Source: Methylobacterium sp. NMS14P (GTDB lineage Bacteria; Pseudomonadota; Alphaproteobacteria; Rhizobiales; Beijerinckiaceae). Taken from it: a DNA stretch of 64,000 nt. Below, one piece after another: positions 1-64,000 of this stretch (position 1 is its first letter; every line of letters begins with the position of its first letter). The notes beneath the pieces were generated by a model. It saw nothing but the letters and a program-made list of their open reading frames with translations, had not been told where the DNA came from and made no database searches. The stretch spans positions 4,336,501 through 4,400,500 of the forward strand of contig NZ_CP087106.1 of NCBI RefSeq assembly GCF_028583545.1, read 5' to 3'. A program made the position numbers and the translations under genes.

Positions 1-18
1 TTCGCCGCGGCGCGACCC

Positions 19-279
19 CTACTGGATGGGCCCGCGGTCCCGCGCCTGCAGCAGCCGCAGGGCCTCGCCCAGGACCGCGTGGAGGTCGGCCGCGCCCTGC
101 TGGCTCAGCGGCAGGCCGACCCGCTGCCCGTGGATCGTGTCGAGGACCAGCATGGCGAGGTCCTCGCCGATCAGCAGGTTGGATCCCGGCAGGCAGAGCG
201 GCAGGACGAAATCGCCCTCGATCTCGCCGAGGGCGTCGACCGCGTCCGCGGGCCGGAAGGGCGGTTTCCGCTCGGTCAT
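19..279 (-). CDS. small hypothetical protein
   Basis: An 86-residue soluble protein with no signal peptide, membrane segment or motif I recognise. The body is acidic and hydrophobic with a leucine-rich C-terminal half that looks helical (around residues 60-80). It starts with ATG (MTERKPPF) and ends complete inside the window, 18 bases from the left edge. The next gene on the same strand starts 339 bases upstream of it, so co-transcription is possible but not shown. Codon use is like that of its neighbours, which supports real coding. Function unknown. Confidence 0.6.
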   Translation of the reverse strand: MTERKPPFRPADAVDALGEIEGDFVLPLCLPGSNLLIGEDLAMLVLDTIHGQRVGLPLSQQGAADLHAVLGEALRLLQARDRGPIQ

Positions 280-327
280 CGCTCCCCTCCCCGTCTTCTT
301 CCCGGCTCCGGTCGCCGACGCGGCGGC

Positions 328-618
328 TCAGCCGCGGTCCGGCATCCGCACCGACCGCACCGTGAGCGTGTCGATCTCCAGCGAGCCGACCTCCAGGGAG
401 CCGACCCGGGCGCGGCCCACCGAGAGGCGGCCGATCGCGAAGGCGCCGACCGCCACGACGCCGAGGGCCGCGGCCCCGAGGGCCAGCGCGCCCAGGGCCG
501 ACGCCCCGATCGCCCCCGCGCCGACGGCGCCCGAGCCCAGGATCGCCGTGTCGTGGGACGGGATCACCCCCGTCCCGTCGGGGCGGCTCTGCGCCTCCGG
601 AACCCTCGAACGCGACAT
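328..618 (-). CDS. pentad-repeat hypothetical protein
   Basis: A 96-residue protein. From about residue 26 to residue 90 it is made of some twelve consecutive five-residue units with the pattern x-[AL]-[ILV]-G-x (for example GAIGA, SALGA, LALGA, VAVGA, LEVGS). The first units are Ala/Gly-rich; the last become polar (LEIDT, LTVRS). This spacing recalls pentapeptide-repeat right-handed beta-helices, but the usual A(D/N)Lxx signature is absent, so the fold is an inference. The hydrophobic stretch could also be read as a membrane segment. The N-terminal 25 residues are polar. No functional motif is visible and no function is proposed. Confidence 0.6.
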   Translation of the reverse strand: MSRSRVPEAQSRPDGTGVIPSHDTAILGSGAVGAGAIGASALGALALGAAALGVVAVGAFAIGRLSVGRARVGSLEVGSLEIDTLTVRSVRMPDRG

Positions 619-755
619 GCGGATTCCTCTCCGAGCGGGCGATTGCCGAGCTAGCTATACCCGACGTTAACCGCGTTTTCACGCCGCCCGGGCACGATGG
701 TCCTCGATCCCGGCCGGCCCGGACCGCGCGTCCGCCGCCAGAGAGGACGTCGCCC

Positions 756-977
756 GTGCAGCACCTGTTCCAGGCCGTCGCGATCTTCGCGTTCGGCTGC
801 CTGCTGATCCATGCCGGTCGCGCCTATGCCCGGGCGACCACGCTCCTGCTCTCCGCGACGGCGCTGATGCTGAGCGTGACCCTCGGCACCGTGCTCTGCC
901 AGCGGATCGGCGTCCCGGGGCGCGCCGTCGCGGCCGCCCCGTCCTACACGGTGGCGCTCGGCCGGCCCGCTCCGTAG
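756..977 (+). CDS. small hypothetical membrane protein
   Basis: A 73-residue protein with two likely membrane segments, at roughly residues 5-20 (FQAVAIFAFGCLLIHAG) and 28-48. The C-terminal tail is Ala/Pro-rich. A purine-rich stretch (AGAGAGGA) lies a few bases upstream of the ATG and could serve as ribosome binding site. It stands alone between two minus-strand genes. I do not recognise the family. Confidence 0.5.
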   Translation: MQHLFQAVAIFAFGCLLIHAGRAYARATTLLLSATALMLSVTLGTVLCQRIGVPGRAVAAAPSYTVALGRPAP

Positions 978-1054
978 AGCCGCGTCCGGTCGGACAGGAT
1001 GCGGCCGAGGCTCGGGACGGCGCCGCGCGGCGGGGCCGCGCCGGTCGAGCAGGA

Positions 1055-2227
1055 TCAGGGCCAGACGCGGATCGCCACCGGGCGGCGCAGCAGGTCGCGG
1101 TCGGAGGTGATCGTGCAGCCCTCCGTGCGCAGGCTCGCGTAGGTCAGCAGCGCCCGGTCGCCGACGTCGTCGAAATTGCGGCCCCGCGCGTCGGGGTCGA
1201 GCAGCGACGGGTAGGCGAGGAGCGGCGCGGTCGCCGCGCACGGGTCGTCGTAGAGGGTCGCGCCCTCGAGCAGCAGGCGCGGGCTGTCCCAGGTGATCAG
1301 GTCGCGCGAGGTCGTCCAGTAGAAGCCCGACCGGGGAAAACCCTCCCCCGCCTTGGCCATGAACACGGCGATCCACGCACCCGTGCCGCGGTGCCGGACG
1401 ACGGCACCGACCGGGCCCGGGAACGGCCCGACCGGCCGGCAGGTCGCCGTGTTCGGGCGGGCGGCCCGGTAGGGGTCCGGGAAGGCTGCGGTGAAGCCGG
1501 TGCCGGTCCAGGCCCGCCAGCGGGTCGGATCGGCCGGGTCGTCGCTGCGGAACAGGCAGACCCCGGCCTCCTGATCGCTGCCCGGCCGGGTCCAGCCGGT
1601 GGTCGAGGCGAGGAAGTACCGCCACGTCCCGTCGGCCACGATGTTCGACGGGTTGAAGAAGCCGCGGTGGCGGCCCTGGTCGACCTCCTGCCGGAACGGC
1701 GCCCCGGCGACCACCGCGGGCGGGCTCTGCCGCCGGAAGCTGCGGCCGCCATCCGTCGAGGCGGCGGCCGTGATCGTGTTGTACCAGCAGGCCATGTAGC
1801 TGGCGGCCGGGCAGCGGCCGGGATGCTCGTTGGCCTGGTACTCGTGGTGGAGGAGCGCGGTCACGCGGCTCCCGTCCTCGGTCCAGGTGGCGGTGATCCA
1901 GGAGCGGTCGTCGTAGGCCGCCGGGTCGGGCTTCTCGCCCGAATCGAGCACCACCGCGCAGTCGATCTTGAGATGCTCGAGGTCGGGACCGCGCAGCGCC
2001 CGGTTGCGGTAGTGCATCCCGTAGAGCGCCACCGCGCCCGACGCGTCCCGGAAGGCGCGCGCCGGCGCGTCGGGCACGTCGGCGCCGTCGCAGGCGTCGC
2101 GCCCCGCCTTGAAGACGAGCGCGGGCGGCCCGACCAGGGTCAGGGCCGAGAGCGGCGGCTCGGGGGCGGCCGCAGCGGCGTGCGGGAGGAGCGGGAGGAG
2201 CGTCAGGAGAATCCGCCGCGCCGTCAT
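1055..2227 (-). CDS. exported protein, five-bladed propeller-like (GH43/sialidase type fold)
   Basis: A 390-residue exported protein. I chose the ATG at 2227 because MTARRILLTLLPLLPHAAAAAP then forms a clean signal peptide ending near residue 22; an ATG at 2296 would add a non-signal leader. The mature part has repeated hydrophobic and Asp/Trp motifs such as SWITATWTEDGSRV, STDGGRSF and TTSRDLITWDSP. These Asp-box-like SxDGGxxF and xxDxxTWD strings are typical of sialidase and GH43/GH32-type propeller folds. Catalytic residues cannot be assigned. Cys residues in the mature part (for example in GRCPAASYMACW) could form disulfides. Substrate is unknown; carbohydrate binding is an inference from the fold. 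Confidence 0.6.
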   Translation of the reverse strand: MTARRILLTLLPLLPHAAAAAPEPPLSALTLVGPPALVFKAGRDACDGADVPDAPARAFRDASGAVALYGMHYRNRALRGPDLEHLKIDCAVVLDSGEKPDPAAYDDRSWITATWTEDGSRVTALLHHEYQANEHPGRCPAASYMACWYNTITAAASTDGGRSFRRQSPPAVVAGAPFRQEVDQGRHRGFFNPSNIVADGTWRYFLASTTGWTRPGSDQEAGVCLFRSDDPADPTRWRAWTGTGFTAAFPDPYRAARPNTATCRPVGPFPGPVGAVVRHRGTGAWIAVFMAKAGEGFPRSGFYWTTSRDLITWDSPRLLLEGATLYDDPCAATAPLLAYPSLLDPDARGRNFDDVGDRALLTYASLRTEGCTITSDRDLLRRPVAIRVWP

Positions 2228-2404
2228 TCCGAATCCGGAGCGCGGCGCGACGCGCATCCGTCCGGCGATCCCGTCCATCCAGCCCATGGTCGCCATCCGG
2301 CTGCGTCCCGGCCGCGCCTGGACAAACAGGCGGAGATTCGCTTGAGAACCATTACAGAGTGCTTGCCGCCGACCGGACGCGCGCGGCCCGACCGAAAGTC
2401 ATCC

Positions 2405-3016
2405 ATGGTTCTCCTGATCCTCGGGCTGGTGCTGTTCCTCGGCACGCACGCCTTCTCGATGGCCCGCACCCGGCGCGCCGCGATCGTCGGCCGGATCGGC
2501 GAGGGCCGCTACAAGCTCGGCTACACCGCCCTGTCGCTGCTCGGGCTCGTGCTGATCGGGATCGGCTTCCACGATTACCGGCTCGCCGGCTACATCCCGG
2601 TCTGGGATTTACCGGTCTGGACGCGCCACCTCGCCCTGACGCTGGTCTGGCTCGCCTTCGTGTGCCTCGCGGCCGCCTACCTGCCGGGCCATATCCGCGC
2701 CAAGGCCAAGCACCCGATGCTGCTCGCCGTGAAGATCTGGGCGACGGCGCACCTCCTGGCCAACGGCGATCTCGGCTCGATGCTGCTGTTCGGCGGCTTC
2801 CTCGCCTGGGCGGTGACCGCCCGGATCAGCGCCAAGCGCCGGGGCCTCGCCCCGGGGGCGGTCGCGGCCCAGCACGGCGGTCCGGCGGCGGCCCCGCTGG
2901 GCTGGCGCAACGACGTCCTGGCCCTGGTGATCGGGACGGCCGCGTGGTTCGTCTTCGCCCGCTACCTGCACTATCCGGTGATCGGCGTGCCGGTCTGGCC
3001 GGGCACCCCGGCCTGA
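2405..3016 (+). CDS. NnrU family membrane protein
   Basis: A 203-residue integral membrane protein with about five hydrophobic segments. It has the NnrU hallmarks: an N-terminal FLGTHAFSMARTRR stretch, a central GLVLIGIGFHDYR segment, and the conserved HPMLLAVKIWATAHLLANGD region with its histidines. NnrU was named in denitrifiers and is related to 15-cis-zeta-carotene isomerase and NfrA-like haem proteins; its role outside denitrification is uncertain. No nitrite or nitric oxide reductase genes are in this window, so a denitrification role is not supported locally. The ATG at 2405 sits directly at the first membrane segment. Confidence 0.8.
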   Translation: MVLLILGLVLFLGTHAFSMARTRRAAIVGRIGEGRYKLGYTALSLLGLVLIGIGFHDYRLAGYIPVWDLPVWTRHLALTLVWLAFVCLAAAYLPGHIRAKAKHPMLLAVKIWATAHLLANGDLGSMLLFGGFLAWAVTARISAKRRGLAPGAVAAQHGGPAAAPLGWRNDVLALVIGTAAWFVFARYLHYPVIGVPVWPGTPA

Positions 3017-3133
3017 GACGGCGCCGGAGAGGGCACCGGAGACATGGCCTGTCGCCAACCCGCCGCCCGTGTGTTAGGCGCGGGGCCCGAACGCGACGAG
3101 GTGGCCCGCTGAGATCATGCGGGCCGGGATAGA

Positions 3134-3844
3134 ATGGCCGAGAACAACGAGTTCCTTCGCGAGGTCGACGAGGATTACCGCCGCGACCGGATCCTCCAGA
3201 TCTGGAAGCGCTACAGCGGCGTGATCATCGCGCTCGCCGTGCTCCTGGTCGCGGGCGTCGCGGGCTGGCGCTACTGGCAGGCCCAGCAGCGCGCGGCGGC
3301 CGAGGTCGCCTCGGTGCAGTTCGACGACGCCAACCGCCTCGCCAAGGACGGCAAGGCCGCGGAGGCCGACAAGGCCTTCGACGCCCTGGAGGCGCAGGGC
3401 CCGGCGGGCTACCGCCTGCTCGCCCGGTTCCGGGCGGCGGCCGAGACCGGCAAGCGCGACCCGGCGGCCGGGGCGGCGGAGTTCGACAAGCTCGCCGACG
3501 ATACTGGCCTCGGCGACGGCCTGCGCGACCTCGCGCGCCTGCGCGCCGCGCTGCTGCGCCTCGACGGGCCGAACCCGGATCCGGCGCTCGCCAACCTCCA
3601 GGGCCTCGCGGCCGGGACTCCGTTCCGCCACACCGCCCGCGAGATGCTGGGCCTCGCCGCCCTGAAGAAGGGCGATTACGAGGACGCCAGCCGCTGGTTC
3701 GATCAGATCGTGGCCGATCCCGACACGCCGCGGAACCTGCGCGAGCGGATCGAGGTCTACGCGGCGATCGTCGCGGGCGGTCCCGTGACGGTGACCGCGG
3801 CCAAGCCCGAGCCCGCCGCGCCGCCCCCGCCGATCACGCGCTGA
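3134..3844 (+). CDS. YfgM-like TPR membrane protein
   Basis: A 236-residue protein with a basic cytoplasmic N-terminus (EVDEDYRRDRILQIWKRY), one membrane segment at about residues 31-49, then a periplasmic TPR-like helical domain ending in a Pro-rich tail. This is the YfgM / tetratricopeptide-like DUF2133 layout. In enterobacteria YfgM associates with the Sec translocon and its chaperone PpiD, and its gene lies in a cluster with bamB and der. Here it is 30 bases upstream of der on the same strand, so the yfgM-der linkage is kept while bamB is absent. Co-transcription with der is likely. Confidence 0.8.
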   Translation: MAENNEFLREVDEDYRRDRILQIWKRYSGVIIALAVLLVAGVAGWRYWQAQQRAAAEVASVQFDDANRLAKDGKAAEADKAFDALEAQGPAGYRLLARFRAAAETGKRDPAAGAAEFDKLADDTGLGDGLRDLARLRAALLRLDGPNPDPALANLQGLAAGTPFRHTAREMLGLAALKKGDYEDASRWFDQIVADPDTPRNLRERIEVYAAIVAGGPVTVTAAKPEPAAPPPPITR

Positions 3845-3874
3845 TTCTTCGTCCGGACTGTTTCGAGAACCACC

Positions 3875-5224
3875 ATGGATATGCCGACCGTCGCGATCGT
3901 CGGGAGGCCGAACGTCGGCAAGTCGACCCTGTTCAACCGCCTCGTGGGCAAGAAGCTCGCGCTGGTCGACGACCGCCCGGGCGTGACCCGCGACCGGCGC
4001 GAGGGTGACGTCGCGTTCGGCGGCCTCCAGTTCCGGGTGATCGACACCGCCGGCCTGGAAGAGGCCGACGCCGCCACCCTCACCGGCCGGATGCGCATGC
4101 AGACCGAGGCGGCGATCCTCGCCGCCGACGTCGTGCTGTTCGTGATCGACGCCCGCGCCGGCGTGCTGCCGGCCGACCAGCCCTTCGCCGAGCTGGTGCG
4201 CCGCGCCGGCTGCCCGGTGATCCTGATCGCCAACAAGGCCGAGGGCGGCGCCGGGCTCGCCGGCGCCTACGAGGCCTTCACCCTCGGGCTCGGCGACCCG
4301 ATCCCGTTCTCCGCCGAGCACGGCGAGGGCCTGGGCGAGCTGCACGAGGCGCTCAAGGGCGCCCTGCCCCAGCGCGACGAGGACGAGGATGCCGACGACG
4401 ACGCCCCCGGCGGGCGCGCCCTGAAGGTCGCGATCGTCGGCCGCCCGAATGCCGGCAAGTCGACGCTGATCAACCGCATGCTCGGCGAGGACCGGCTGCT
4501 CGTCGGCCCCGAGGCCGGCATCACCCGCGACTCGATCTCCCTGGACTGGGAGTGGCGCGGGCGGCGGATCAAGCTGCACGACACGGCCGGGATGCGCCGC
4601 CGCGCCCGGATCGACGACAAGCTGGAGAAGCTCGCGGTCTCGGACGGCCTGCGCGCCGTGCGCTTCGCCGAGGTGGTGGTGGTGCTCCTCGACGCGACGA
4701 TCCCGTTCGAGAAGCAGGACCTCACCATCGTCGACCTCGTCGAGAGCGAGGGTCGCGCCGTGGTCATCGGCCTCAACAAGTGGGACTTGGTCGCCGACCA
4801 GCCGGGCCTGCTCAAGCAATTGCGCGAGGATTGCACCCGGCTGCTGCCGCAGGTGCGCGGCGTCGCGGTCGTGCCGCTCTCCGGCCTCGCCGGCGACGGC
4901 GTCGACAAGCTGATGCAGGCGGTGGTGCAGGCCGCCGAGGTCTGGGACCGGCGCGTCTCCACCTCGCGCATCAACGACTGGCTGAACGAGGCGACCTCCC
5001 GCAACCCGCCCCCGGCGGTGTCGGGCCGGCGGATCAAGATCCGCTACGCCACCCAGGTGAAGAGCCGGCCGCCGCACTTCGCGCTGTTCGGCAACCAGCT
5101 CAACGCCCTGCCGAAATCCTACACGCGCTACCTCGTGAACGGCCTGCGCGAGGCGTTCGACCTGCCGGGCACGCCGATCCGCCTGTCCCTGCGGACCTCG
5201 CAGAACCCGTTCGACAAGGGCTGA
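3875..5224 (+). CDS. der: ribosome-associated GTPase Der (EngA)
   Basis: A 449-residue tandem GTPase needed for late assembly of the 50S subunit. GTPase domain 1 begins at the N-terminus with P-loop GRPNVGKST, switch DRPGVTRDR and DTAG; domain 2 starts near residue 187 with [19 protein letters not shown] and NKWD. The C-terminal KH-like domain (about 365-449) has the typical [10 protein letters not shown] stretch. An acidic linker ([10 protein letters not shown]) separates the two domains. Length is normal. A dispersed palindrome begins 13 bases after the stop codon. Confidence 0.97.
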
Positions 5225-5237
5225 TCCGAGCTCCTGT

Positions 5238-5328
5238 CGTCTTTGCGAGCGGAGCGAAGCAACCCAGGCCGCGTCACGATGGCCGACGCCGCGCAACCCT
5301 GGGTCACGTCGCTGCGCTCGTGATGACG
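5238..5328. repeat. family I dispersed palindrome, copy 1
   Basis: Imperfect inverted repeat of about 91 bp. The left arm (5238-5268) carries TGCGAGCGGAGCGAAGC followed by AACCCAGG; the right arm (5298-5328) carries CCCTGGGTCAC, GCTGCGCTCG and ends in TGATGACG. It lies between the 3' ends of der (+) and the YbdK-type ligase gene (-), so it could act in RNA as a bidirectional stem-loop. The same arms recur at least six more times in this window. Confidence 0.9.
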
Positions 5329-5346
5329 GCGCGGGTGCGGCCCCGC

Positions 5347-6465
5347 TCAGCGCGCCGCGTCGGCGATCCAGTCCACCGCCGCCGCCAGCGCGGCGCGCTC
5401 GTCCTGCCCCGCGGCGAGCGCGGCCTCGTAGGCCGCGATCTGCCCGTCCGCGCTGGTCCCCTCGGCCACGATCGCCCGCGCGCGGGCCACGTCCGCCGCG
5501 CAGCCGAGGGCGTCGGCGTCCTCGGCCACCAGGGCGAGCACCGCCTCCAGCGCCTCGGCGAACGGCACGGCCTCGGCCCGCGCCTCGTCGATCAGGGACG
5601 CGGCGACGCCGCTGTGCTGGGCGCGCCAGAGGTTCTCCGAGGCCAGCGCCCGCGAGACGCCGTCGAGGCCGGCGTGGAGCTCCGGCCGGCGCACGCACAG
5701 GCGCACGAGGCAGCGGAACAGCGCGGCGATGCAGAGCGAATCGTCGAGGCGCGTGCAGGCGTCGGCGATGCGCAGCTCCAGCGTCGGGAACTTGATGGAG
5801 GGACGCAGCGACCACCACAGGAAGCTCGCGTCCGCGATGGCGCCCGACCGGGTCATGATGGCGACGAACCGCGCGTGGGCGGGGGCGTCGGCGAAGAGCT
5901 CCGGCAGGCCGGTGCGCGGCAGCTCTCCGAAGACGCTGAGCCGGTAGGCCCGCAGGCCCGTCGCCTCGCCCTGCCAGAACGGCGAGGAGGCCGACAGCGC
6001 GAGCAGCAGCGGCTGGAACGGCAGCAGCCGGTTCATCAGGTCGACGCGGGCCTCGGGATCGGGGACCTCGACGTGGACGTGCATGCCGCAGATCAGGGCC
6101 CGCCGCGCCGCGATGCCGACATCCGACAGGATGCCCTTGTAGCGCGCGCCGTCAGTGGCGGTCTGGCGCGACCAGCGCGCGAGGGGGTGCGTGCCGCAGG
6201 CCAGCAGTCGCAGGCCGTTCTCGGCCGCGATCCCGGCGAGTTGCCGCCGCTGGCCGCCGAGATTGTCCCGAGCGGCCGCCGCGTCGGTGAGCGGCGGCGT
6301 GCAGACCTCGACCTGCGCGGCGACCAGCTCGCGGCCCGTCTCGGGCAGCTCCGCCTCCACCCGCGCGTGGAAAGCGGCGAGGTCGCCCCGGGGCGTCCCG
6401 CGGGTCTCGGCATCGGCCAGGAAGTACTCCTCCTCGATGCCGAAGCGGTAGCTGGGGGCGCTCAT
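5347..6465 (-). CDS. carboxylate-amine ligase, YbdK / GCS2 family
   Basis: A 372-residue member of the glutamate-cysteine ligase type 2 family. The N-terminal YRFGIEEEYFLAD matches the Glu-rich ATP/Mg site; other family motifs are CGTHPLARW and HVHVEVPDPEARV, and TLELRIADACTRLDDSL near residue 220-240. E. coli YbdK has weak glutamate-cysteine ligase activity, but the physiological substrate of most members is not known, so no specific product is claimed. It converges on der across palindrome copy 1 and is 61 bases downstream of dmrA on the same strand. Confidence 0.9.
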   Translation of the reverse strand: MSAPSYRFGIEEEYFLADAETRGTPRGDLAAFHARVEAELPETGRELVAAQVEVCTPPLTDAAAARDNLGGQRRQLAGIAAENGLRLLACGTHPLARWSRQTATDGARYKGILSDVGIAARRALICGMHVHVEVPDPEARVDLMNRLLPFQPLLLALSASSPFWQGEATGLRAYRLSVFGELPRTGLPELFADAPAHARFVAIMTRSGAIADASFLWWSLRPSIKFPTLELRIADACTRLDDSLCIAALFRCLVRLCVRRPELHAGLDGVSRALASENLWRAQHSGVAASLIDEARAEAVPFAEALEAVLALVAEDADALGCAADVARARAIVAEGTSADGQIAAYEAALAAGQDERAALAAAVDWIADAAR

Positions 6466-6526
6466 CGTGGTCTCCGGGAAACGCGACGCGTGCGCGCCAA
6501 CGCGCCGGCGGGGACGAAGGTGCCGC

Positions 6527-6937
6527 TCAGGGCGTCCGCAGCGGCCCGCCGACCAGCCAGGCGGGGTCGAACCAGCGGTCGGCCTCGCCGTCGTAGGGCA
6601 GGCGCGTGATGTCCCAGTGCTGGATGTAACGCGCGTAGACGTTCCACACCGCGATCCCGCCGCCGACGAAGATCCGCCGCCCGGGATAGCGCTTGAGCAC
6701 CGCTTCCGGATCCTCGTGGCTGCGGATCACGTCGATCGTGCGGTCCTTGAAGGCGAACTCGGGCACCGAGGCCACCGTCTTCGGCCCGGCGATCAGCACG
6801 TGGCCCATGGTGAGGGCGAAGAAGCGCGTCACGTCCTCCACGAAGAGCGGGTCGGTGTTGCCCTCCCAGGGCAGGTGGCCGTCGAGGCCGAGCTGGCCCC
6901 GCAGGCCGATCGCGCAGATGCAGCGGACGTCGATCAT
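6527..6937 (-). CDS. dmrA: dihydromethanopterin reductase (DHFR-like)
   Basis: A 136-residue (about 15 kDa) protein with a dihydrofolate reductase-like core: N-terminal VRCICAIGLRGQLGLDGHLPW, a GHVLIAGPKTVASVP nucleotide-binding stretch and RRIFVGGGIAVWNVYARY. It is shorter than typical bacterial DHFR (about 160 residues). From memory it closely resembles DmrA of Methylobacterium extorquens, which reduces dihydromethanopterin in the last step of tetrahydromethanopterin synthesis for C1 oxidation; this is recall, not an alignment. If correct, the host is an H4MPT-using methylotroph. The alternative is a generic DHFR/RibD-like reductase. Confidence 0.75.
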   Translation of the reverse strand: MIDVRCICAIGLRGQLGLDGHLPWEGNTDPLFVEDVTRFFALTMGHVLIAGPKTVASVPEFAFKDRTIDVIRSHEDPEAVLKRYPGRRIFVGGGIAVWNVYARYIQHWDITRLPYDGEADRWFDPAWLVGGPLRTP

Positions 6938-6987
6938 CGTGAAGAACTCGAACCAGAAGGGAGACTGCTCGGACGATCCAACCCGTC

Positions 6988-7105
6988 CTCCTCATCCTGA
7001 GGTGCGTGCGCGAAGCGGACGCCTCGAAGGAGGGCTCCAGGGATCACCGCGCCGGCTGGAGGGCTCCTTCGAGGCCCGCTCTCGCGGGCAGCTCAGGACG
7101 AGGGG
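6988..7105. repeat. family II dispersed palindrome
   Basis: Inverted repeat of about 118 bp with arms 6988-7041 and 7057-7105. The left arm contains CCTCATCCTGAGG, GCGAAGC and CCTCGAAGGAGGGCTCCAG; the right arm contains the reverse complement (CTGGAGGGCTCCTTCGAGG) and ends near CAGGACGAGG. It lies between the SDR gene and dmrA, both on the minus strand. Its sequence is unrelated to family I. Repeats of this general composition are common in Hyphomicrobiales genomes (recalled, not searched). Confidence 0.85.
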
Positions 7106-7144
7106 ACTGGATGGGACGACCCGATCCAACAACGCCCGACCCCG

Positions 7145-7894
7145 TCACTCGGGTGCGCGGAAACTCAGCACCCGGTCGGTGGGAAAATCGTAGAGCTTCC
7201 CGGTCTCGGCCCAGTCCGGCGCGGCGAGACGCACGAAATGGGGGGCGAGCTCCTCGGGTGTCCGGAGGGTCTCGGGGTCCTCCCCGGGCATGGCCGAGCG
7301 GCGCATGCCGGTCCGCAGGGGGCCCGGATTGAGCAGCATGGCCCGGATCGCCGTGCTCTCGTTCTCGGCCGCGTAGGTCCGCACCAGGGCCTCCAGCGCC
7401 GCCTTCGAGACCGAGTAGGGCCCCCAGTAGGGCCGGCACTTCGAGGCGGCCCCCGACGAGACGAAGATCGCGCGGCCCGCGTCCGACATGCGCAGCAGCG
7501 GGTCGAGGGAGCGGATCAGGCGCCAGTTCGCGGTGACGTTCACGTCCATCACCTGCCCCCAGATCTTCGGGGTGATGTGGCCGATCGGCATGAGGGCGCC
7601 GAGGATGCCGGCATTGGCGACCAGGATGTCGAGGCGCTTCCAGCGCTCGTTGATCGCCGCGCCGAGGCGGTCGATCGCGTCGTAGTCGGCGAGGTCGAAC
7701 GGCACGAGGGTGGCGCTGGAGCCGGCGGCGCGGATCGCGTCGTCGAGCTCTTCCAGGGCGCCCACGGTCCGGGCCACCGCGATGACGTGCGCCCCCGCCC
7801 CGGCCAGCGCCAGGGCGGCGGCGCGCCCGATGCCGCGGGACGCGCCGGTGACGACCGCGACGCGGCCTTCCAGGATTCTCTGAGACTCAGCCAT
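7145..7894 (-). CDS. SDR family NAD(P)-dependent oxidoreductase
   Basis: A 249-residue classical short-chain dehydrogenase. It has the cofactor motif TGASRGIG near residue 16, NAG in VANAGILG, a catalytic serine in IFVSSGAASK and YSVSK (Tyr/Lys) near residue 160. The substrate cannot be deduced. It lies 64 bases downstream of purF on the same strand, after cvpA-purF, an order I recall from other alphaproteobacteria. An ordinary alcohol/ketone reductase role is the default inference. Confidence 0.9.
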   Translation of the reverse strand: MAESQRILEGRVAVVTGASRGIGRAAALALAGAGAHVIAVARTVGALEELDDAIRAAGSSATLVPFDLADYDAIDRLGAAINERWKRLDILVANAGILGALMPIGHITPKIWGQVMDVNVTANWRLIRSLDPLLRMSDAGRAIFVSSGAASKCRPYWGPYSVSKAALEALVRTYAAENESTAIRAMLLNPGPLRTGMRRSAMPGEDPETLRTPEELAPHFVRLAAPDWAETGKLYDFPTDRVLSFRAPE

Positions 7895-7958
7895 GGCGAG
7901 GACCTAGCGCATTTCCGCGCGCAGGGGATGCCCGATCGCGCGAAACGGCCGGATCCTG

Positions 7959-9434
7959 TCAGTCCGCCTCGGCCAGCATGGCGAAGCGCTTCGGGCCGGC
8001 GATGGACAGGTCGGTCAGGCCGGTCGGGTAGTCGCCCGTGAAGCAGTGGTCGGTGTATTGCGGGCAGGCCGCGTTCCGCGCCTCCTCGCCCATCGCCCGG
8101 TAGAGGCCGGGGATCGACAGGAAGGCCAGCGAATCGGCGCCGATATACTTGCGCATCGCCTCGAGATCGTGGGTCGCGGCGAGCAGCTTCTCCCGCTCGG
8201 GCGTGTCGATCCCGTAGAAGTCCGGGTAGGTGATCGGCGGCGAGGCGATCCGGAAATGCACCTCCGCGGCGCCGGCCTCGCGCATCATCCGGACGATCTT
8301 CACCGAGGTCGTGCCGCGCACGAGGCTGTCGTCCACGAGGACGATGCTCTTGCCCTCGATCGCCGCGCGGTTGGCCGAGTGCTTCATCCGCACGCCGAGC
8401 TCGCGCACCGACTGGGTCGGCTGGATGAAGGTCCGGCCGACGTAGTGGTTGCGGATGATCCCCATCTCGAACGGGATCCCGGTCTCCTGCGAGAAGCCGA
8501 GCGCCGCCGGCACGCCGGAATCCGGCACCGGCACGACGATGTCGGCGGGTGCCGCGGCCTCGCGGGCCAGCTCCCGGCCGATCGCCTTGCGCACCGCGTA
8601 GACGCTCTTGCCGTTCACCACCGAGTCCGGCCGGGCGAAGTAGATGTACTCGAAGATGCAGGGCCGCATCGGCACGGCGTCGGCGAAGCGGATCGACTCG
8701 ATCCCCTCCTCGGAGATCACCACGATCTCGCCGTTCTCGATGTCGCGCACGAAGCGGGCGCCGATGATGTCGAGCGCGCAGGTCTCGGAGGCCAGCATGT
8801 AGCGGCCGTCGAGCTCGCCCAGCACCAGCGGGCGGATGCCCAGCGGGTCGCGGGCGCCGATCAGCTTCTTGTTGGTGAGCGCCACGATCGCGTAGGCGCC
8901 CTGGATCGCCTGCAGGGCGTCGATGAACCGCTCGATGATCCGCGGCTTCCGCGAGCGGGCCGCGAGGTGGAGGATCACCTCGGTGTCGGAGGTCGACTGC
9001 GTGATCGCGCCGTCACGCACGAGGTCGCGGCGGATCGACAGGGCGTTGGTCAGGTTGCCGTTGTGGGCGACCGCGAGGCCGCCGCTGGCGAGCTCGGCGA
9101 AGAGCGGCTGGACGTTGCGCAGGATCGTGCCGCCGGTGGTCGAGTAGCGCACGTGGCCGATGGCGGCGCGGCCCTTGAGGCGGGCGATGGTGTCGCCGTC
9201 CGAGAAGGAATCGCCCACGAGGCCGGGGCGGCGCTCGGAGTGGAACACCGAGCCGTCGAAGGAGACGATGCCGGCCGCCTCCTGGCCCCGGTGCTGCAGG
9301 GCGTGGAGGCCCAGCGCGACGATCGCCGAGGCGTCCGGATGACCGAAGATGCCGAAGACGCCGCACTCCTCGCGGAGCGTGTCGCCGTCGAGATCGAGAT
9401 CGAAGGTGTCGGTGGTGGCGGCGGCGTGTGACAT
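7959..9434 (-). CDS. purF: amidophosphoribosyltransferase PurF
   Basis: Catalyses the first committed step of purine synthesis: PRPP plus glutamine to 5-phosphoribosylamine. With the ATG at 9434 it is 491 residues. A short propeptide ends in LREE, and the catalytic Cys24 opens the mature Ntn-hydrolase domain (CGVFGIFGHPDA). The C-terminal phosphoribosyltransferase domain has the PRPP loop SIVLVDDSLVRGTT. A GTG at 9449 is in frame and would add five residues; I prefer the ATG. Downstream of cvpA on the same strand, as in many proteobacteria. Confidence 0.96.
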   Translation of the reverse strand: MSHAAATTDTFDLDLDGDTLREECGVFGIFGHPDASAIVALGLHALQHRGQEAAGIVSFDGSVFHSERRPGLVGDSFSDGDTIARLKGRAAIGHVRYSTTGGTILRNVQPLFAELASGGLAVAHNGNLTNALSIRRDLVRDGAITQSTSDTEVILHLAARSRKPRIIERFIDALQAIQGAYAIVALTNKKLIGARDPLGIRPLVLGELDGRYMLASETCALDIIGARFVRDIENGEIVVISEEGIESIRFADAVPMRPCIFEYIYFARPDSVVNGKSVYAVRKAIGRELAREAAAPADIVVPVPDSGVPAALGFSQETGIPFEMGIIRNHYVGRTFIQPTQSVRELGVRMKHSANRAAIEGKSIVLVDDSLVRGTTSVKIVRMMREAGAAEVHFRIASPPITYPDFYGIDTPEREKLLAATHDLEAMRKYIGADSLAFLSIPGLYRAMGEEARNAACPQYTDHCFTGDYPTGLTDLSIAGPKRFAMLAEAD

Positions 9435-9565
9435 GGGGCTGTCGATCACTCACAGATCCCGGCGGCGACGGGCCGGCGCGCCGGTCGTCGCGGAAGCAAT
9501 CCGTACACCACCGGAACCGCTATCTAGGCGTTCCGCGCGACGAGACCTACGGCGAATACCGCAGA

Positions 9566-10174
9566 TCAGCGTCGCGTCGGGGTCGGCGCGGTCTCGGTCC
9601 GGCGCTGCGGCGCCGCGTCGGTCTCGGCCGGTGCGTCGGCGGAATCGCTCGGCGGCGCGCCGGTCTTCGGCTTCTTGAACTGCTTGAGGAAGCCTTCCGG
9701 ATTCTCGGGCAGCTGCGCCACCAGGGCGTCGCCGGACTTCTCCAGCATCGGGCGCGTTCGGGCCTGGGCGGCCCAGTCCGGCACCTTGCCCTGCACCAGC
9801 CAGGACAGGAACACCCAGCCGATCACGCAGATCAGGAAGCCGCGGGCCGCGCCGAACAGGAAGCCGAGGGAGCGGTCGACCGCGCCGATCCGCGAGTCGA
9901 GCACGACGTCGGAGATCTTCACCGTGATGATCGACACGACGATCAGGGTGCCGAGGAAGATCGCCGCGATCGAGGCGACGAGCGCCACGGTGTCGCTGTT
10001 CACGTGCTGCTTCACGGTGGGCAGCAGCATGGGGTGGAGCGTCCACGCGACGGCGGCGGCCGCCACCCAGGCGACGATCGCCAGGACCTCGCGGGTCACA
10101 CCACGCACGGCCGCGAGCAGCGCGGAGACCGCGACGATGCCGAGCACGGCGAGATCCAGGACGGTAAACGGCAT
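9566..10174 (-). CDS. cvpA: CvpA family membrane protein
   Basis: A 202-residue inner-membrane protein with four hydrophobic segments in the first 150 residues (starting MPFTVLDLAVLGIVAVSALLAAVRG) and a charged, Pro/Thr-rich cytoplasmic or periplasmic tail. The family was named for colicin V production; its actual role is tied to envelope homeostasis and remains poorly defined. The ATG at 10174 was chosen because it places the first membrane segment at the N-terminus; an in-frame start at 10324 would add a basic leader without features. It precedes purF by 131 bases on the same strand. Confidence 0.92.
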   Translation of the reverse strand: MPFTVLDLAVLGIVAVSALLAAVRGVTREVLAIVAWVAAAAVAWTLHPMLLPTVKQHVNSDTVALVASIAAIFLGTLIVVSIITVKISDVVLDSRIGAVDRSLGFLFGAARGFLICVIGWVFLSWLVQGKVPDWAAQARTRPMLEKSGDALVAQLPENPEGFLKQFKKPKTGAPPSDSADAPAETDAAPQRRTETAPTPTRR

Positions 10175-10450
10175 CGTTGAGCTTTTTGGTACCCGCGGGG
10201 ATGGCGCGTCGGCCGTGCGGCTCCCCCGGACCGCGGCGGATTTATACCAAGCCCGAACTCGGCCGTCACCCTGGCGCGCCCGCCTGATCGCGCGCCTGTG
10301 CCGTCCGTGCATCAGACCGTGCATCAGACGCGCCGATCACCGTGGCGCGAGCCGCCGCGCGGAATGCCCGGCTCCACCCGGGCACCGTCCCGGTGCTATG
10401 GGTCGCGCCCGGGGTCCGGTCTGTGCTTCCGGACTCCCGGTGGCGAATGG

Positions 10451-11560
10451 ATGGAGGCGTTCCGCGTGTCCGAGGCCGGACCTGTGACGGAGATCGGCGC
10501 CCACGGCGCCCGGCTGACGATCGACCTCGGGGCGATCGCGGCCAACTGGCGAGTCCTGGCGGCCCGCGGCGCGGGCGCCGACTGCGCCGCCGTGGTGAAG
10601 GCCGACGCCTACGGCTGCGGCGTCGGCCGCGTCGGGCCGGCCCTGTGGGCCGCCGGCTGCCGGACCTTCTTCGTCGCGCACCTGTCCGAGGGCGTCGCCG
10701 CGCGCGCCGCCCTGCCGGACGCCGCGATCTACGTCCTGAACGGTCTGCCCCCGGGCGCCGCGGCGGCCTTCGCGGACCACGGGCTGCGCCCGGTGCTCGG
10801 CAGCGTCGAAGAGCTGTCGGACTGGGCCGCGTTCGCGGGGAACCGGCCGCCCGCGGCGCTCCACGTCGATACCGGCATGAACCGGCTCGGCCTGTCGGTG
10901 CCCGAGGCGCTGGACCTCGCCGGGGACGCGCGGATCGCGGCCGCCGGGATCGACCTGCTCCTCAGCCACTTCGTCAGCGCCGAGAAGCCGGAGGACCCGG
11001 TCAACGCCCGGCAGATCGCCGATTTCGCGCGGGTCCGGGCGGCCTATCCCGGGCTCCGGGCCTCGCTGGCGAACTCGTCGGGACTCTTCCTCGACGGGGC
11101 CCGGCACGACCTGCTGCGGCCGGGCTACGCCCTGTTCGGCGGCAACCCGACGCCGGGCGCCGCGAACCCGATGCGCCCGGTGGTGCGGCTGGAGGCAGCG
11201 ATCGCGCAGGTGCGCGGCGTCGCGGCCGGCGCGACCGCGGGCTACAACGGCCGCTGGACCGCCGCCGCACCGAGCCGGCTGGCGACGCTCTCGCTCGGTT
11301 ACGCCGACGGCTTCCCCCGGGCGATCAGCGGGCGCGGCCAGGCGCTGGTCGGCGGCGTCCCGTGCCCGATCCTGGGCCTCGTCTCCATGGACCTGATCAT
11401 CCTCGACGTGACCGCGGCGCCCGCGGCCCGGCGCGGCGCGGAGGCGGTGCTGATCGGCGACAGCCTCGACATCGACGCGGTCGGCCGCGCCGCCGGCACG
11501 ATCGGGTACGAGATCCTGACGGGGCTGGGTTCTCGTTATGTTCGAACTTATGTAGGCTGA
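10451..11560 (+). CDS. alr: alanine racemase
   Basis: A 369-residue PLP-dependent, fold III racemase supplying D-alanine for peptidoglycan. The PLP lysine lies in AVVKADAYGCG (about residue 47), and the C-terminal beta domain carries the catalytic tyrosine region GYNGRWTAA and LSLGYADGFPR. The ATG at 10451 gives the usual length; in-frame starts further upstream (from 10298) would add about 50 residues with no family support. Divergent from cvpA, so the 276-base gap between them likely holds both promoters. It is 45 bases upstream of radA on the same strand. Confidence 0.95.
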   Translation: MEAFRVSEAGPVTEIGAHGARLTIDLGAIAANWRVLAARGAGADCAAVVKADAYGCGVGRVGPALWAAGCRTFFVAHLSEGVAARAALPDAAIYVLNGLPPGAAAAFADHGLRPVLGSVEELSDWAAFAGNRPPAALHVDTGMNRLGLSVPEALDLAGDARIAAAGIDLLLSHFVSAEKPEDPVNARQIADFARVRAAYPGLRASLANSSGLFLDGARHDLLRPGYALFGGNPTPGAANPMRPVVRLEAAIAQVRGVAAGATAGYNGRWTAAAPSRLATLSLGYADGFPRAISGRGQALVGGVPCPILGLVSMDLIILDVTAAPAARRGAEAVLIGDSLDIDAVGRAAGTIGYEILTGLGSRYVRTYVG

Positions 11561-11605
11561 CGCGACTCCACCCTGACACGCCGGACGGCCGGCGCCCGGA
11601 CTCGA

Positions 11606-13042
11606 ATGGCCAAGATCCACCAGACCTTCGTCTGCCAGTCCTGCGGGGCGGTCTACAACCGCTGGCGCGGGCGCTGCGAGGCCTGCAACGGCTGGAACAC
11701 GATCGTCGAGGAGGCGCCCTCGGCCCCCGGCCAGTCCGGCCCGGCCGCGACCCGGCCGTCACGCAACCGCGGCCGGGTCTTCCCCCTCGAGGGCCTGACC
11801 GGCGAGGCCAAGGAGGCGCCGCGCATCCCCTCGGGGATCGGCGAGCTCGACCGGGTGACCGGCGGCGGCTTCGTGCGCGGCTCGGTGATCCTGCTCGGCG
11901 GCGATCCCGGCATCGGCAAGTCGACCCTGCTGATGCAGGCCTCCGCCGCCATGGCGGGCACGGGCGAGCGGGTCGCCTACATCTCGGGCGAGGAGGCGGT
12001 CGGGCAGGTGCGCCTGCGGGCCGAGCGGCTGGGCCTGAGCGCCCGCCCGGTCCAGCTCGCCGCAGAGACCAACGTCGAGGACATCGTCGAGACCCTGAGC
12101 CAGGGGCGCCCGCCCGCGCTCGCCATCATCGACTCGATCCAGACCATGTGGACCGAGACGGTGGAATCGGCCCCTGGCACGGTCACGCAGGTGCGCTCCT
12201 CCGCGCAGGCGTTGATCCGCTTCGCCAAGACCACCGGCACGGCGGTGATCCTGGTCGGCCACGTCACCAAGGACGGGCAGATCGCCGGCCCCCGCGTGGT
12301 GGAGCACATGGTCGACGCGGTCGCCTCCTTCGAGGGCGACCAGGGCCACCATTTCCGCATCCTGCGCGCCGTGAAGAACCGGTTCGGGCCGACCGACGAG
12401 ATCGGCGTGTTCGAGATGACCGACGCGGGCCTCAGCGAGGTGCCGAACCCGTCGGCCCTGTTCCTGGCGGGCCGCGACCATCAGGCGGCGGGCACCGCGG
12501 TCTTCGCCGGCATGGAGGGGACGCGGCCGCTGCTGGTGGAGATCCAGGCACTCGTCGCGCCCTCCTCGCTGGGCATGCCGCGGCGCGCCGTGGTCGGCTG
12601 GGACCCGAACCGGCTGTCGATGGTGCTCGCCGTGCTGGAGGCCCACGGCGGCATCCGGCTCGGCAGCCACGACGTCTACCTGAACGTGGCCGGCGGCCTG
12701 CGCATCACCGAGCCGGCGGCCGACCTCGCGGTCGCCGCCGCCCTGGTCTCGTCTCTGTCTGGCGCGGTGCTGCCGCCCGAGACGGTCTATTTCGGCGAGA
12801 TCGGGCTCTCCGGCGCGATCCGGCCGGTGGCACAGGCGGGATCGCGGTTGAAGGAGGCCCAGAAACTCGGCTTCGCCAAGGCGCTGATCCCGCAGGGCCG
12901 CGGCGAGGGCGAGAAGGCGCTGGCGGTGGAGACGCTGCGCCACATCGCCGACCTGGTGGCGGGAATCAGCGCGGGCGCGCCCCGGCGGGGATCCGGCCAG
13001 CGCGGGCGGCAACAGGCCCGCTACGCCGACGAGGAGATGTGA
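11606..13042 (+). CDS. radA: DNA repair protein RadA
   Basis: A 478-residue RecA-like ATPase that promotes branch migration during recombination. It has the N-terminal four-cysteine zinc finger (CQSCG...CEAC, residues 11-32), Walker A GGDPGIGKST near residue 98, the diagnostic KNRFG motif near residue 257 and a C-terminal Lon-like domain (LNVAGGLRITEPAADLA). Length is normal. A family I palindrome begins seven bases after the stop codon. Confidence 0.97.
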   Translation: MAKIHQTFVCQSCGAVYNRWRGRCEACNGWNTIVEEAPSAPGQSGPAATRPSRNRGRVFPLEGLTGEAKEAPRIPSGIGELDRVTGGGFVRGSVILLGGDPGIGKSTLLMQASAAMAGTGERVAYISGEEAVGQVRLRAERLGLSARPVQLAAETNVEDIVETLSQGRPPALAIIDSIQTMWTETVESAPGTVTQVRSSAQALIRFAKTTGTAVILVGHVTKDGQIAGPRVVEHMVDAVASFEGDQGHHFRILRAVKNRFGPTDEIGVFEMTDAGLSEVPNPSALFLAGRDHQAAGTAVFAGMEGTRPLLVEIQALVAPSSLGMPRRAVVGWDPNRLSMVLAVLEAHGGIRLGSHDVYLNVAGGLRITEPAADLAVAAALVSSLSGAVLPPETVYFGEIGLSGAIRPVAQAGSRLKEAQKLGFAKALIPQGRGEGEKALAVETLRHIADLVAGISAGAPRRGSGQRGRQQARYADEEM

Positions 13043-13049
13043 GCGCTCC

Positions 13050-13142
13050 CGTCTTTGCGAGCGCGGCGAAGCAATCCAGGGATGCGCCACCTTTGGTCAC
13101 GGCCCGCTGCCCTGGGTTGCTTCGCTCCGCTCGCAAAGACGG
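13050..13142. repeat. family I dispersed palindrome, copy 2 (inverted orientation)
   Basis: Arms at 13050-13081 and 13110-13142, between radA (+) and moaA (-), which converge. The right arm carries the GCTCCGCTCGC form that other copies show (as reverse complement) in their left arm. This copy therefore seems inserted in the opposite orientation to the rest. The left arm has GCGCGGCGAAGC, one change from the usual sequence. Confidence 0.9.
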
Positions 13143-13147
13143 CGGGG

Positions 13148-14200
13148 CTAACCGCCCGTCACGCTCATGTGCCGCGGCACGGCGGCCGGGCGCTGGCGCT
13201 CGATGACGAAGTCGTGGCCCTTGGGCTTGCGGGTGATCGCCTCGACCACCGCCGCGGCCAGAACCGCGTCGTCCTGGGAGGCGCGCAGGACCGCGCGCAG
13301 GTCGGCCGAGTCCTCCTGGCCCAGGCACATGTAGAGCTGGCCGGTGCAGGTCAGGCGCACGCGATTGCAGCTCTCGCAGAAATTATGGGTCAGCGGTGTG
13401 ATGAAGCCGAGCTTCCCGCCGGTCTCCTCGACGCGCACGTAGCGCGCCGGGCCGCCGGTGCGGTCGGGCAGCGGCGTGAGGGTGTAGCGGGTCTCCAGGC
13501 GCTGCCGGGCGACCGACAGGGGCAGGAACTGGTCGGTCCGGTCGGCCTCGATCTCGCCGAGCGGCATCACCTCGATCAGCGTCATGTCCATGCCGAGGCC
13601 GTGCGCCCAGGCGATCATGCTGGGGATCTCGTCGGCGTTGACGTCGCGGAGCGCCACCGCGTTGATCTTCACCTTCATCCCGGCGGCCCGCGCCGCCGCG
13701 ATGCCGTCGAGCACCACCTTGAGGTCGCCGCGCCGGGTGATCTCCCGGAACTTGTCCGGGTCGAGGGTGTCGAGCGAGACGTTGATCCGGCGCACCCCGA
13801 GGCTCGCCAGCTCGTCGGCGTAGCGCGTGAGCTGCGTGCCGTTGGTCGTGAGCGTCAGCTCCTCCAGCGCCCCCGAATCGAGGTGGCGCGAGAGTCTCCG
13901 GAACAGGTGCATGATGTCCCGGCGCACCAGCGGCTCGCCGCCGGTGATCCGGAGCTTGCGCACGCCCCGGGCGATGAACACGCCGCAGAGCCGGTCCAGC
14001 TCCTCCAGGGTCAGCAGGTCGCGCTTGGGCAGGAACTCCATGTGCTCGGACATGCAGTAGGCGCAGCGCAGGTCGCAGCGATCCGTCACCGAGATGCGCA
14101 GGTACGAGATCGCCCGCTGGAACGGGTCGATCAGCGGCGCGGGCCCGGCGGGCGCGCCGAGAGCAAACGTCTGCGGCGTCAGGGAGCTGTCATCGAGCAT
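13148..14200 (-). CDS. moaA: GTP 3',8-cyclase MoaA
   Basis: A 350-residue radical SAM enzyme for the first step of molybdopterin synthesis. The N-terminal cluster cysteines are C42, C46 and C49 (CDLRCAYC); the second, substrate-binding 4Fe-4S cluster uses C275, C278 and C292. The protein ends in the functionally important Gly-Gly (349-350). The ATG at 14200 was chosen because the family length and the first strand ([12 protein letters not shown]) follow directly. No moaC or moeA is adjacent. A client molybdoenzyme lies at 53-55.8 kb of this window. Confidence 0.97.
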
Positions 14201-14281
14201 CGTCCGGCATATGATGCCACCGGCGGTCGCGGGCAAGCAGGTCCCGCGACGCAGCCCCAGATTGCGTGAGGAGTGTGACCC

Positions 14282-14704
14282 GTGACCGAGGATCTGTGGC
14301 CGACCGAGATCCGCCTGTCGGCCGACCGGCGGGTGCTCAACGTCGCCTTCGAGGACGGCGCGCGCTACGCCCTGCCGGCCGAGTACCTGCGGGTGTCGAG
14401 CCCCTCGGCCGAGGTGCAGGGCCACTCGCCGCAGGAGCGCAAGGTGATCGGCGGCAAGCGCGCCGTGGCGATCCTGGCGGTGGAGCCGATCGGCAACTAC
14501 GCGGTGAAGCTCGGCTTCGACGACATGCACGACACCGGCATCTACGGCTGGGGCTACCTCCACACCCTGGGCCGCGAGTACGAGACGCGCTGGAACACCT
14601 ATCTCGGCGAGCTCGCCGAGCGCGGCCTGGACCGCGAGACCGCGCGCACCGCCCCGGTGAAGCAGGGCGGGGGCTGCGGGTCGGGCTCGTGCGGCTGCCA
14701 CTGA
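14282..14704 (+). CDS. DUF971 (GBBH-like N-terminal domain) protein
   Basis: A 140-residue protein with a GTG start at 14282, preceded by GAGGAG about ten bases upstream. Residues 8-105 match the DUF971 / gamma-butyrobetaine hydroxylase N-terminal domain ([20 protein letters not shown], then [18 protein letters not shown]). The C-terminus ends in a Gly/Cys motif [12 protein letters not shown] that could bind metal. Such proteins are sometimes linked to Fe-S cluster or Mrp/ApbC-type functions, but no role is established here. Divergent from moaA, with an 81-base gap. Confidence 0.85.
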
Positions 14705-14745
14705 GGGCAGCCGCTCTCGCTTACCCTGGCGCTAGCCCTGAGCAT

Positions 14746-14838
14746 CGTCCTTGCGAGCGGAGCGAAGCGATCCAGGGCAGCACCCAGTCTTCCTGCCTCG
14801 CGCATCCCTGGGTCGCTTCGCTGCGCTCGCGATGACGG
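14746..14838. repeat. family I dispersed palindrome, copy 3
   Basis: Arms at 14746-14780 (TTGCGAGCGGAGCGAAGC, GATCCAGGGCAGC) and 14806-14838 (CCCTGGGTCGC, TTCGCTGCGCTCGC, GATGACGG). It lies 41 bases after the DUF971 gene and before the cupin gene, both on the plus strand. This is one of two compact copies not placed between converging genes. Confidence 0.9.
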
Positions 14839-14914
14839 CGGGGCCGAGCGGAGTCGCGGAGAAGGCCGGCGGCTTGCATCGCGCACCCGTCAGCCCATCA
14901 CCTTCGGAGCCGCC

Positions 14915-15241
14915 ATGGCCTTCGCCTGCACCATTCCCGCCACGCCCACGATCCAGCAGGACGACGCCGCCGTGCGCATCACCCGCTGGGACTTCCCGCC
15001 CGGCGGCGTGACCGGCTGGCACGAGCACGGCTGGCCGTACTTCGTGGTGATGCTGGTGGACGGGATCCTGCGCGTCCACGACGGCGCGGTGGTCAGCGAG
15101 ACGGCGCTCGCGGCCGGGCAATCCTACATGCGTCCCGCGGGCATCCGGCACGACGTGATGAACGGGTCCGAACACCCGATCGCGTTCATCGAGATCGAGG
15201 TGAAGCGTCCGGACGCCCTGGTCACGCTGCCGGCGGCCTGA
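14915..15241 (+). CDS. small cupin-domain protein
   Basis: A 108-residue single cupin barrel. It has the metal-binding pattern in WHEHGWPYFVVMLVDG (two His after a Gly-rich turn) and a C-terminal YMRPAGIRHDVMN (third His). Such small cupins are often isomerases, dioxygenases or ligand-binding proteins; nothing here decides among these. It is monocistronic, bounded by palindrome copy 3 upstream and a bidirectional stem-loop downstream. Confidence 0.85.
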   Translation: MAFACTIPATPTIQQDDAAVRITRWDFPPGGVTGWHEHGWPYFVVMLVDGILRVHDGAVVSETALAAGQSYMRPAGIRHDVMNGSEHPIAFIEIEVKRPDALVTLPAA

Positions 15242-15248
15242 ACGCGGA

Positions 15249-15272
15249 AGGGCCGACCTCGCGGCCGGCCCT
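15249..15272. terminator. bidirectional stem-loop between cupin and L,D-transpeptidase genes
   Basis: Seven-base stem AGGGCCG / CGGCCCT with a ten-base loop, eight bases after the cupin stop codon and before the end of the converging L,D-transpeptidase gene. There is no clear T-run, so an intrinsic terminator is likely but not certain. Confidence 0.5.
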
Positions 15273-15295
15273 CCCCCGAACAGTCCCGAGGAAGA

Positions 15296-15961
15296 TCAGC
15301 GCTGGACGATGACCTTCGTGCCGACCTTGGCGCGGGTGTACAGGTCCGTCACGTCGTCGTTGGTCATGCGGATGCAGCCCGACGAGACGGCCGTCCCGAT
15401 GGTCTCCGGCTCGTTGGAGCCGTGGATGCGGTAGATCGAGCCGCCGAGATACATGGCGCGGGCGCCGAGCGGGTTCTCGAGACCGCCCTTCATGTAGCGC
15501 GGCAGGTCGGGCCGGCGCTTCAGCATGGTCGACGGCGGGCGCCAATCCGGCCACTCGCGCTTCATCGTGATGGTCTGCACGCCGCCCCAGGTGAAGCCCG
15601 GCCGGCCGACGCCGACGCCGTAGCGCAGGGCCTGGCCGCCGCCCATCACGTAGTACAGCCGCCGCTCGGCCGTGGAGACGACGATCGTGCCGGCGCCGTA
15701 GGGGCCGTTATACGCCACCGTCTCGCGCGGGATCGCCGACATCTGCGGGACCGCCGCGTCGGCGCTCAGCGGGTCGGCGGGGTTCAGGGCGGCGTTGGCC
15801 ACCGGCACCGCGACGGTCTCGACGGCCTGCGGGCGGACGCGCACGGTGAGCGCGTCGTTCAGCGGCTGGCGGGTCAGCGGGTCGATCTCGTAGGCCAGTG
15901 CCGGCGCGGCGCAGGCGGCCGCGCCGAGAAGCCCGATCAGGGCGGGGAGAAAACGACGCAT
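15296..15961 (-). CDS. L,D-transpeptidase (YkuD domain), periplasmic
   Basis: A 221-residue exported enzyme. A signal peptide (MRRFLPALIGLLGAAACAAPALA) covers residues 1-23; the YkuD domain spans about residues 90-220. The catalytic motif is IHGSNEPETIGTAVSSGCIRM, with His180 and Cys196. Family members make 3-3 cross-links in peptidoglycan or attach proteins to it. The short N-terminal region has no peptidoglycan-binding domain. A second, much larger L,D-transpeptidase is at 25987-27834. Confidence 0.94.
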   Translation of the reverse strand: MRRFLPALIGLLGAAACAAPALAYEIDPLTRQPLNDALTVRVRPQAVETVAVPVANAALNPADPLSADAAVPQMSAIPRETVAYNGPYGAGTIVVSTAERRLYYVMGGGQALRYGVGVGRPGFTWGGVQTITMKREWPDWRPPSTMLKRRPDLPRYMKGGLENPLGARAMYLGGSIYRIHGSNEPETIGTAVSSGCIRMTNDDVTDLYTRAKVGTKVIVQR

Positions 15962-16075
15962 CAAAGCCTCTCGGGGCAGGCGCGGACTATGGCGGGAACG
16001 CGGCGAAGACCGCGGCACGATGCCGTGCCGATCCTCGCCAAGGGGTAAACGCTCGCGCCTCAAATCCAAGCCTGA

Positions 16076-16096
16076 AACCGCCCCGCCCGGGCGGTT
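16076..16096. terminator. putative hairpin downstream of opgH
   Basis: A perfect eight-base stem AACCGCCC / GGGCGGTT around a five-base loop. It lies in the 260-base gap between opgH and the L,D-transpeptidase gene, both on the minus strand. It could end the opgH transcript. There is no obvious poly-T run on either side. Confidence 0.4.
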
Positions 16097-16221
16097 CCGC
16101 CCGCCCGTGACTCGATGGCAACACTGTGGCAGCTTGGCCGTAAGGGCCGGGATGAACGGCGCCGGTCCCGGCGTCCGCGGCCCGCGCCCGCGCCGCCCCG
16201 GACGGGCGGCGCGGGGCCGCG

Positions 16222-18150
16222 TCAGGCCTCGTCGGCGGCGAGCCAGATGGCCGGCTCGCGCGGCGCCGGGCGGAGCGGGGCCGGCGCGGCGGGCAGGCCG
16301 CGCAGCTGGGCGAGCTCGGCGAGTTCCGGCGCCTGCGCGGTGTCGTCGGCGTTCAGGAACAGGCCCCGCGCCCGGGCGGCGCGGCCGAGATCGGCCCGGC
16401 TGGTCCAGACGCTCTGGGCCGGGCTCGTGAGGAGCGCCAGGGCCACGGGCGCCAGCCAGAGGGCGAGCCACGGGTTCCCGACGAGCACCAGGGCGAGCAC
16501 CATCAGCGCGCCGACCACCACGGCGTCGGCCTGGAGCCGGAAGGCCTCCGCCCAGGACACCTGCCGGTCGTCCCGGTCCTGCGTGTCCCAGCGGACCACC
16601 CGGCCGAAGAAGGTCGAGACCACGGCGCCGGCGGTGAACAGGGTCAGGACCGGCCACAGGATCACCCACACCGCCTGTTCCAGGGCGGCGCTCGCGAGCA
16701 GGGCCCGCGCGCCGCCGAAGGCCGCCCGGCGCTCCGGCGAGGCGAGGACGTGGCCGAGACTCAGGAGCTTCGGCAGCGCCAGCACGGCGACGCTGAGGGC
16801 GGCGAGCGCGTGGGCGGCGGCGCCCTGACCGGTCAGCCCGTAGGCCAGGAGGCCGAGATCGCCGGTCCGGGCGGCCTGCCACGCGGCGAGGCCCAGGAAC
16901 GCGATCCAGAGCGGCAGCATCCCGTAGGAGAGGATGCCGACGAGGAGGTGCCAGCGGCTCGCCGCGCGCAGGCCCGCCCAGGGCAGCACCCGCAGGTGCT
17001 GGAGGTTGCCCTGGCACCAGCGGCGCTCGCGGCCGAGCAGGTCGACGAGGTTGGTGGGCATCTCCTCCCAGGTGCCGCCCATCTCGGGCAGCAGCCGCAC
17101 CTCCCAGCCGGCGCGCACCATCAGCGCGCCCTCGACGATGTCGTGGCACAGGATCTCGCCGCCGAGCGGCTCCCGGCCCGGCAGCTTCGGGAGCTGCGCG
17201 TTCTCCGCGAAGGCCTCGACCCGCAGGATGGCGTTGTGGCCCCAGTAGCTGCCCTCCGGGCCCTGCCAGGTCTCCAGGCAGCGCAGGGCCAGCGGCGCGT
17301 AGAGCCGGACGGCGAATTGCTGGATGCGGGCGAAGAGCGTGTCGCGGCCGGCCGCGTACGAGACGGTCTGGATCAGGCCGGTGCGCGGGCTCGCCTGCAT
17401 CAGCCCGACGAGCCGGCCCATGGCCGCGCCGGTCATCAGGCTGTCGGCGTCCAGCACGATCATGAACGCGTACTCGCCGCCGTAGGTGCGGCAGAACTCG
17501 CCGATATTGCCGGCCTTGCGGCCGACATTCTCCGTCCGGCGCCGGTAGCGGATCCGCGGCAGCGCCGGGTCGGACGCCGCCCAGGCCTGGATGCGGGCGT
17601 ACTCGTGCTCCTCGACGGCGGCGATCGCGCCGTCCCGGGTGTCGGAGAGGACGAAGATGTCGATGCCCCGCGCCTCGGCGCGGGCGAGCGACCGGGCCAT
17701 CACCCGCAGGCGGGCGAAGACCGCGACCGCGTCCTCGGCGTGGATCGCCACCACGGCGGCGGTGCGTCCGGCCCCGTCCGGGCCGGCGCCCGCCTGCTCG
17801 GAGCGGCGCTCCAGCGCGGATCTCGCCCGGTCGCCCAGGAGGGTCGCGACGAACCCGTAGACGTACTGGCAGGCGACGAACGCCTGCCAGCCCATCACGA
17901 GGCCGAACAGCACCAGGACCGCCCAGGCCAGCGGGCTGACGCCCGCCGGGTAGGCGAGCGCGGCGAGCCACGCGAGGCCGCCGGCGGTGGCGAGGCTCGG
18001 GATGGCCAGGGCGAGGCGCCGGGGGCGCAGGGCGCCGCGCGGCGCGCCGGTCCAGACCTCGCGGCAGGATGCGCTCTCCGACGGATCCGGTATGGCGGGA
18101 GCCGCGTTCCGGTGCGACCGCTCGGCGGAGGAGGTGACGCGTGACGACAT
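16222..18150 (-). CDS. opgH: glucan biosynthesis glucosyltransferase OpgH (MdoH)
   Basis: A 642-residue inner-membrane GT2 glucosyltransferase that polymerises the beta-glucan backbone of osmoregulated periplasmic glucans from UDP-glucose. Hydrophobic segments flank a cytoplasmic GT domain with VLDADSLM (DxD), HDIVEGALM and the QxxRW-type RRWCQGN; further membrane segments follow. It is shorter than the enterobacterial protein (about 850 residues), lacking much of the long N-terminal extension. The ATG at 18150 was chosen over an in-frame extension to 18345 that overlaps opgG. It is divergent from opgG with 61 bases between starts, unlike the opgGH operon of enterobacteria. Confidence 0.92.
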   Translation of the reverse strand: MSSRVTSSAERSHRNAAPAIPDPSESASCREVWTGAPRGALRPRRLALAIPSLATAGGLAWLAALAYPAGVSPLAWAVLVLFGLVMGWQAFVACQYVYGFVATLLGDRARSALERRSEQAGAGPDGAGRTAAVVAIHAEDAVAVFARLRVMARSLARAEARGIDIFVLSDTRDGAIAAVEEHEYARIQAWAASDPALPRIRYRRRTENVGRKAGNIGEFCRTYGGEYAFMIVLDADSLMTGAAMGRLVGLMQASPRTGLIQTVSYAAGRDTLFARIQQFAVRLYAPLALRCLETWQGPEGSYWGHNAILRVEAFAENAQLPKLPGREPLGGEILCHDIVEGALMVRAGWEVRLLPEMGGTWEEMPTNLVDLLGRERRWCQGNLQHLRVLPWAGLRAASRWHLLVGILSYGMLPLWIAFLGLAAWQAARTGDLGLLAYGLTGQGAAAHALAALSVAVLALPKLLSLGHVLASPERRAAFGGARALLASAALEQAVWVILWPVLTLFTAGAVVSTFFGRVVRWDTQDRDDRQVSWAEAFRLQADAVVVGALMVLALVLVGNPWLALWLAPVALALLTSPAQSVWTSRADLGRAARARGLFLNADDTAQAPELAELAQLRGLPAAPAPLRPAPREPAIWLAADEA

Positions 18151-18211
18151 GGCGCGAGGAACTCGACCGTGGAAGGCTGCCGGCCGCCCGGCCGTCCGGG
18201 GCCGGGAACCG

Positions 18212-19936
18212 ATGACCGTGGACACCGATGTGCGGGGTGAGGATACGGAGCCGACCCGGCAGCCAAGGCCGCCGGAAGCCGAACGGATCAATCCCCCCTC
18301 CCGGCGCCGCGTTCTTCGAACAGTCCTGGCCGCGGCTGCCGGCACGGTTCTACCTAGCGCGACTGATCTGAATGGGTCCAGAACGTGGGCCGGGCCGGCG
18401 CTTCCGCCGCAGGACGGCGCGATGACCTTCGAGACTCTCTCGGCCGAGGCGGCGCGCCGCGCCGCCGCGCCCTACGCCCCGCCCGCCGAGGACCTGCCGC
18501 CGGCGCTCGCCGCCCTCGACTACGACGGCTACCGGGCGATCACCTTCCGGCCGGACGCCGGCCTGCGGCTCGGCGCGCATTTCAGCGCCCAGCTGTTCCA
18601 CCGCGGCTTCCTGCAGCGCCGGCGCGTGGCGCTCCACCTCCAGCCGCTCCGCGGGCCCGCGCGCCCGATCCCCTACGACACGCGGCTGTTCGACCTGGGC
18701 GCGCGGCTCGCCGGCCAGAGCTTCGCGCCGGATCTCGGCTTCGCGGGCTTCCGCCTGCACTACGCCTTCCCGGACATGCCGGCCTGGCGGCCGAAGGGCT
18801 TCCAGGAGGAGTTCCTCGTCTTCCTGGGCGCCTCCTATTTCCGCCTGCGCGCGGCCAACCAGGAGTACGGGCTCTCGGCCCGGGGGCTCGCCATCGGCAC
18901 CGGCGCGCCGGAAGGCGAGGAATTTCCCGACTTCGTGGCCCACTGGATCTGCGAGCCGGAGCCGGAGGCGCGCACGCTCACGGTGCTCTCGCTGCTCGAC
19001 AGCCCGAGCGTGGCCGGCGCCTACCGGTTCGCGATCGCGCCCGGCGATCCGGCCCGGATCGCCGTCACGGCGGCGCTCCACCCGCGCCGGGCGCTCCCGA
19101 AGCTCGGGCTGGCGCCGCTCACCAGCATGTTCCTGTACGGCCAGAACGGGCCCGGGGCGCGGGGCGCCAAGCCCTTCGACGATTTCCGGCCCCAGGTGCA
19201 CGATTCCGACGGGCTTTGCGTCGCGGCCGGGAGCGACCCGGCACGGATCGACCGGATCTGGCGCCCCCTGGTCAACGGGCGCGCGCAGCCGCAGATCTCC
19301 GCCTTCGCGGCCCGGCCGCTCGCCGGCTTCGGGCTGCTGCAGCGGGAGCGGAGCTTCGCGGCCTACCTCGACGTGGAGGCGCGCCACGAGGCGCGGCCGG
19401 GCCTGTGGGTGGCGCCGGATTCCGCCGGGGGCGCCTTCGCGGACGGCGCCGTACAGCTCTTCGAGATCCCGTCGGGCGAGGAGTACATGGACAACATCGT
19501 GGCGGCCTTCGTGCCGGCGGCCCCGGCCCAGCCCGGCGCGCCGCTGCACGTCGCCTACGGCCTGACCACGGTGGGGGCCGAGCCCGTGCCGGCGATCCCG
19601 GAGGCCGCCCTCGCCCGGGTGACGTCGACGCGGCTCGGCTCGGCGGAGCGCCTGCGCCCGTCGAACCCGCCCGACCCGCGGCGGCGGCTCTGCGTGATCG
19701 ACTTCGAGGGTCCGGGCCTGCCGAAGGGTCCCGACGAGGCGGTCGCCGCGGAGGTCTCGGCCAGCGCCGGCACGCTGCACGAGCCGGTGGCCAACTTCGT
19801 GCCGCAGACCGGCGGCTGGCGGATCTACGTCGAGTGGCGCCCGCCGGAGCCGGTGCCGCCGGGCGACGTCGTGCTGCGCGCCCGGCTGGTCCGCGGGACG
19901 ATCCCCCTCAGCGAGACCTGGGACGCCGCCGTGTAG
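18212..19936 (+). CDS. opgG: glucan biosynthesis protein OpgG/OpgD (MdoG/MdoD), Tat-exported
   Basis: A 574-residue periplasmic protein required for osmoregulated periplasmic glucan synthesis. The leader holds a twin-arginine motif SRRRVLRTVLAAAAG around residues 30-44, so export by Tat is likely. In E. coli that is a property of OpgD, while OpgG uses Sec; the name opgG is therefore provisional. Family motifs include YDGYRAITFRPDAGLRLG, FAGFRLHYAFPDMP and EFLVFLGASYFRLRAANQ. The ATG at 18212 gives the full Tat leader. A family I palindrome begins five bases after the stop. Confidence 0.9.
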   Translation: MTVDTDVRGEDTEPTRQPRPPEAERINPPSRRRVLRTVLAAAAGTVLPSATDLNGSRTWAGPALPPQDGAMTFETLSAEAARRAAAPYAPPAEDLPPALAALDYDGYRAITFRPDAGLRLGAHFSAQLFHRGFLQRRRVALHLQPLRGPARPIPYDTRLFDLGARLAGQSFAPDLGFAGFRLHYAFPDMPAWRPKGFQEEFLVFLGASYFRLRAANQEYGLSARGLAIGTGAPEGEEFPDFVAHWICEPEPEARTLTVLSLLDSPSVAGAYRFAIAPGDPARIAVTAALHPRRALPKLGLAPLTSMFLYGQNGPGARGAKPFDDFRPQVHDSDGLCVAAGSDPARIDRIWRPLVNGRAQPQISAFAARPLAGFGLLQRERSFAAYLDVEARHEARPGLWVAPDSAGGAFADGAVQLFEIPSGEEYMDNIVAAFVPAAPAQPGAPLHVAYGLTTVGAEPVPAIPEAALARVTSTRLGSAERLRPSNPPDPRRRLCVIDFEGPGLPKGPDEAVAAEVSASAGTLHEPVANFVPQTGGWRIYVEWRPPEPVPPGDVVLRARLVRGTIPLSETWDAAV

Positions 19937-19940
19937 GCTC

Positions 19941-20031
19941 CGTCATCGCGAGCGGAGCGAAGCGACCCAGGGCAGCGCGACCTGGATGAACGTGGCGCCG
20001 CTGGATTGCTTCGCTGCGCTCGCAAGGACGG
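19941..20031. repeat. family I dispersed palindrome, copy 4
   Basis: Arms at 19941-19979 (ATCGCGAGCGGAGCGAAGC, GACCCAGGGCAGCGCG) and 20001-20031 (CTGGATTGCTTCGCTGCGCT, CGCAAGGACGG), between opgG (+) and a small minus-strand gene. The two arms differ at the outer end (ATCGCGAG versus TTGCGAG), so pairing is imperfect there. Confidence 0.9.
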
Positions 20032-20037
20032 CGTGTC

Positions 20038-20238
20038 TCAGGCCGTGCGCTGCTCCTGCTCCAGGCGGCGAGCCAGGCGGGTGGCGCCGTAGACCTCGCT
20101 GAGGCGGCGGCGGGCCGCGGAGACCGGCGGGGCCTGCCGCTCGACATGGGCGGCCGCGATGACGCGCAGGGCGGCGGCGACCGAACGCTCCAGGCGACGC
20201 TCGGCCTGGACGGCCACGTCCCGATGATTGTCCAGCAT
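20038..20238 (-). CDS. small helical hypothetical protein
   Basis: A 66-residue protein starting at the ATG at 20238, with a good ribosome binding site (GAGGGA) seven bases upstream. An in-frame ATG at 20310 lacks this site. The sequence is Arg/Ala/Glu-rich and looks fully helical (residues 8-35 and 41-63), with no membrane segment. I do not recognise it. It ends seven bases from palindrome copy 4 and lies 122 bases upstream of the end of zwf, both on the minus strand. Confidence 0.55.
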   Translation of the reverse strand: MLDNHRDVAVQAERRLERSVAAALRVIAAAHVERQAPPVSAARRRLSEVYGATRLARRLEQEQRTA

Positions 20239-20360
20239 GTGATGATCCCTCGTGCTGCGCCGTCGCCGCCCTCTGGCGGGGCGGTATCCGGCAGCGCCGA
20301 CAGATTTCACATCCGGCTTGACCGCATCAAGGCAGCTTGGCCGTGGGCCGCCGAACGTCC

Positions 20361-21833
20361 CTACCGCAGCTCCTCGTGCCAGGTCCGGCCGTCGCGCTCG
20401 ATCAGCGCGATGGCGGCAGTCGGCCCCCAGCTCCCGGCCGGGTAGGGCCGCGGCGCCTCGGGCCGGTCGGCCCAGGCCTTGAGCACGCCGTCCGCCCAGG
20501 CCCAGGCGGCCTCGACCTCGTCGCGGCGCATGAACAGCGTCGCGTTGCCGCGGACCACGTCCATCAGCAGGCGCTCGTAGGCGTCGGGGTAGCGCTGCTT
20601 GAAGGTCTCCTCGAAGGAGATGTCGAGGTCGGTCGGGCGCAGGCGCAGGCCGCCGGGGCCGGGATCCTTGGTCATCACCTCGAGCTTCATGCCCTCCTGC
20701 GGCTGCAGGCGGATCACGAGGCGGTTCGGCTCGCGGCCGAAGGCCTCCTCGGGGAAGATCGAGAACGGCGAGGCGCGGAACTGCACCACGATCTCGGAGA
20801 GCTTCTGGGGCAGGCGCTTGCCGGTGCGCAGGTAGAACGGCACGCCCGCCCAGCGCCCGGACTGGATCTCGACCTTCATGGCCACGAAGGTCTCGGTCCG
20901 GCTCTCGTGGCCGAGCTCGGCGAGGTAGCCCTCGACCGGCTTGCCGTCGACGGCGCCCGCCACGTACTGGCCGCGCACGGTGACCGCCTGCACGTCGTGG
21001 GCCGTGATCGGCTTGAGGGCGCGCAGGACCTTCAGCTTCTCGTCGCGGACCGAGTTCGCCTCGAGATTGAGCGGGCTCTCCATGGCGGTCAGGCAGAGCA
21101 GCTGCAGGATGTGGTTCTGCAGCATGTCGCGCATCGCGCCCGACGTGTCGTAGTAGCCGGCCCGGCCCTCGACCCCCACCGTCTCGGCGACGGTGATCTG
21201 GACGTGGTCGATCACGTCCGAGGTCCAGAGCCGCTCGAAGATCGTGTTGGCGAAGCGGAGCGAGAGCAGGTTCTGGACCGTCTCCTTGCCCAGATAGTGG
21301 TCGATCCGGAAGATCTGCGACTCGGGGAAGACCTCGCCGACCGCGTCGTTGATCGCCTTGGCCGATTTCAGGTCCTTGCCGATCGGCTTTTCCAGCACGA
21401 CGCGGGACTTCTCGCCGACGAGCCCGTGGGCGGCGAGGTTGCGGCAGATCGAGCCGTAGAGGTCGGGCGAGGTGGCGAGGTAGTAGGGCCGGACCTGGTC
21501 GGGCCGCTCGTCGAGCTTGGCGACGAGGTCGGTCCAGCCGCTGTCGCCGGCACCGTCGACCGCGACGTAGTCGACGTGGTCGAGGAAGCGGTTGAGCATG
21601 TCGTCGGACAGGTCGGACGCCGGCACGAAGCGCTTGAGCGCGTCGCGGGCGTGCTCGCGGAAGGCGTCGAGGGACAGTTCCGAGCGCGAGGCGCCGATGA
21701 TCCGGCTGGTCTCGGGGATCTGGCCGTCGCGGAATCGGTAGAACAGGGCCGGCAGGAGCTTCCGCGCGGTCAGATCGCCGGTCGCGCCGAACACGACGCA
21801 GTCGAAGGAAGCGACGGGGATGATCGTGGCCAA
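20361..21833 (-). CDS. zwf: glucose-6-phosphate dehydrogenase
   Basis: Oxidises glucose-6-phosphate to 6-phosphogluconolactone with NAD(P)+. It has the cofactor loop FGATGDLTARKLLPALF at the N-terminus and the active-site RIDHYLGKE around residue 180. I place the start at a TTG at 21833 (LATIIPVASFDC), preceded by GGGAG at a suitable distance. This gives 490 residues, the family norm; an in-frame ATG at 21884 would add 17 residues without support. No pgl, edd or gnd gene is adjacent, so it appears to be a single-gene unit. Confidence 0.95.
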   Translation of the reverse strand: MATIIPVASFDCVVFGATGDLTARKLLPALFYRFRDGQIPETSRIIGASRSELSLDAFREHARDALKRFVPASDLSDDMLNRFLDHVDYVAVDGAGDSGWTDLVAKLDERPDQVRPYYLATSPDLYGSICRNLAAHGLVGEKSRVVLEKPIGKDLKSAKAINDAVGEVFPESQIFRIDHYLGKETVQNLLSLRFANTIFERLWTSDVIDHVQITVAETVGVEGRAGYYDTSGAMRDMLQNHILQLLCLTAMESPLNLEANSVRDEKLKVLRALKPITAHDVQAVTVRGQYVAGAVDGKPVEGYLAELGHESRTETFVAMKVEIQSGRWAGVPFYLRTGKRLPQKLSEIVVQFRASPFSIFPEEAFGREPNRLVIRLQPQEGMKLEVMTKDPGPGGLRLRPTDLDISFEETFKQRYPDAYERLLMDVVRGNATLFMRRDEVEAAWAWADGVLKAWADRPEAPRPYPAGSWGPTAAIALIERDGRTWHEELR

Positions 21834-21992
21834 GTGCGGCTCCCGGGTGTCGTGCGCTGGTCTCGTGCGGCGGCTGCGTCGCACTGACCTAGCCCGTGTG
21901 CAAGGGCTTCGCCAGACGAGGGGCGCAGGCCAGCGCTGTCTGGTTCAGGGGGCGGCTGGGACAGGTCCGAGCAAGTCCACGCTGCCACGCTC

Positions 21993-22393
21993 CGTCCTTG
22001 CGAGCGCAGCGAAGCAACCCAGGGCAGCGCGGCGGCGCCGAAGGACAGCACGATGCGCGAGCCGGCCGTCTACATCATGGCGAGCCGCCGCAACGGCACG
22101 CTCTACACGGGCGTGACCGCGAATCTCGCCAGGCGGGTCTACGAGCACCGGGAGGCGATGCTTCCCGGTTTCACGAGCCGCCACGCTTGCAAGCGCCTGG
22201 TCTGGTACGAGCCATACCCGACCATGGCCGAAGCCATCACCCGCGAGAAGCGGATCAAGGCGGGCTCACGGAAGAAGAAACTCGCGCTGATCGAGGCGAT
22301 GAACCCGGACTGGAACGACCTGTATCCCGATCTCGCGTGAACGGGTCCGGCGTCGCGGATCCCTGGATCGCTTCGCTGCGCTCGCAAGGACGG
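21993..22393 (+). mobile_element. family I element carrying a GIY-YIG nuclease gene
   Basis: A 401-bp unit bounded by the same inverted arms as the compact family I palindromes. The left arm is at 21993-22031 and the right arm at 22361-22393. Over the outer 33 positions the arms match as inverted repeats at about 31, including AGCGCAGCG on both sides, where compact copies mismatch. In place of the usual loop of about 30 bp it carries a complete GIY-YIG gene. A further lone left arm lies 45 bases to the right. No target duplication is obvious. That it is mobile is an inference. Confidence 0.7.
22053..22340 (+). CDS. GIY-YIG nuclease domain protein (UPF0213 type)
   Basis: A 95-residue single-domain GIY-YIG endonuclease. 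The core strands are VYIMAS and LYTGVT (the GIY and YIG elements), followed by LARRVYEHR with the catalytic Arg and AITREKRIKAGSRKKK with the Glu that binds metal. The C-terminal MNPDWNDLYPDL is typical of the small UPF0213/YhbQ group. It begins 21 bases inside the left arm and ends 20 bases before the right arm of a family I inverted repeat, with no other gene in the unit. A role in spreading the repeat is an inference. UPF0213 genes also occur as solitary genes of unknown role. Confidence 0.93.
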   Translation: MREPAVYIMASRRNGTLYTGVTANLARRVYEHREAMLPGFTSRHACKRLVWYEPYPTMAEAITREKRIKAGSRKKKLALIEAMNPDWNDLYPDLA

Positions 22394-22408
22394 CGTTGTC
22401 CGGATTAT

Positions 22409-22427
22409 GGCGGCCCATTAGGCCGCC
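22409..22427. terminator. short perfect hairpin between palindrome arms
   Basis: A seven-base stem GGCGGCC / GGCCGCC with a five-base loop (CATTA). It sits between the right arm of the GIY-YIG element and the next lone left arm. There is no T-run, so termination is only a guess. Confidence 0.35.
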
Positions 22428-22438
22428 GTCACACACTT

Positions 22439-22481
22439 CGTCCTCGCGAGCGGAGCGAAGGGACCCAGGGCAGCGCGAGGC
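22439..22481. repeat. family I solo half-palindrome
   Basis: A left arm only (CGTCCTCGCGAGCGGAGCGA, then GGGACCCAGGGCAGCGCG), with no matching right arm before the end of the SDR gene nine bases away. It may be a remnant of a second element next to the GIY-YIG unit, or of a larger composite. Confidence 0.8.
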
Positions 22482-22489
22482 CGCGCGGG

Positions 22490-23332
22490 TCAGCCCTCCA
22501 TGTACCGCTTGAACGCCTCGGCGTGGTCCGGATGCCAGCGCGAGAGGGCGGGCCGGTTCTCGACGATGTCGCCGGACGCCCAGGCGATCCGCTTCGCGTC
22601 CTGGGCGCGGGTCGTCTCGTTGTCGGGGCAGAGGATGTAGAAGTCGCCGGCCGCGAGCCGCTCCAGCAGGAAGGCCACGGTCTCGTCGGGCGTCCAGGCG
22701 CCCGCGGGCTTCTCGGCGACGCCGCGGGCCTTGGTGAGCCCGGTGTAGACGAAGCCCGGGATCAGCAGGTGGGCCGTGGTGTGGCAGCCCTCCCGGTTGC
22801 GCAGCTCGTGGGCGAGCGCCTCGGTGACCGCCTTCACACCCGCCTTCGAGACGTTGTAGGGCGCGTTGCCCGGCGGCGTGGTGATGCCCTGCTTCGAGCC
22901 GGTGACGACGATCGCCCCGAGCTTGCCGCCCTCGATCATGCCGGGCGCGAAGGCGTGGATGCCGTTGACCACGCCGCCGAGGTTGGTGTCCAGGATCCGC
23001 GCCCAGGTGTCGGCGTCGGAGAACAGCTTCCCGCCGGCCTCGATCCCGGCATTCAGCATCACCAGGGCGGGCGGCCCGCTCTTGGCGACGGCGGCCGCCA
23101 GGGCCTCCACGGCGCCCCGGTCCGACACGTCGGTGGGCACGGCGCGCACCTCGACGGCGGCGAGTTCGGCGACGGCGGCCCGGGCCGCGTCCAGGGCCGG
23201 CCCCGGCAGGTCGGCGAGCCAGACGTTCATGCCGGCCCGGGCGAAGGCCTGCGCGGCGGCGAGCCCGATGCCGCTCGCGGCGCCGGTGACGACCGCGCTG
23301 CGGCCCGGGCTGACCGCGGGGTGCTGGCTCAT
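22490..23332 (-). CDS. SDR family NAD(P)-dependent oxidoreductase
   Basis: A 280-residue classical SDR with cofactor motif TGAASGIG (residues 17-24), LNAG in ALVMLNAGIEAGG, and the catalytic YNVSK near residue 160 in NAPYNVSKAGVKAVTEAL. The ITTPPGN segment just before it is unusual for the family but not informative. The substrate is unknown. It converges on the family I repeat cluster and is divergent from the xylanase-like gene, with 156 bases between starts. Confidence 0.9.
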   Translation of the reverse strand: MSQHPAVSPGRSAVVTGAASGIGLAAAQAFARAGMNVWLADLPGPALDAARAAVAELAAVEVRAVPTDVSDRGAVEALAAAVAKSGPPALVMLNAGIEAGGKLFSDADTWARILDTNLGGVVNGIHAFAPGMIEGGKLGAIVVTGSKQGITTPPGNAPYNVSKAGVKAVTEALAHELRNREGCHTTAHLLIPGFVYTGLTKARGVAEKPAGAWTPDETVAFLLERLAAGDFYILCPDNETTRAQDAKRIAWASGDIVENRPALSRWHPDHAEAFKRYMEG

Positions 23333-23488
23333 GACGGATCCTCGGCTGACTGGCGCCCCTCAGATGGGGCGCCCCGGGCGGAAGGCGAGTTCGCGCCGCG
23401 ATCCCGCGCGGCCCCGGCAGAACCAGCGGATCGCCGCCGCGGCGGCATCTGCTAGGGTGCGGCCCCCTTCTCGGAACGAAGCACGCGG

Positions 23489-24667
23489 ATGCCCCCTCCC
23501 CCGAGCCGCCGGTCGATCCTCGCCGGCGCGGCCACCCTCGGCCTCGCCGGCGCGGCGCGCGCGGCCGGCCCGGCGGGGTTCGGGCCCCTGGGGCGGCCGT
23601 CCTGGTCGGGCGACAGCCTCCAGGCCGCCGCGGCCGCCAAGGGCCTGACGTACGGCTGCGAGGTGCCGTTCCACCGCTTCGACGCGACGCCCGCCTACCG
23701 GCAGGCGGTGGCGCGGGAATGCGGCATCCTCGTCTGCGGCACCGAGATGAAGATGGAGGAGGTCCTGCCGGCGCCCGGCAAGACCGACTTCGCCCGCGGT
23801 GACGCGATCCTGCGCTTCGCGAGGGGAAACGGCCAGCGCATGCGCGGCCACACGCTCGTCTGGCACGCGGCGCTGCCGCCCTGGGTCGGGCCCCTGCTCG
23901 GCCGGGCGAGCGCCGTCCAGGCCGAGGACTTCATGCGGCGCTGGATCGAGACGGTGGCGGGCCATTACCGGGGCCAGATCGTCGCCTGGGACGTGGTCAA
24001 CGAGATCCTCGGCAACGAGGCCGATCCCGACCGCGGCGGCGGCCTGCGCGACTCCCCCTGGCTCGCCTCGATCGGCCCCGGCTACGTCGACCTCGCCTTC
24101 CGGATCCTGCACGAGACCGACCCCGCGGCCGCCGGCACGTGGAACGAGGACGCGGTGGAGCAGGGCGTGCCCTGGATGGAGGCCAAGCGCACCAAGGTCC
24201 TGCGCCGCCTGGAGGCGATGCGGTCCCGCGGCGTGCCGATCCGGCGCTTCGGGCTCCAGTCGCACCTCACCAGCACGATCCCGATCGACCAGGGCCAGCT
24301 GCGGCGCTTCCTGCGGGAGATCGGCCAGATGGGCCTCGGCATCGAGATCACCGAGCTCGACATCGACGACCGCGCCTTCCCGTCCGACGTGGCGACCCGT
24401 GACCGGATGGTGGCCGACTACGCCCGGCGCTACCTCGACGTGGTGCTGGACGAGCCCGCCTGCCTCGACGTGCTGACCTGGGACATCTACGACCCGGACA
24501 CGTGGCTGAACGACCACCCCTACCGCAAGCGGCCCGACGGCCTGCCGCAGCGGGCGCTGCCGCTCGACGCGCAGTTCGGGCGCAAGCCCCTGTGGCACGC
24601 CATGAAGGCGGCCTTCGCGGCCGCGCCGGACCACAGGGCCGCCCGCGACAGGCTCAGGCGGGCGTGA
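23489..24667 (+). CDS. GH10 endo-1,4-beta-xylanase-like enzyme, Tat-exported
   Basis: A 392-residue glycoside hydrolase family 10 protein. A Tat leader SRRSILAGAATLGLAGAARA covers residues 6-25. The (beta/alpha)8 core has RGHTLVWHAALPPW (His126), the acid/base Glu172 in WDVVNE and the nucleophile Glu289 in EITELDI. Both catalytic residues are present, so activity on xylan-like beta-1,4 polymers is expected. There is no carbohydrate-binding module and no other xylan gene nearby. Its 3' end overlaps the converging acyltransferase gene by 14 bases. Confidence 0.92.
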   Translation: MPPPPSRRSILAGAATLGLAGAARAAGPAGFGPLGRPSWSGDSLQAAAAAKGLTYGCEVPFHRFDATPAYRQAVARECGILVCGTEMKMEEVLPAPGKTDFARGDAILRFARGNGQRMRGHTLVWHAALPPWVGPLLGRASAVQAEDFMRRWIETVAGHYRGQIVAWDVVNEILGNEADPDRGGGLRDSPWLASIGPGYVDLAFRILHETDPAAAGTWNEDAVEQGVPWMEAKRTKVLRRLEAMRSRGVPIRRFGLQSHLTSTIPIDQGQLRRFLREIGQMGLGIEITELDIDDRAFPSDVATRDRMVADYARRYLDVVLDEPACLDVLTWDIYDPDTWLNDHPYRKRPDGLPQRALPLDAQFGRKPLWHAMKAAFAAAPDHRAARDRLRRA

Positions 24668-25772
24668 CCCCGGCCCGGCGGCCGTCCTCGGCCAGGCTCC
24701 GCTCCGGCGGCCGGTCCGCCAGGAGGCGGCGGCGGAGGCGCGCGCAGGGGCGCTCGACGAGCCCGTACATCCCCCAGCACCACGCCAGCGTCACCGGGAA
24801 GGCCGCCAGCATCAGCCCGGCGCCGTGCAGCCCGGGCCGCAGGTGCAGCACCAGGGCCACCACGGTCATGTGCGCGAGGTAGAAGCTGTAGGACCAGAGC
24901 CCGAGCTGGCGCATCGGCCGGCTGGCCAGCAGCTTCACCAGAGGCCCGTCGCCGTGCAGCAGGTACGCGAAGGGCACGAACAGGGCGGCGCTCTGGAGCG
25001 TGTAGCGCAGGCTCTCCCGGAAGGCGGGGTCGCGGACCGCCAGGGTCCCGAGGATCACCGCGAGGCTCGCGGCGACGTGCCAGGGCGCGGGGCGCCACGC
25101 CCGGTCGGCCGGGACCACCGGGTTGTTCCACAGCCCGAGGCAGCACCCGAACAGGATCGCGTCGATCCGGGTGTGAGTCCAGCTGTAGTTCAGGCTGTAA
25201 TCCGGCAGCCGCCAGACGTTGAGGCACCGGATCGCCAGGACGGCCGCGCAGAGCCCCAGGCAGGCCAGGGCCGCGCGGCGCGGCCGCAGGCGCCCGAGCC
25301 AGAGCACGAAGGCCAGCGGGAAGACGAGGTAGAAGTGCTCCTCGATGGCGAGGCTCCACAGCGGCACCGGCAGCACCGCCTCGGTGCCGAACAGGCCGGG
25401 ATAGTTCGTCAGGAAGGTCGCCTGCCCGAGGATCGCCGCCGGCGCGACCTGCATCCAGTCGAGCCACCCCGCCGCGTAGAGCGCGCCGGAGGCGAGCAGG
25501 GTCAGGTACATCGGCGGCAGGATGCGCAGGCTCCGCCGGAGGTAGAAGGCCCCGAGCGACACCGTGCCGGTCCGCGCCCGCTCGATCCGCAGGAGCGTGG
25601 TGATCAGGTAGCCGCTGAGGAAGAAGAAGACGGTCACGCCGAAGCCGCCCGGCACCACGTGGCTGTAGCCGCAATGGGCCGCGAACACGATCAGGATGGC
25701 GAGCGCCCGCACCCCGTCGAGCTGCGGCAGGTAGGGCATCGTCTTCGGGATCGGGTATCCGGATTCCGGCAT
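24654..25772 (-). CDS. membrane acyltransferase, OafA/YrhL family
   Basis: A 372-residue integral membrane protein with about ten hydrophobic segments and the acyltransferase 3 hallmark LDGVRALAILIVFAAHCG near the N-terminus, then GVTVFFFLSGYLIT and a RRSLRILPPMYL loop. Family members O-acylate surface polysaccharides, lipooligosaccharides or peptidoglycan. I chose the ATG at 25772 (MPESGYPIPK); the ATG at 25742 is also possible. The acceptor cannot be inferred. Next to two envelope-type genes, so cell-surface modification is likely. Confidence 0.9.
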   Translation of the reverse strand: MPESGYPIPKTMPYLPQLDGVRALAILIVFAAHCGYSHVVPGGFGVTVFFFLSGYLITTLLRIERARTGTVSLGAFYLRRSLRILPPMYLTLLASGALYAAGWLDWMQVAPAAILGQATFLTNYPGLFGTEAVLPVPLWSLAIEEHFYLVFPLAFVLWLGRLRPRRAALACLGLCAAVLAIRCLNVWRLPDYSLNYSWTHTRIDAILFGCCLGLWNNPVVPADRAWRPAPWHVAASLAVILGTLAVRDPAFRESLRYTLQSAALFVPFAYLLHGDGPLVKLLASRPMRQLGLWSYSFYLAHMTVVALVLHLRPGLHGAGLMLAAFPVTLAWCWGMYGLVERPCARLRRRLLADRPPERSLAEDGRRAGVTPA

Positions 25773-25986
25773 GGCGGAGGTCGGTCTCGCGGCGCGCGTG
25801 GGGGCACAGCATAAGCGCGCTTTTCGCGCGGACCGACATCCGCACGGCACGCTGAGCGGCTGGACCAGTGTCCTCATGGTGAATCCCGCTCTCCGAGCCC
25901 GGCGGAGGCCGGAGGAGATTGGTAACCACGCCGGTCCATGATCCCGCCCGATCGCCCGGCCACGGGCGCCGTCGGGAGTGTTGCGT

Positions 25987-27834
25987 ATGGTCCCGGTCCA
26001 GCCCCGCCGTCACGCCCGCCCGCACGCCGCGCTGGGTGCGGGCCTGTCCCTGCTGGCCCTGCTCGGGGCGCCGGGCGCCGCCCTGGCGCAGGGGGCCGGC
26101 GCGGCGCAGGGCAACCCCGCGCCGGTGCCGCCGCTCGCCGTGCCGGTCGCCGTGCCGGTCGCCGTGCCGGTCGCGGTGCCGGCTGCCGCCGCGGGCGAGG
26201 CCGCGAAGGGCCAGGAGCCCCGGGCACCGGAGGCGAAGGGCGCGGCCGGCAGGGCGGCGGACGCCAAGCGGGCCGAGACCAAGCCGGTCGAAGCCAAGCC
26301 CGTCGAAGCCAAGCCGGTCGACACCAGGGCGACCGAGGCCGTGCCGGAGCCTGTCCCGGCGCAGGGCAAGGCTCAGGACGCGAAGGCCCAGGACACCAAG
26401 CCGTCGGACACCAAGCCGTCGGAGACCAAGTCGCAGCAGGCCAAGCCTCAGGAGGCGGCCAGGAAATCCCGCGAGCCGGCGCCGCTGGTCTACGCCAAAG
26501 TCTCCACCGACCCGAACCCGACGCTGACGCCCCGGACGTTCCTCGACACGCTCCGGGCGGCCGAGCGCTACGCGGCCTTCGCGGAGGCCGGCGGCTGGGA
26601 GCGGCTGCCGGAGGATCTCGCGCGCCTCAAGCCCGGCGAGCGCCACCCGGCGATTCCCGCCCTGCGCCACCACCTGACGCTCACCGGCGACCTGCCGGCG
26701 GACGCGCCCCCGAACGACCGCCTCGACCCGCCCCTGGTGACGGCGACCGCGGCGTTCCAGGCCCGTCACGGCCTGCCCGACAGCGGCATCCTTGGCCGGC
26801 TCACTATCAACGCGCTCAACGTGCCGGCCGCGGTGCGCCAGCGTCAGCTCGCCGCCTCGGCGGCCCGGCTGATGGGCTCGAAACTCCCGTTCGGCGAGCG
26901 CTACGTCGTCGTCAACATTCCCTCGGCCGCCGTCGAGGCGGTGGAGAACGGCGCCGTCGCGCGCCGCTACGTCGCGGTGGTCGGCTCACCCGACAAGGCG
27001 ACGCCGCCGGTGGAGACGCGGATCACCGACATCAACTTCAACCCGACCTGGACCGTCCCGGCCTCGGTGGTGAAGAACGAGATCATCCCGCAGATGCGCA
27101 GGAACCCGGGCTATCTCGCCAAGAACCACATCCGGATCCTCGGCCCGGCGGGCGAGGTCGACCCGACCCGGATCGACTGGGCGGGCGAGAAGGCCGTCAA
27201 CTACACGCTGCGCCAGGATTCCGGCTTCGACAATTCGCTGGGCCAGGTGCGGATCGACATGCCGAATCGCTTTGCCGTCTACATGCATGATACGCCGGCG
27301 AAGTCGCTCTTCGCCGCGAGCGTGCGCTTCCACAGCCACGGCTGCGTCCGGGTCGGACAGGTGAAGGAGCTCGTCGGCTGGCTGCTGCAGGGCACCGACG
27401 GCCCCAACGGGCCGGGCACGAGCTGGGGCCCGATCGAGATCGAGACCGGCATCGCCGACGGCGAGCGCCGCGACATCAAGCTCACCAAGCCGATCCCGGT
27501 GACCTTCGTGTACCTCACCGGCTTCGCCACGCCGGACGGGAAGGCGCATTTCCGCGACGACATCTACAACCTCGACACGCCGGCTGCCGAGCCCGCCGCC
27601 ACCGGCGCGATCCCGCCCGCGGCGGCGGGTGCGGAAGCCGGCGCCGCGAAGCCGGCCCCCACCACCGCGGCGCCGGCCGCGCCCCGGCCCGGTGCCGCCC
27701 ACGACGCGAAGCCGGTCCCGGCGCGGGCTGCCGCGGCCAAGCCCGCAGCGGTCAGGCCCGCACCGGCAAAGCCGGCGCCGGTCCGGCCCGCCGCCGAGCA
27801 CCGCAGTTTGGAATCCGTCGAACCTATCCGCTAA
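25987..27834 (+). CDS. large L,D-transpeptidase (YcbB-like) with low-complexity arms
   Basis: A 615-residue exported protein. After a signal peptide (residues about 1-35) comes a roughly 110-residue Ala/Pro/Lys/Glu-rich region with tandem VPVA and KPVEA units. A peptidoglycan-binding-like helical segment (HGLPDSGILGRLTINALNVP) and a YkuD domain follow, with catalytic HSHGCVRV, Cys453. The C-terminal 80 residues are again Ala/Pro/Lys-rich (AKPA, VRPA). A GTG at 25978 is in frame, but its ribosome site GGGAG would touch it; the ATG at 25987 is better spaced. The role is likely 3-3 cross-linking. Confidence 0.92.
   Translation: MVPVQPRRHARPHAALGAGLSLLALLGAPGAALAQGAGAAQGNPAPVPPLAVPVAVPVAVPVAVPAAAAGEAAKGQEPRAPEAKGAAGRAADAKRAETKPVEAKPVEAKPVDTRATEAVPEPVPAQGKAQDAKAQDTKPSDTKPSETKSQQAKPQEAARKSREPAPLVYAKVSTDPNPTLTPRTFLDTLRAAERYAAFAEAGGWERLPEDLARLKPGERHPAIPALRHHLTLTGDLPADAPPNDRLDPPLVTATAAFQARHGLPDSGILGRLTINALNVPAAVRQRQLAASAARLMGSKLPFGERYVVVNIPSAAVEAVENGAVARRYVAVVGSPDKATPPVETRITDINFNPTWTVPASVVKNEIIPQMRRNPGYLAKNHIRILGPAGEVDPTRIDWAGEKAVNYTLRQDSGFDNSLGQVRIDMPNRFAVYMHDTPAKSLFAASVRFHSHGCVRVGQVKELVGWLLQGTDGPNGPGTSWGPIEIETGIADGERRDIKLTKPIPVTFVYLTGFATPDGKAHFRDDIYNLDTPAAEPAATGAIPPAAAGAEAGAAKPAPTTAAPAAPRPGAAHDAKPVPARAAAAKPAAVRPAPAKPAPVRPAAEHRSLESVEPIR
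26136..26183 (+). repeat. 12-bp tandem repeat coding for VPVA units
   Basis: About four in-frame copies of a 12-base unit (GCCGTGCCGGTC, the last with one change) within the linker of the L,D-transpeptidase. The length of this stretch may vary between strains through slippage. Confidence 0.75.
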
Positions 27835-27866
27835 AGCCAACCCAGCCATGCGATTCTCGGCACGCC

Positions 27867-27891
27867 GGAACATCCCGGCGGACCGGTCATT
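27867..27891 (+). promoter_or_regulatory. possible EcfG-type general stress promoter before dps
   Basis: GGAAC, 16 bases, then CATT, about 80 bases before the dps start. The alphaproteobacterial general stress sigma factor EcfG recognises GGAAC-N16/17-CGTT; here one base of the -10 element differs. Dps is a common member of that regulon, which makes the reading plausible. Confidence 0.35.
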
Positions 27892-27969
27892 GGCTCGCTG
27901 AAGGCGCATCTGCCCCTCCCCGGAGAGACGGAGCGACGCGCCGAGCTACCGAATCGCACGGAGACGACC

Positions 27970-28503
27970 ATGGCCAAGGCCAAGCCCAGCAGCCGCATCG
28001 AGAGCGCGCGCCTGAACACCCCGACCGACCTCGATCCGAGTGACGTCCGGACGATCGCCGAGGGCCTGACGATCCTGAGCTCGGACCTGTTCGCGCTCTA
28101 CATCAAGACCAAGAACTTCCACTGGCACATGAGCGGGCCCCATTTCCGCGACTACCACCTCCTGCTGGACGAGCAGTCGGCCCAGATCTTCGAGATCATC
28201 GACGCGGTGAACGAGCGCGCCCGCAAGATCGGCGGCACGGTCCTGCGCTCGCTCGGCCAGGCCAAGAGCCTGACCCGCGTGGCCGACAACGACGCCGAGT
28301 ACGTCTCGCCCCTCGACATGCTCAAGGAGCTGCGCGACGACAACAAGGCCCTGACCGCCAACATGCGGACGCTCCACGGCGTCACCGACGAGGCCGGCGA
28401 CGTCGCGACCACCTCGCAGCTCGAGGAGTGGATCGACCAGTCCGAGGAGCGGACGTGGTTCCTCTACGAGACCACCCGCGACGCAACCGACAGCGGCCAC
28501 TGA
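27970..28503 (+). CDS. dps: DNA starvation/stationary phase protection protein Dps
   Basis: A 177-residue ferritin-like dodecamer subunit that oxidises and stores iron and protects DNA. The ferroxidase site motif NFHWHMSGPHFRDYHLLLDE lies near residues 44-64, followed by DEQSAQIFEIIDAVNERARK. The Lys/Ser-rich N-terminus (MAKAKPSSRIESAR) could bind DNA. The gene is monocistronic; a possible EcfG-type promoter lies upstream and a degenerate palindrome downstream. Confidence 0.95.
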   Translation: MAKAKPSSRIESARLNTPTDLDPSDVRTIAEGLTILSSDLFALYIKTKNFHWHMSGPHFRDYHLLLDEQSAQIFEIIDAVNERARKIGGTVLRSLGQAKSLTRVADNDAEYVSPLDMLKELRDDNKALTANMRTLHGVTDEAGDVATTSQLEEWIDQSEERTWFLYETTRDATDSGH

Positions 28504-28871
28504 GCCGCGCCTCGCGCCATCCCGGGGCCGCGCAGCGGAGCCTGCAGCGGAGCCTGGGATCCGGACGCGCCGAGGCGTGGAAGCCCGGCACCCGTCGTGG
28601 TCCTGGGTTCCGAGTCCGCCTGCGTCGCCCCGGCGCGGCGGTGCGCGTCGACGGCTAGAGCCGCTTCCGATCGCGTCGCAACGGTTGGGAAGGACGACGA
28701 TCCCGGTCGAGACAGCCGCGCGATCCCCCTCCCGCACGGGAGCGGGGACCCGCGCCTCGTGCGGCACGGGTTGCGCGATCGCCCCCCGTCCGATCCGAGC
28801 GGGAACGGCTCTTGAGACCGCGACGACCCCGCGGCCGCGCGACGCGTCCGCGGGCCGCGATCGGACCGCCG
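28504..28871. other. intergenic region with degenerate palindrome
   Basis: A 368-base gap between the converging genes dps and the PatZ-like gene. The left third is occupied by a family III repeat; the rest is very GC-rich and shows no open frame with coding character. Confidence 0.6.
28518..28640. repeat. family III dispersed palindrome, degenerate, with internal duplication
   Basis: Left part ATCCCGGGGCCGCGCAGCGG and CTGGGATCCGG, right part GGTCCTGGGTTCCGAGTCCG and CGCCCCGGCGCGG, matching the architecture of the copy at 38856. The left arm contains a direct tandem duplication of GCAGCGGAGCCT (28532-28543 and 28544-28555). Confidence 0.6.
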
Positions 28872-31547
28872 CTAACCCGCCGCGAGATCGAGGTGCACCT
28901 TCACGAGGCCCGGGTCGTCGGGGTCGCGCCCCTGCGCGAAGCCGAGGCGGCGGCAGACCGCCAGCATCGGCCGGTTCTCGGCCAGCACCGTGCCCTCGAC
29001 CCGCCCGATCCCCTCGGACCGCGCCCAGTCGATCATCAGGCGCATCAGCGCGAAGGCGAGGCCCGTGCCCCGGGCGTCGCGGCCCACCGCGATCGCGTAC
29101 TCGCCGCTCTCGTGGTTGGCGTCGGCGTGGAGCCGGACCGCGCCGAGCATGCGCTCGCCGCCGCCCGCCTCGATCTCCGTGGCCACGAACGCGATGGCGC
29201 GGGCGTAGTCGAGCTGCGTGAGGCGGGCCAGGAAGGCGTGGCTGAACGCGCGCACCGGCCCGAAGAACCGCAGCCGCAGATCCTCCGGGTCGAGGCCCTC
29301 GAAGAAGCTCAGGAACAGGCCCTCGTCCTCCGGGCGCACGGGCCGCACCCGCACGGTCCGGTCCTTGAGGTTGAGGGTGCGGATCCACTCGGCCGGATAG
29401 GGCCGGATCGCGAAGCGCGGGTGGCCGCGGCCGTGGGCGCCGCGCTCGGCGCGCCCGATCCGGACCCGGGCGTCGAGGGCCAGCACGCCGGTCTCGTCGG
29501 CCAGGAGCGGGTTGACGTCGAGTTCGCGCACCTGCGGCAGGTCGGCGGCGAGCTGGGACAGCTTCACCAGTGTCAGCGCGATCGCCCCGAGGTCCGCCGC
29601 CGGCACGTCGCGGTAGGCCTCCAGGCGCCGCGCGACCCGGGTGCGGGCGATGAGGTCGCGCGCCAGGGTCAGGTCCAGCGGCGGGAGGCCGAGGGCGCGG
29701 TCGTCGATCACCTCCACGGCGGTCCCGCCCCGGCCGAACACCACCACCGGGCCGAACACCGCGTCCTCGGCGAGCCCGGCGATCAGCTCCCGGCGCTGGC
29801 CGCGGCGGACCATGGGCTGCACCGCGAAGCCGGTCACCCGGGCGTCGGGCCGCTCCCGGCGGGCGCGGGCCAGGATGCTGCGGGCGGCCTCCGCGACGTC
29901 GGCCTCGCTGGTCAGGTCGAGATGGACGCCGCCGATGTCCGACTTGTGCACGATGTCCGGCGAGACGACCTTCAGCGCCACCGTCCCGCCCGCCGCGATG
30001 ATCGGCCACGCGGCCGCCGCGGCGGCGTCCGTGTCGGGGGCGAGCGTGATCGGGACGGTCGGGATCCCGTAGGCCTGCAGGAGACCGTTCACCGCCACCG
30101 GGTCGAGCCAGGCGGCGCCCTGGCGCAGGGCGCCGGCGACGATCGAGCGGGCCCGCGCCGTGTCGGGGGAGAAGTCCCGCGGCAGCGAGTCCGGCGTGCG
30201 CATCAGGTCGTCCTGCGCCTCGCGGTAGCGCACGAGGTGCAGGAAGCCCTCGATCGCCTCGGAATCGGTGGTGAAATGCGGGATCCCGGCCTGCGCGAAG
30301 GTCTCGCGCGCCGCCTCCGCGTCGCCCAGGGTGACCGCGAAGACCGGCTTCTTGCGGGTCTGGCCGGCGCGGGCGGCCTTGACCGTCGCGGCGACGGCCT
30401 CGGCCACCGCGCCCGCCTCCGAGCGGACGGTCGGCACGTGGATCGCCAGCACGGCGTCGCTCGTCCGATCCGTGAGCAGCGGCGTGAGCGCGGCCGCGAA
30501 GGCCGGGCCGGCGGCGTCGATGCCGAGATCGAGGGGGTTGCCCGGCGCGCGTCCCTCCGCCTCGGCGGGCGCCGCCAGGGTCCCGGCCCGCTCGATCAGC
30601 CGGTCCGCGGCGAGGAGGCCGATGCCGCGACCGTTCGACACGATCGCCAGCCGGTGGCCGGGGAACGGCCGCTGCCGCCCCAGGGTCTCCACGGCCGAGA
30701 ACATCGCGTCGAGGTCCGGCACGTCCAGCAGGCCGGCCCGCCGGAACGCCGCCGCGTAGACCGCGTCCGGGCGGGCCAGGGCACCGGTATGGGTGACGGC
30801 GGCGCGGGTGTCGGGCCGGTGCCGGCCGGCCCGCAGGACCACGACGGGCTTCGCCCGGGCGGCGGCGCGGGCGGCCGACATGAACCTGCGGGCATCCGCG
30901 ACCCGGTCGAGGCAGAGCAGGATCGCGCGGGTGCGGTAATCGGCAGCGAAATGGTCGAGGCAGTCGGCCACGCCGATGTCGAGGACGCTGCCGAGCGACA
31001 GCACCGCCGAGAAGCCCGTGCCGTGGCGGGCGCCCCAGGCGACGATGGCGGCCGCGACCGTGCCGGATTGCGAGACGAGGGCGAGGTCGCCGGCCTCGGG
31101 CGCGTGGGCGAACAGGCTGGCGTTGAGCCTGGCGCCCGGGACCGCGAGGCCGGCGCTGTCGGGCCCGAGCAGGCGCAGGCCGTGGGCGCGGGCGATCCCG
31201 TGGGCGACCGGGCCGGGATCCTCCGGCCCGGAGCCGAGCCGCGCCGTGAGGATCACGGCCGCCCCGGCGCCGATCGCGGCGGCCTGCGCGACGACCTCGG
31301 GCACGCTCGGCGGCGGCACCGCGATCAGGACGAGGTCGGGGGCGGCGGGCAGGTCCGCGACCCGCGGCACGCAGGGCAATCCCTCGACGGTCGCCTGATC
31401 GGACTGGACCGGCATGATCGCGCCGGGGAAGCCCGCGGCGCGCAGGCTGTCGAGCACGCTGCGCCCCAGCGAGCCCGCGCGCGCCACCGCCCCCACCAGC
31501 GCGATGGATCGGGGGGCCAGAAGCTTGTCAAACCGGTAGGTGCTCAC
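28872..31547 (-). CDS. acyl-CoA synthetase (NDP-forming)/GNAT fusion, PatZ-like lysine acetyltransferase
   Basis: An 891-residue fusion. Residues about 10-450 are the CoA-binding and ligase-like parts of an ADP-forming acyl-CoA synthetase; 470-690 are an ATP-grasp domain (GGTVALKVVSPDIVHKSDIG). From about 725 to 891 comes a GNAT acetyltransferase with the acetyl-CoA loop VGRDARGTGLAFALM. This is the layout of E. coli PatZ (Pka), which acetylates acetyl-CoA synthetase and other proteins. The target here is unknown. A CobB-type deacylase is encoded at 58067-58780. Start is the ATG at 31547. Confidence 0.9.
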   Translation of the reverse strand: MSTYRFDKLLAPRSIALVGAVARAGSLGRSVLDSLRAAGFPGAIMPVQSDQATVEGLPCVPRVADLPAAPDLVLIAVPPPSVPEVVAQAAAIGAGAAVILTARLGSGPEDPGPVAHGIARAHGLRLLGPDSAGLAVPGARLNASLFAHAPEAGDLALVSQSGTVAAAIVAWGARHGTGFSAVLSLGSVLDIGVADCLDHFAADYRTRAILLCLDRVADARRFMSAARAAARAKPVVVLRAGRHRPDTRAAVTHTGALARPDAVYAAAFRRAGLLDVPDLDAMFSAVETLGRQRPFPGHRLAIVSNGRGIGLLAADRLIERAGTLAAPAEAEGRAPGNPLDLGIDAAGPAFAAALTPLLTDRTSDAVLAIHVPTVRSEAGAVAEAVAATVKAARAGQTRKKPVFAVTLGDAEAARETFAQAGIPHFTTDSEAIEGFLHLVRYREAQDDLMRTPDSLPRDFSPDTARARSIVAGALRQGAAWLDPVAVNGLLQAYGIPTVPITLAPDTDAAAAAAWPIIAAGGTVALKVVSPDIVHKSDIGGVHLDLTSEADVAEAARSILARARRERPDARVTGFAVQPMVRRGQRRELIAGLAEDAVFGPVVVFGRGGTAVEVIDDRALGLPPLDLTLARDLIARTRVARRLEAYRDVPAADLGAIALTLVKLSQLAADLPQVRELDVNPLLADETGVLALDARVRIGRAERGAHGRGHPRFAIRPYPAEWIRTLNLKDRTVRVRPVRPEDEGLFLSFFEGLDPEDLRLRFFGPVRAFSHAFLARLTQLDYARAIAFVATEIEAGGGERMLGAVRLHADANHESGEYAIAVGRDARGTGLAFALMRLMIDWARSEGIGRVEGTVLAENRPMLAVCRRLGFAQGRDPDDPGLVKVHLDLAAG

Positions 31548-31948
31548 GACCGGCGGCTCACGGCGCCGTCACGGGATGAGGTCCCGCAAGCCGTTCCTGG
31601 CGGCACGCATCTGGTCCCCTCGCTCACGTCCGTCCGGGCGGGCGCCCGGGCGCCCGCCGCCCTCCCAGATGGCGCGATCCGGCGCGCCTGCAACGCCCGC
31701 TCGGCACGCGCCGGCCGGAAATCGTGTGGCCTACCCGAGCGAGGCCTCCAGACCTCCTTTTGTTCAATATCGAGCGCCCTTTATCCACTCTAAGACGGGA
31801 CTTGTGGGCGTGTGTGGATTGGTCTTGCTATTAAATTCACACCACCATAGTAACTGCCCCTTAACTACCCTGTATCGGGTCGAGCAGAGACAGATTCCGG
31901 CCGGCGCCGGTGGTCGGTGGCCGCCTGGGATCGAGTGGAGGTTATGGG
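31548..31948 (+). promoter_or_regulatory. AT-rich regulatory region upstream of mucR
   Basis: A 401-base gap between the divergent PatZ-like and mucR genes. The part at about 31750-31880 is much more AT-rich than anything else nearby, with TATTAAAT at 31830-31837 and several T-A steps. MucR/Ros proteins bind AT-rich DNA and repress their own genes, so this is a likely promoter with MucR sites. No exact operator could be set. Confidence 0.5.
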
Positions 31949-32362
31949 ATGGACGCTACGGGTGAAGGGCAACCGGACTATCTCACGCTGTCCGTCGACA
32001 TCGTGTCGGCCTTCGTGAGCAACAATCCGGTCCCCGCGCCGGAACTGCCCGGGCTGATCGCGGCCATCCACGCGACGCTGCACGGGCTCGGCGAGCCGTC
32101 CGCCCCGCCGACGGAGGAGCTGCGGCCGGCCGTGCCGGTCCGGCGCTCGGTCCAGCCCGACTTCATCGTCTGCCTGGAGGACGGCAAGAAGTTCAAGTCG
32201 CTGAAGCGCCACCTGCGGACGCACTACAACCTGACGCCCGAGGAGTATCGGGGGAAATGGGGCCTGCCGCCCGACTACCCGATGGTGGCGCCGAACTACG
32301 CCGCGGCGCGGTCCAGCCTCGCCAAGAGCATGGGCCTCGGCCACCAGCGCCGGAAGGGCTGA
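31949..32362 (+). CDS. mucR: MucR/Ros family transcriptional regulator
   Basis: A 137-residue zinc-finger regulator. The DNA-binding domain (about residues 70-120) reads FIVCLEDGKKFKSLKRHLRTHYNL followed by TPEEYRGKWGLPPDYPMVAP, the signature of the MucR/Ros group with one Cys and two His visible in the finger. Relatives control exopolysaccharide, motility and symbiosis genes in rhizobia, and act as H-NS-like silencers on AT-rich DNA. Start at the ATG at 31949, with GTGGAGG seven bases upstream. Its own upstream region is AT-rich. Confidence 0.93.
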   Translation: MDATGEGQPDYLTLSVDIVSAFVSNNPVPAPELPGLIAAIHATLHGLGEPSAPPTEELRPAVPVRRSVQPDFIVCLEDGKKFKSLKRHLRTHYNLTPEEYRGKWGLPPDYPMVAPNYAAARSSLAKSMGLGHQRRKG

Positions 32363-32466
32363 CGGCGCGGCGCTCCCGTCCGCGTCCACAGCTTTCGGCG
32401 CCGGGTTAGGCATCGGGCAAGCCGCGCTTGCGAGGGTCCGGGGCCCGTCAGCGCCGCAGAGACCCG

Positions 32467-33216
32467 ATGCCCGGCAAGCCCAGCCTCGTCGCACGCCTGT
32501 TCTGGACGGCCGTGATCGGCCTCCCGTTCGGGCTCTGGTACGGCCGGCCGGCGCTCGCCGCGACGGGGCTCGCCCTCGCGCTCGTCCTGCTGCGGCATCT
32601 CGGGCGCCCGCGCCGGTTCCGGGCCCGGGTGCGCCGGATCGCCCGGGTCCATGCCGAGACGCTGGCGCTGCGGCGGCGTCAGGAGAGCTACAGCGACCCC
32701 TACGGCAACTGGATCGAGGACGGCTGGCTGCGCGAGCGGGCGTACTTCCTCGAGCGGACCGTCCTGCCGCAGCTCGGCTCCCGCTTCGCCGACCTCGCCG
32801 AGGCGGAGCACGCGCGGATGCTGGCGATCATCGAGGCCGAGGCGGCCGCCGTCGCGCTCCCCGAGGAGGACGAGGCGCCGGGCGACGGGCTCGACTACGA
32901 GCGCTACTGCGCCGAGCGCCTGGTCCGGGCCGGCTGGCGGGCGCACCGGACGCCGGCGAGCGGCGACCAGGGCGCCGACATCGTGGCGGTGCGGGACGGG
33001 CTGCGCCTCGTCGTGCAGTGCAAGCGGCTGAGCAAGCCCGTGGGCAACGCCGCCGTGCAAGAGGCCGCAGCCGCTCTGCGCTACTGGGACGGGGACCGGG
33101 CCGCCGTGGTGTCGAATGCCGGCTTCACGCCGGCGGCGCGCCGGCTGGCCACGGCCACCGGCGTGCTCCTGCTGCACCACGACGCCCTCGCGGCGATCGA
33201 CCTCGCGGAGGCGTGA
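32467..33216 (+). CDS. membrane-anchored Mrr-like restriction endonuclease domain protein
   Basis: A 249-residue protein with one or two hydrophobic segments at about residues 10-43, a basic helical linker, and a C-terminal PD-(D/E)xK nuclease-like domain. The domain has the Mrr catalytic pattern: Glu145, Asp171 in GDQGADIVA and Gln184-x-Lys186 in VVQCKRLSKPVGN. No methyltransferase or specificity gene is near, so it is not part of a standard restriction system. Solitary membrane-linked Mrr-like proteins are widespread with unknown roles. Starts with ATG, 104 bases after mucR. Confidence 0.85.
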   Translation: MPGKPSLVARLFWTAVIGLPFGLWYGRPALAATGLALALVLLRHLGRPRRFRARVRRIARVHAETLALRRRQESYSDPYGNWIEDGWLRERAYFLERTVLPQLGSRFADLAEAEHARMLAIIEAEAAAVALPEEDEAPGDGLDYERYCAERLVRAGWRAHRTPASGDQGADIVAVRDGLRLVVQCKRLSKPVGNAAVQEAAAALRYWDGDRAAVVSNAGFTPAARRLATATGVLLLHHDALAAIDLAEA

Positions 33217-33222
33217 GGCGCC

Positions 33223-33870
33223 TCAGGCGAGCGGGCCCGGGATGGCGATCTCCGCCTCGCTGAGCAGGCGCGCCTCGTGGCGGCGCACGAACAGCCACAG
33301 GGCCAGGCCGCCGAACACCACCAGGGCCAGCAGGGTCAGGCCCACCGGACCGACGATGTGCTCGATCTGGCGCCCGCAATAGTACGAGCCGATGCCCATG
33401 CTGCCGGCCCAGACGATGCCGCCGAGGGCGTTGAAGGCGAAGAAGCGGCGCGCGTCCAGCCGGTTCACCCCGGCGAGCAGGGCCGCGTAGGCGCGCAGCA
33501 TCGCGGTGAAGCGGCCGAAGAACACGATCTTCCCGCCGTGCTGGCGGAACAGGTACTGGCCGAGCTTGAGCCGCCCGTGGTCGAGGGCGATGAGGTGGCC
33601 GTAGCGCAGCAGCAGCGGCATGCCCCAGCGCCGCCCCGCCCAGTAGCCGACATTGTCGCCCAGGATCGCCGCCGCCGCCGCCGCCGCCGCGGCGATGACC
33701 AGGCCGATGTTCAGGTTGCCGGTGCTGCCGGCGTAGACGGCGGCCGAGATCAGCACCGTCTCGCCCGGGCACGGCACGCCGGCGCTCTCGAGGGTGATGA
33801 TCACGAAGATCGCGATATATCCGTAATTCGCGATCAGGTCGGCGATGGGCAGGTCGTTCAGGAAGGCCAT
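33223..33870 (-). CDS. DedA family membrane protein
   Basis: A 215-residue inner-membrane protein of the DedA/SNARE-associated family with about five hydrophobic segments. It carries ESAGVPCPGETVLI in the first re-entrant loop and FGRFTAMLRAYAALLAGVNRL in the second, including the conserved Arg residues. DedA proteins are thought to move lipids (such as undecaprenyl phosphate or phosphatidylethanolamine) across the membrane. Start at the ATG at 33870. It converges on the nuclease gene with only six bases between stop codons. Confidence 0.92.
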   Translation of the reverse strand: MAFLNDLPIADLIANYGYIAIFVIITLESAGVPCPGETVLISAAVYAGSTGNLNIGLVIAAAAAAAAAILGDNVGYWAGRRWGMPLLLRYGHLIALDHGRLKLGQYLFRQHGGKIVFFGRFTAMLRAYAALLAGVNRLDARRFFAFNALGGIVWAGSMGIGSYYCGRQIEHIVGPVGLTLLALVVFGGLALWLFVRRHEARLLSEAEIAIPGPLA

Positions 33871-33961
33871 GCGGTCCTCGGGCCGGTCTCCGGGCAAAGC
33901 CCGGGGACACAAGCGGACGGAACGTGGCCTTTGAAGGGCCGATCTGCGGCGCGCGGCGCGC

Positions 33962-34441
33962 TCAGAGGACTTTCAGCAGGGCCTCGGCGCCCGAGGCCTC
34001 CGCCTTCGAGGGCGTCTCCTCGACGTTGAGGATCCGGACGACGCCGTCCTCGACCACCATCGAGTAGCGCTTCGAGCGCATCCCGAGGCCGAAACCCGTG
34101 CCGTCCATCTCCAGGCCGAGGGCCTTGGCGAAATCGGCGTTGCCGTCGGCGAGGAATTCCAGCCCCTCGGCGCCGCTCGCCTTCGACCACGCGTCGAGCA
34201 CGAACACGTCGTTGACGCTCGTCACCGCGATGGCGTCGATGCCCCGCCCGAGGATCTCGTCCTTGTGGGTGACGAAGCCCGGCAGGTGGTTGCGGTGGCA
34301 GCTGGGGGTGAACGCGCCCGGCACGCCGATCAGGACCACGCGCCGGCCCTTGAACACGTCGTCGGTGGTGCGCGCGAGCGGGCCCTCGGGGCCGATCACC
34401 CGGAAGGTGGCCTGGGGCAGGTGGTCGCCGACCTGGATCAT
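33962..34441 (-). CDS. peroxiredoxin (Prx5 type)
   Basis: A 159-residue peroxiredoxin with the peroxidatic Cys48 in PGAFTPSCHRNHLPGF. There is no second cysteine, so it must be a 1-Cys enzyme that takes electrons from glutathione/glutaredoxin or another thiol. The ATG at 34441 (MIQVGDHLP) fits the family start. It is 91 bases upstream of dedA on the same strand. Confidence 0.94.
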   Translation of the reverse strand: MIQVGDHLPQATFRVIGPEGPLARTTDDVFKGRRVVLIGVPGAFTPSCHRNHLPGFVTHKDEILGRGIDAIAVTSVNDVFVLDAWSKASGAEGLEFLADGNADFAKALGLEMDGTGFGLGMRSKRYSMVVEDGVVRILNVEETPSKAEASGAEALLKVL

Positions 34442-34768
34442 CGCGGGTCCCTCGTTGTCGCGCGCTGGGATGGCGCGCGTGAGCAGCGCGCCTGACCTAG
34501 CGTGGCAGGGGGTGACTGTCGAGGATGCGGCCGGCTCCGGCTCGGACCGTCCTCGCGGCCCGAGCAGCTCGATGAAGGCTGCCCCGGCCCCGAGGAACGC
34601 CGCTCCCGCCGTCATGACCGTCGAGCCTCGGCTGCGACCGCGCCGGCGGCGACGCGGACCGACCCCGGTATCGTGGGACAGAGATCGAGACGCGCACGAG
34701 CATGGGGCAGGCTCGCTGCGTCCCTTTCGCCCGCTGGACAACGGAGGGGCGCGGCGTAGCATGGCCCC
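34442..34768. other. intergenic region, no gene seen
   Basis: A 327-base gap between the divergent peroxiredoxin and YqgE genes. It is GC-rich with some short open frames of poor coding character. It presumably holds both promoters; I could not assign them. Confidence 0.5.
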
Positions 34769-35422
34769 ATGGCGCACCCTCCGCACCGCAGGCCTGACCC
34801 CTCATCGGCGGCATCGTCGCCGCTCCGGACGGAGCTGGCGGGCCCGCACTTCCTCGACGGGCAGTTCCTCGTGGCCATGCCCGGCATGGCCGACGAGCGC
34901 TTCGCCCGCACGGTGATCTACGTCTGCGCCCATTCCGCCGACGGGGCCATGGGCATCATCGTCAACAAGGCGGCGACCGACATCAGCATGCCGGACCTCC
35001 TGGTCCAGCTCGACGTGGCGCCCGAGGCGGACGCGATTCGCCTGCGCGAGCGGGTCGGCCACATGCCGGTCCTGATGGGCGGCCCGGTGGAGGGACGGCG
35101 CGGCTTCGTGCTCCACAGCGACGATTTCCACATCCAGCAGTCGACGCTGATCATCGACGACGGCATCTGCCTGACCGCGACCGTGGAGATCCTCCGGGCC
35201 ATCGCCAGCGGCGACGGCCCGGCCAGCGCCGTGCTGGCGCTCGGCTACGCCGGCTGGCAGGCGGGGCAGCTGGAGAGCGAGATCATGGCCAACGGCTGGC
35301 TCAACTGCCCGGCCGACCCGGCCCTGATCTTCAACGCCGACCTCGACGCCAAGTACGACCTCGCCCTGCGGGCCAACGGCATCGACCCGGCGATGCTGTC
35401 GATGACCGCCGGCCGGGCCTGA
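34769..35422 (+). CDS. YqgE/AlgH family protein (UPF0301)
   Basis: A 217-residue soluble protein of the DUF179 family. The core matches: [27 protein letters not shown], then [11 protein letters not shown] and [15 protein letters not shown]. In Pseudomonas AlgH affects alginate, but the general function is unknown. The first 25 residues are Pro/Ser-rich and may be non-conserved; a later start is possible. Confidence 0.92.
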
Positions 35423-35486
35423 CCCGGCCGCGCCTCCGGAACCTCGAACCCGCCCCCGGTCGCGCCGGCGATCCTGCGCGGGCCGC

Positions 35487-36469
35487 CTATTCGGGCAGCG
35501 CGTCGCCGCCGCCGACCGCGTCCGGGTTCATGCCCTCGACGGCCGGTTTGGGCCGCGGCCGGCGAGGCGCCACGGCGGCGGTGGGCGTCGCCGTGTTGGC
35601 GCCGAGCCGGGTGGCCAGGGCCAGGGCGCGGTTCTCCGTCACCCGCAGATGGCAGAACCCGTGGGTGCCCTCGCGCGCGTAGGTGCGGCAGAGCTGCTCC
35701 CGGTCGGACGAGAAGGCCGCCTGCTCGCTGACGATCGGCCGGACGTCCTCGCGCCGGGCCCGCTGGGTCATCAGCTTGTAATTGTCCCGGACGGCCTTGT
35801 CGGCGACGCCGCGGGCCGTGTCGAACTCGCCGGCCCGCGGGATCAGGGTGGCGGCGCCGGGCCCCCAGAGGCCGACCGGCGTGGTCGCGCAATCCGCCGC
35901 CGAGAAGGTGCAGACCGGGCCCGAACCCAGGCTCGAGACCAGCACGCCGCCGTCGGTCACGTCGAAGCGCAGCGGGCACTCGGCCCCGGCGGCCTCGAAG
36001 CGCGGCACGCCCTCGGGCTTGCCCTCGGCGGTGAGCGTCACCGGATTGCCGCCCGCGAGCGGCACCGTGCACGAATCCGCCGGCTGCGAGATCTTGGTCC
36101 CGGGCAGCTTGATCCGCGCCGTGACGGCGGTGCCGGAGCGCTCCAGCTTCAGGGATCCGGACAGGCCGTTGAGCTGCAGCTCCTGGCCGATCACGCCGTC
36201 CTCGGAGGGCGTCTTCAGCACGACCGGGCGGGCCGGGGCGGGGGCGGGCCGGGGCGCCTCGGGGCCGCGGGCGGGCCCGGCTCGCCCGGCGCCGCCGGGG
36301 CGGGCGCCGGCTCCGGCAGGCCGCGCGGCGGCGTCGGCGGCCGCTCCGGCTTGATGCCGAACAGGCGCTCGAAGAAGTTCTGGGCCCGCGCCGGGGGCGC
36401 GGCGAGCATCCCGGGCGCCGCGACGGCGACCGCCAGGATCGGGAGCAGGAGGCTGCGGGTCGGGCGCAT
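35487..36469 (-). pseudogene. exported protein gene with apparent frameshift
   Basis: The N-terminus is read from an ATG at 36469 (MRPTRSLLLPILAVAVAAPG, then a signal-peptide end near ARAQ) but stops at 36215 in a Pro-rich stretch. The remainder, about 250 residues including VVLKTPSEDGVIGQELQLNG and two Cys pairs, is open in the next frame down to 35487, without a start or export signal of its own. The shift falls in the G/C runs around 36235-36300. It may be a real mutation, a sequencing error, or slippage. Product family unknown; the C-terminal EQLCRTYAREGTHGFCHLR has conserved-looking cysteines. Confidence 0.7.
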
Positions 36470-36861
36470 CGGACTCTACGACGGGGACACGAGGTGGCGG
36501 GGCCACGCGCAACCCCTTGTCGAAACGTTAACACGCCGTCGATGGCGCCGACGTGGCAGCGGAGCAACAAAATGCAGCCACGCCACCGGGCCGTCGGCGG
36601 CCGTGCGGCGAGATCCTGCCGGAATGACAAGGGGATGGCGCGGATCTGCGTGGCCGATCCCGCCGCGCAGGCTTCGCCTTGCGGGCCCGGAACGGGCTTC
36701 TTATATCGCCCTCGACGCGGGATTGCGCGCTGGGTTTCAGCCGTTCACGGCCCTTGATCCGGCCCGGGTCCCATACTCACATCACCCCCGACACCGCCAT
36801 GGGCCGAGCTGCTTCGGGGCTCGGCGGTCTGCTTGAACGCGACACAAAGAGGGATCCCACC
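36470..36861 (+). other. upstream region of dnaK
   Basis: A 392-base gap between the divergent frameshifted gene and dnaK. It holds the RpoH-type promoter at 36678-36706 and a leader of about 150 bases. No gene is seen. Confidence 0.6.
36678..36706 (+). promoter_or_regulatory. RpoH-type heat-shock promoter of dnaK
   Basis: CTTG at 36678-36681, 18 bases, then CTTATAT at 36700-36706. This matches the alphaproteobacterial RpoH consensus CTTG-N17/18-CYTATNT. Transcription would start near 36713, giving a leader of about 150 bases. The match is by eye. Confidence 0.65.
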
Positions 36862-38778
<1,917 letters not shown>

Positions 38779-38799
38779 CGCGCGTTTCTGATACGACCG

Positions 38800-38830
38800 C
38801 GCAGGGCCGGAGCGATCCGGCCCTGCGTTT
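38800..38830 (+). terminator. rho-independent terminator after dnaK
   Basis: An 11-base stem (CGCAGGGCCGG / CCGGCCCTGCG) with six-base loop AGCGAT and a following TTT, 22 bases after the dnaK stop. It should reduce read-through into dnaJ, which would then need its own promoter. Confidence 0.85.
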
Positions 38831-38855
38831 GCGTGGGCAGCTGATCCGAAGGCTC

Positions 38856-38970
38856 CGTCGTTCCGGGGACGCGAAGCGGGGCCCGGGATCCAGGTTCGCC
38901 GACAGATCGAAGGTCTGCACCGTCGATGCTTCTGGATTCCGGGCTCGCCTTCGGCGCCCCGGAATGCCGG
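38856..38970. repeat. family III dispersed palindrome
   Basis: Left arm about 38856-38893 (CGTTCCGGGGACGCGAAGC, CCCGGGATCCAG) and right arm about 38931-38970 (CTGGATTCCGGGCTCGC, CGCCCCGGAATG), separated by about 40 bases. It lies between the dnaK terminator and dnaJ. Confidence 0.85.
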
Positions 38971-39031
38971 AGCGATGGTAGAAGCGTCGCGATCCGGAGT
39001 TCGGGCCGACGGGAAGGCACCTGAGGGCGGG

Positions 39032-40177
39032 ATGTCGAAGCGGGACTATTACGAGATCCTGGGGGTCACCAAGACCGCCACGGAAGGCGAGATGAAGGTC
39101 GCCTTCCGCAAGCTCGCGATGACCTATCATCCCGACCGGAATCCCGGCGACAAGGACGCCGAGATCAAGTTCAAGGAAATCAACGAGGCCTATCAGTGCC
39201 TCTCGGACGGCCAGAAGCGCGCCGCCTACGACCGGTTCGGCCACGCGGCCTTCAGCCAGGGCGGGGGCGGCCCCGGATTCGGCAACGAGTTCGGCGACTT
39301 CATGTCGGACATCTTCGACAATTTCTTCGGCGACGGCCGTGGGGCCGCCGGCGGCGGCCGTGGGCGCGGCGGCGCGCCGGGCCGCGAGCGCGGGGCCGAC
39401 CTGCGCTACAACCTCGAGATCACCCTCGAGGAGGCGTTCCTCGGCAAGGCCGAGACCATCAAGATCCCGACCTCGATCACCTGCGAGGTCTGCGACGGGT
39501 CCGGCGCGAAGCCCGGCTCGAAGCCGCGGACCTGCCCGACCTGCGCGGGCTACGGACGGGTCCGGGCGGCGCAGGGCTTCTTCGCCATCGAGCGGACCTG
39601 CCCCAACTGCCACGGCCGCGGCGAGATCGTCGACGATCCCTGCACCGCCTGCCAGGGCGCCGGCCGGGTCAACCGCGAGCGCACCCTCTCGATCAACGTG
39701 CCGGCGGGCGTCGATGACGGGCTGCGGATCCGGCTCGCCGGCGAGGGCGAGAGCGGCCTGCGCGGCGGGCCGGCGGGCGACCTCTACGTCTTCCTGTCGA
39801 TCAAGCAGCACGAGTTCTTCCAGCGCGACGGCGCCGACCTGTTCTGCCGGGTGCCGATCTCGATGGTGACGGCCGCGCTGTCGGGCGAGATCACCGTGCC
39901 GGTGATCGACGGCTCGCAGACGCAGGTGCGCATCCCCGCGGGGACGCAGACCGCCAAGCAGTTCCGCATCAAGGGCAAGGGCATGCCGGTGCTGCGCTCG
40001 CGGGAGGTCGGCGACCTCTACATCCAGGTCTTCGTCGAGACCCCGCAGAACCTGACCAAGCGCCAGCGCGAGCTGCTCCAGGAGTTCGACCAGTCGGCCT
40101 CCCCGGAGAACCATCCCGAATCCGCGGGCTTCTTCTCGAAGGTGCGGGACTTCTTCGGGGGCGCGGTCCGGCCGTGA
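39032..40177 (+). CDS. dnaJ: co-chaperone DnaJ (Hsp40)
   Basis: A 381-residue type I J-protein. The J domain (1-70) has HPD in [11 protein letters not shown]; a Gly-rich linker follows ([11 protein letters not shown]). The zinc region has four CxxCxGxG repeats: [24 protein letters not shown] and [10 protein letters not shown]-terminal substrate domain completes it. The ATG at 39032 fits the family start. It is 253 bases from dnaK, with a terminator and a palindrome between them. Confidence 0.97.
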
Positions 40178-40317
40178 GGCCGGATCCGAAACCCGGGACG
40201 GCCCGTTATGCAAGCGGCCGGCGTGGCTTGCTTACCCTAGGCGCCGCGCCGGCTTGGCTGTAAGACAGCGCCGTTCTTTAGCCTTTCATTCTCATTCGGC
40301 ATCAAGGAATCCAGGAC

Positions 40318-40956
40318 TTGCCGCCGCTCCGCCGTCCCAACGCGAAGGCTCCTGAGGGCAGGAGCGCGATTTTCGGGCCGCGGCGCGACCCGCTCGAGGA
40401 CGAGGCCCGGTTCCTGCGGTCCTGGTTCGAGCGCCCCCTGGTCACGGGTGCGGTGACGCCGTCGGGCAAGATGCTCGCCCGGACCATGGCCGCCTACGTC
40501 GACCCGCGCCTGGATGGGCCGGTGGTCGAGCTCGGACCCGGCACCGGCCCGGTGACCGAGGCGCTGATCCGGCGCGGTGTCGCGCCGGAGCGGCTGATCC
40601 TCGTGGAGTTCAACCCCGACTTCTGCCGCCTCCTGGCCCATCGCTTCCCCGGCGTGCGGGTCATCCAGGGCGACGCCTACAACATGCGCGCGAGCCTCCA
40701 GGACGTGCTGACGCAGCCCGCGGCCGCGACGATCTCGAGCCTGCCGCTGTTCACCAAGCCGCTGGAGCAGCGGCTCGACCTGCTCAACACCGCCCACGAC
40801 CTGATGCGGCCGGGCGCGCCGTTCGTGCAGTTCACCTACGCGGTCGTCCCGCCGATCCCGGCCCGCTGCGAGGCCGGCAGCTACACCGCCGACCGCTCCA
40901 ACCGGGTCTGGCTGAACCTGCCGCCGGCGCGGGTCTGGGTCTACCGTCGGCCCTGA
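40318..40956 (+). CDS. pmtA: phospholipid N-methyltransferase-like SAM enzyme (PmtA type)
   Basis: A 212-residue class I methyltransferase. Motif I is VVELGPGTGPVTEAL, and the N-terminal DEARFLRSWFERPLVTGAVTPSG is typical of the PmtA group that methylates phosphatidylethanolamine on the way to phosphatidylcholine. ISSLPLFTKP corresponds to motif IV. The apparent start is a TTG at 40318 (LPPLRRPNAKAP), preceded by AAGGA about 13 bases upstream. The same order after dnaKJ is, from memory, found in relatives. rRNA adenine methyltransferase (KsgA-like) is the alternative family, judged less likely. Confidence 0.75.
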   Translation: MPPLRRPNAKAPEGRSAIFGPRRDPLEDEARFLRSWFERPLVTGAVTPSGKMLARTMAAYVDPRLDGPVVELGPGTGPVTEALIRRGVAPERLILVEFNPDFCRLLAHRFPGVRVIQGDAYNMRASLQDVLTQPAAATISSLPLFTKPLEQRLDLLNTAHDLMRPGAPFVQFTYAVVPPIPARCEAGSYTADRSNRVWLNLPPARVWVYRRP

Positions 40957-41065
40957 CCTGAACACGGCCTGAGCGAACAGGTCACGTTGGCGTCAACTGG
41001 AAAGGCGCAGACCTGTGACACGGCCGGACGCCACAGGGCGACCGGCGTGGATCAGGAGAACGCCG

Positions 41066-41383
41066 ATGTTCACCAAGACCGCACGGACCCGCTTGGCCGC
41101 CGCCCTGGCCTTCGGCGGACTCGCCCTCGCGGCCCCGGCCATGGCCGCGCCCCTCGGCCGCGACGCCGGCCTGCAGGCGGAGGCCGGCGACATCCAGACC
41201 GTCCAGTACGGCTACGGCTACGGGCACCGCCACGGCGGCTGGGGTCACCGCGGCTACGGCCCGCGCCATCACCACCACGGCTGGGGCCGGGGCCACCATC
41301 ACGGCTGGGGCCACCGCGGCTTCGGCCCGCGTCACCATCACCACGGCGGCTGGGGCCATCGCCACGGCTACGGCCGCTGGTAA
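41066..41383 (+). CDS. small secreted Gly/His-rich protein with internal duplication
   Basis: A 105-residue exported protein: signal peptide residues 1-28 (MFTKTARTRLAAALAFGGLA, ending near AMAAP), a short linker, then a Gly/His/Trp/Tyr-rich tail of about 50 residues. The tail contains two near-identical copies of a GWGHRGxGPRHHHHG unit. It probably binds metal ions through its histidine clusters (inference). Similar secreted low-complexity proteins occur in Hyphomicrobiales with unknown roles. AGGAG lies upstream of the ATG. Confidence 0.75.
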   Translation: MFTKTARTRLAAALAFGGLALAAPAMAAPLGRDAGLQAEAGDIQTVQYGYGYGHRHGGWGHRGYGPRHHHHGWGRGHHHGWGHRGFGPRHHHHGGWGHRHGYGRW

Positions 41384-41399
41384 GGGCTTCGAGCCCGCC

Positions 41400-41432
41400 C
41401 CGCCCGGCCACGGCTCCGTGATGACCGGGCGC
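41400..41432. terminator. stem-loop between converging genes
   Basis: CGCCCGG (41401-41407) pairs with CCGGGCG (41425-41431), with a smaller inner hairpin (CACGG/CCGTG). It lies between the 3' ends of the His-rich protein gene and deoA. No T-run. Confidence 0.4.
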
Positions 41433-41437
41433 GGCCG

Positions 41438-42742
41438 CTAACCGGCGCCCACCCGCTCGAGGACGGGCGGCCGCTCCTGCGGCGCGTCGCCCATCCGGTA
41501 GGCCGCCCGCAGCGCGGCCTCCGCCCGGTCCGCCGCGGCCTCGTCGGCCGCGTGGACGATCCCGAGCAGGCCGCCGGACGATCCGGGGCCGGCGAGATCC
41601 GTGAAGCCGACGCGCGGGTCGACCGGATCCTCCGGCCGCGTGCGTCCGCCGCCGAGCCCGATCACCGCCAGGCCCAGCGCCCGCGTGGCGATCCCCGCGA
41701 CGGTCCCGTCCTGACGGACCGGCCGCCGCACCGGCGCGGCGGGCAGATGCGCGTCCGGCCTCTCCAGGAGATCGCCCGGCCCGCCGAGCGCCGCGACCAT
41801 GCGGCCGAAGCCCTCGGCCGCCCGGCCCGAGGCGAGGGCCCGCTCCAGCCGCTCCGCGGCGCTGACGCGGTCCGGCGCGAGGCCGCCGACGACCAGCATC
41901 TCCGCGCCCAGCGCCACCGTGACCGCGTGGAAGCGCGGCTCGCGGCGCGCGCCCGTCAGGTAGTCGATCGCGTAGGCGACCTCGACGGCGTTGCCGGCCG
42001 CGCTGGCGAGCGGCGCGTCCATGTCGGTGATCAGCGCGGCGGTGCGCAGGCCGGCCCCCTCCGCCACCGTGACGATGCTCTGGGCCAGCGCCCGCGCCTC
42101 GGGCACGCCCGCCATGAAGGCGCCGGAGCCCTGCTTCACGTCCATCACGAGCCCGTCGAGCCCGGCGGCGAGCTTCTTCGACAGGATCGAGGCGGTGATC
42201 AGGTCGCGGGACTCGACCGTGCCGGTGACGTCGCGGATCGCGTAGAGGCGCCGGTCCGCGGGCGCGAGTTCGGCGGTCTGCCCGATGATGGCGCAGCCGA
42301 CCGTGCCGACCACCCGGCGGAACGCGTCGAGCCCGGGCGTGGCGTCGTAGCCCGGGATGCTGCCGAGCTTGTCCAGCGTCCCGCCGGTATGGCCGAGGCC
42401 GCGCCCCGAGATCATCGGCACGTAGCCGCCGCAGGCCGCGACCATCGGGGCGAGCGGCAGGCTCACCGCGTCACCGATCCCGCCGGTGGAGTGCTTGTCG
42501 AGGACGGGCCCGGGCAGGTCCCAGGCGAGGACCCGGCCCGACTCGGCCATCGCGCGGGTCAGCGCCACCCGCTCCGGCAGCGACAGGCCGCGGAAGAACA
42601 CCGCCATGGCGAAGGCCGCCGCCTGCCCCTCCCCGACCGTGCCGTCGGTGAGGCCGCGGATGAAGGCGTCGATCGCCTCCGGCTCGAGGGGCTGGCCGTC
42701 GCGCTTGGCCCGGATCGTCTCCTGGGGAAGCCGCACGCTCAC
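41438..42742 (-). CDS. deoA: thymidine phosphorylase
   Basis: A 434-residue pyrimidine nucleoside phosphorylase that converts thymidine and phosphate to thymine and deoxyribose-1-phosphate. It has the family signature SGRGLGHTGGTLDKLGSIPG (about residues 112-131) and KHSTGGIGDAVSLPLAPMVAACGG near residue 83. Its start overlaps the end of deoC by four bases (ATGA type), so translation is coupled. Last gene of the cdd-pnp-deoC-deoA operon. Confidence 0.95.
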   Translation of the reverse strand: MSVRLPQETIRAKRDGQPLEPEAIDAFIRGLTDGTVGEGQAAAFAMAVFFRGLSLPERVALTRAMAESGRVLAWDLPGPVLDKHSTGGIGDAVSLPLAPMVAACGGYVPMISGRGLGHTGGTLDKLGSIPGYDATPGLDAFRRVVGTVGCAIIGQTAELAPADRRLYAIRDVTGTVESRDLITASILSKKLAAGLDGLVMDVKQGSGAFMAGVPEARALAQSIVTVAEGAGLRTAALITDMDAPLASAAGNAVEVAYAIDYLTGARREPRFHAVTVALGAEMLVVGGLAPDRVSAAERLERALASGRAAEGFGRMVAALGGPGDLLERPDAHLPAAPVRRPVRQDGTVAGIATRALGLAVIGLGGGRTRPEDPVDPRVGFTDLAGPGSSGGLLGIVHAADEAAADRAEAALRAAYRMGDAPQERPPVLERVGAG

Positions 42743-43470
42743 AGCGTCCGCGCCCGGATCAGGGTCTCGAACAGGCTGCTCGCCCCGAGCCGGAAGGTTC
42801 TCGGGCTCACCCAGCCCGGGCCCATCAGCCGGTCGGCCAGGTCGAGGTAGGTGGCGGCGTCGGCGACGCTGCGCAGGCCGCCGGAGACCTTCAGGCCCGC
42901 GGGGCGGCCGCCCGCGCGGATCTCCGCCAGCATCGCCTCGGCGGCCTCCGGGGTCGCCGAGACCGGGCTCTTGCCCGTGGAGGTCTTCAGGAAATCGGCG
43001 CCCGCCTCCAGGGCGATCCGGCTGGCCTCCCGGATCCGCCCGGGATCGGCGAGTTCGCCCGTCTCCAGGATCACCTTGAGGGTCGCGGACCCGCAGGTGT
43101 CGCGCACGGCCTCGACCATGTCGCGGGCGACCGCCGCCTCGCCCCGCAGCAGCGCGCCGTAGGGCAGGACGAGGTCGATCTCGTCGGCGCCGTCGCGCAG
43201 GGCCTCGGCGGTGTCGTCGGTGGCGCGGGCGCAGTCCTCGCCACCCGCGGGGAAGTTGATCACCGTGGCGATCCGGATGCCGGTGCTCCCCAGCGCCCGC
43301 GCCCCCTGCGCGACGAAGCGCGGCCAGACGCAGATCGCCGCGACGCCGCCGCGCTTCGCGTCCCGGCAGAGGGCGTCGATCCGAGTCTCGGTGCAGGTCT
43401 CGCCGAGATCGGTGAGGTCGAGGAGCGGCAGGACCCGGCGGGCGACCGCGCCGGCTTCGGAATCAGTCAT
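42739..43470 (-). CDS. deoC: deoxyribose-phosphate aldolase
   Basis: A 243-residue class I aldolase that splits deoxyribose-5-phosphate into acetaldehyde and glyceraldehyde-3-phosphate. The Schiff-base lysine is Lys162 in FLKTSTGKSP; the second active-site lysine lies in GLKVSGGLR. Upstream DEIDLVLPYG contains the conserved Asp. The gene overlaps pnp by eight bases and deoA by four. No phosphopentomutase gene is in the window, although it would be needed to connect the phosphorylases to this enzyme. Confidence 0.95.
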   Translation of the reverse strand: MTDSEAGAVARRVLPLLDLTDLGETCTETRIDALCRDAKRGGVAAICVWPRFVAQGARALGSTGIRIATVINFPAGGEDCARATDDTAEALRDGADEIDLVLPYGALLRGEAAVARDMVEAVRDTCGSATLKVILETGELADPGRIREASRIALEAGADFLKTSTGKSPVSATPEAAEAMLAEIRAGGRPAGLKVSGGLRSVADAATYLDLADRLMGPGWVSPRTFRLGASSLFETLIRARTL

Positions 43471-44287
43471 CGGCTGTCTCTCCGTCGGGCAGGGCGGCCA
43501 CGAAGGCCCGGACCAGGCGGCCGAGATCCTCCGCGGCCCGGGCCGCCACCGCCTTCGTCTCCGCGTGGTGCGGCGCGCCGCCGGCGATGCCGGCCGCGAG
43601 GTTCGTCACGACCGAGACCGCCGCCACCGGCAGGTCGAGGAACCGGGCGAGGATCACCTCGGGCACGGTCGACATGCCCACGAGGTCGGCGCCCAGGATG
43701 CCGGCCATCCGCACCTCCGCGGGCGTCTCGAAGCTCGGGCCCGAGAACCACGCGTAGATCCCCTCCCCGAGAGGCACGCCGCAGGCCTCGGCCGCCGCGC
43801 GGAGCCGCGCCCGCAGATCCGGGTCGTAGGCCTCGGTCATCGGCACGAACCGGGCGTCGCTGGCCTCGCCGATCAGCGGGTTCAGGCCGGAGAGGTTGAT
43901 GTGGTCGGCGAGCAGCACGAGGCTGCCGGGCCCCGTCACCGGCCGCAGCGATCCCGAGGCGTTGGTGAGCAGCAGGCGCCGGGCGCCGAGGTGCCGGGCA
44001 CAGGCGAGCGGCACCCGCATCACCGCCGGGTCGCCGCGCTCGTAGGCGTGGGCCCGCCCCTCGAAGATCAGAACCTTGCGGCCGGCGAGGCGCCCGCGAT
44101 GCAGCCGGCCGCCGTGGCCGCTGACGCCCGGTCCCGGAAAGCCCGGGATCGCCGCGTAGTCGACGGCGGTCGCGTCCGTGAGGGCGGCCGCGATCCCGCC
44201 GAGGCCGGTGCCGGTCACCACCGCGCAGGCGTAGGGCCCGGCGAAGCCGGCGGCGCGCAGGGCGTCGCGGGCGGCCGCCTCACTCAC
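43463..44287 (-). CDS. purine-nucleoside phosphorylase (trimeric type)
   Basis: A 274-residue phosphorylase of the PNP/MTAP family. Motifs are VTGTGLGGIAA at the N-terminus, a phosphate-binding GHGGRLHRGRLAGRKV and LTNASGSLRPVTGPGSLVLLADHIN. These suggest the PunA-type trimeric enzyme acting on inosine and guanosine. The GMSTVPEV segment is also typical. Eight-base overlaps with cdd before it and deoC after it indicate a tight operon. Confidence 0.93.
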   Translation of the reverse strand: MSEAAARDALRAAGFAGPYACAVVTGTGLGGIAAALTDATAVDYAAIPGFPGPGVSGHGGRLHRGRLAGRKVLIFEGRAHAYERGDPAVMRVPLACARHLGARRLLLTNASGSLRPVTGPGSLVLLADHINLSGLNPLIGEASDARFVPMTEAYDPDLRARLRAAAEACGVPLGEGIYAWFSGPSFETPAEVRMAGILGADLVGMSTVPEVILARFLDLPVAAVSVVTNLAAGIAGGAPHHAETKAVAARAAEDLGRLVRAFVAALPDGETADD

Positions 44288-44720
44288 CCAGCGTCTCCGG
44301 GCCGAAGGATTCCGGCAGCAGCGCCGCCAACGTGAAGGTGCGGGCGACGCCGCCCGGACCGGCGGCGTGGATCGGCGTGTCCGGCCCGGCGAACTCGCGG
44401 ATGCGCTGGCGGCAGGCGCCGCAGGGCGTCACCAGGCCGGCGCCGTCGCCGCAGACCAGGATCGCCGCGATGCGCCGGCCGCCGGCCGCCACCATGGCGG
44501 CGATCGCCCCGGCCTCCGCGCAGGTCCCGACCGGGTAGGCGGCGTTCTCGACGTTGCAGCCGGCGTGGATCGCGCCGCGCTCGTCGCGCAGCGCGGCGCC
44601 GACCGGGAAGCGGGAATAGGGCGCGTGCGCCCGCCCGCGCACCGCGCGGGCGGCCTCGAACAGGGCGGCGAGCCCGTCATCGTCCGGTGGTGGGTCCGGT
44701 GCTGGATCCGCGGCCTGCAT
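44280..44720 (-). CDS. cdd: cytidine deaminase
   Basis: A 146-residue zinc enzyme deaminating cytidine and deoxycytidine to uridine and deoxyuridine. The zinc and proton-shuttle residues are Cys67-Ala-Glu69 and Cys100/Cys103 (PCGAC), and the substrate motif NVENAAYPVGTCAEA is intact. It is the small homotetrameric type. First gene of the cdd-pnp-deoC-deoA operon; its stop region overlaps the pnp start by eight bases. Confidence 0.95.
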   Translation of the reverse strand: MQAADPAPDPPPDDDGLAALFEAARAVRGRAHAPYSRFPVGAALRDERGAIHAGCNVENAAYPVGTCAEAGAIAAMVAAGGRRIAAILVCGDGAGLVTPCGACRQRIREFAGPDTPIHAAGPGGVARTFTLAALLPESFGPETLGE

Positions 44721-44783
44721 GGCCGATCTTTGACACCCGCCGGGGAGCCCTGTCGAGGCCCCGGGCAGGAGTCCGGCGCGGCC

Positions 44784-45551
44784 TCAGCGGCTCGCCGGAC
44801 CGGCGCCGAGGAGGCTCGCCGCCTGCCGCAGGTCCGCGTCGCTCCGCGGACCGCTCAGGGCGTAGGCGGTGTCGCCGGCGTTCCACGAGACGACGTCGCC
44901 GTCGTCCGAACCGGTGATGAGCGTCGTCGGTCCGCCGCGGATGCCGCGGGTGGCGAACAGCGACGCCTCGCCGAAGTTGCCGGTCTCGAGCGCGACCTCG
45001 ATCCCGGTGCCGTGCCGGGCGGGGAAGACCTGGATGTCGCGCACCCGCCAGCCGTCGGGCAGGGCCGGCAGGTCGATGCCGGTCGCTGACCGGAGACGCG
45101 CCCGGTCGTAGACCGGATCGTCGGCCTGGCCGCCGATGCTCTTGCGCAGCTGCGCCACGACCCGGGCCTGCCGCGCGTCGGCGATCAGGGCCGGATCCGG
45201 GGTCGCCGCCAGGGTGTCGGGAACGCCGAAGCGGCCGATCTCGTCGTGGGCCAGCCAACCCGCGCCCACGAGCACCGCGATGGCCGCGGCCCTCTTGAGG
45301 CGCGAGGCGACGCGGCGCCAGCGCAGGTTCCGGTCGAAGCGGCGCGCCAGGACCATGTTCCGGTCCGGCCCGGGCCCCGGAACGCGCTCGAAGCAGGCCC
45401 GCAGGGCGTCGCGATCGTGCATCTCGGCCATCACCCGGGCCGCGGCCGCGGGATTGGCCGCGAGGTGCGCCTCGACGTCGAGACGGCGCATCGGGTCGAT
45501 CTGGCCGTCGACGAAGGCGATGAGATCGTCGTCTGTGATCGGATCGATCAT
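44784..45551 (-). CDS. membrane anti-sigma factor of ECF type
   Basis: A 255-residue protein. Its N-terminal 70 residues (TDDDLIAFVDGQIDPMRRLD and VEAHLAANPAAAARVMAEM) form an anti-sigma-like helical domain. One membrane segment lies at about residues 85-105, and a periplasmic domain follows (about 110-255). The zinc HxxxCxxC motif is missing, so it is the non-zinc subgroup. Start at the ATG at 45551. It follows the ECF sigma gene by 101 bases on the same strand and most likely holds that sigma factor inactive. Confidence 0.85.
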   Translation of the reverse strand: MIDPITDDDLIAFVDGQIDPMRRLDVEAHLAANPAAAARVMAEMHDRDALRACFERVPGPGPDRNMVLARRFDRNLRWRRVASRLKRAAAIAVLVGAGWLAHDEIGRFGVPDTLAATPDPALIADARQARVVAQLRKSIGGQADDPVYDRARLRSATGIDLPALPDGWRVRDIQVFPARHGTGIEVALETGNFGEASLFATRGIRGGPTTLITGSDDGDVVSWNAGDTAYALSGPRSDADLRQAASLLGAGPASR

Positions 45552-45652
45552 CGTGAAGTCCTCGAATCCAGCGTGCCCGGAGGCGATCCGCCGGTCGCAA
45601 TCGTCGGTCGGCACCGGCGCCCTCGGGTGCCGGTCCTTCATCAGCTCCGTGT

Positions 45653-46288
45653 TCAGCTCTCTCCGACGGCGCGTCGAAGAGGCCAGGCGGACCTTTCCCG
45701 CGGCTCGTCGGAGACGACGAGCCGGAGGGTGGAGGGCGGTCCGCGCCGCGTCTCGGGTGTCTTGGCCGGCTCCGCGTCGTCGGAGCCGCGATCGGTCCGC
45801 GTCCCCTCCTCGAAGGCCCGCAGGGCCGCCCGGCCGCGGCCGAGACGGGACATCAGGGTGCCGATCGGGATGCCGAGAACGGCCGCCGCGTCGGCGTAGG
45901 CCATGCCTTCCAGGGTGACGAGGTGGAGCGCGGCGCGCTGCTCCTCCGGCAGCTTGAGGAAGGCCTGCCGGATCTGGGCGAGGCGCACCTGCCCCTCCTG
46001 GGCTGGCGGCGCCATGTCCTCGGTCATCCGCACCAGCGTGTCGGCGTGCCGCGCCTCGACCTGCCGGCGGCGCTGCTCGTCGATGAAGGCGTTGTGCAGC
46101 ACCGTCATCATCCAGGTGCGCAGATTGGTGTTCGGCCGGAGCGAGCCCTGCATCTCCAGCGCCCGCACCAGCGTGTCGTGCACGAGATCGTCCGCCCGCA
46201 GCGTGTCGCGGGTGAGCGACCGGGCGTAGCGCCGCAGGGGCACCAGCAGGTCGAGGAGATCCGGGCGCTTGTTCTTGTCCGATGCCAT
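45653..46288 (-). CDS. ECF RNA polymerase sigma factor
   Basis: A 211-residue sigma-70 family factor with region 2 (LVPLRRYARSLTRDTLRADDLVHDTLVRAL) and region 4 (FLKLPEEQRAALHLVTLEGM, YADAAAVLGIPIGTLMSRLGRG). The C-terminal 40 residues are polar and extend past region 4. It is followed by its likely anti-sigma factor and preceded 57 bases upstream by a glutathione peroxidase gene. Together these suggest an oxidative or envelope stress circuit (inference). Confidence 0.93.
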   Translation of the reverse strand: MASDKNKRPDLLDLLVPLRRYARSLTRDTLRADDLVHDTLVRALEMQGSLRPNTNLRTWMMTVLHNAFIDEQRRRQVEARHADTLVRMTEDMAPPAQEGQVRLAQIRQAFLKLPEEQRAALHLVTLEGMAYADAAAVLGIPIGTLMSRLGRGRAALRAFEEGTRTDRGSDDAEPAKTPETRRGPPSTLRLVVSDEPRERSAWPLRRAVGES

Positions 46289-46296
46289 AGGGTGTG

Positions 46297-46323
46297 AACG
46301 CGGGGGCTCGGCGGTTTAATCCC
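46297..46323 (-). promoter_or_regulatory. possible self-regulated promoter of the ECF sigma gene
   Basis: On the minus strand GGGATTAAACC (46323-46313) is followed by CGTT at 46300-46297, 18 bases after GGGAT. CGTT-type -10 elements with a G-rich/A-rich -35 are typical of ECF promoters. The ATG is only eight bases past CGTT, which would give a leaderless mRNA. Confidence 0.4.
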
Positions 46324-46345
46324 GCAGGTCGGCCCGGCGTCGCGG

Positions 46346-46912
46346 TCAGGCCTGGTCGAGGGTGGCGGCGATGCCCGAGATGATCCGCGGATCGGTCGGC
46401 TCGACCTGCGTGGCGAAGGCCGCCGCGAGGGTGCCGTCCCGGGCGATCAGGTACTTGTGGAAGTTCCAGCGCGGCGTCTCCGCGGGGCGCTCGGCCGCGG
46501 CCCAGCGGTAGAACGGATGGGCGCCCGGCATCTTCACCCGGGTCTTGGCCGTGAGCGGGAAGGTGACGCCGTGATTCTTCCGCGCCGCCTCCGCGATGGC
46601 CGGCCCGTCCAGCGGCTCCTGGTTGCCGAAATCCGGCGACGGCACGCCCAGCACGACGAGCCCGCGATCGCCGAACCGCGTCCAGAGCGTCTGGAGCCCG
46701 GCGAGCTGCCCGGCGTAGCCGCAGGCCGTCGCGGTGTTGACCACGAGGATCGGCTTGCCCGCGTAGGCGGAGAGCGGCATGGGCGCGGCCTCCGGGGTCT
46801 CGAAGGCGAAATCCGTGGCCCGCGCGGTCGCGGCCGGCTGCTCGGCGGCGCGGGCGCCGCCGGCGAGGCCGGCACCGATCAGGATCAGGGCCTCGCGGCG
46901 CAGCAGCGTCAT
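46346..46912 (-). CDS. glutathione peroxidase-like protein, exported
   Basis: A 188-residue thiol peroxidase fold protein. The active-site Cys64 and Gln69 lie in NTATACGYAGQL, where most relatives read CGFTPQ; the Trp-Asn pair is kept in PRWNFHKYLI. The first 22 residues (MTLLRREALILIGAGLAGGARA) form a signal peptide, so it is probably periplasmic. The second peroxide-binding region ITFPLTAKTRV-like (VTFPLTAKTRVKMPG) is normal. Lies just upstream of the ECF sigma gene. Confidence 0.9.
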   Translation of the reverse strand: MTLLRREALILIGAGLAGGARAAEQPAATARATDFAFETPEAAPMPLSAYAGKPILVVNTATACGYAGQLAGLQTLWTRFGDRGLVVLGVPSPDFGNQEPLDGPAIAEAARKNHGVTFPLTAKTRVKMPGAHPFYRWAAAERPAETPRWNFHKYLIARDGTLAAAFATQVEPTDPRIISGIAATLDQA

Positions 46913-46972
46913 GGCAGGTCTCCGATGCGGACGTTCCGGCGCGTCAACGAACCAGATCGGGAGAGGATCGAG

Positions 46973-48100
46973 CTACTGATACGCCTGCTGCAGGTCGACC
47001 GTACAGTCCCGGCCGATCCGCTCGTAGTTCTCGGCGAGCCACGCCTGCGCGGCGGCGCGTCCCTTGTCGCGCAGGCGCTTGAACACGGTCCAGCGGGCGT
47101 CGAGCTTGGAGGCGGCGTTGTAGTCCTCCAGGGCGTCGGTGCCGTCGATCCGGTGCACCAGGACCCGGCGGTACTGGCCCTGCCCGAGGGTGCCCTCCTC
47201 GATCAGCCCGTCGAGGAAGTCGATCGCCCGCAATTCCCGCATCAGGTTGGCGTTGAAGGTGATCTCGTTGAGCCGGTCGCGGATCTCCGCCTCCGTGCGC
47301 GGGGTCTCGCGCCGCTCCACCGGGTTGATCTGGACGAGTACGATGTCGCGGGTCTGGGCGCCGCGATGCAGGGGGTAGAGCGGCGGGTTGCCGAGGTAGC
47401 CGCCGTCCCAGTAGGGCACGCCGTCGATCTCCACCGCCTGGAAGACCGTCGGCAGGCAGGCCGAGGCCATCAGGTGGTCGACGGTCAAGCGCTCGCGCTC
47501 GAACACCGCGAGCTTGCCCGTCCAGACGTTGGTGGCCGAGACGAACAGGCCCGCCGTGTCGGCCTCGCGCAGGCGGTCGAAATCGACCTGCTCGGCGAGC
47601 GCCTTGCGCAGCGGATTGATGTTGAGCGGGTTCGACACGTAGGGGCTGGGCGCCAGCATCTTGGCCCAGAACTCGGCCACCGGATTGCCCTTCCACAGGC
47701 TGAACAGGCCGCTCACGAGGTTGCGCTGGGCCGGCCCCAGGTCGCCGTCGAGGCTGACCTCGCGCCAGAACCGCTCCAGTCCCTCGCGGGCCCCGTCCGG
47801 GCCGCCCTTGAGCCAGCCATCCACCAGCACGACGGCGTTCATCGCCCCGGCGCTCGCCCCCGTCACCGCCTCGAAGCCGAGGCGTCCGTCCTCGATCAGG
47901 GCGTCGAGCACGCCCCAGGTGAAGGCGCCGTGCGCGCCGCCGCCCTGGAGCGCCAGCGCCACCGGCTTCTCGGCCCCGGGCCCGGCCAGCGCGGCGCCCG
48001 GCGCCTGCGCGGGCTGCGCCTCGATCGCGTCCGTGACGGGCGATTCGGGAACGGCGGTGACGGGGTTGTGCGGCTCGGCGCCGCCGAATTGCTCGCTCAT
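46973..48100 (-). CDS. patatin-like phospholipase family protein
   Basis: A 375-residue Ser-Asp dyad lipase. The oxyanion hole is ALALQGGGAHGAFTWG; the nucleophile is Ser83 in GASAG and the dyad partner is Asp232 in WDGGYLGNPP. The C-terminal 140 residues lack a membrane segment. The N-terminal 45 residues are Ala/Pro-rich and unconserved. A perfect AGGAGG lies upstream of the ATG at 48100. Substrate is unknown; phospholipid or polyhydroxyalkanoate are typical for the family. Confidence 0.93.
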   Translation of the reverse strand: MSEQFGGAEPHNPVTAVPESPVTDAIEAQPAQAPGAALAGPGAEKPVALALQGGGAHGAFTWGVLDALIEDGRLGFEAVTGASAGAMNAVVLVDGWLKGGPDGAREGLERFWREVSLDGDLGPAQRNLVSGLFSLWKGNPVAEFWAKMLAPSPYVSNPLNINPLRKALAEQVDFDRLREADTAGLFVSATNVWTGKLAVFERERLTVDHLMASACLPTVFQAVEIDGVPYWDGGYLGNPPLYPLHRGAQTRDIVLVQINPVERRETPRTEAEIRDRLNEITFNANLMRELRAIDFLDGLIEEGTLGQGQYRRVLVHRIDGTDALEDYNAASKLDARWTVFKRLRDKGRAAAQAWLAENYERIGRDCTVDLQQAYQ

Positions 48101-48519
48101 GTCGGCCTCCTGATCCGCAACATAGATGGAACACAGATGGGATGCTGCAATGCAGCATCAACCATGCGCGGGGATTGCGACGGGGCACCCGCCCCCGGGT
48201 CGGTACCCGGGTTGGCATCCAGATCGGCACGCCCGTCGGCATGAGCGAATCGGCAACAGGGGCTGACGAAAACCGGCCGGCAGCGCGCCGGACGCCGCCC
48301 GGACGTGCAGAAAACTCGACATCCGCGCCCGGATACGACATGACAGCCGCGATGCTGTCCTGCGCGATGCTGCCCCGCGCGGCGCCGGGTTGACGCGGCG
48401 CCGGGTCATCCGCAGCTAACCCGCGGCAGCCCCGAAGTTCCGGCGAGGCGTGTCCCCGGGACCGGCCCGGCAGCCGTCACGGCTCCGGCACCCGCGAGGC
48501 GCGCCCGCGAAAGTCCACG
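48101..48519. other. intergenic region, no gene supported
   Basis: A 419-base gap between the divergent patatin and ispG genes. The part near the patatin gene (48117-48165) is relatively AT-rich (ACATAGATGGAACACAGATG) and may hold its promoter. An open frame on the plus strand from 48142 has weak coding character and no recognisable product. Confidence 0.5.
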
Positions 48520-49848
48520 ATGGAAGTCATGGAAGCCACCCGTTCCGAAATCCCCGCCGACAACCCGCTGGCCGGCGGCGGCCCGGAGATCGCCGGCCCC
48601 GCCCCGCGCCACCGCACCGTCGGCGTCACGGTCGGCGAGGGTGACGGCGCGGTCACGGTCGGCGGCGGTGCCCCGATCGTCGTCCAGTCGATGACCAACA
48701 CCGACACGGCCGACATCGACGCCACCGTGGCGCAGGTCGCCCAGCTCGCCCGGGTCGGCTCGGAACTCGTGCGCATCACCGTCGACCGCGACGAGGCGGC
48801 CGCCGCCGTGCCGAAGATCCGCGAGCGCCTCGACCGGATCGGCGTCCACGTCCCGCTGGTGGGCGACTTCCACTACATCGGCCACAAGCTGCTCGCCGAC
48901 CACCCGGCCTGCGCCGAGGCTCTGGCCAAGTACCGGATCAACCCCGGGAACGTCGGCTTCAAGGACAAGAAGGACACGCAGTTCTCGTCGATCATCGAGC
49001 AGGCGATCAAGCACAACAAGACCGTGCGGATCGGCGCCAACTGGGGCTCCCTCGACGGCGAGCTGCTCACCCACCTGATGGACGAGAACGCCAAGCTGCC
49101 GCGGCCGATCGATGCCCGCGCGGTCATGCGCGAGGCGATGGTCCGCTCGGCGATCGGCTCGGCCGACCGGGCCGTGGAACTCGGCCTGCCGCAGAACAAG
49201 ATCATCCTCTCGGCCAAGGTCTCGGCGGTGCAGGACCTGATCGCGGTCTACCGCGAGGTCGCGCGCCGCTCGGACTACGCGATCCATCTCGGCCTGACCG
49301 AGGCCGGCATGGGCTCGAAGGGCCTCGTCGCCGCCTCGGCCGCCATCGGCGTGCTCCTCCAGGAGGGGATCGGCGACACGATCCGCTACTCCCTGACCCC
49401 CGAGCCGGGCGGCGACCGGTCCGTCGAGGTCAAGGCGAGCCAGGAACTCCTCCAGACGATGGGGTTCCGCACCTTCGTGCCGATGGTGGCGGCCTGCCCG
49501 GGCTGTGGCCGCACGACCTCGACGACCTTCCAGGAGCTGGCCCGCGACATCCAGAACTGGATCGTCACCTCGATGCCGGAGTGGAAGAAGACCTATCCGG
49601 GCGTCGAGGGGCTGAACGTCGCCGTGATGGGCTGCATCGTGAACGGCCCGGGCGAATCGAAGCACGCCGACATCGGCATCTCGCTGCCCGGGACCGGCGA
49701 GACCCCGACCGCGCCGGTCTTCATCGACGGCAAGAAGGCGATGACGCTCCGCGGCCCGACACTGGCCAAGGACTTCGAGACGGTCGTGATCAACTACATC
49801 GAGCGCCGATTCGGCCAGCAGGGCGGGACCCGCACCGCCGCCGAGTGA
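48520..49848 (+). CDS. ispG: 4-hydroxy-3-methylbut-2-enyl diphosphate synthase IspG (GcpE)
   Basis: A 442-residue 4Fe-4S enzyme of the MEP isoprenoid pathway. The barrel domain has [13 protein letters not shown] and the C-terminal cluster domain binds iron-sulfur with Cys326, Cys329 and Cys372 plus the conserved Glu379 ([19 protein letters not shown]). The extra N-terminal 30 residues before HRTVGVTVG are unconserved. A second in-frame ATG lies nine bases downstream. Single gene. Confidence 0.97.
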
Positions 49849-50208
49849 GGCGTGGGGCGGGTCGATGCGGACGTCCTTCGACACGGAGGACGCGCTTCCC
49901 GCACCGTCACTCCGGAGCGCCGCGGGCGAACCCGGAACCCGGACGCGCCGTCTCTGACAGGCTCGGCGCGTCGCGTTAACGCTGACGTGGCGGCCCGCCG
50001 CGCCGAGACCCAGCTCCGCGATCTTCGCAGGTGCACACGGTTTCCGGGCGCACGAGGGCATGATAGCAAGGCCGCACGATCCCGCGAGCGGTCGGCCCGG
50101 TGGCCGGCCCGCACGGTTCGGCGGAGTCTTCGCGTGTTCTGCCCGGCCCCGACTGGCCCCTGAGCCGAACCGCGAAGCGCCGGCCACGCCCGAGCTTCCG
50201 ACATCCGC
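49849..50208. other. intergenic region before kup
   Basis: A 360-base gap between ispG and kup, both plus strand. Around 49905-49945 it has TCACTCCGGAGCGCCGCGGG and GAACCCGG, which may be a decayed half of a family III palindrome. The rest is GC-rich and holds no supported gene. Confidence 0.4.
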
Positions 50209-52227
50209 ATGAGCCACACCTTCGCACCCGGCGTAGCCGCCCAGCCCGCGCCCGCAGCCCCCGACGCCGCGCGCGCGGCCGCCCAGGCGGCGGACGAGAC
50301 CGGCGCTCCGGCGCCGACGCACGGGCCCGCTACCTCCGGCACCCTCGATGCCCCCGAGAAGGCCGAGACCCAGCACGGCCATGCCGGGTTCTGGACGCTG
50401 CTGGTCGGCTCCGTGGGCGTCGTCTACGGCGATATCGGCACGAGCCCGCTCTACGCGTTCCGCGAGGCGCTGGTCCCGGCCCGGACCGACGGCATCCTGC
50501 TGCCCGAGGAGGTGATCGGCACCGTCTCGCTGATCCTCTGGGCCCTCTTCATGATCGTGACGATCAAGTACGTCGCGATCCTGCTGCGCATGGACAACAA
50601 CGGCGAGGGCGGCATCCTCTCGCTGATGGCGCTGGCCCGGAAGGCGCTCGGCGGCTCGCGCATCGTGTTCATGCTGGGGCTGCTGGGCGCCTCGCTGTTC
50701 TACGGCGACGCGGTGATCACCCCGGCGATCTCGGTCCTCTCGGCGGTGGAGGGCCTGAAGCTCGTCACGCCCGCCCTCGACGACTACGTCCTGCCGATCA
50801 CCGTGGTGATCATCGTCGCGCTGTTCCTCGTGCAGAACCGCGGCACCGCCAAGGTCGCGGCCTTCTTCGGGCCGATGACCATCGTGTGGTTCCTCGCCAT
50901 GGCGCTCGCGGCCCTGCCGCACATCGCCCTCCATCCGGAGGTCTTCCGCGCGGTCAACCCCGCGCACGCCGTGGTCTACCTGCTCGGCCACGGCACCGGG
51001 GCGCTGGTGGCGCTGGGCGCCGTGTTCCTGGCGGTGACCGGCGCCGAGGCCCTGTTCGCCGATCTCGGGCATTTCGGCCGCAAGCCGATCCAGGTGGCGT
51101 GGGTCTGCCTCGTCTTCCCGGCGCTCGCCCTGAACTATCTGGGCCAGGCGGCCCTGGTGCTGGAGAAGCCCGACACCGCCGACCCGTTCTTCCAGCTGGT
51201 GCCGGCCTGGGGCCTGCTGCCGATGGTGGTGCTGGCCACGCTCGCCACCGTGGTGGCGAGCCAGGCGGTGATCACCGGCGCGTTCTCCCTGTCCCGGCAG
51301 GCGATCCAGCTCGGCCTGCTGCCGCGGCTGGAGATCCGCCACACCTCCGAGTCGCATGCCGGTCAGATCTACCTGCCGCAGATCAACTCGCTGCTGATGA
51401 TCGGCGTCGTGCTGCTGGCGGTGCTGTTCAAGACCTCGTCGTCGCTGGCCTCGGCCTACGGCATCGCGGTGACCGGCACGATGCTGCTCACCGCCTCCAT
51501 GACCTTTCTGGTGATCTGGCGGATGTGGGGCTGGTCGCCGCTGGCGGCGGCCGCCGTGATGCTGCCCTTCATCGTCCTCGAGTTCCTGTTCCTGCTCTCC
51601 AACCTGATCAAGGTCGTGGAGGGGGGCTACGTGCCGCTCCTGCTGGCGGGCGGCCTCGTCATCCTGATGTGGACCTGGGTGCGCGGGGTGACGATCCTGT
51701 TCAACAAGACCCGCAAGACCGACGTGCCGCTGGTCGAGCTGGTCGGCATGCTGGAGAAGAGCCCGCCCCACCACGTGCGCGGCACCGCGGTGTTCCTGAC
51801 GAGCGACCCGGAGATCGCCCCGGCGGCGCTCCTGCACAACCTCAAGCACAACAAGGTGCTGCACGAGAAGAACGTGATCCTCACCGTCGAGACGGTGGAC
51901 ACGCCGCGCTCGAACGAGGCCGACAAGGTGCGGATCGAGCCGGTGGGTCCGCACTTCTACCGGGTCGTGATGAAGTTCGGCTACATGGAGACGCCGAACA
52001 TCCCGAAGACCCTGGTGCTGCTGCGCCGCCAGGGCTTCAAGTTCGACATCATGGCGACATCGTTCTTCCTGTCGCGCCGCTCGATCCGGCCGGCGGCGCA
52101 TTCCGGCATGCCGCTCTGGCAGGACCGGATCTTCATCACGCTGGCCAAGAACGCCAACGACGCCACGGACTTCTTCCAGATCCCGACCGGGCGTGTGGTG
52201 GAGGTCGGGACGCAGGTGACGGTCTGA
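50209..52227 (+). CDS. kup: potassium transporter Kup
   Basis: A 672-residue KUP/HAK-type K+ symporter with about twelve membrane segments and the signature [20 protein letters not shown] in the first. The C-terminal 150 residues form the cytoplasmic domain. The N-terminal 55 residues (Ala/Pro-rich) precede [13 protein letters not shown]. It has no upstream K+ sensor genes. Probably constitutive or a house-keeping K+ uptake protein. Confidence 0.95.
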
Positions 52228-52286
52228 GGGCCGCGCCGTCACGGTCATCGGCGCGCGCGTCCTGACGATCCGAGGTCCGGACGGCG

Positions 52287-52574
52287 ATGTCCCTGTCCCG
52301 GTCCGGCTCCGCGCCGGAACACGCGGACGGGCACTGGATCTGCCGCGACACCATCGATCGGCCCGAGCGGCCGCGGGACCGTTTCGGAGCCGGCGCCGAC
52401 GCGCTGCAGGCGCTCCATCTGGCGATGCAGAGGATCGGCATCGATCTCTGCGGCGGCGCGGCCCATAAGGCCGGCGTCCTGATATGGGAGAAACCCGGTG
52501 ACGGGTACGGCTTCCCTATACCGAAGGATGGCCGCGGTCTCTTGGTCGGCGCCGACAGGACCTTCGAGGGGTGA
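52287..52574 (+). CDS. small hypothetical protein
   Basis: A 95-residue protein with an N-terminal polar segment and a helix (ADALQALHLAMQRIGIDL) followed by LIWEKPGDGYGFPIPKD and GLLVGADRTFEG. These look like a conserved small domain, but I cannot name the family with confidence. It starts 59 bases after kup on the same strand. No signal peptide or membrane segment. Confidence 0.5.
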   Translation: MSLSRSGSAPEHADGHWICRDTIDRPERPRDRFGAGADALQALHLAMQRIGIDLCGGAAHKAGVLIWEKPGDGYGFPIPKDGRGLLVGADRTFEG

Positions 52575-52998
52575 GCTGCCGGCTCGACGAAGATCGACAG
52601 CGGGCGCCCGCCATCGCGCGAAGCGAAACGCCCCCGACTAAGGTGCGGTCCTCGGGCGCCACGCGGAGCCAAGTGCCTCGCCCCATCCGCGGCCACGGCG
52701 CGCGGTGGACTGGCCCGTCGGCCCGAACCGACCCGCCTTCGTCTACTTGTAGATGATCGCCCATGTGCGCCGCCGCACGCGGCATGACCCGCGCGCAGAG
52801 GCTCCGGGATGACCGGCCGCGTCCCCGCGTTGCGCCCACCCCGCCGCGTGCCTTAGAATATTTATTATTCTGAGCTTGAGCGTTCGCCCCGCGGCCTGTC
52901 CGCAACGGGGAACGTGAGCCGGCTAAGCCGGTCGTGGCCCCCGGCCCGGCTCGGACCCGACTGATCGCCGCTCCGGCGCCGCCAGACAGGACGCAACG
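52575..52998. other. regulatory gap before the molybdenum hydroxylase genes
   Basis: A 424-base gap. Most is GC-rich, but 52850-52875 is AT-rich and includes the inverted repeat described separately. No gene is supported. It likely contains the promoter of the molybdenum hydroxylase pair. Confidence 0.5.
52852..52874. promoter_or_regulatory. AT-rich inverted repeat, possible operator
   Basis: CTTAGAATA-TTTAT-TATTCTGAG, a nine-base imperfect inverted repeat with one wobble pair, 125 bases upstream of the 2Fe-2S subunit gene. It stands out in this GC-rich sequence. It resembles iron-responsive boxes in having TTAGAA and TTCTGA halves, but the spacing (nine bases) does not fit the Irr ICE consensus (three). 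Confidence 0.4.
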
Positions 52999-53478
52999 AT
53001 GATCAAACTCACCGTGAACGGGGCTGCGCGCAGCTTCGACGGCGACCCCGACATGCCGCTGCTGTGGTACCTGCGGGACGAGCTCGGGCTCACCGGCACC
53101 AAGTTCGGCTGCGGCGTCTCCCTCTGCGGGGCCTGCACCATCCATCTCGGCGGCGCGGCGACCCGCGCCTGCATCACGCCGGTGTCGGCGGCCGCGGGCC
53201 AGGAGGTCGTCACCATCGAGGGGCTGTCGCCGGACGGCAACCACCCCGTGCAGGTGGCGTGGCGCGACCAGAACGTCGCCCAGTGCGGCTTCTGCCAGTG
53301 CGGCCAGATCATGCAGGCGGCCGCACTCCTCAAGGACACGCCGAAGCCCACCGACGACGACATCGACACCACGATGAGCGGCAACATCTGCCGCTGCGGC
53401 ACCTACCCGCGCATCCGCACCGCGATCCATCAGGCCGCCGGCCAGACGGCGCCCGCCAGCAAGGGAGAGCGCCTGTGA
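52999..53478 (+). CDS. molybdenum hydroxylase 2Fe-2S subunit (isoquinoline oxidoreductase alpha type)
   Basis: A 159-residue protein with two 2Fe-2S clusters. The plant-type cluster uses Cys38, Cys43, Cys46 and Cys58; the second uses Cys96, Cys99, Cys131 and Cys133. It is the IorA-type small subunit of xanthine oxidase family enzymes that pass electrons from a molybdopterin subunit to an acceptor. Its stop codon overlaps the GTG start of the large subunit, so the two are translationally coupled. Confidence 0.95.
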
Positions 53479-55805
53479 TCCACGACGCCAAGCTGAGCGC
53501 CGAGCGCACCGCCGGCACCACGCCGGCCCTCGACAACGTCAGCCGCCGCGGCATCCTCGGCGGCGCCGGCGCGCTGGTTCTGGCGCTCTCGCTGCGCCCC
53601 GCCCGGGCCGACGAGACCCAGACCAAGGAGCAGAAGGAGCAGAAGTTCGGCGCCGACGGCATGCCGCACGGCTGGCGCGACGATCCGAAGATCTTCGTCG
53701 CCATCGCGCCGGACGGCACCGTCACGGTGACCAACCACCGCTCCGACATGGGCCAGGGCATCCGCACCTCGGTGGCCTTCACGGTCGCCGACGAGCTGGA
53801 GGCCGACTGGTCGAAGGTGAAGGTCGTCCAGGCCTGGGGCGACGAGACCCGCTTCGGCAACCAGGACACCGACGGCTCGCGCTCGACCCGCCACTTCTTC
53901 CAGCACTTCCGCCACGCCGGCGCCGCCGCGCGGCTGATGCTGATCCAGGCGGCGGCCAAGCAGTGGGGCGTGCCGGCCTCCGAGGTGACGGCCGTCAACC
54001 ACACGCTGACCCACGCTAAGTCGGGTCGCACCCTCGGCTACGGCGCGGTCGCCAAGGCCGCCGCCGAGCTGCCGGTTCCGACCGACGTCAAGCTGAAGGA
54101 CCCCAAGGACTTCCGCTACATCGGCACCGGCAAGGTCGGGCTGATCGACAACTTCGACATCACCACCGGCAAGGCGATCTACGGCCTCGACACCAAGCTC
54201 GACGGGATGCTGTACGCGGTCGTCGCGCGCCCGGCCGTCTACGGCGGCAAGGTGAAGTCCTTCGACGACGGCGAGGCCAAGAAGGTCCCGGGCGTCGTGA
54301 AGATCTTCAAGATCGACGGCGGCGAGATCCCGTCCGAGTTCATGCCGCTCGGCGGCGTGGCGGTGGTCGCCAAGAACACGTGGTCGGCCATGAAGGCCCG
54401 CGACGCCCTCAAGATCACCTGGGACGACGGCCCGAACGCCGGCTACGACACCGACGCGTTCCGCAAGGAGCTGGAGGCCGCCGCCCGCAAGCCCGGCAAG
54501 GTCGTGCGCACGCAGGGCGACGTCGACGGCGCCATGGCGAAGGCCAAGACCAAGGTTCAGGCCGAGTACTTCGTGCCCCACCTCGCCCAGGCGCCGATGG
54601 AGCCCCCGGCGGCCGTGGCCCGCGTGAAGGACGGGTTCTGCGAGGCCTGGGCCTGCGTGCAGGGTCCGCAGGCGGCCAACGACCGCCTGATGAAGGCGCT
54701 CAAGCTGCCCGACGACAAGGTCAAGGTGAACGTGACGCTGCTCGGCGGCGGGTTCGGGCGCAAGTCCAAGCCCGACTACGTGGTCGAGGCGGCGCTCTGC
54801 TCGCAGGCCGTCGGCGGCGCGCCGGTGAAGCTCGCCTGGACCCGCGAGGACGACCTCCACCACGGCTTCTACCACACGATCTCGGTGGAGCACCTGGAGG
54901 CCGGCCTCGACGAGAAGGGCATGCCGGTGGCGTGGCTGCACCGCTCGGTGGCGCCGACGATCGGCTCGATCTTCGCGCCCGACCCGAAGCACGAGCTGCC
55001 GTTCGAGCTCGGGATGGGGCTGGTCAACACGCCGCTCAACATCCCGAACATGCGGCTGGAGAACCCCGAGGCCGCCGCGCATGTCCGCGTCGGCTGGTTC
55101 CGCTCGGTGTCGAACATCCCGCACGCCTTCGCGATCCAGTCCTTCGTGTCGGAACTGGCGCACGCCGCCGGCCGCGAGCCGAAGGAGTACCTGCTCGAAC
55201 TCATCGGACCCGATCGCAAGATCAGCCCGACCGAGATCGGCGACGTCTGGAACTACGGCGAGGATCCCAAGCGCTACCCGATCGAGACCGGGCGCCTGCG
55301 CGGCGTGATCGAGGCGGCCGCCAAGGGCGCGGGCTGGGGACGGCAGATGCCCAAGGGCAGCGGCCTCGGCGTCGCCGGCCACTACAGCTTCGTCACCTAC
55401 ACGGCGGTGGCGGCCGAGGTGGAGGTCGACGACAAGGGTCAGGTGACGGTGAAGGCGATCGACATCGCGGTCGATTGCGGGCCGCAGGTGAACCCGGAGC
55501 GCATCCGCTCGCAGATGGAGGGCGCTGTGGTCATGGGGATGGGGCTCGCCCTCACCTCCGAGATCACCTTCAAGCAGGGACGGGCGGTGCAGAACAACTT
55601 CGACGGCTACGAGGTCCTCCGGATCGACGCCGCCCCGAAGGCGGTTCGCGTGCACCTCGTGCCGACCGGAAACTGGGACGGCCCGCTCGGCGGCGTCGGC
55701 GAGCCCGGCGTGCCGCCGGTGGCGCCGGCCATCGCCAACGCGATCTTCGCGGCCACGGGCCGGCGGGTGCGGCAGCTGCCGATCCGCGATCAGCTGAGCG
55801 CCTGA
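53475..55805 (+). CDS. molybdenum hydroxylase large subunit (isoquinoline oxidoreductase beta type), Tat-exported
   Basis: A 776-residue molybdopterin-binding subunit. The likely start is the GTG at 53475 ([10 protein letters not shown]), preceded by GGGAGAG. A Tat motif [18 protein letters not shown] occurs at residues 22-39, so the complex is probably periplasmic. Molybdopterin motifs include [13 protein letters not shown] and, near the C-terminus, [20 protein letters not shown] with the active-site Glu. No FAD subunit or cytochrome is encoded next to it, so the electron acceptor is unknown. Substrate unknown: aldehyde or N-heterocycle are both possible. Confidence 0.93.
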
Positions 55806-55828
55806 ACCGCCACCCGTCGCGAGGCGTT

Positions 55829-55862
55829 GGGGCCGTGGGGGAACCCGCGGCCCCACGTTTTT
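55829..55862 (+). terminator. rho-independent terminator after the molybdenum hydroxylase genes
   Basis: Stem GGGGCCGTGGG / CCCGCGGCCCC with one G-T pair and loop GGAA, followed three bases later by five T residues (55858-55862). It starts 23 bases after the stop codon. Confidence 0.9.
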
Positions 55863-55879
55863 GGAAAGTACCCGACCCG

Positions 55880-56263
55880 ATGATGCGTCCCGCCCTGACG
55901 GCCTGCCTGACCCTGATCCTGACGGCGGCCCCCGCCCTCGCCTCGCCCTGCGGCGACCGGATCGACAGCGTCTCCAAGCGGGTCCAGGCCGAGCTGACCC
56001 AGTCGATCTCCGCCTCGACCAGCGGCCAGGGCAACGCAGCCAAGCGCGGCGGCGAGGGCGTCACCGGGACCGAGGGCCAGCGGGCGAACGAGTCGCCGCA
56101 GGCGCCGCCGGAGAAGTCGGCCCAGGCCGGCCAGGGCGCGGACGCCGCCCAGCAGGCGAAGGTCGCCCTGGAGGAGGCGCGCACGGCGGATCAGAAGGGC
56201 GACGCGAAGGCGTGCGAGGCGGCGCTCACCCGCGCCGAGCAGCAGCTGAAGAAGGCGCCGTGA
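55880..56263 (+). CDS. small exported hypothetical protein
   Basis: A 127-residue exported protein with a signal peptide (MMRPALTACLTLILTAAPAL, ending near ALAS), a Cys after it (SPCGDR), a Gln/Ala/Gly-rich middle and a helical C-terminus (AKVALEEARTADQKGDAKAC, then ALTRAEQQLKK). Two Cys could form a disulfide. The helical end looks like a short TPR-like or coiled segment. Function unknown. It begins 18 bases after a strong terminator, so it needs its own promoter. Confidence 0.75.
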   Translation: MMRPALTACLTLILTAAPALASPCGDRIDSVSKRVQAELTQSISASTSGQGNAAKRGGEGVTGTEGQRANESPQAPPEKSAQAGQGADAAQQAKVALEEARTADQKGDAKACEAALTRAEQQLKKAP

Positions 56264-56302
56264 GGCGCTGATACGCTTTTTGGTTGTCCGCTTCGGTCCC
56301 AC

Positions 56303-56395
56303 CGTCTCTGCGAGCGGAGCGAAGCAACCCAGGGTCACGCCAGGCCTTCCGAGGTCGCGCTGCCCTGGGTCACTTCGCTTCGCTCGTGATGACGG
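56303..56395. repeat. family I dispersed palindrome, copy 5
   Basis: Arms at 56303-56340 (CTCTGCGAGCGGAGCGAAGC, AACCCAGGG) and 56363-56395 (CCCTGGGTCAC, TTCGCTTCGCTCGTGATGAC), between the small exported protein gene (+) and the DUF1194 gene (-). The right arm has TTCGCTT where other copies have TTCGCTG. Confidence 0.9.
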
Positions 56396-56509
56396 AGAGA
56401 GCGACACCCGGAGCCTTCGTCATGTCCGAGCCGGCCCGTCACGGCAGGCTCAGTGCCGGCCGCAAGCGCGATTCGATCCGCGTGACGTACGCCCGGGGAA
56501 AGAGCCCGA

Positions 56510-57292
56510 TCACCGCCCCAGCGCGCTGATTTCGATCACGAACTTCCGCCGCAGCGCCCGCGCGAAGTCGCCGTAGCCGGCGGCCGCCAGCAGGAACGCC
56601 CCCGGGCCGCCGATGACGTGCGCGCGGTACCACTGCTCCAGGCCCGTGCGCTCCTGCGGCAGCGGGGTCGGGAGCAGGCCGTAGCCGGGCGCCCGGTAGG
56701 CACCGGCCCCGACCACGTCGTTCTCGCCCGGTACCAGGATCGGCAGGCCGTTGATCGTCGCGCCGGTGTCGAGCAGCGACCGGTGCGCCTCCGCGAGGCT
56801 GTCGGCGTCGGTGCAGTTGTCGATCCCGTCGCCGGAGACGTCGACCACCACGCGCTCGGCCGGGACCGGAAGCGCCGGGAGCACGGCGGCGGTCACCGTG
56901 CGGAACATCTGGCCGAGGCAGGTGAACTCGCCCGCCTGCCGCGGGGTGGCCCGCACCAGGGCCGCGGTCGCCGCGGCGTCGGCCCGGCCGGCGATCCGCC
57001 GCCAGCCGACCGCGAGGTTCGCCCGGTCCGCCCAGGTGACCATCGCGAACAGGATCCCGCCCGGGTTGCCGGTGATCGCGCCGAGGACCGACGGATCCTC
57101 CAGGGCCTCGGCGATGCCCTCCATCTGCAGCCGGAAGCGCGCGTCGTCGACGGATTGCGACACGTCCACCGAGACGACCAGCGCGGTGGCGACGCTCTCG
57201 GGCGCGGCGGCGGCCGGAGCCAGGCCGAGGAGCAGGAGGCCGGCGCTCCGCAGCGCGCCGCGGCGGATCCGTCGCGAACCCGTCCGCATCAT
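56510..57292 (-). CDS. DUF1194 (VWA-like) exported protein
   Basis: A 260-residue exported protein of the DUF1194 family. The signal peptide covers about residues 1-28 (RRIRRGALRSAGLLLLGLA, ending near AAAAP). The domain is von Willebrand factor A-like, with a MIDAS-type VVSVDVSQSVDDARF (DxSxS) and a second metal-site segment VVDVSGDGIDNCTDAD. Its role is unknown. Two ATG codons at 57292 and 57289 are possible starts. Confidence 0.88.
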   Translation of the reverse strand: MMRTGSRRIRRGALRSAGLLLLGLAPAAAAPESVATALVVSVDVSQSVDDARFRLQMEGIAEALEDPSVLGAITGNPGGILFAMVTWADRANLAVGWRRIAGRADAAATAALVRATPRQAGEFTCLGQMFRTVTAAVLPALPVPAERVVVDVSGDGIDNCTDADSLAEAHRSLLDTGATINGLPILVPGENDVVGAGAYRAPGYGLLPTPLPQERTGLEQWYRAHVIGGPGAFLLAAAGYGDFARALRRKFVIEISALGR

Positions 57293-57601
57293 CGGCCTCG
57301 GCGCTCCCGGAAGGCGCGGCCCTGCGGCCGTCGCGCATCCGTTAGGCCACGTTTCGACGTCGCGCGAAACCGGCCTTTCGGGGGGCCCGCCGCGCGGACC
57401 CACCGGTCGGACCGACGCGCCGCGGGACGGACCCGGATGCGCGTCGGCAGGTGTCATTCGGGCGCGAGGCCCGGCCCCGTTGAGGAGGGTTCGCTCCGGC
57501 GGCGGTAGCCCGCTCATCTCGGAGGTCGCCCGTCCTCCGGCCCCATCCCTGGGCCGGCCGCGGGGTCGTCGAGGGCGGCCTCGGCCGCCCCGGAAGGCGG
57601 C
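57293..57601. other. intergenic region, no gene supported
   Basis: A 309-base gap between two minus-strand genes, containing the hairpin at 57573-57590 described separately and possibly the promoter of the DUF1194 gene. It is open in frame with that gene upstream of its start, but the sequence has no conserved character. Confidence 0.5.
57573..57590 (-). terminator. putative hairpin downstream of the 74-residue protein gene
   Basis: A seven-base stem GGGCGGC / GCCGCCC with a four-base loop, 12 bases after the stop of the minus-strand gene at 57602-57826. No T-run follows, so termination is uncertain. Confidence 0.35.
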
Positions 57602-57826
57602 TCAGGCCGCCGCGGCCGCGAGGGCGTGCGGGTTGCCGTTCAGGCCGGCGCAGAGATCGTCGATCTCGGCGAGGTCCAGCGCGTCGCCGGCCCGGCCGGC
57701 GATGGTGTCGATCAGGTGATCCTGCCGGGGGTCGAAGGGGTGACCCTGCATCCGGTAGAACTGGTAGTAGCGCAGCGCCGCCAGGACGGTGTCGCGCTCG
57801 CGGTCGGTTACGGTGAAGTGCTGCAT
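57602..57826 (-). CDS. small hypothetical protein
   Basis: A 74-residue acidic soluble protein that appears all-helical (HFTVTDRERDTVLAALRYYQ, then DPRQDHLIDTIAG, then AEIDDLCAGLN). The ATG at 57826 is preceded by AAGGGGAAG at a distance of about nine bases. No family recognised. It lies 240 bases beyond the end of the sirtuin gene on the same strand. Confidence 0.65.
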   Translation of the reverse strand: MQHFTVTDRERDTVLAALRYYQFYRMQGHPFDPRQDHLIDTIAGRAGDALDLAEIDDLCAGLNGNPHALAAAAA

Positions 57827-58066
57827 GGGTAGTTGCTTCCCCTTGTGGCTTCAACGAACGCTCGGGTAGGCCGCGACGCCGATCCCGAGCTTGACTGTTG
57901 TAACCCGTGGGCAACTGCCCGACCAGTTCTTGACAGCTCGCGCCGATGTGATTCGCGTCATTTAAGATTGCGGTCCTATCCCGGATCGGGCGTGCACGGA
58001 TCGGGAAACCTTTTCCGCACAACGGCTTGGCAGGCCTGTTCGCGAGCGCCGCGCGGTCGCGCCCTC

Positions 58067-58780
58067 CTAGAGGCCGAGCTCGGCCAGGTAGCGCGGCAGC
58101 GCGGCGCTCGCCGGCCCGTAGCGGGCATCGTCGAAGGCGTCGGCGTTGTCGGACGGCTCCAGGTTGACCTCGCAGGTCGGGATGCCGAGGGCCCGGGCCT
58201 GCCGCACGTAGCCCGCCGCCGGGTAGACCGCCCCCGACGTGCCCGCGGCCACGAACAGGTCGGCCGCGGCCAACGCCGCCTCGATCGCGTCGAGGTGCAT
58301 CGGCATCTCGCCGAACCAGACCACGTCGGGCCGCAGGCTGCCCGCCGCGCCGCAGGCTGGGCACTCATCCGCCCGGCTCAGGTCGGCGCGCCACGGCGTG
58401 ACCGCGCCGCAGGCGCAGCAGCGGGCCTTGAGCAGCTCGCCGTGCATGTGGGTGACCGCCCGCGAGCCGGCCCGCTCGTGCAGGTCGTCGACGTTCTGGG
58501 TGCACAGGAACAGCCGCCCGCCCCGGTCGGCGATCCGCGCCTCGGCCCGCGCCAGGGCGCGGTGCGAGGCGTTCGGCTCGGCCGCGACCACGCCGCGGCG
58601 GCGATGGTCGTAGAAGTCGAGCACCGTGTCGGGGTCGGCCGCGTAGGCCTCCGGGGTGGCGAGCTTCATCGGGTCGAACCGCGCCCAGATCCCGTTGCGA
58701 TCCCGGAACGTGCCGAGCCCACTCTCGGCCGAGACGCCGGCCCCGGTGAGCACGAAGATCGTCCTGGGATGGTCCGTCAC
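58067..58780 (-). CDS. cobB: NAD-dependent protein deacylase, SIR2/CobB family
   Basis: A 237-residue sirtuin that removes acetyl or acyl groups from lysine using NAD+. NAD motifs are GAGVSAESGLGTFRD and TQNVDDLHERAGS with catalytic His in ITHMHG-like VTHMHGE. The zinc cysteines are CCACG and CPACG. Tyr and Arg in the DFYDHRRRG segment match the class III positions that favour succinyl- or malonyl-lysine. The start is a GTG at 58780. It is a possible eraser for the PatZ-like enzyme at 28872-31547. Confidence 0.93.
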   Translation of the reverse strand: MTDHPRTIFVLTGAGVSAESGLGTFRDRNGIWARFDPMKLATPEAYAADPDTVLDFYDHRRRGVVAAEPNASHRALARAEARIADRGGRLFLCTQNVDDLHERAGSRAVTHMHGELLKARCCACGAVTPWRADLSRADECPACGAAGSLRPDVVWFGEMPMHLDAIEAALAAADLFVAAGTSGAVYPAAGYVRQARALGIPTCEVNLEPSDNADAFDDARYGPASAALPRYLAELGL

Positions 58781-58900
58781 GCGCGGCTCCTGTTCGCCCG
58801 AGAATGGCCGGATATGTCCGCTGGTTGGCGGCGCGGTTTCTTTCCCACTGGGTCCCGCCGATGAATGCTGCGACTCGCTTCACCGAGCGAGAGACACGAA

Positions 58901-59461
58901 ATGTCCGATGTTGCGCTGCTGGTCATCGATGTCCAGGAATCCTTCCGGCACAGGCCCTTCTGGAACGACGCCGATGTCCCGCCCTTCACCGCGCGCCTGC
59001 AGGCACTCATCGACGGCGCCGCCGCGCGGCGGATCCCGGTCCTGCAGGTCTTCCACGTGGCCGAGAGCGGCCCGTTCGCCATCGCCTCCGGCCATGTCCG
59101 CACCCTCGAGCCGGTCGTGATCGCGCCGACGGCCACGTTCCACAAGCGCCGGCACAGCGCCCTGGTCGACAGCGGCCTGTCGGGCTGGCTGATGCAGCAC
59201 GGCATCCGCCGGCTGATCGTGTCGGGCATCCGGACCGAGCAGTGCTGCGAGACCACGGCCCGCCACGCCTCCGACAGCGGCTGGCAGGTCGACTATGTGA
59301 CCGAGGCCACCCTCACCTTCGCCATGACCCACCCGGACGGCCGCCGCTTCGGCGCGGACGACATCAAGGCCCGCACCGAGCTGGTGCTGACCGACCGGTT
59401 CGCCCGAATCGCCACCGTGGCCCAGGCGCTCGCCGGCCCGGACCTGCCGGTCGCCGCGTGA
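58901..59461 (+). CDS. cysteine hydrolase, isochorismatase family
   Basis: A 186-residue alpha/beta hydrolase-like protein. The triad is Asp in LLVIDVQESF, Lys in TFHKRRHSAL and Cys in GIRTEQCCETTARHA. Family members hydrolyse amides such as nicotinamide, biuret and ureidoacrylate, or isochorismate. The start MSDVAL at 58901 is preceded by GAGAGA. Its end overlaps the GTG of a GlxA-type regulator by four bases, so the regulator probably controls this or related amidase/amine metabolism (inference). Confidence 0.9.
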   Translation: MSDVALLVIDVQESFRHRPFWNDADVPPFTARLQALIDGAAARRIPVLQVFHVAESGPFAIASGHVRTLEPVVIAPTATFHKRRHSALVDSGLSGWLMQHGIRRLIVSGIRTEQCCETTARHASDSGWQVDYVTEATLTFAMTHPDGRRFGADDIKARTELVLTDRFARIATVAQALAGPDLPVAA

Positions 59462-60552
59462 GCGGGGCGGCGCGGCACATCCCGGTCCTCGTGGTCCTGC
59501 CGCCGCGCGCGCTGCTGCTCGACCTCGCCGGCCCGCTGGAGGTCCTGCGGATCGCCGGCACCGTCCAGGACCGGGTCGGCTTCGCGGTGGCGTACGCGGC
59601 GCCGCGGGCGCGCACCCGCTGCTCGATCGGGCTCGACCTGGGCGGTGCCGGACCTCTGCCGGATACGGTGGCCGATGGCACGATCGTGATCCTGCCGGGC
59701 TCCGCGACGTGGGTGCTCGGCGACGCGCCCGACGCGGCGGCCGACGCCGACGCGGAGGCCGAGATCGTCGCGTGGCTCCGCGCCGTCATCCGGCCGGGCC
59801 ACATCGTGGCGACCGTGTGCGAGGGCGCGCTGCTGGCGGCGCGGGCCGGGCTCCTCGACGGCTACGCCTGCACCACCCACCATGCCAGCTGCGACCGGCT
59901 GACGGCGGCGGCGCCCCGGGCCCGGGTCCTGGAGAACCGCCTGTTCGTGCAGGACCGCGACCGGTACAGCAGCGCCGGCGTCACGGCCGGCATCGACCTG
60001 ATGCTGCACCTCGTGGCGGAGTGGGCGGGCCCGGCGACGGCGGTCGCCGTCGCGCGGACGCTCGTCGTGTACATGCGGCGCGGGCCCGACGATCCCCAGC
60101 TCTCGCCCTGGCTCGAGGGGCGCAGCCATCTGCACCCGGCGGTGCACCGGGCCCAGGACGCGATCGCCGCCGACCCGGCCCGGGACTGGTCGCCGGCGCT
60201 GCTAGGCCGGGTTGCGGGCGCGAGCCCGCGCAACCTCGCGCGGCTGTTCCGGCTCCACGCCGGCATGACCGTGACGGACGCGGTCAACCGGTCCCGCGTC
60301 GCGCTGGCCCGGGATCTGATCGCGCAGAGCGACCTCGGCCTGGAGCGGGTCGCCGAACGGGCCGGCTTCGGCTCCGCCCGGCACATGCGGCGCGTCTGGC
60401 GGCAGTTCCACGCGGCGGCGCCGTCGAGCCTGCGCACCGGATCCTCCGACGAGACCTCCGCGCAGCTCATCCAGCGGCCTGTCGGCCGGGGTTCGGTACG
60501 GCCCCCCGCGAGACAATCGTCCTTGCGAGCGGAGCGAAGCAATCCAGGGTAG
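59458..60552 (+). CDS. GlxA family transcriptional regulator (DJ-1/PfpI plus AraC domain)
   Basis: A 364-residue protein starting with GTG at 59458. The N-terminal half is a DJ-1/PfpI-like domain with Cys in ATVCEGALLAARAGLLDG; the C-terminal half has an AraC-type double helix-turn-helix (ASPRNLARLFRLHAGM, then LERVAERAGFGSARHMRRVW). The last ten residues ([10 protein letters not shown]) and the stop codon are encoded by the left arm of palindrome copy 6, so the natural end has been replaced by the repeat. Coupled with the isochorismatase gene. Confidence 0.9.
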   Translation: MSGAARHIPVLVVLPPRALLLDLAGPLEVLRIAGTVQDRVGFAVAYAAPRARTRCSIGLDLGGAGPLPDTVADGTIVILPGSATWVLGDAPDAAADADAEAEIVAWLRAVIRPGHIVATVCEGALLAARAGLLDGYACTTHHASCDRLTAAAPRARVLENRLFVQDRDRYSSAGVTAGIDLMLHLVAEWAGPATAVAVARTLVVYMRRGPDDPQLSPWLEGRSHLHPAVHRAQDAIAADPARDWSPALLGRVAGASPRNLARLFRLHAGMTVTDAVNRSRVALARDLIAQSDLGLERVAERAGFGSARHMRRVWRQFHAAAPSSLRTGSSDETSAQLIQRPVGRGSVRPPARQSSLRAERSNPG

Positions 60553-60610
60553 CGCTCCGCTTTCCGGCGTCGCGCGACCCTGGGTCACTTCGCTGCGCTC
60601 GTGATGACGG
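60518..60610. repeat. family I dispersed palindrome, copy 6, overlapping a gene end
   Basis: Arms at 60518-60553 (TTGCGAGCGGAGCGAAGC, AATCCAGGG) and 60578-60610 (CCCTGGGTCAC, TTCGCTGCGCTCGTGATGAC). The left arm supplies the last ten codons and stop of the GlxA-type gene. It lies before the dihydropyrimidinase gene on the same strand. Confidence 0.9.
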
Positions 60611-60787
60611 GAGAGCGACGACGGCCGAAGGCTTCGGCTGGAACCGCGTGCGTCAGGCCGTGCCGCTCGCGGCCCGCTGGACCCGAACGGCCGCCTGTGA
60701 CCTCCTGCGGTGCCGACCCCGTCCGCCCGAATCGGCGCGGACCCTGCATCGGCCCGGCGCGCCCGACGGCGCGGAGGAGTGAGCGGC

Positions 60788-62215
60788 ATGCCCGAATTCG
60801 ACCTTGCCATCCGGGGCGGCACGGTGGTCACCGCGAGCGACACGGTCCGGGCCGATATCGGCGTGCGCGGCGGCCGGATCGTCGCGGTGGCCGAGGGCAT
60901 CGCCGACGCCGCCCGGGTGATCGACGCTTCCGGCCTGCTGGTCCTACCGGGCGGGATCGACAGCCACGTCCACATCGCCCAGGAATCCGGCCCCGGCATC
61001 GTCATGGCCGACGACTTCGCCAGCGCCACCCGGGCGGCGGCGGCCGGCGGCAACACCTGCGTGATGCCGTTCGCGCTCCAGCCCCGGGGCGCCTCCCTGC
61101 GCGGCGCCGTCGACGCCTACCGGGCCAGGGCCGAGGGCCAGTGCCACGTCGACGTGGCGATCCACATGATCATCTCGGACCCGACCGAGGCGGTGCTCGG
61201 CCAGGAGCTGCCGGCTCTGGTCGCCGACGGCTACACCTCGTTCAAGGTCTTCATGACCTACGACGACCTCGTGCTGAACGACCGCCAGCTCCTCGACGTG
61301 TTCCACGTCGCGCGGCGGCAGGGCGCCCGGGTCATGGTCCACGCCGAGGGCTACGACGCGATCCGCTACCTCAGCGAGCGGCTGGAGCGGGCGGGCGAGA
61401 CCAGACCGTACGGCCACGCCCTGTCGCGCCCCGAGATCGTCGAGCGGGAAGCAGCCCACCGGGCGATCAGCCACGCCGAGCTGATCGACCTGCCGATCGT
61501 GATCGTCCACGTCTCGGGCCGCGAAGCGACCGAGCAGATCGCCTGGGCGCAGGCGCGCGGCCTGAAGATCCGGGCCGAGACCTGCCCGCAATACCTGACC
61601 CTGACGGCCGAGGACATGAAGGGGCTCGGCCACGATGACCCGATGGCGGGGGCGAAGTACGTCTGCTCGCCGCCGACGCGGGACGTCGAGAGCCAGGAGG
61701 CGGTCTGGTCGGGGATCCGGTGCGGGATCTTCGACGTGGTCTCGTCCGACCATTGCCCGTTCCGCTACGACGACCCGCAGGGCAAGCTGAACCCGCGGGG
61801 TAAGACCTCCTTCCGCTGGATCCCGAACGGCATCCCCGGCATCGAGACGCGGCTGCCAGTGTTCTTCTCGGAAGGAGTCTCGAAGGGGCGGATCAGCCTC
61901 AACCAGTTCGCCGCGCTGACCGCCACGAACCACGCCAAGCTGTACGGGCTCTACCCGCGCAAGGGCTCGATCGCCCCGGGTTTCGACGCCGACCTCACCC
62001 TGTGGGATCCGAACCGGCGCGAGACCATCCGCCAGGCCAACCTGCACCACGGCTCCGACTACACGCCCTGGGAGGGTTTCGACGTCACCGGCTGGCCGGT
62101 GGTGACCATCGCGGGCGGGCAGGTCATCGCCGAGGACGGCCGGGTCCTGTCCGAGCCGGGGCGCGGGCGTGTGCTCGACCGGGCCGTCGATCCGGCCGAG
62201 CGGCGGGAGGCCTGA
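60788..62215 (+). CDS. hydA: dihydropyrimidinase / hydantoinase
   Basis: A 475-residue metal-dependent amidohydrolase that opens dihydropyrimidines or hydantoins. Metal-binding elements are DSHVHIAQ, the carboxylated lysine in SFKVFMTYDD, IVHVSG and the late SSDHCPF. The SFRWIPNGIPGIETRLPVFF segment is characteristic of the hydantoinase/allantoinase group. Start at the ATG at 60788 (MPEFDLAIRGGTVV). It is followed 48 bases later by an ABC transporter gene on the same strand, forming an import-and-degrade cluster. Confidence 0.93.
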   Translation: MPEFDLAIRGGTVVTASDTVRADIGVRGGRIVAVAEGIADAARVIDASGLLVLPGGIDSHVHIAQESGPGIVMADDFASATRAAAAGGNTCVMPFALQPRGASLRGAVDAYRARAEGQCHVDVAIHMIISDPTEAVLGQELPALVADGYTSFKVFMTYDDLVLNDRQLLDVFHVARRQGARVMVHAEGYDAIRYLSERLERAGETRPYGHALSRPEIVEREAAHRAISHAELIDLPIVIVHVSGREATEQIAWAQARGLKIRAETCPQYLTLTAEDMKGLGHDDPMAGAKYVCSPPTRDVESQEAVWSGIRCGIFDVVSSDHCPFRYDDPQGKLNPRGKTSFRWIPNGIPGIETRLPVFFSEGVSKGRISLNQFAALTATNHAKLYGLYPRKGSIAPGFDADLTLWDPNRRETIRQANLHHGSDYTPWEGFDVTGWPVVTIAGGQVIAEDGRVLSEPGRGRVLDRAVDPAERREA

Positions 62216-62263
62216 AGGCCACACTGGCTCGCCGCTTGCTTGCAGCGCCCGGGGGAGAACCGC

Positions 62264-63259
<996 letters not shown>

Positions 63260-63275
63260 CAGGACGGAGACGACG

Positions 63276-64000
63276 ATGGACCTTTCCCCGAGCCGCCGCA
63301 CGCTCCTAAAGGGCGCTGCCGCGCTCGCCGCGACGCCGGTGACCGGCTTCCCGGCGGTGCACGCCGCCGAGCCCGTGACCCTGCGCTACCTCGGCACCGC
63401 GGTGAACCAGTCCGCCGACATCGCCCGGAAGGTGAAGGAGGATCTCGGCCTCACCATCGAGTACATCCCCGTGGTCACCGACGAGGTGACCAAGCGCGCG
63501 GTCACCCAGCCGAACTCCTTCGACCTGATCGACACCGAGTACTTCAGCCTCAAGAAGATCCTGCCCTCCGGCAACCTGCAGGGCATGGACGCCAAGCGGA
63601 TCAAGCTCGCCGACAAGATCTCTTCGGTCTTCACCAAGGGGGAAGTGGCGGGCAAGCGGATCGGCGACCAGGGCACGGCGCCCAAGAAGGTCTTCTACCT
63701 GGAAGGCCAGGACTCGAAGAAATTTGCCGGCGAACAGACCGAGTGGATCTCGCTGATCCCGACCGTCTACAACGCCGACACGCTGGGCATCCGGCCGGAC
63801 CTGATCAAGGTGCCCGTCACGAGCTGGAAGGAGCTCCTGAACCCGGCCTTCAAGGGCAAGGCCTCGATCCTCAACATCCCGTCGATCGGCATCATGGACG
63901 CCGCCATGGTGGTGGAGGCCACCGGCGACTACACCTACGGCGACAAGGGCAACATGACGAAGCCCGAGATCGACCGCACCATCAAGGTGCTGATCGAGGC
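63276..64000 (+). CDS. ABC transporter solute-binding protein, Tat-exported, cut by window end
   Basis: At least 241 residues of an extracellular solute-binding protein of the spermidine/putrescine (PotD) type, read from the ATG at 63276 to the window edge without a stop. The leader has a Tat-like SRRTLLKGAAALAA motif, followed by AVHAAEPVTLRYLGTAVNQ. The middle (WISLIPTVYNADTLGIRPD) and SWKELLNPAFKGKASILNIP are typical for the family. The ligand is unknown; with hydA beside it, a pyrimidine or hydantoin-like compound is plausible. Confidence 0.93.
   Translation, partial: MDLSPSRRTLLKGAAALAATPVTGFPAVHAAEPVTLRYLGTAVNQSADIARKVKEDLGLTIEYIPVVTDEVTKRAVTQPNSFDLIDTEYFSLKKILPSGNLQGMDAKRIKLADKISSVFTKGEVAGKRIGDQGTAPKKVFYLEGQDSKKFAGEQTEWISLIPTVYNADTLGIRPDLIKVPVTSWKELLNPAFKGKASILNIPSIGIMDAAMVVEATGDYTYGDKGNMTKPEIDRTIKVLIE

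Follow-up and report, generated by a model that had tools for sequence, protein, structure and literature searches.

A 95-codon gene for a GIY-YIG nuclease lies between the inverted arms of a dispersed palindromic repeat in Methylobacterium sp. NMS14P, and comparison with its relatives indicates that this enzyme and this repeat family almost certainly belong together as cognate partners. We consider it likely that a CGTC-tagged REP family has its dedicated nuclease in the product of this gene, and that the REP–gene–REP block is a REPtron-like unit in which a GIY-YIG enzyme replaces RAYT. At the level of sequence, we found a general association of gene and repeat, matching of enzyme clade to repeat type, correlated abundance, common borders, and presence or absence of the unit as a whole. 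The whole 64,000-nucleotide stretch that was analysed is referred to as the window.

A GIY-YIG gene between REP arms

An earlier note on this DNA had proposed that a GIY-YIG gene is nested within a dispersed palindrome. This was borne out by the Pfam match of the product and by the similarity of the two arms (Table 1); the match scored 49.7 bits against a curated cut-off of 22.6, and at E 0.1 PF01541 was the only Pfam family found in the protein, with no transposase domain. The arms are also those of six compact palindromes in the window, of 92–94 bp each, and over the core 33 bp they pair better with each other than the arms of any compact copy do, both as claimed. The claim that AGCGCAGCG is paired perfectly held as well, since a self-facing AGCGCAGCG occurs in the gene-bearing copy and in none of the six compact ones. 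When longer arms are considered (21992–22037 and 22348–22393), complementarity is 85% across 46 bp. The gene is hence surrounded by terminal inverted repeats, a trait of insertion sequences.

Table 1. REP arms, REP dimers and the nuclease gene in the window
Feature	Position	Strand	Evidence or comparison
Compact REP dimer, arms 24/33	5237..5329		Missing in relative G071; right-end remnant only in G043
Compact REP dimer, arms 30/33	13049..13142		Missing in G029; truncated in G071
Compact REP dimer, arms 28/33	14745..14838		Arm comparison
Compact REP dimer, arms 27/33	19940..20031		Internally truncated in G098
Left REP arm; CGTC tag outward, CCCAG tail toward gene	21992..22024	+	31/33 match to right arm
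GIY-YIG nuclease gene, 95 codons	22053..22340	+	Pfam PF01541, 4.7e-13
Right REP arm, inverted copy, CGTC tag outward	22361..22393	-	31/33 match to left arm
Lone REP arm downstream of gene; direct repeat of left arm, spacing 446 bp	22438..22474	+	Repeat comparison
Compact REP dimer, arms 26/33	56302..56395		Arm comparison
Compact REP dimer, arms 25/33	60517..60610		Arm comparison

The flank-similarity score of the window gene was 28.5, and none of 635 pseudo-gene positions in the window reached 20 (maximum 17.5). Genome-wide, the arm pattern gave 142 + 134 matches (276), compared with 0 + 2 for a reversed control pattern. A chance origin of the arms around the gene is therefore excluded. The 6.88-Mb genome has one other PF01541 match, in an open frame of 691 residues which, because of its length, is probably UvrC. 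A search of window positions 19500–23000 against Rfam at E 0.1 found no family; PHROGs at 0.01 gave no family and NCBIfam nothing above its cut-off.

The AF2 model of the 95-aa protein is a single domain with a pLDDT of 95.4. Residues Y7, Y18, R28, H32, E65 and N84, which we take to be those of the active site, were retained in 180–188 of 189 non-redundant loci.

The repeat fits the CGTC-tagged REP superfamily

CGTC-tagged REPs were described by Di Nocera, De Gregorio and Rocco (2013), who reported them from five phyla, with predominance in Alphaproteobacteria, and defined them by a CGTC tag at one end, a CCA tail and an arrangement mostly in inverted dimers, the unit having an 8–9 bp stem and a 4–5 nt loop (PMC3733652). 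By tag, tail and dimer layout, the window repeat fits this superfamily. Its arms begin with CGTC (as CCGTC) and end with CCCAG, so that both the CGTC tag and the CCA tail are present, and the GTAG tag of the REPtron is not. The layout in the window, with its six compact dimers, the pair around the gene and a single isolated arm that the earlier note had left unmentioned, is mostly one of inverted dimers, as for CGTC-tagged REPs. Single arms of the window family gave folding z values of +1.9 and −0.7 and are not stable alone, only the dimer being stable; a CGTCATTCCGGC-type unit taken from beside relatives of the gene formed a perfect hairpin with a z of −4.7.

The same paper says of CGTC REPs that the superfamily 'apparently lack[s] a dedicated transposase', and neither 'GIY-YIG' nor 'Methylobacterium' occurs in its main text (PMC3733652). 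Among the matches listed in our literature search, no title or abstract joined GIY-YIG genes with REPs, which is weak evidence, since preprints and most subscription journals lie outside the coverage. Both words are present in the searched text of PMC9465073, there only as separate rows of a gene list.

Repeat-flanked nuclease genes are widespread

Relatives of the nuclease were counted in genomes by means of searches and sequence stretches. Within the genus, 52 of 111 genomes had a match at E 1e-10. Most of them carry a single copy, and nine copies with stop codons were among the matches listed. Matching inverted repeats stood on both sides at 47 of 65 loci, compared with 0 of 635 pseudo-gene positions in the window; the 65 include the window's own locus and remained from 67 after one place that was only a piece of the L025 gene and another at a contig start were dropped. 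At the level of the class, 141 of 385 sampled genomes had at least one match at E 1e-12, and the highest number in a single genome was 11.

Named genomes, when scanned, yielded at least 579 relatives. The best 80 were kept, and two of these had too short a flank. Matching inverted repeats were found at 43 of the 78 testable loci and at 3 of 1266 controls, with a hairpin finder too strict for the window's REP family. The titles of these best 80 were those of alpha-, beta- and gammaproteobacteria and of a few MAGs (Bacteroidetes, Nitrospirota, Kuenenia and others). A contig titled Candidatus Kuenenia carries a locus identical to one in an alphaproteobacterial genome (L077 and L187), which makes the title doubtful; odd MAG titles are therefore untrustworthy.

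The loci were then pooled. One of 199 loci, whose gene was not relocated, and five more without both flanks were excluded, as were nine of 198 without 300 bp on each side. Removal of duplicates (9) and of the window's own locus left 181 loci with 300 bp on each side, and either repeat orientation was allowed. Of these 181 non-redundant loci, 134 had matching repeats on both sides and 47 had no detectable matching pair, whereas only 3 of 1339 control positions had such a pair. CGTC hairpins stood on both sides at 109 of 181 loci and 17 of 1339 controls. These data strongly support the proposal of the earlier note, a pairing like that of REP and RAYT with a GIY-YIG enzyme. The outcomes that it had named as speaking against this, a clade mostly unflanked or random genes flanked equally often, are the opposite of what was observed.

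Enzyme lineage and repeat type are matched

Two clades of the enzyme could be distinguished, clade A being 71–100% and clade B 52–62% identical to the window protein. Clade A genes lie mostly between TTGCGAG-type repeats and clade B genes mostly between TTCCGGGG-type repeats or other stems, often with the CGTC tag retained. Repeat similarity tracked protein similarity (Mantel rho 0.45, p = 0.002), as compared in 16,834 non-syntenic pairs drawn from 185 non-redundant loci. Repeats were similar in 92% of non-syntenic pairs at 80% protein identity or more, in 35% at 60–70% and in 0% below 45%.

Within a genome, repeats match across one locus but not between paralogs. In 12 genomes with at least two paralogs, the upstream and downstream repeats of the same gene scored 35.8 on average, compared with 11.0 for mismatched ones (p = 5e-5), and the same p value was obtained for G233 alone, with nine paralogs examined. 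This alphaproteobacterial genome has 11 nuclease matches, nine of which were read; five are clearly flanked on both sides by matching repeats of their own, and the other four, with own-pair scores between 8 and 14.5, lie close to background (mean 9.5). A 400-kb sample of G233 held only 1–4 hairpins per stem, and its tagged hairpins numbered 106, compared with 96 for a reversed-tag control.

Repeat abundance followed the cognate enzyme, in statistics in which related genomes are non-independent data points. Genus genomes with a clade A gene had a median of 91 A-REPs and those without it 2 (p = 3e-8), while the median of B-REPs was 22 with a TTCCGGGG-flanked clade B gene and 1 without (p = 2.7e-7; this set was picked by the repeat beside the gene and so contains a few copies by design, and p is 7.1e-6 for all clade B genomes). 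The cross-associations, A gene with B-REP and B gene with A-REP, were null (p = 0.37 and 0.49). In the class, exact TTGCGAG-type repeats numbered five or more in 26 genomes, of which 21 carry the nuclease and five lack it, compared with carriage by 37% of the 385 overall (p = 2.5e-6). Fourteen of the 29 genus genomes with at least 20 A-REPs had no clade A gene, and 8 of the 23 with a clade A gene had fewer than 20 A-REPs. Such orphan A-repeats could be left from a gene that was lost once they had spread, as at the zwf site described below, and independence of the two would explain them as well.

Within the stretch 67–75 of the enzyme, residues 70, 71, 72 and 75 read A-G-S-K/R with TTGCGAG-type and K-W-R-W with TTCCGG-type repeats, nearly without exception. 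At residue 71, G was present in 80 of 81 TTGCGAG-type and W in 53 of 54 TTCCGG-type loci, a count that omits 6 loci of a third class and 48 unclassified ones. Residue 71 thus has the look of a specificity switch, but the tree holds only two supported independent changes, and the residue changes too in about one of them. The pattern may therefore be one of ancestry.

Borders, gain and loss of the unit

When non-syntenic copies were compared, 261 of 397 homology ends fell no more than 5 bp from the outer edge of the repeat, compared with 4% at random, the edges being taken from each locus's own upstream and downstream repeat (335 of 484 prior to duplicate removal). A stricter hairpin finder, which missed the arms of the window family, still placed 50 of 228 ends within 10 bp (4% at random). 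The spacers between gene and repeats are part of the unit that non-syntenic copies have in common. Two loci at unrelated sites of one genome (L011 and L033 in G062) share −246 to +58 around the gene, and both ends of this stretch fall inside repeats.

On plasmids of Shinella WSC3-e and HZN7, the REP–gene–REP block lies between an amidohydrolase and a nitrilase gene. The block is missing in S. sumterensis and H4-D48, where no REP remains, and in S. zoogloeoides XJ20 the amidohydrolase and nitrilase genes are directly adjacent. The XJ20 nitrilase is nearer to that of WSC3-e (85.8% identity) than is the nitrilase of S. sumterensis (78.3%), so that a single gain is a simpler account than two losses. 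At the amidohydrolase end, XJ20 and S. sumterensis are not told apart (86.4 vs 85.8%).

The window site, the interval between zwf and an SDR gene, was compared in 12 relatives. Seven of them have the unit in common with the window, and the gene-bearing copy at this site is hence old. G043, G103 and G071 have no gene and one lone arm each, and the gene is missing in G093 and G095 too. G043 is shorter by 446 bp, the exact spacing of the direct repeats at 21986 and 22432, so its gene was probably removed by recombination between REPs, an ancestral lone REP being the alternative. In G006 and G041 the gene of this interval is inverted relative to the window, as would be expected from recombination between its arms.

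Locus pairs shared their neighbourhood in 11 of 11 cases at 95% protein identity or more, 64 of 78 at 85–95%, 68 of 207 at 75–85% and 3 of 288 at 65–75%. These comparisons suggest that descent in the genus is mainly vertical with occasional moves, and mostly vertical for the window locus.

Compact dimers

The earlier note had explained the compact copies as internal deletions of the long one, and for this we found no support. The spacers of the six compact dimers are 26–28 nt long, and in five of them the longest match to the gene interior was no better than in shuffled spacers; the sixth has a 12-mer in common with the gene interior, adjoining the right arm. Among relatives, compact dimers were gained, lost or truncated (Table 1). 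Target-site duplications were looked for at seven dimers and one lone arm, eight sites in all, with up to five relatives for comparison; none could be read, the flanks being too diverged or the sites partial deletions.

A second subfamily and other relatives

A second GIY-YIG subfamily, of the L067 type, is 42% identical to the window protein. Matching inverted repeats were present at 14 of 20 loci of this type (L067, L263–L282), compared with 0 of 160 controls. At many of these loci the repeat is a different palindrome, TCATCCTGAG...CGAAGGATGA.

Two further relatives were noted. One, on the cyanobacterial plasmid p1 of Planktothrix agardhii (L238, 2501–2785), lies amid GTCATTCTGAGTGAAACGAAGAATCTC repeats, with a type IIL restriction gene on one side and a gene for a DISARM helicase on the other. 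The other, from Sinorhizobium meliloti Ak57 (L236, 2489–2773), is flanked by CGTCATCCTCGGGCTTGACCCGAGGATCCA repeats, which in our judgement resemble the RIME elements of rhizobia; its 3.7-Mb 'pSymB' record, on which gltA and lpxB are found, has the appearance of a chromosome.

A proposed mechanism and its alternatives

In our view the enzyme very probably acts on its own REP DNA, and we lean, less firmly, towards the view that it drives REP dispersal. The enzyme would recognise the folded REP dimer of its own family, as a hairpin or cruciform, and would cut at or beside it, its fold being nearest to that of the structure-selective nuclease Slx1; host replication or repair would then place copies of the dimer at new sites, either alone or together with the gene. 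Compact dimers would be non-autonomous units served in trans, which could persist after the enzyme gene is lost. GIY-YIG enzymes hydrolyse DNA, and no covalent protein–DNA intermediate is expected. Joining would therefore have to come from the host, unlike in the case of RAYT, which joins DNA via a tyrosine (PMC8266576).

A broader reading, to which we give an even chance, is that transposable elements include a new class to which CGTC REPs belong as the non-autonomous component. Its sole protein would be a single-domain, hairpin-specific GIY-YIG hydrolase, and the element would spread by cutting and host repair with no strand transfer by the enzyme. The second subfamily would do likewise for the unrelated TCCTGAG...CGAAGGA palindromes, and a general principle would thus stand behind many of the commonest bacterial palindromes.

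It is also conceivable, although unlikely, that the nuclease has a housekeeping or control function: it would trim, resolve or restrain REP hairpins or REP-bearing RNA and sit in its substrate for regulation, while REPs spread otherwise. The fold of the nuclease is nearest to Slx1, a structure-selective nuclease of branched DNA, with UPF0213, UvrC and I-TevI also similar, and the gene is under purifying selection (median dN/dS 0.16, range 0.07–0.81 in 55 pairs), both of which would suit such a role. So would its occurrence in the genus, mostly as one copy and mostly vertical, as reported for tnpA_REP, which likewise makes occasional moves (PMC8266576). However, an enzyme that restrains REPs should leave fewer cognate REPs, not more, and the patchy presence in the genus, the nine listed copies with stop codons and the up to 11 copies per genome are element-like.

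We regard homing as a rather improbable explanation. The GIY-YIG gene would then be a parasite landing in REP dimers, a cut dimer being repaired from a gene-bearing one via the arms, and REPs would spread by other means. Of the sites without the gene that can be compared with a homing target, those in Methylobacterium have a lone REP; however, the lone arm of G043 is equally well explained by the deletion between direct repeats, and the Shinella site without the unit has no REP. Moreover, the gene–repeat spacers belong to the shared unit, homing offers no reason for REP numbers to go with the clade of the cognate nuclease, and a scan of viral contigs gave just 36 relatives.

RAYT or another transposase might instead move CGTC REPs, with the GIY-YIG gene only as cargo between two of them, and Di Nocera et al. 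(2013) did suggest that other transposases may serve these REPs (PMC3733652). This appears highly unlikely to us. A search covering the Y1 family found no Y1 (RAYT-type) transposase in 9 of 12 REP-rich genus genomes tested, among them the window's genome, with its 276 arm hits and no match to PF01797, and G085, with 400; RAYT acting in trans in the window's genome is thus unlikely, and clade-by-clade matching of repeats is not expected of cargo. Finally, that a small gene merely happens to lie between two REPs, which are largely intergenic (PMC3733652), can be dismissed almost entirely, as loci with a hairpin on at least one side had it on the second side too in 109 of 143 cases for the nuclease and 17 of 262 for controls, and own repeats matched within genomes (p = 5e-5).

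Relation to known systems

Since each version of the enzyme tends to sit within a matching version of the palindrome, there is a strong case for the nuclease as the partner that a widespread class of bacterial repeats has so far lacked. The pairing offers a specific candidate for CGTC REPs, in the form of a 95-aa protein and a 92-bp DNA. If it is true, palindromic repeats have been tied twice, via unrelated enzymes, to a small cognate nuclease, and for the 5907 proteins of the family (E 1e-6) the repeat adjoining each gene becomes the predicted substrate. REPs with a cognate enzyme are already known; the GIY-YIG version possibly represents a new mechanistic class.

GIY-YIG homing endonucleases, such as the I-TevI and Seg types, have the catalytic domain in common with the window protein. 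They differ from it in that the latter is a single domain of 95 aa without an extra DNA-binding region and has cognate repeat families in the genome. Penelope-like retroelements also carry a GIY-YIG domain, and the likeness is that of a GIY-YIG enzyme serving a mobile element; in contrast to them, the annotation of the four plasmid loci that were read includes no reverse transcriptase.

With the CGTC-tagged REP superfamily, the window family shares the CGTC tag, the CCA tail, the inverted dimers and the predominance in Alphaproteobacteria; the difference is that a nuclease gene lies inside the dimer here, whereas PMC3733652 describes no associated transposase. The closest parallel in organisation is the REPtron, formed by RAYT (TnpA_REP, a Y1 HUH enzyme) with GTAG REPs and REPINs. 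In both, a small gene is flanked by inverted dispersed REPs, the enzyme lineage is matched to the REP and REP abundance follows the enzyme, inheritance is mostly vertical, and REPs also occur without the gene. The two differ in the enzyme, Y1 there and GIY-YIG here, in the tag, GTAG there and CGTC here, and in the up to 11 nuclease matches per genome found here.
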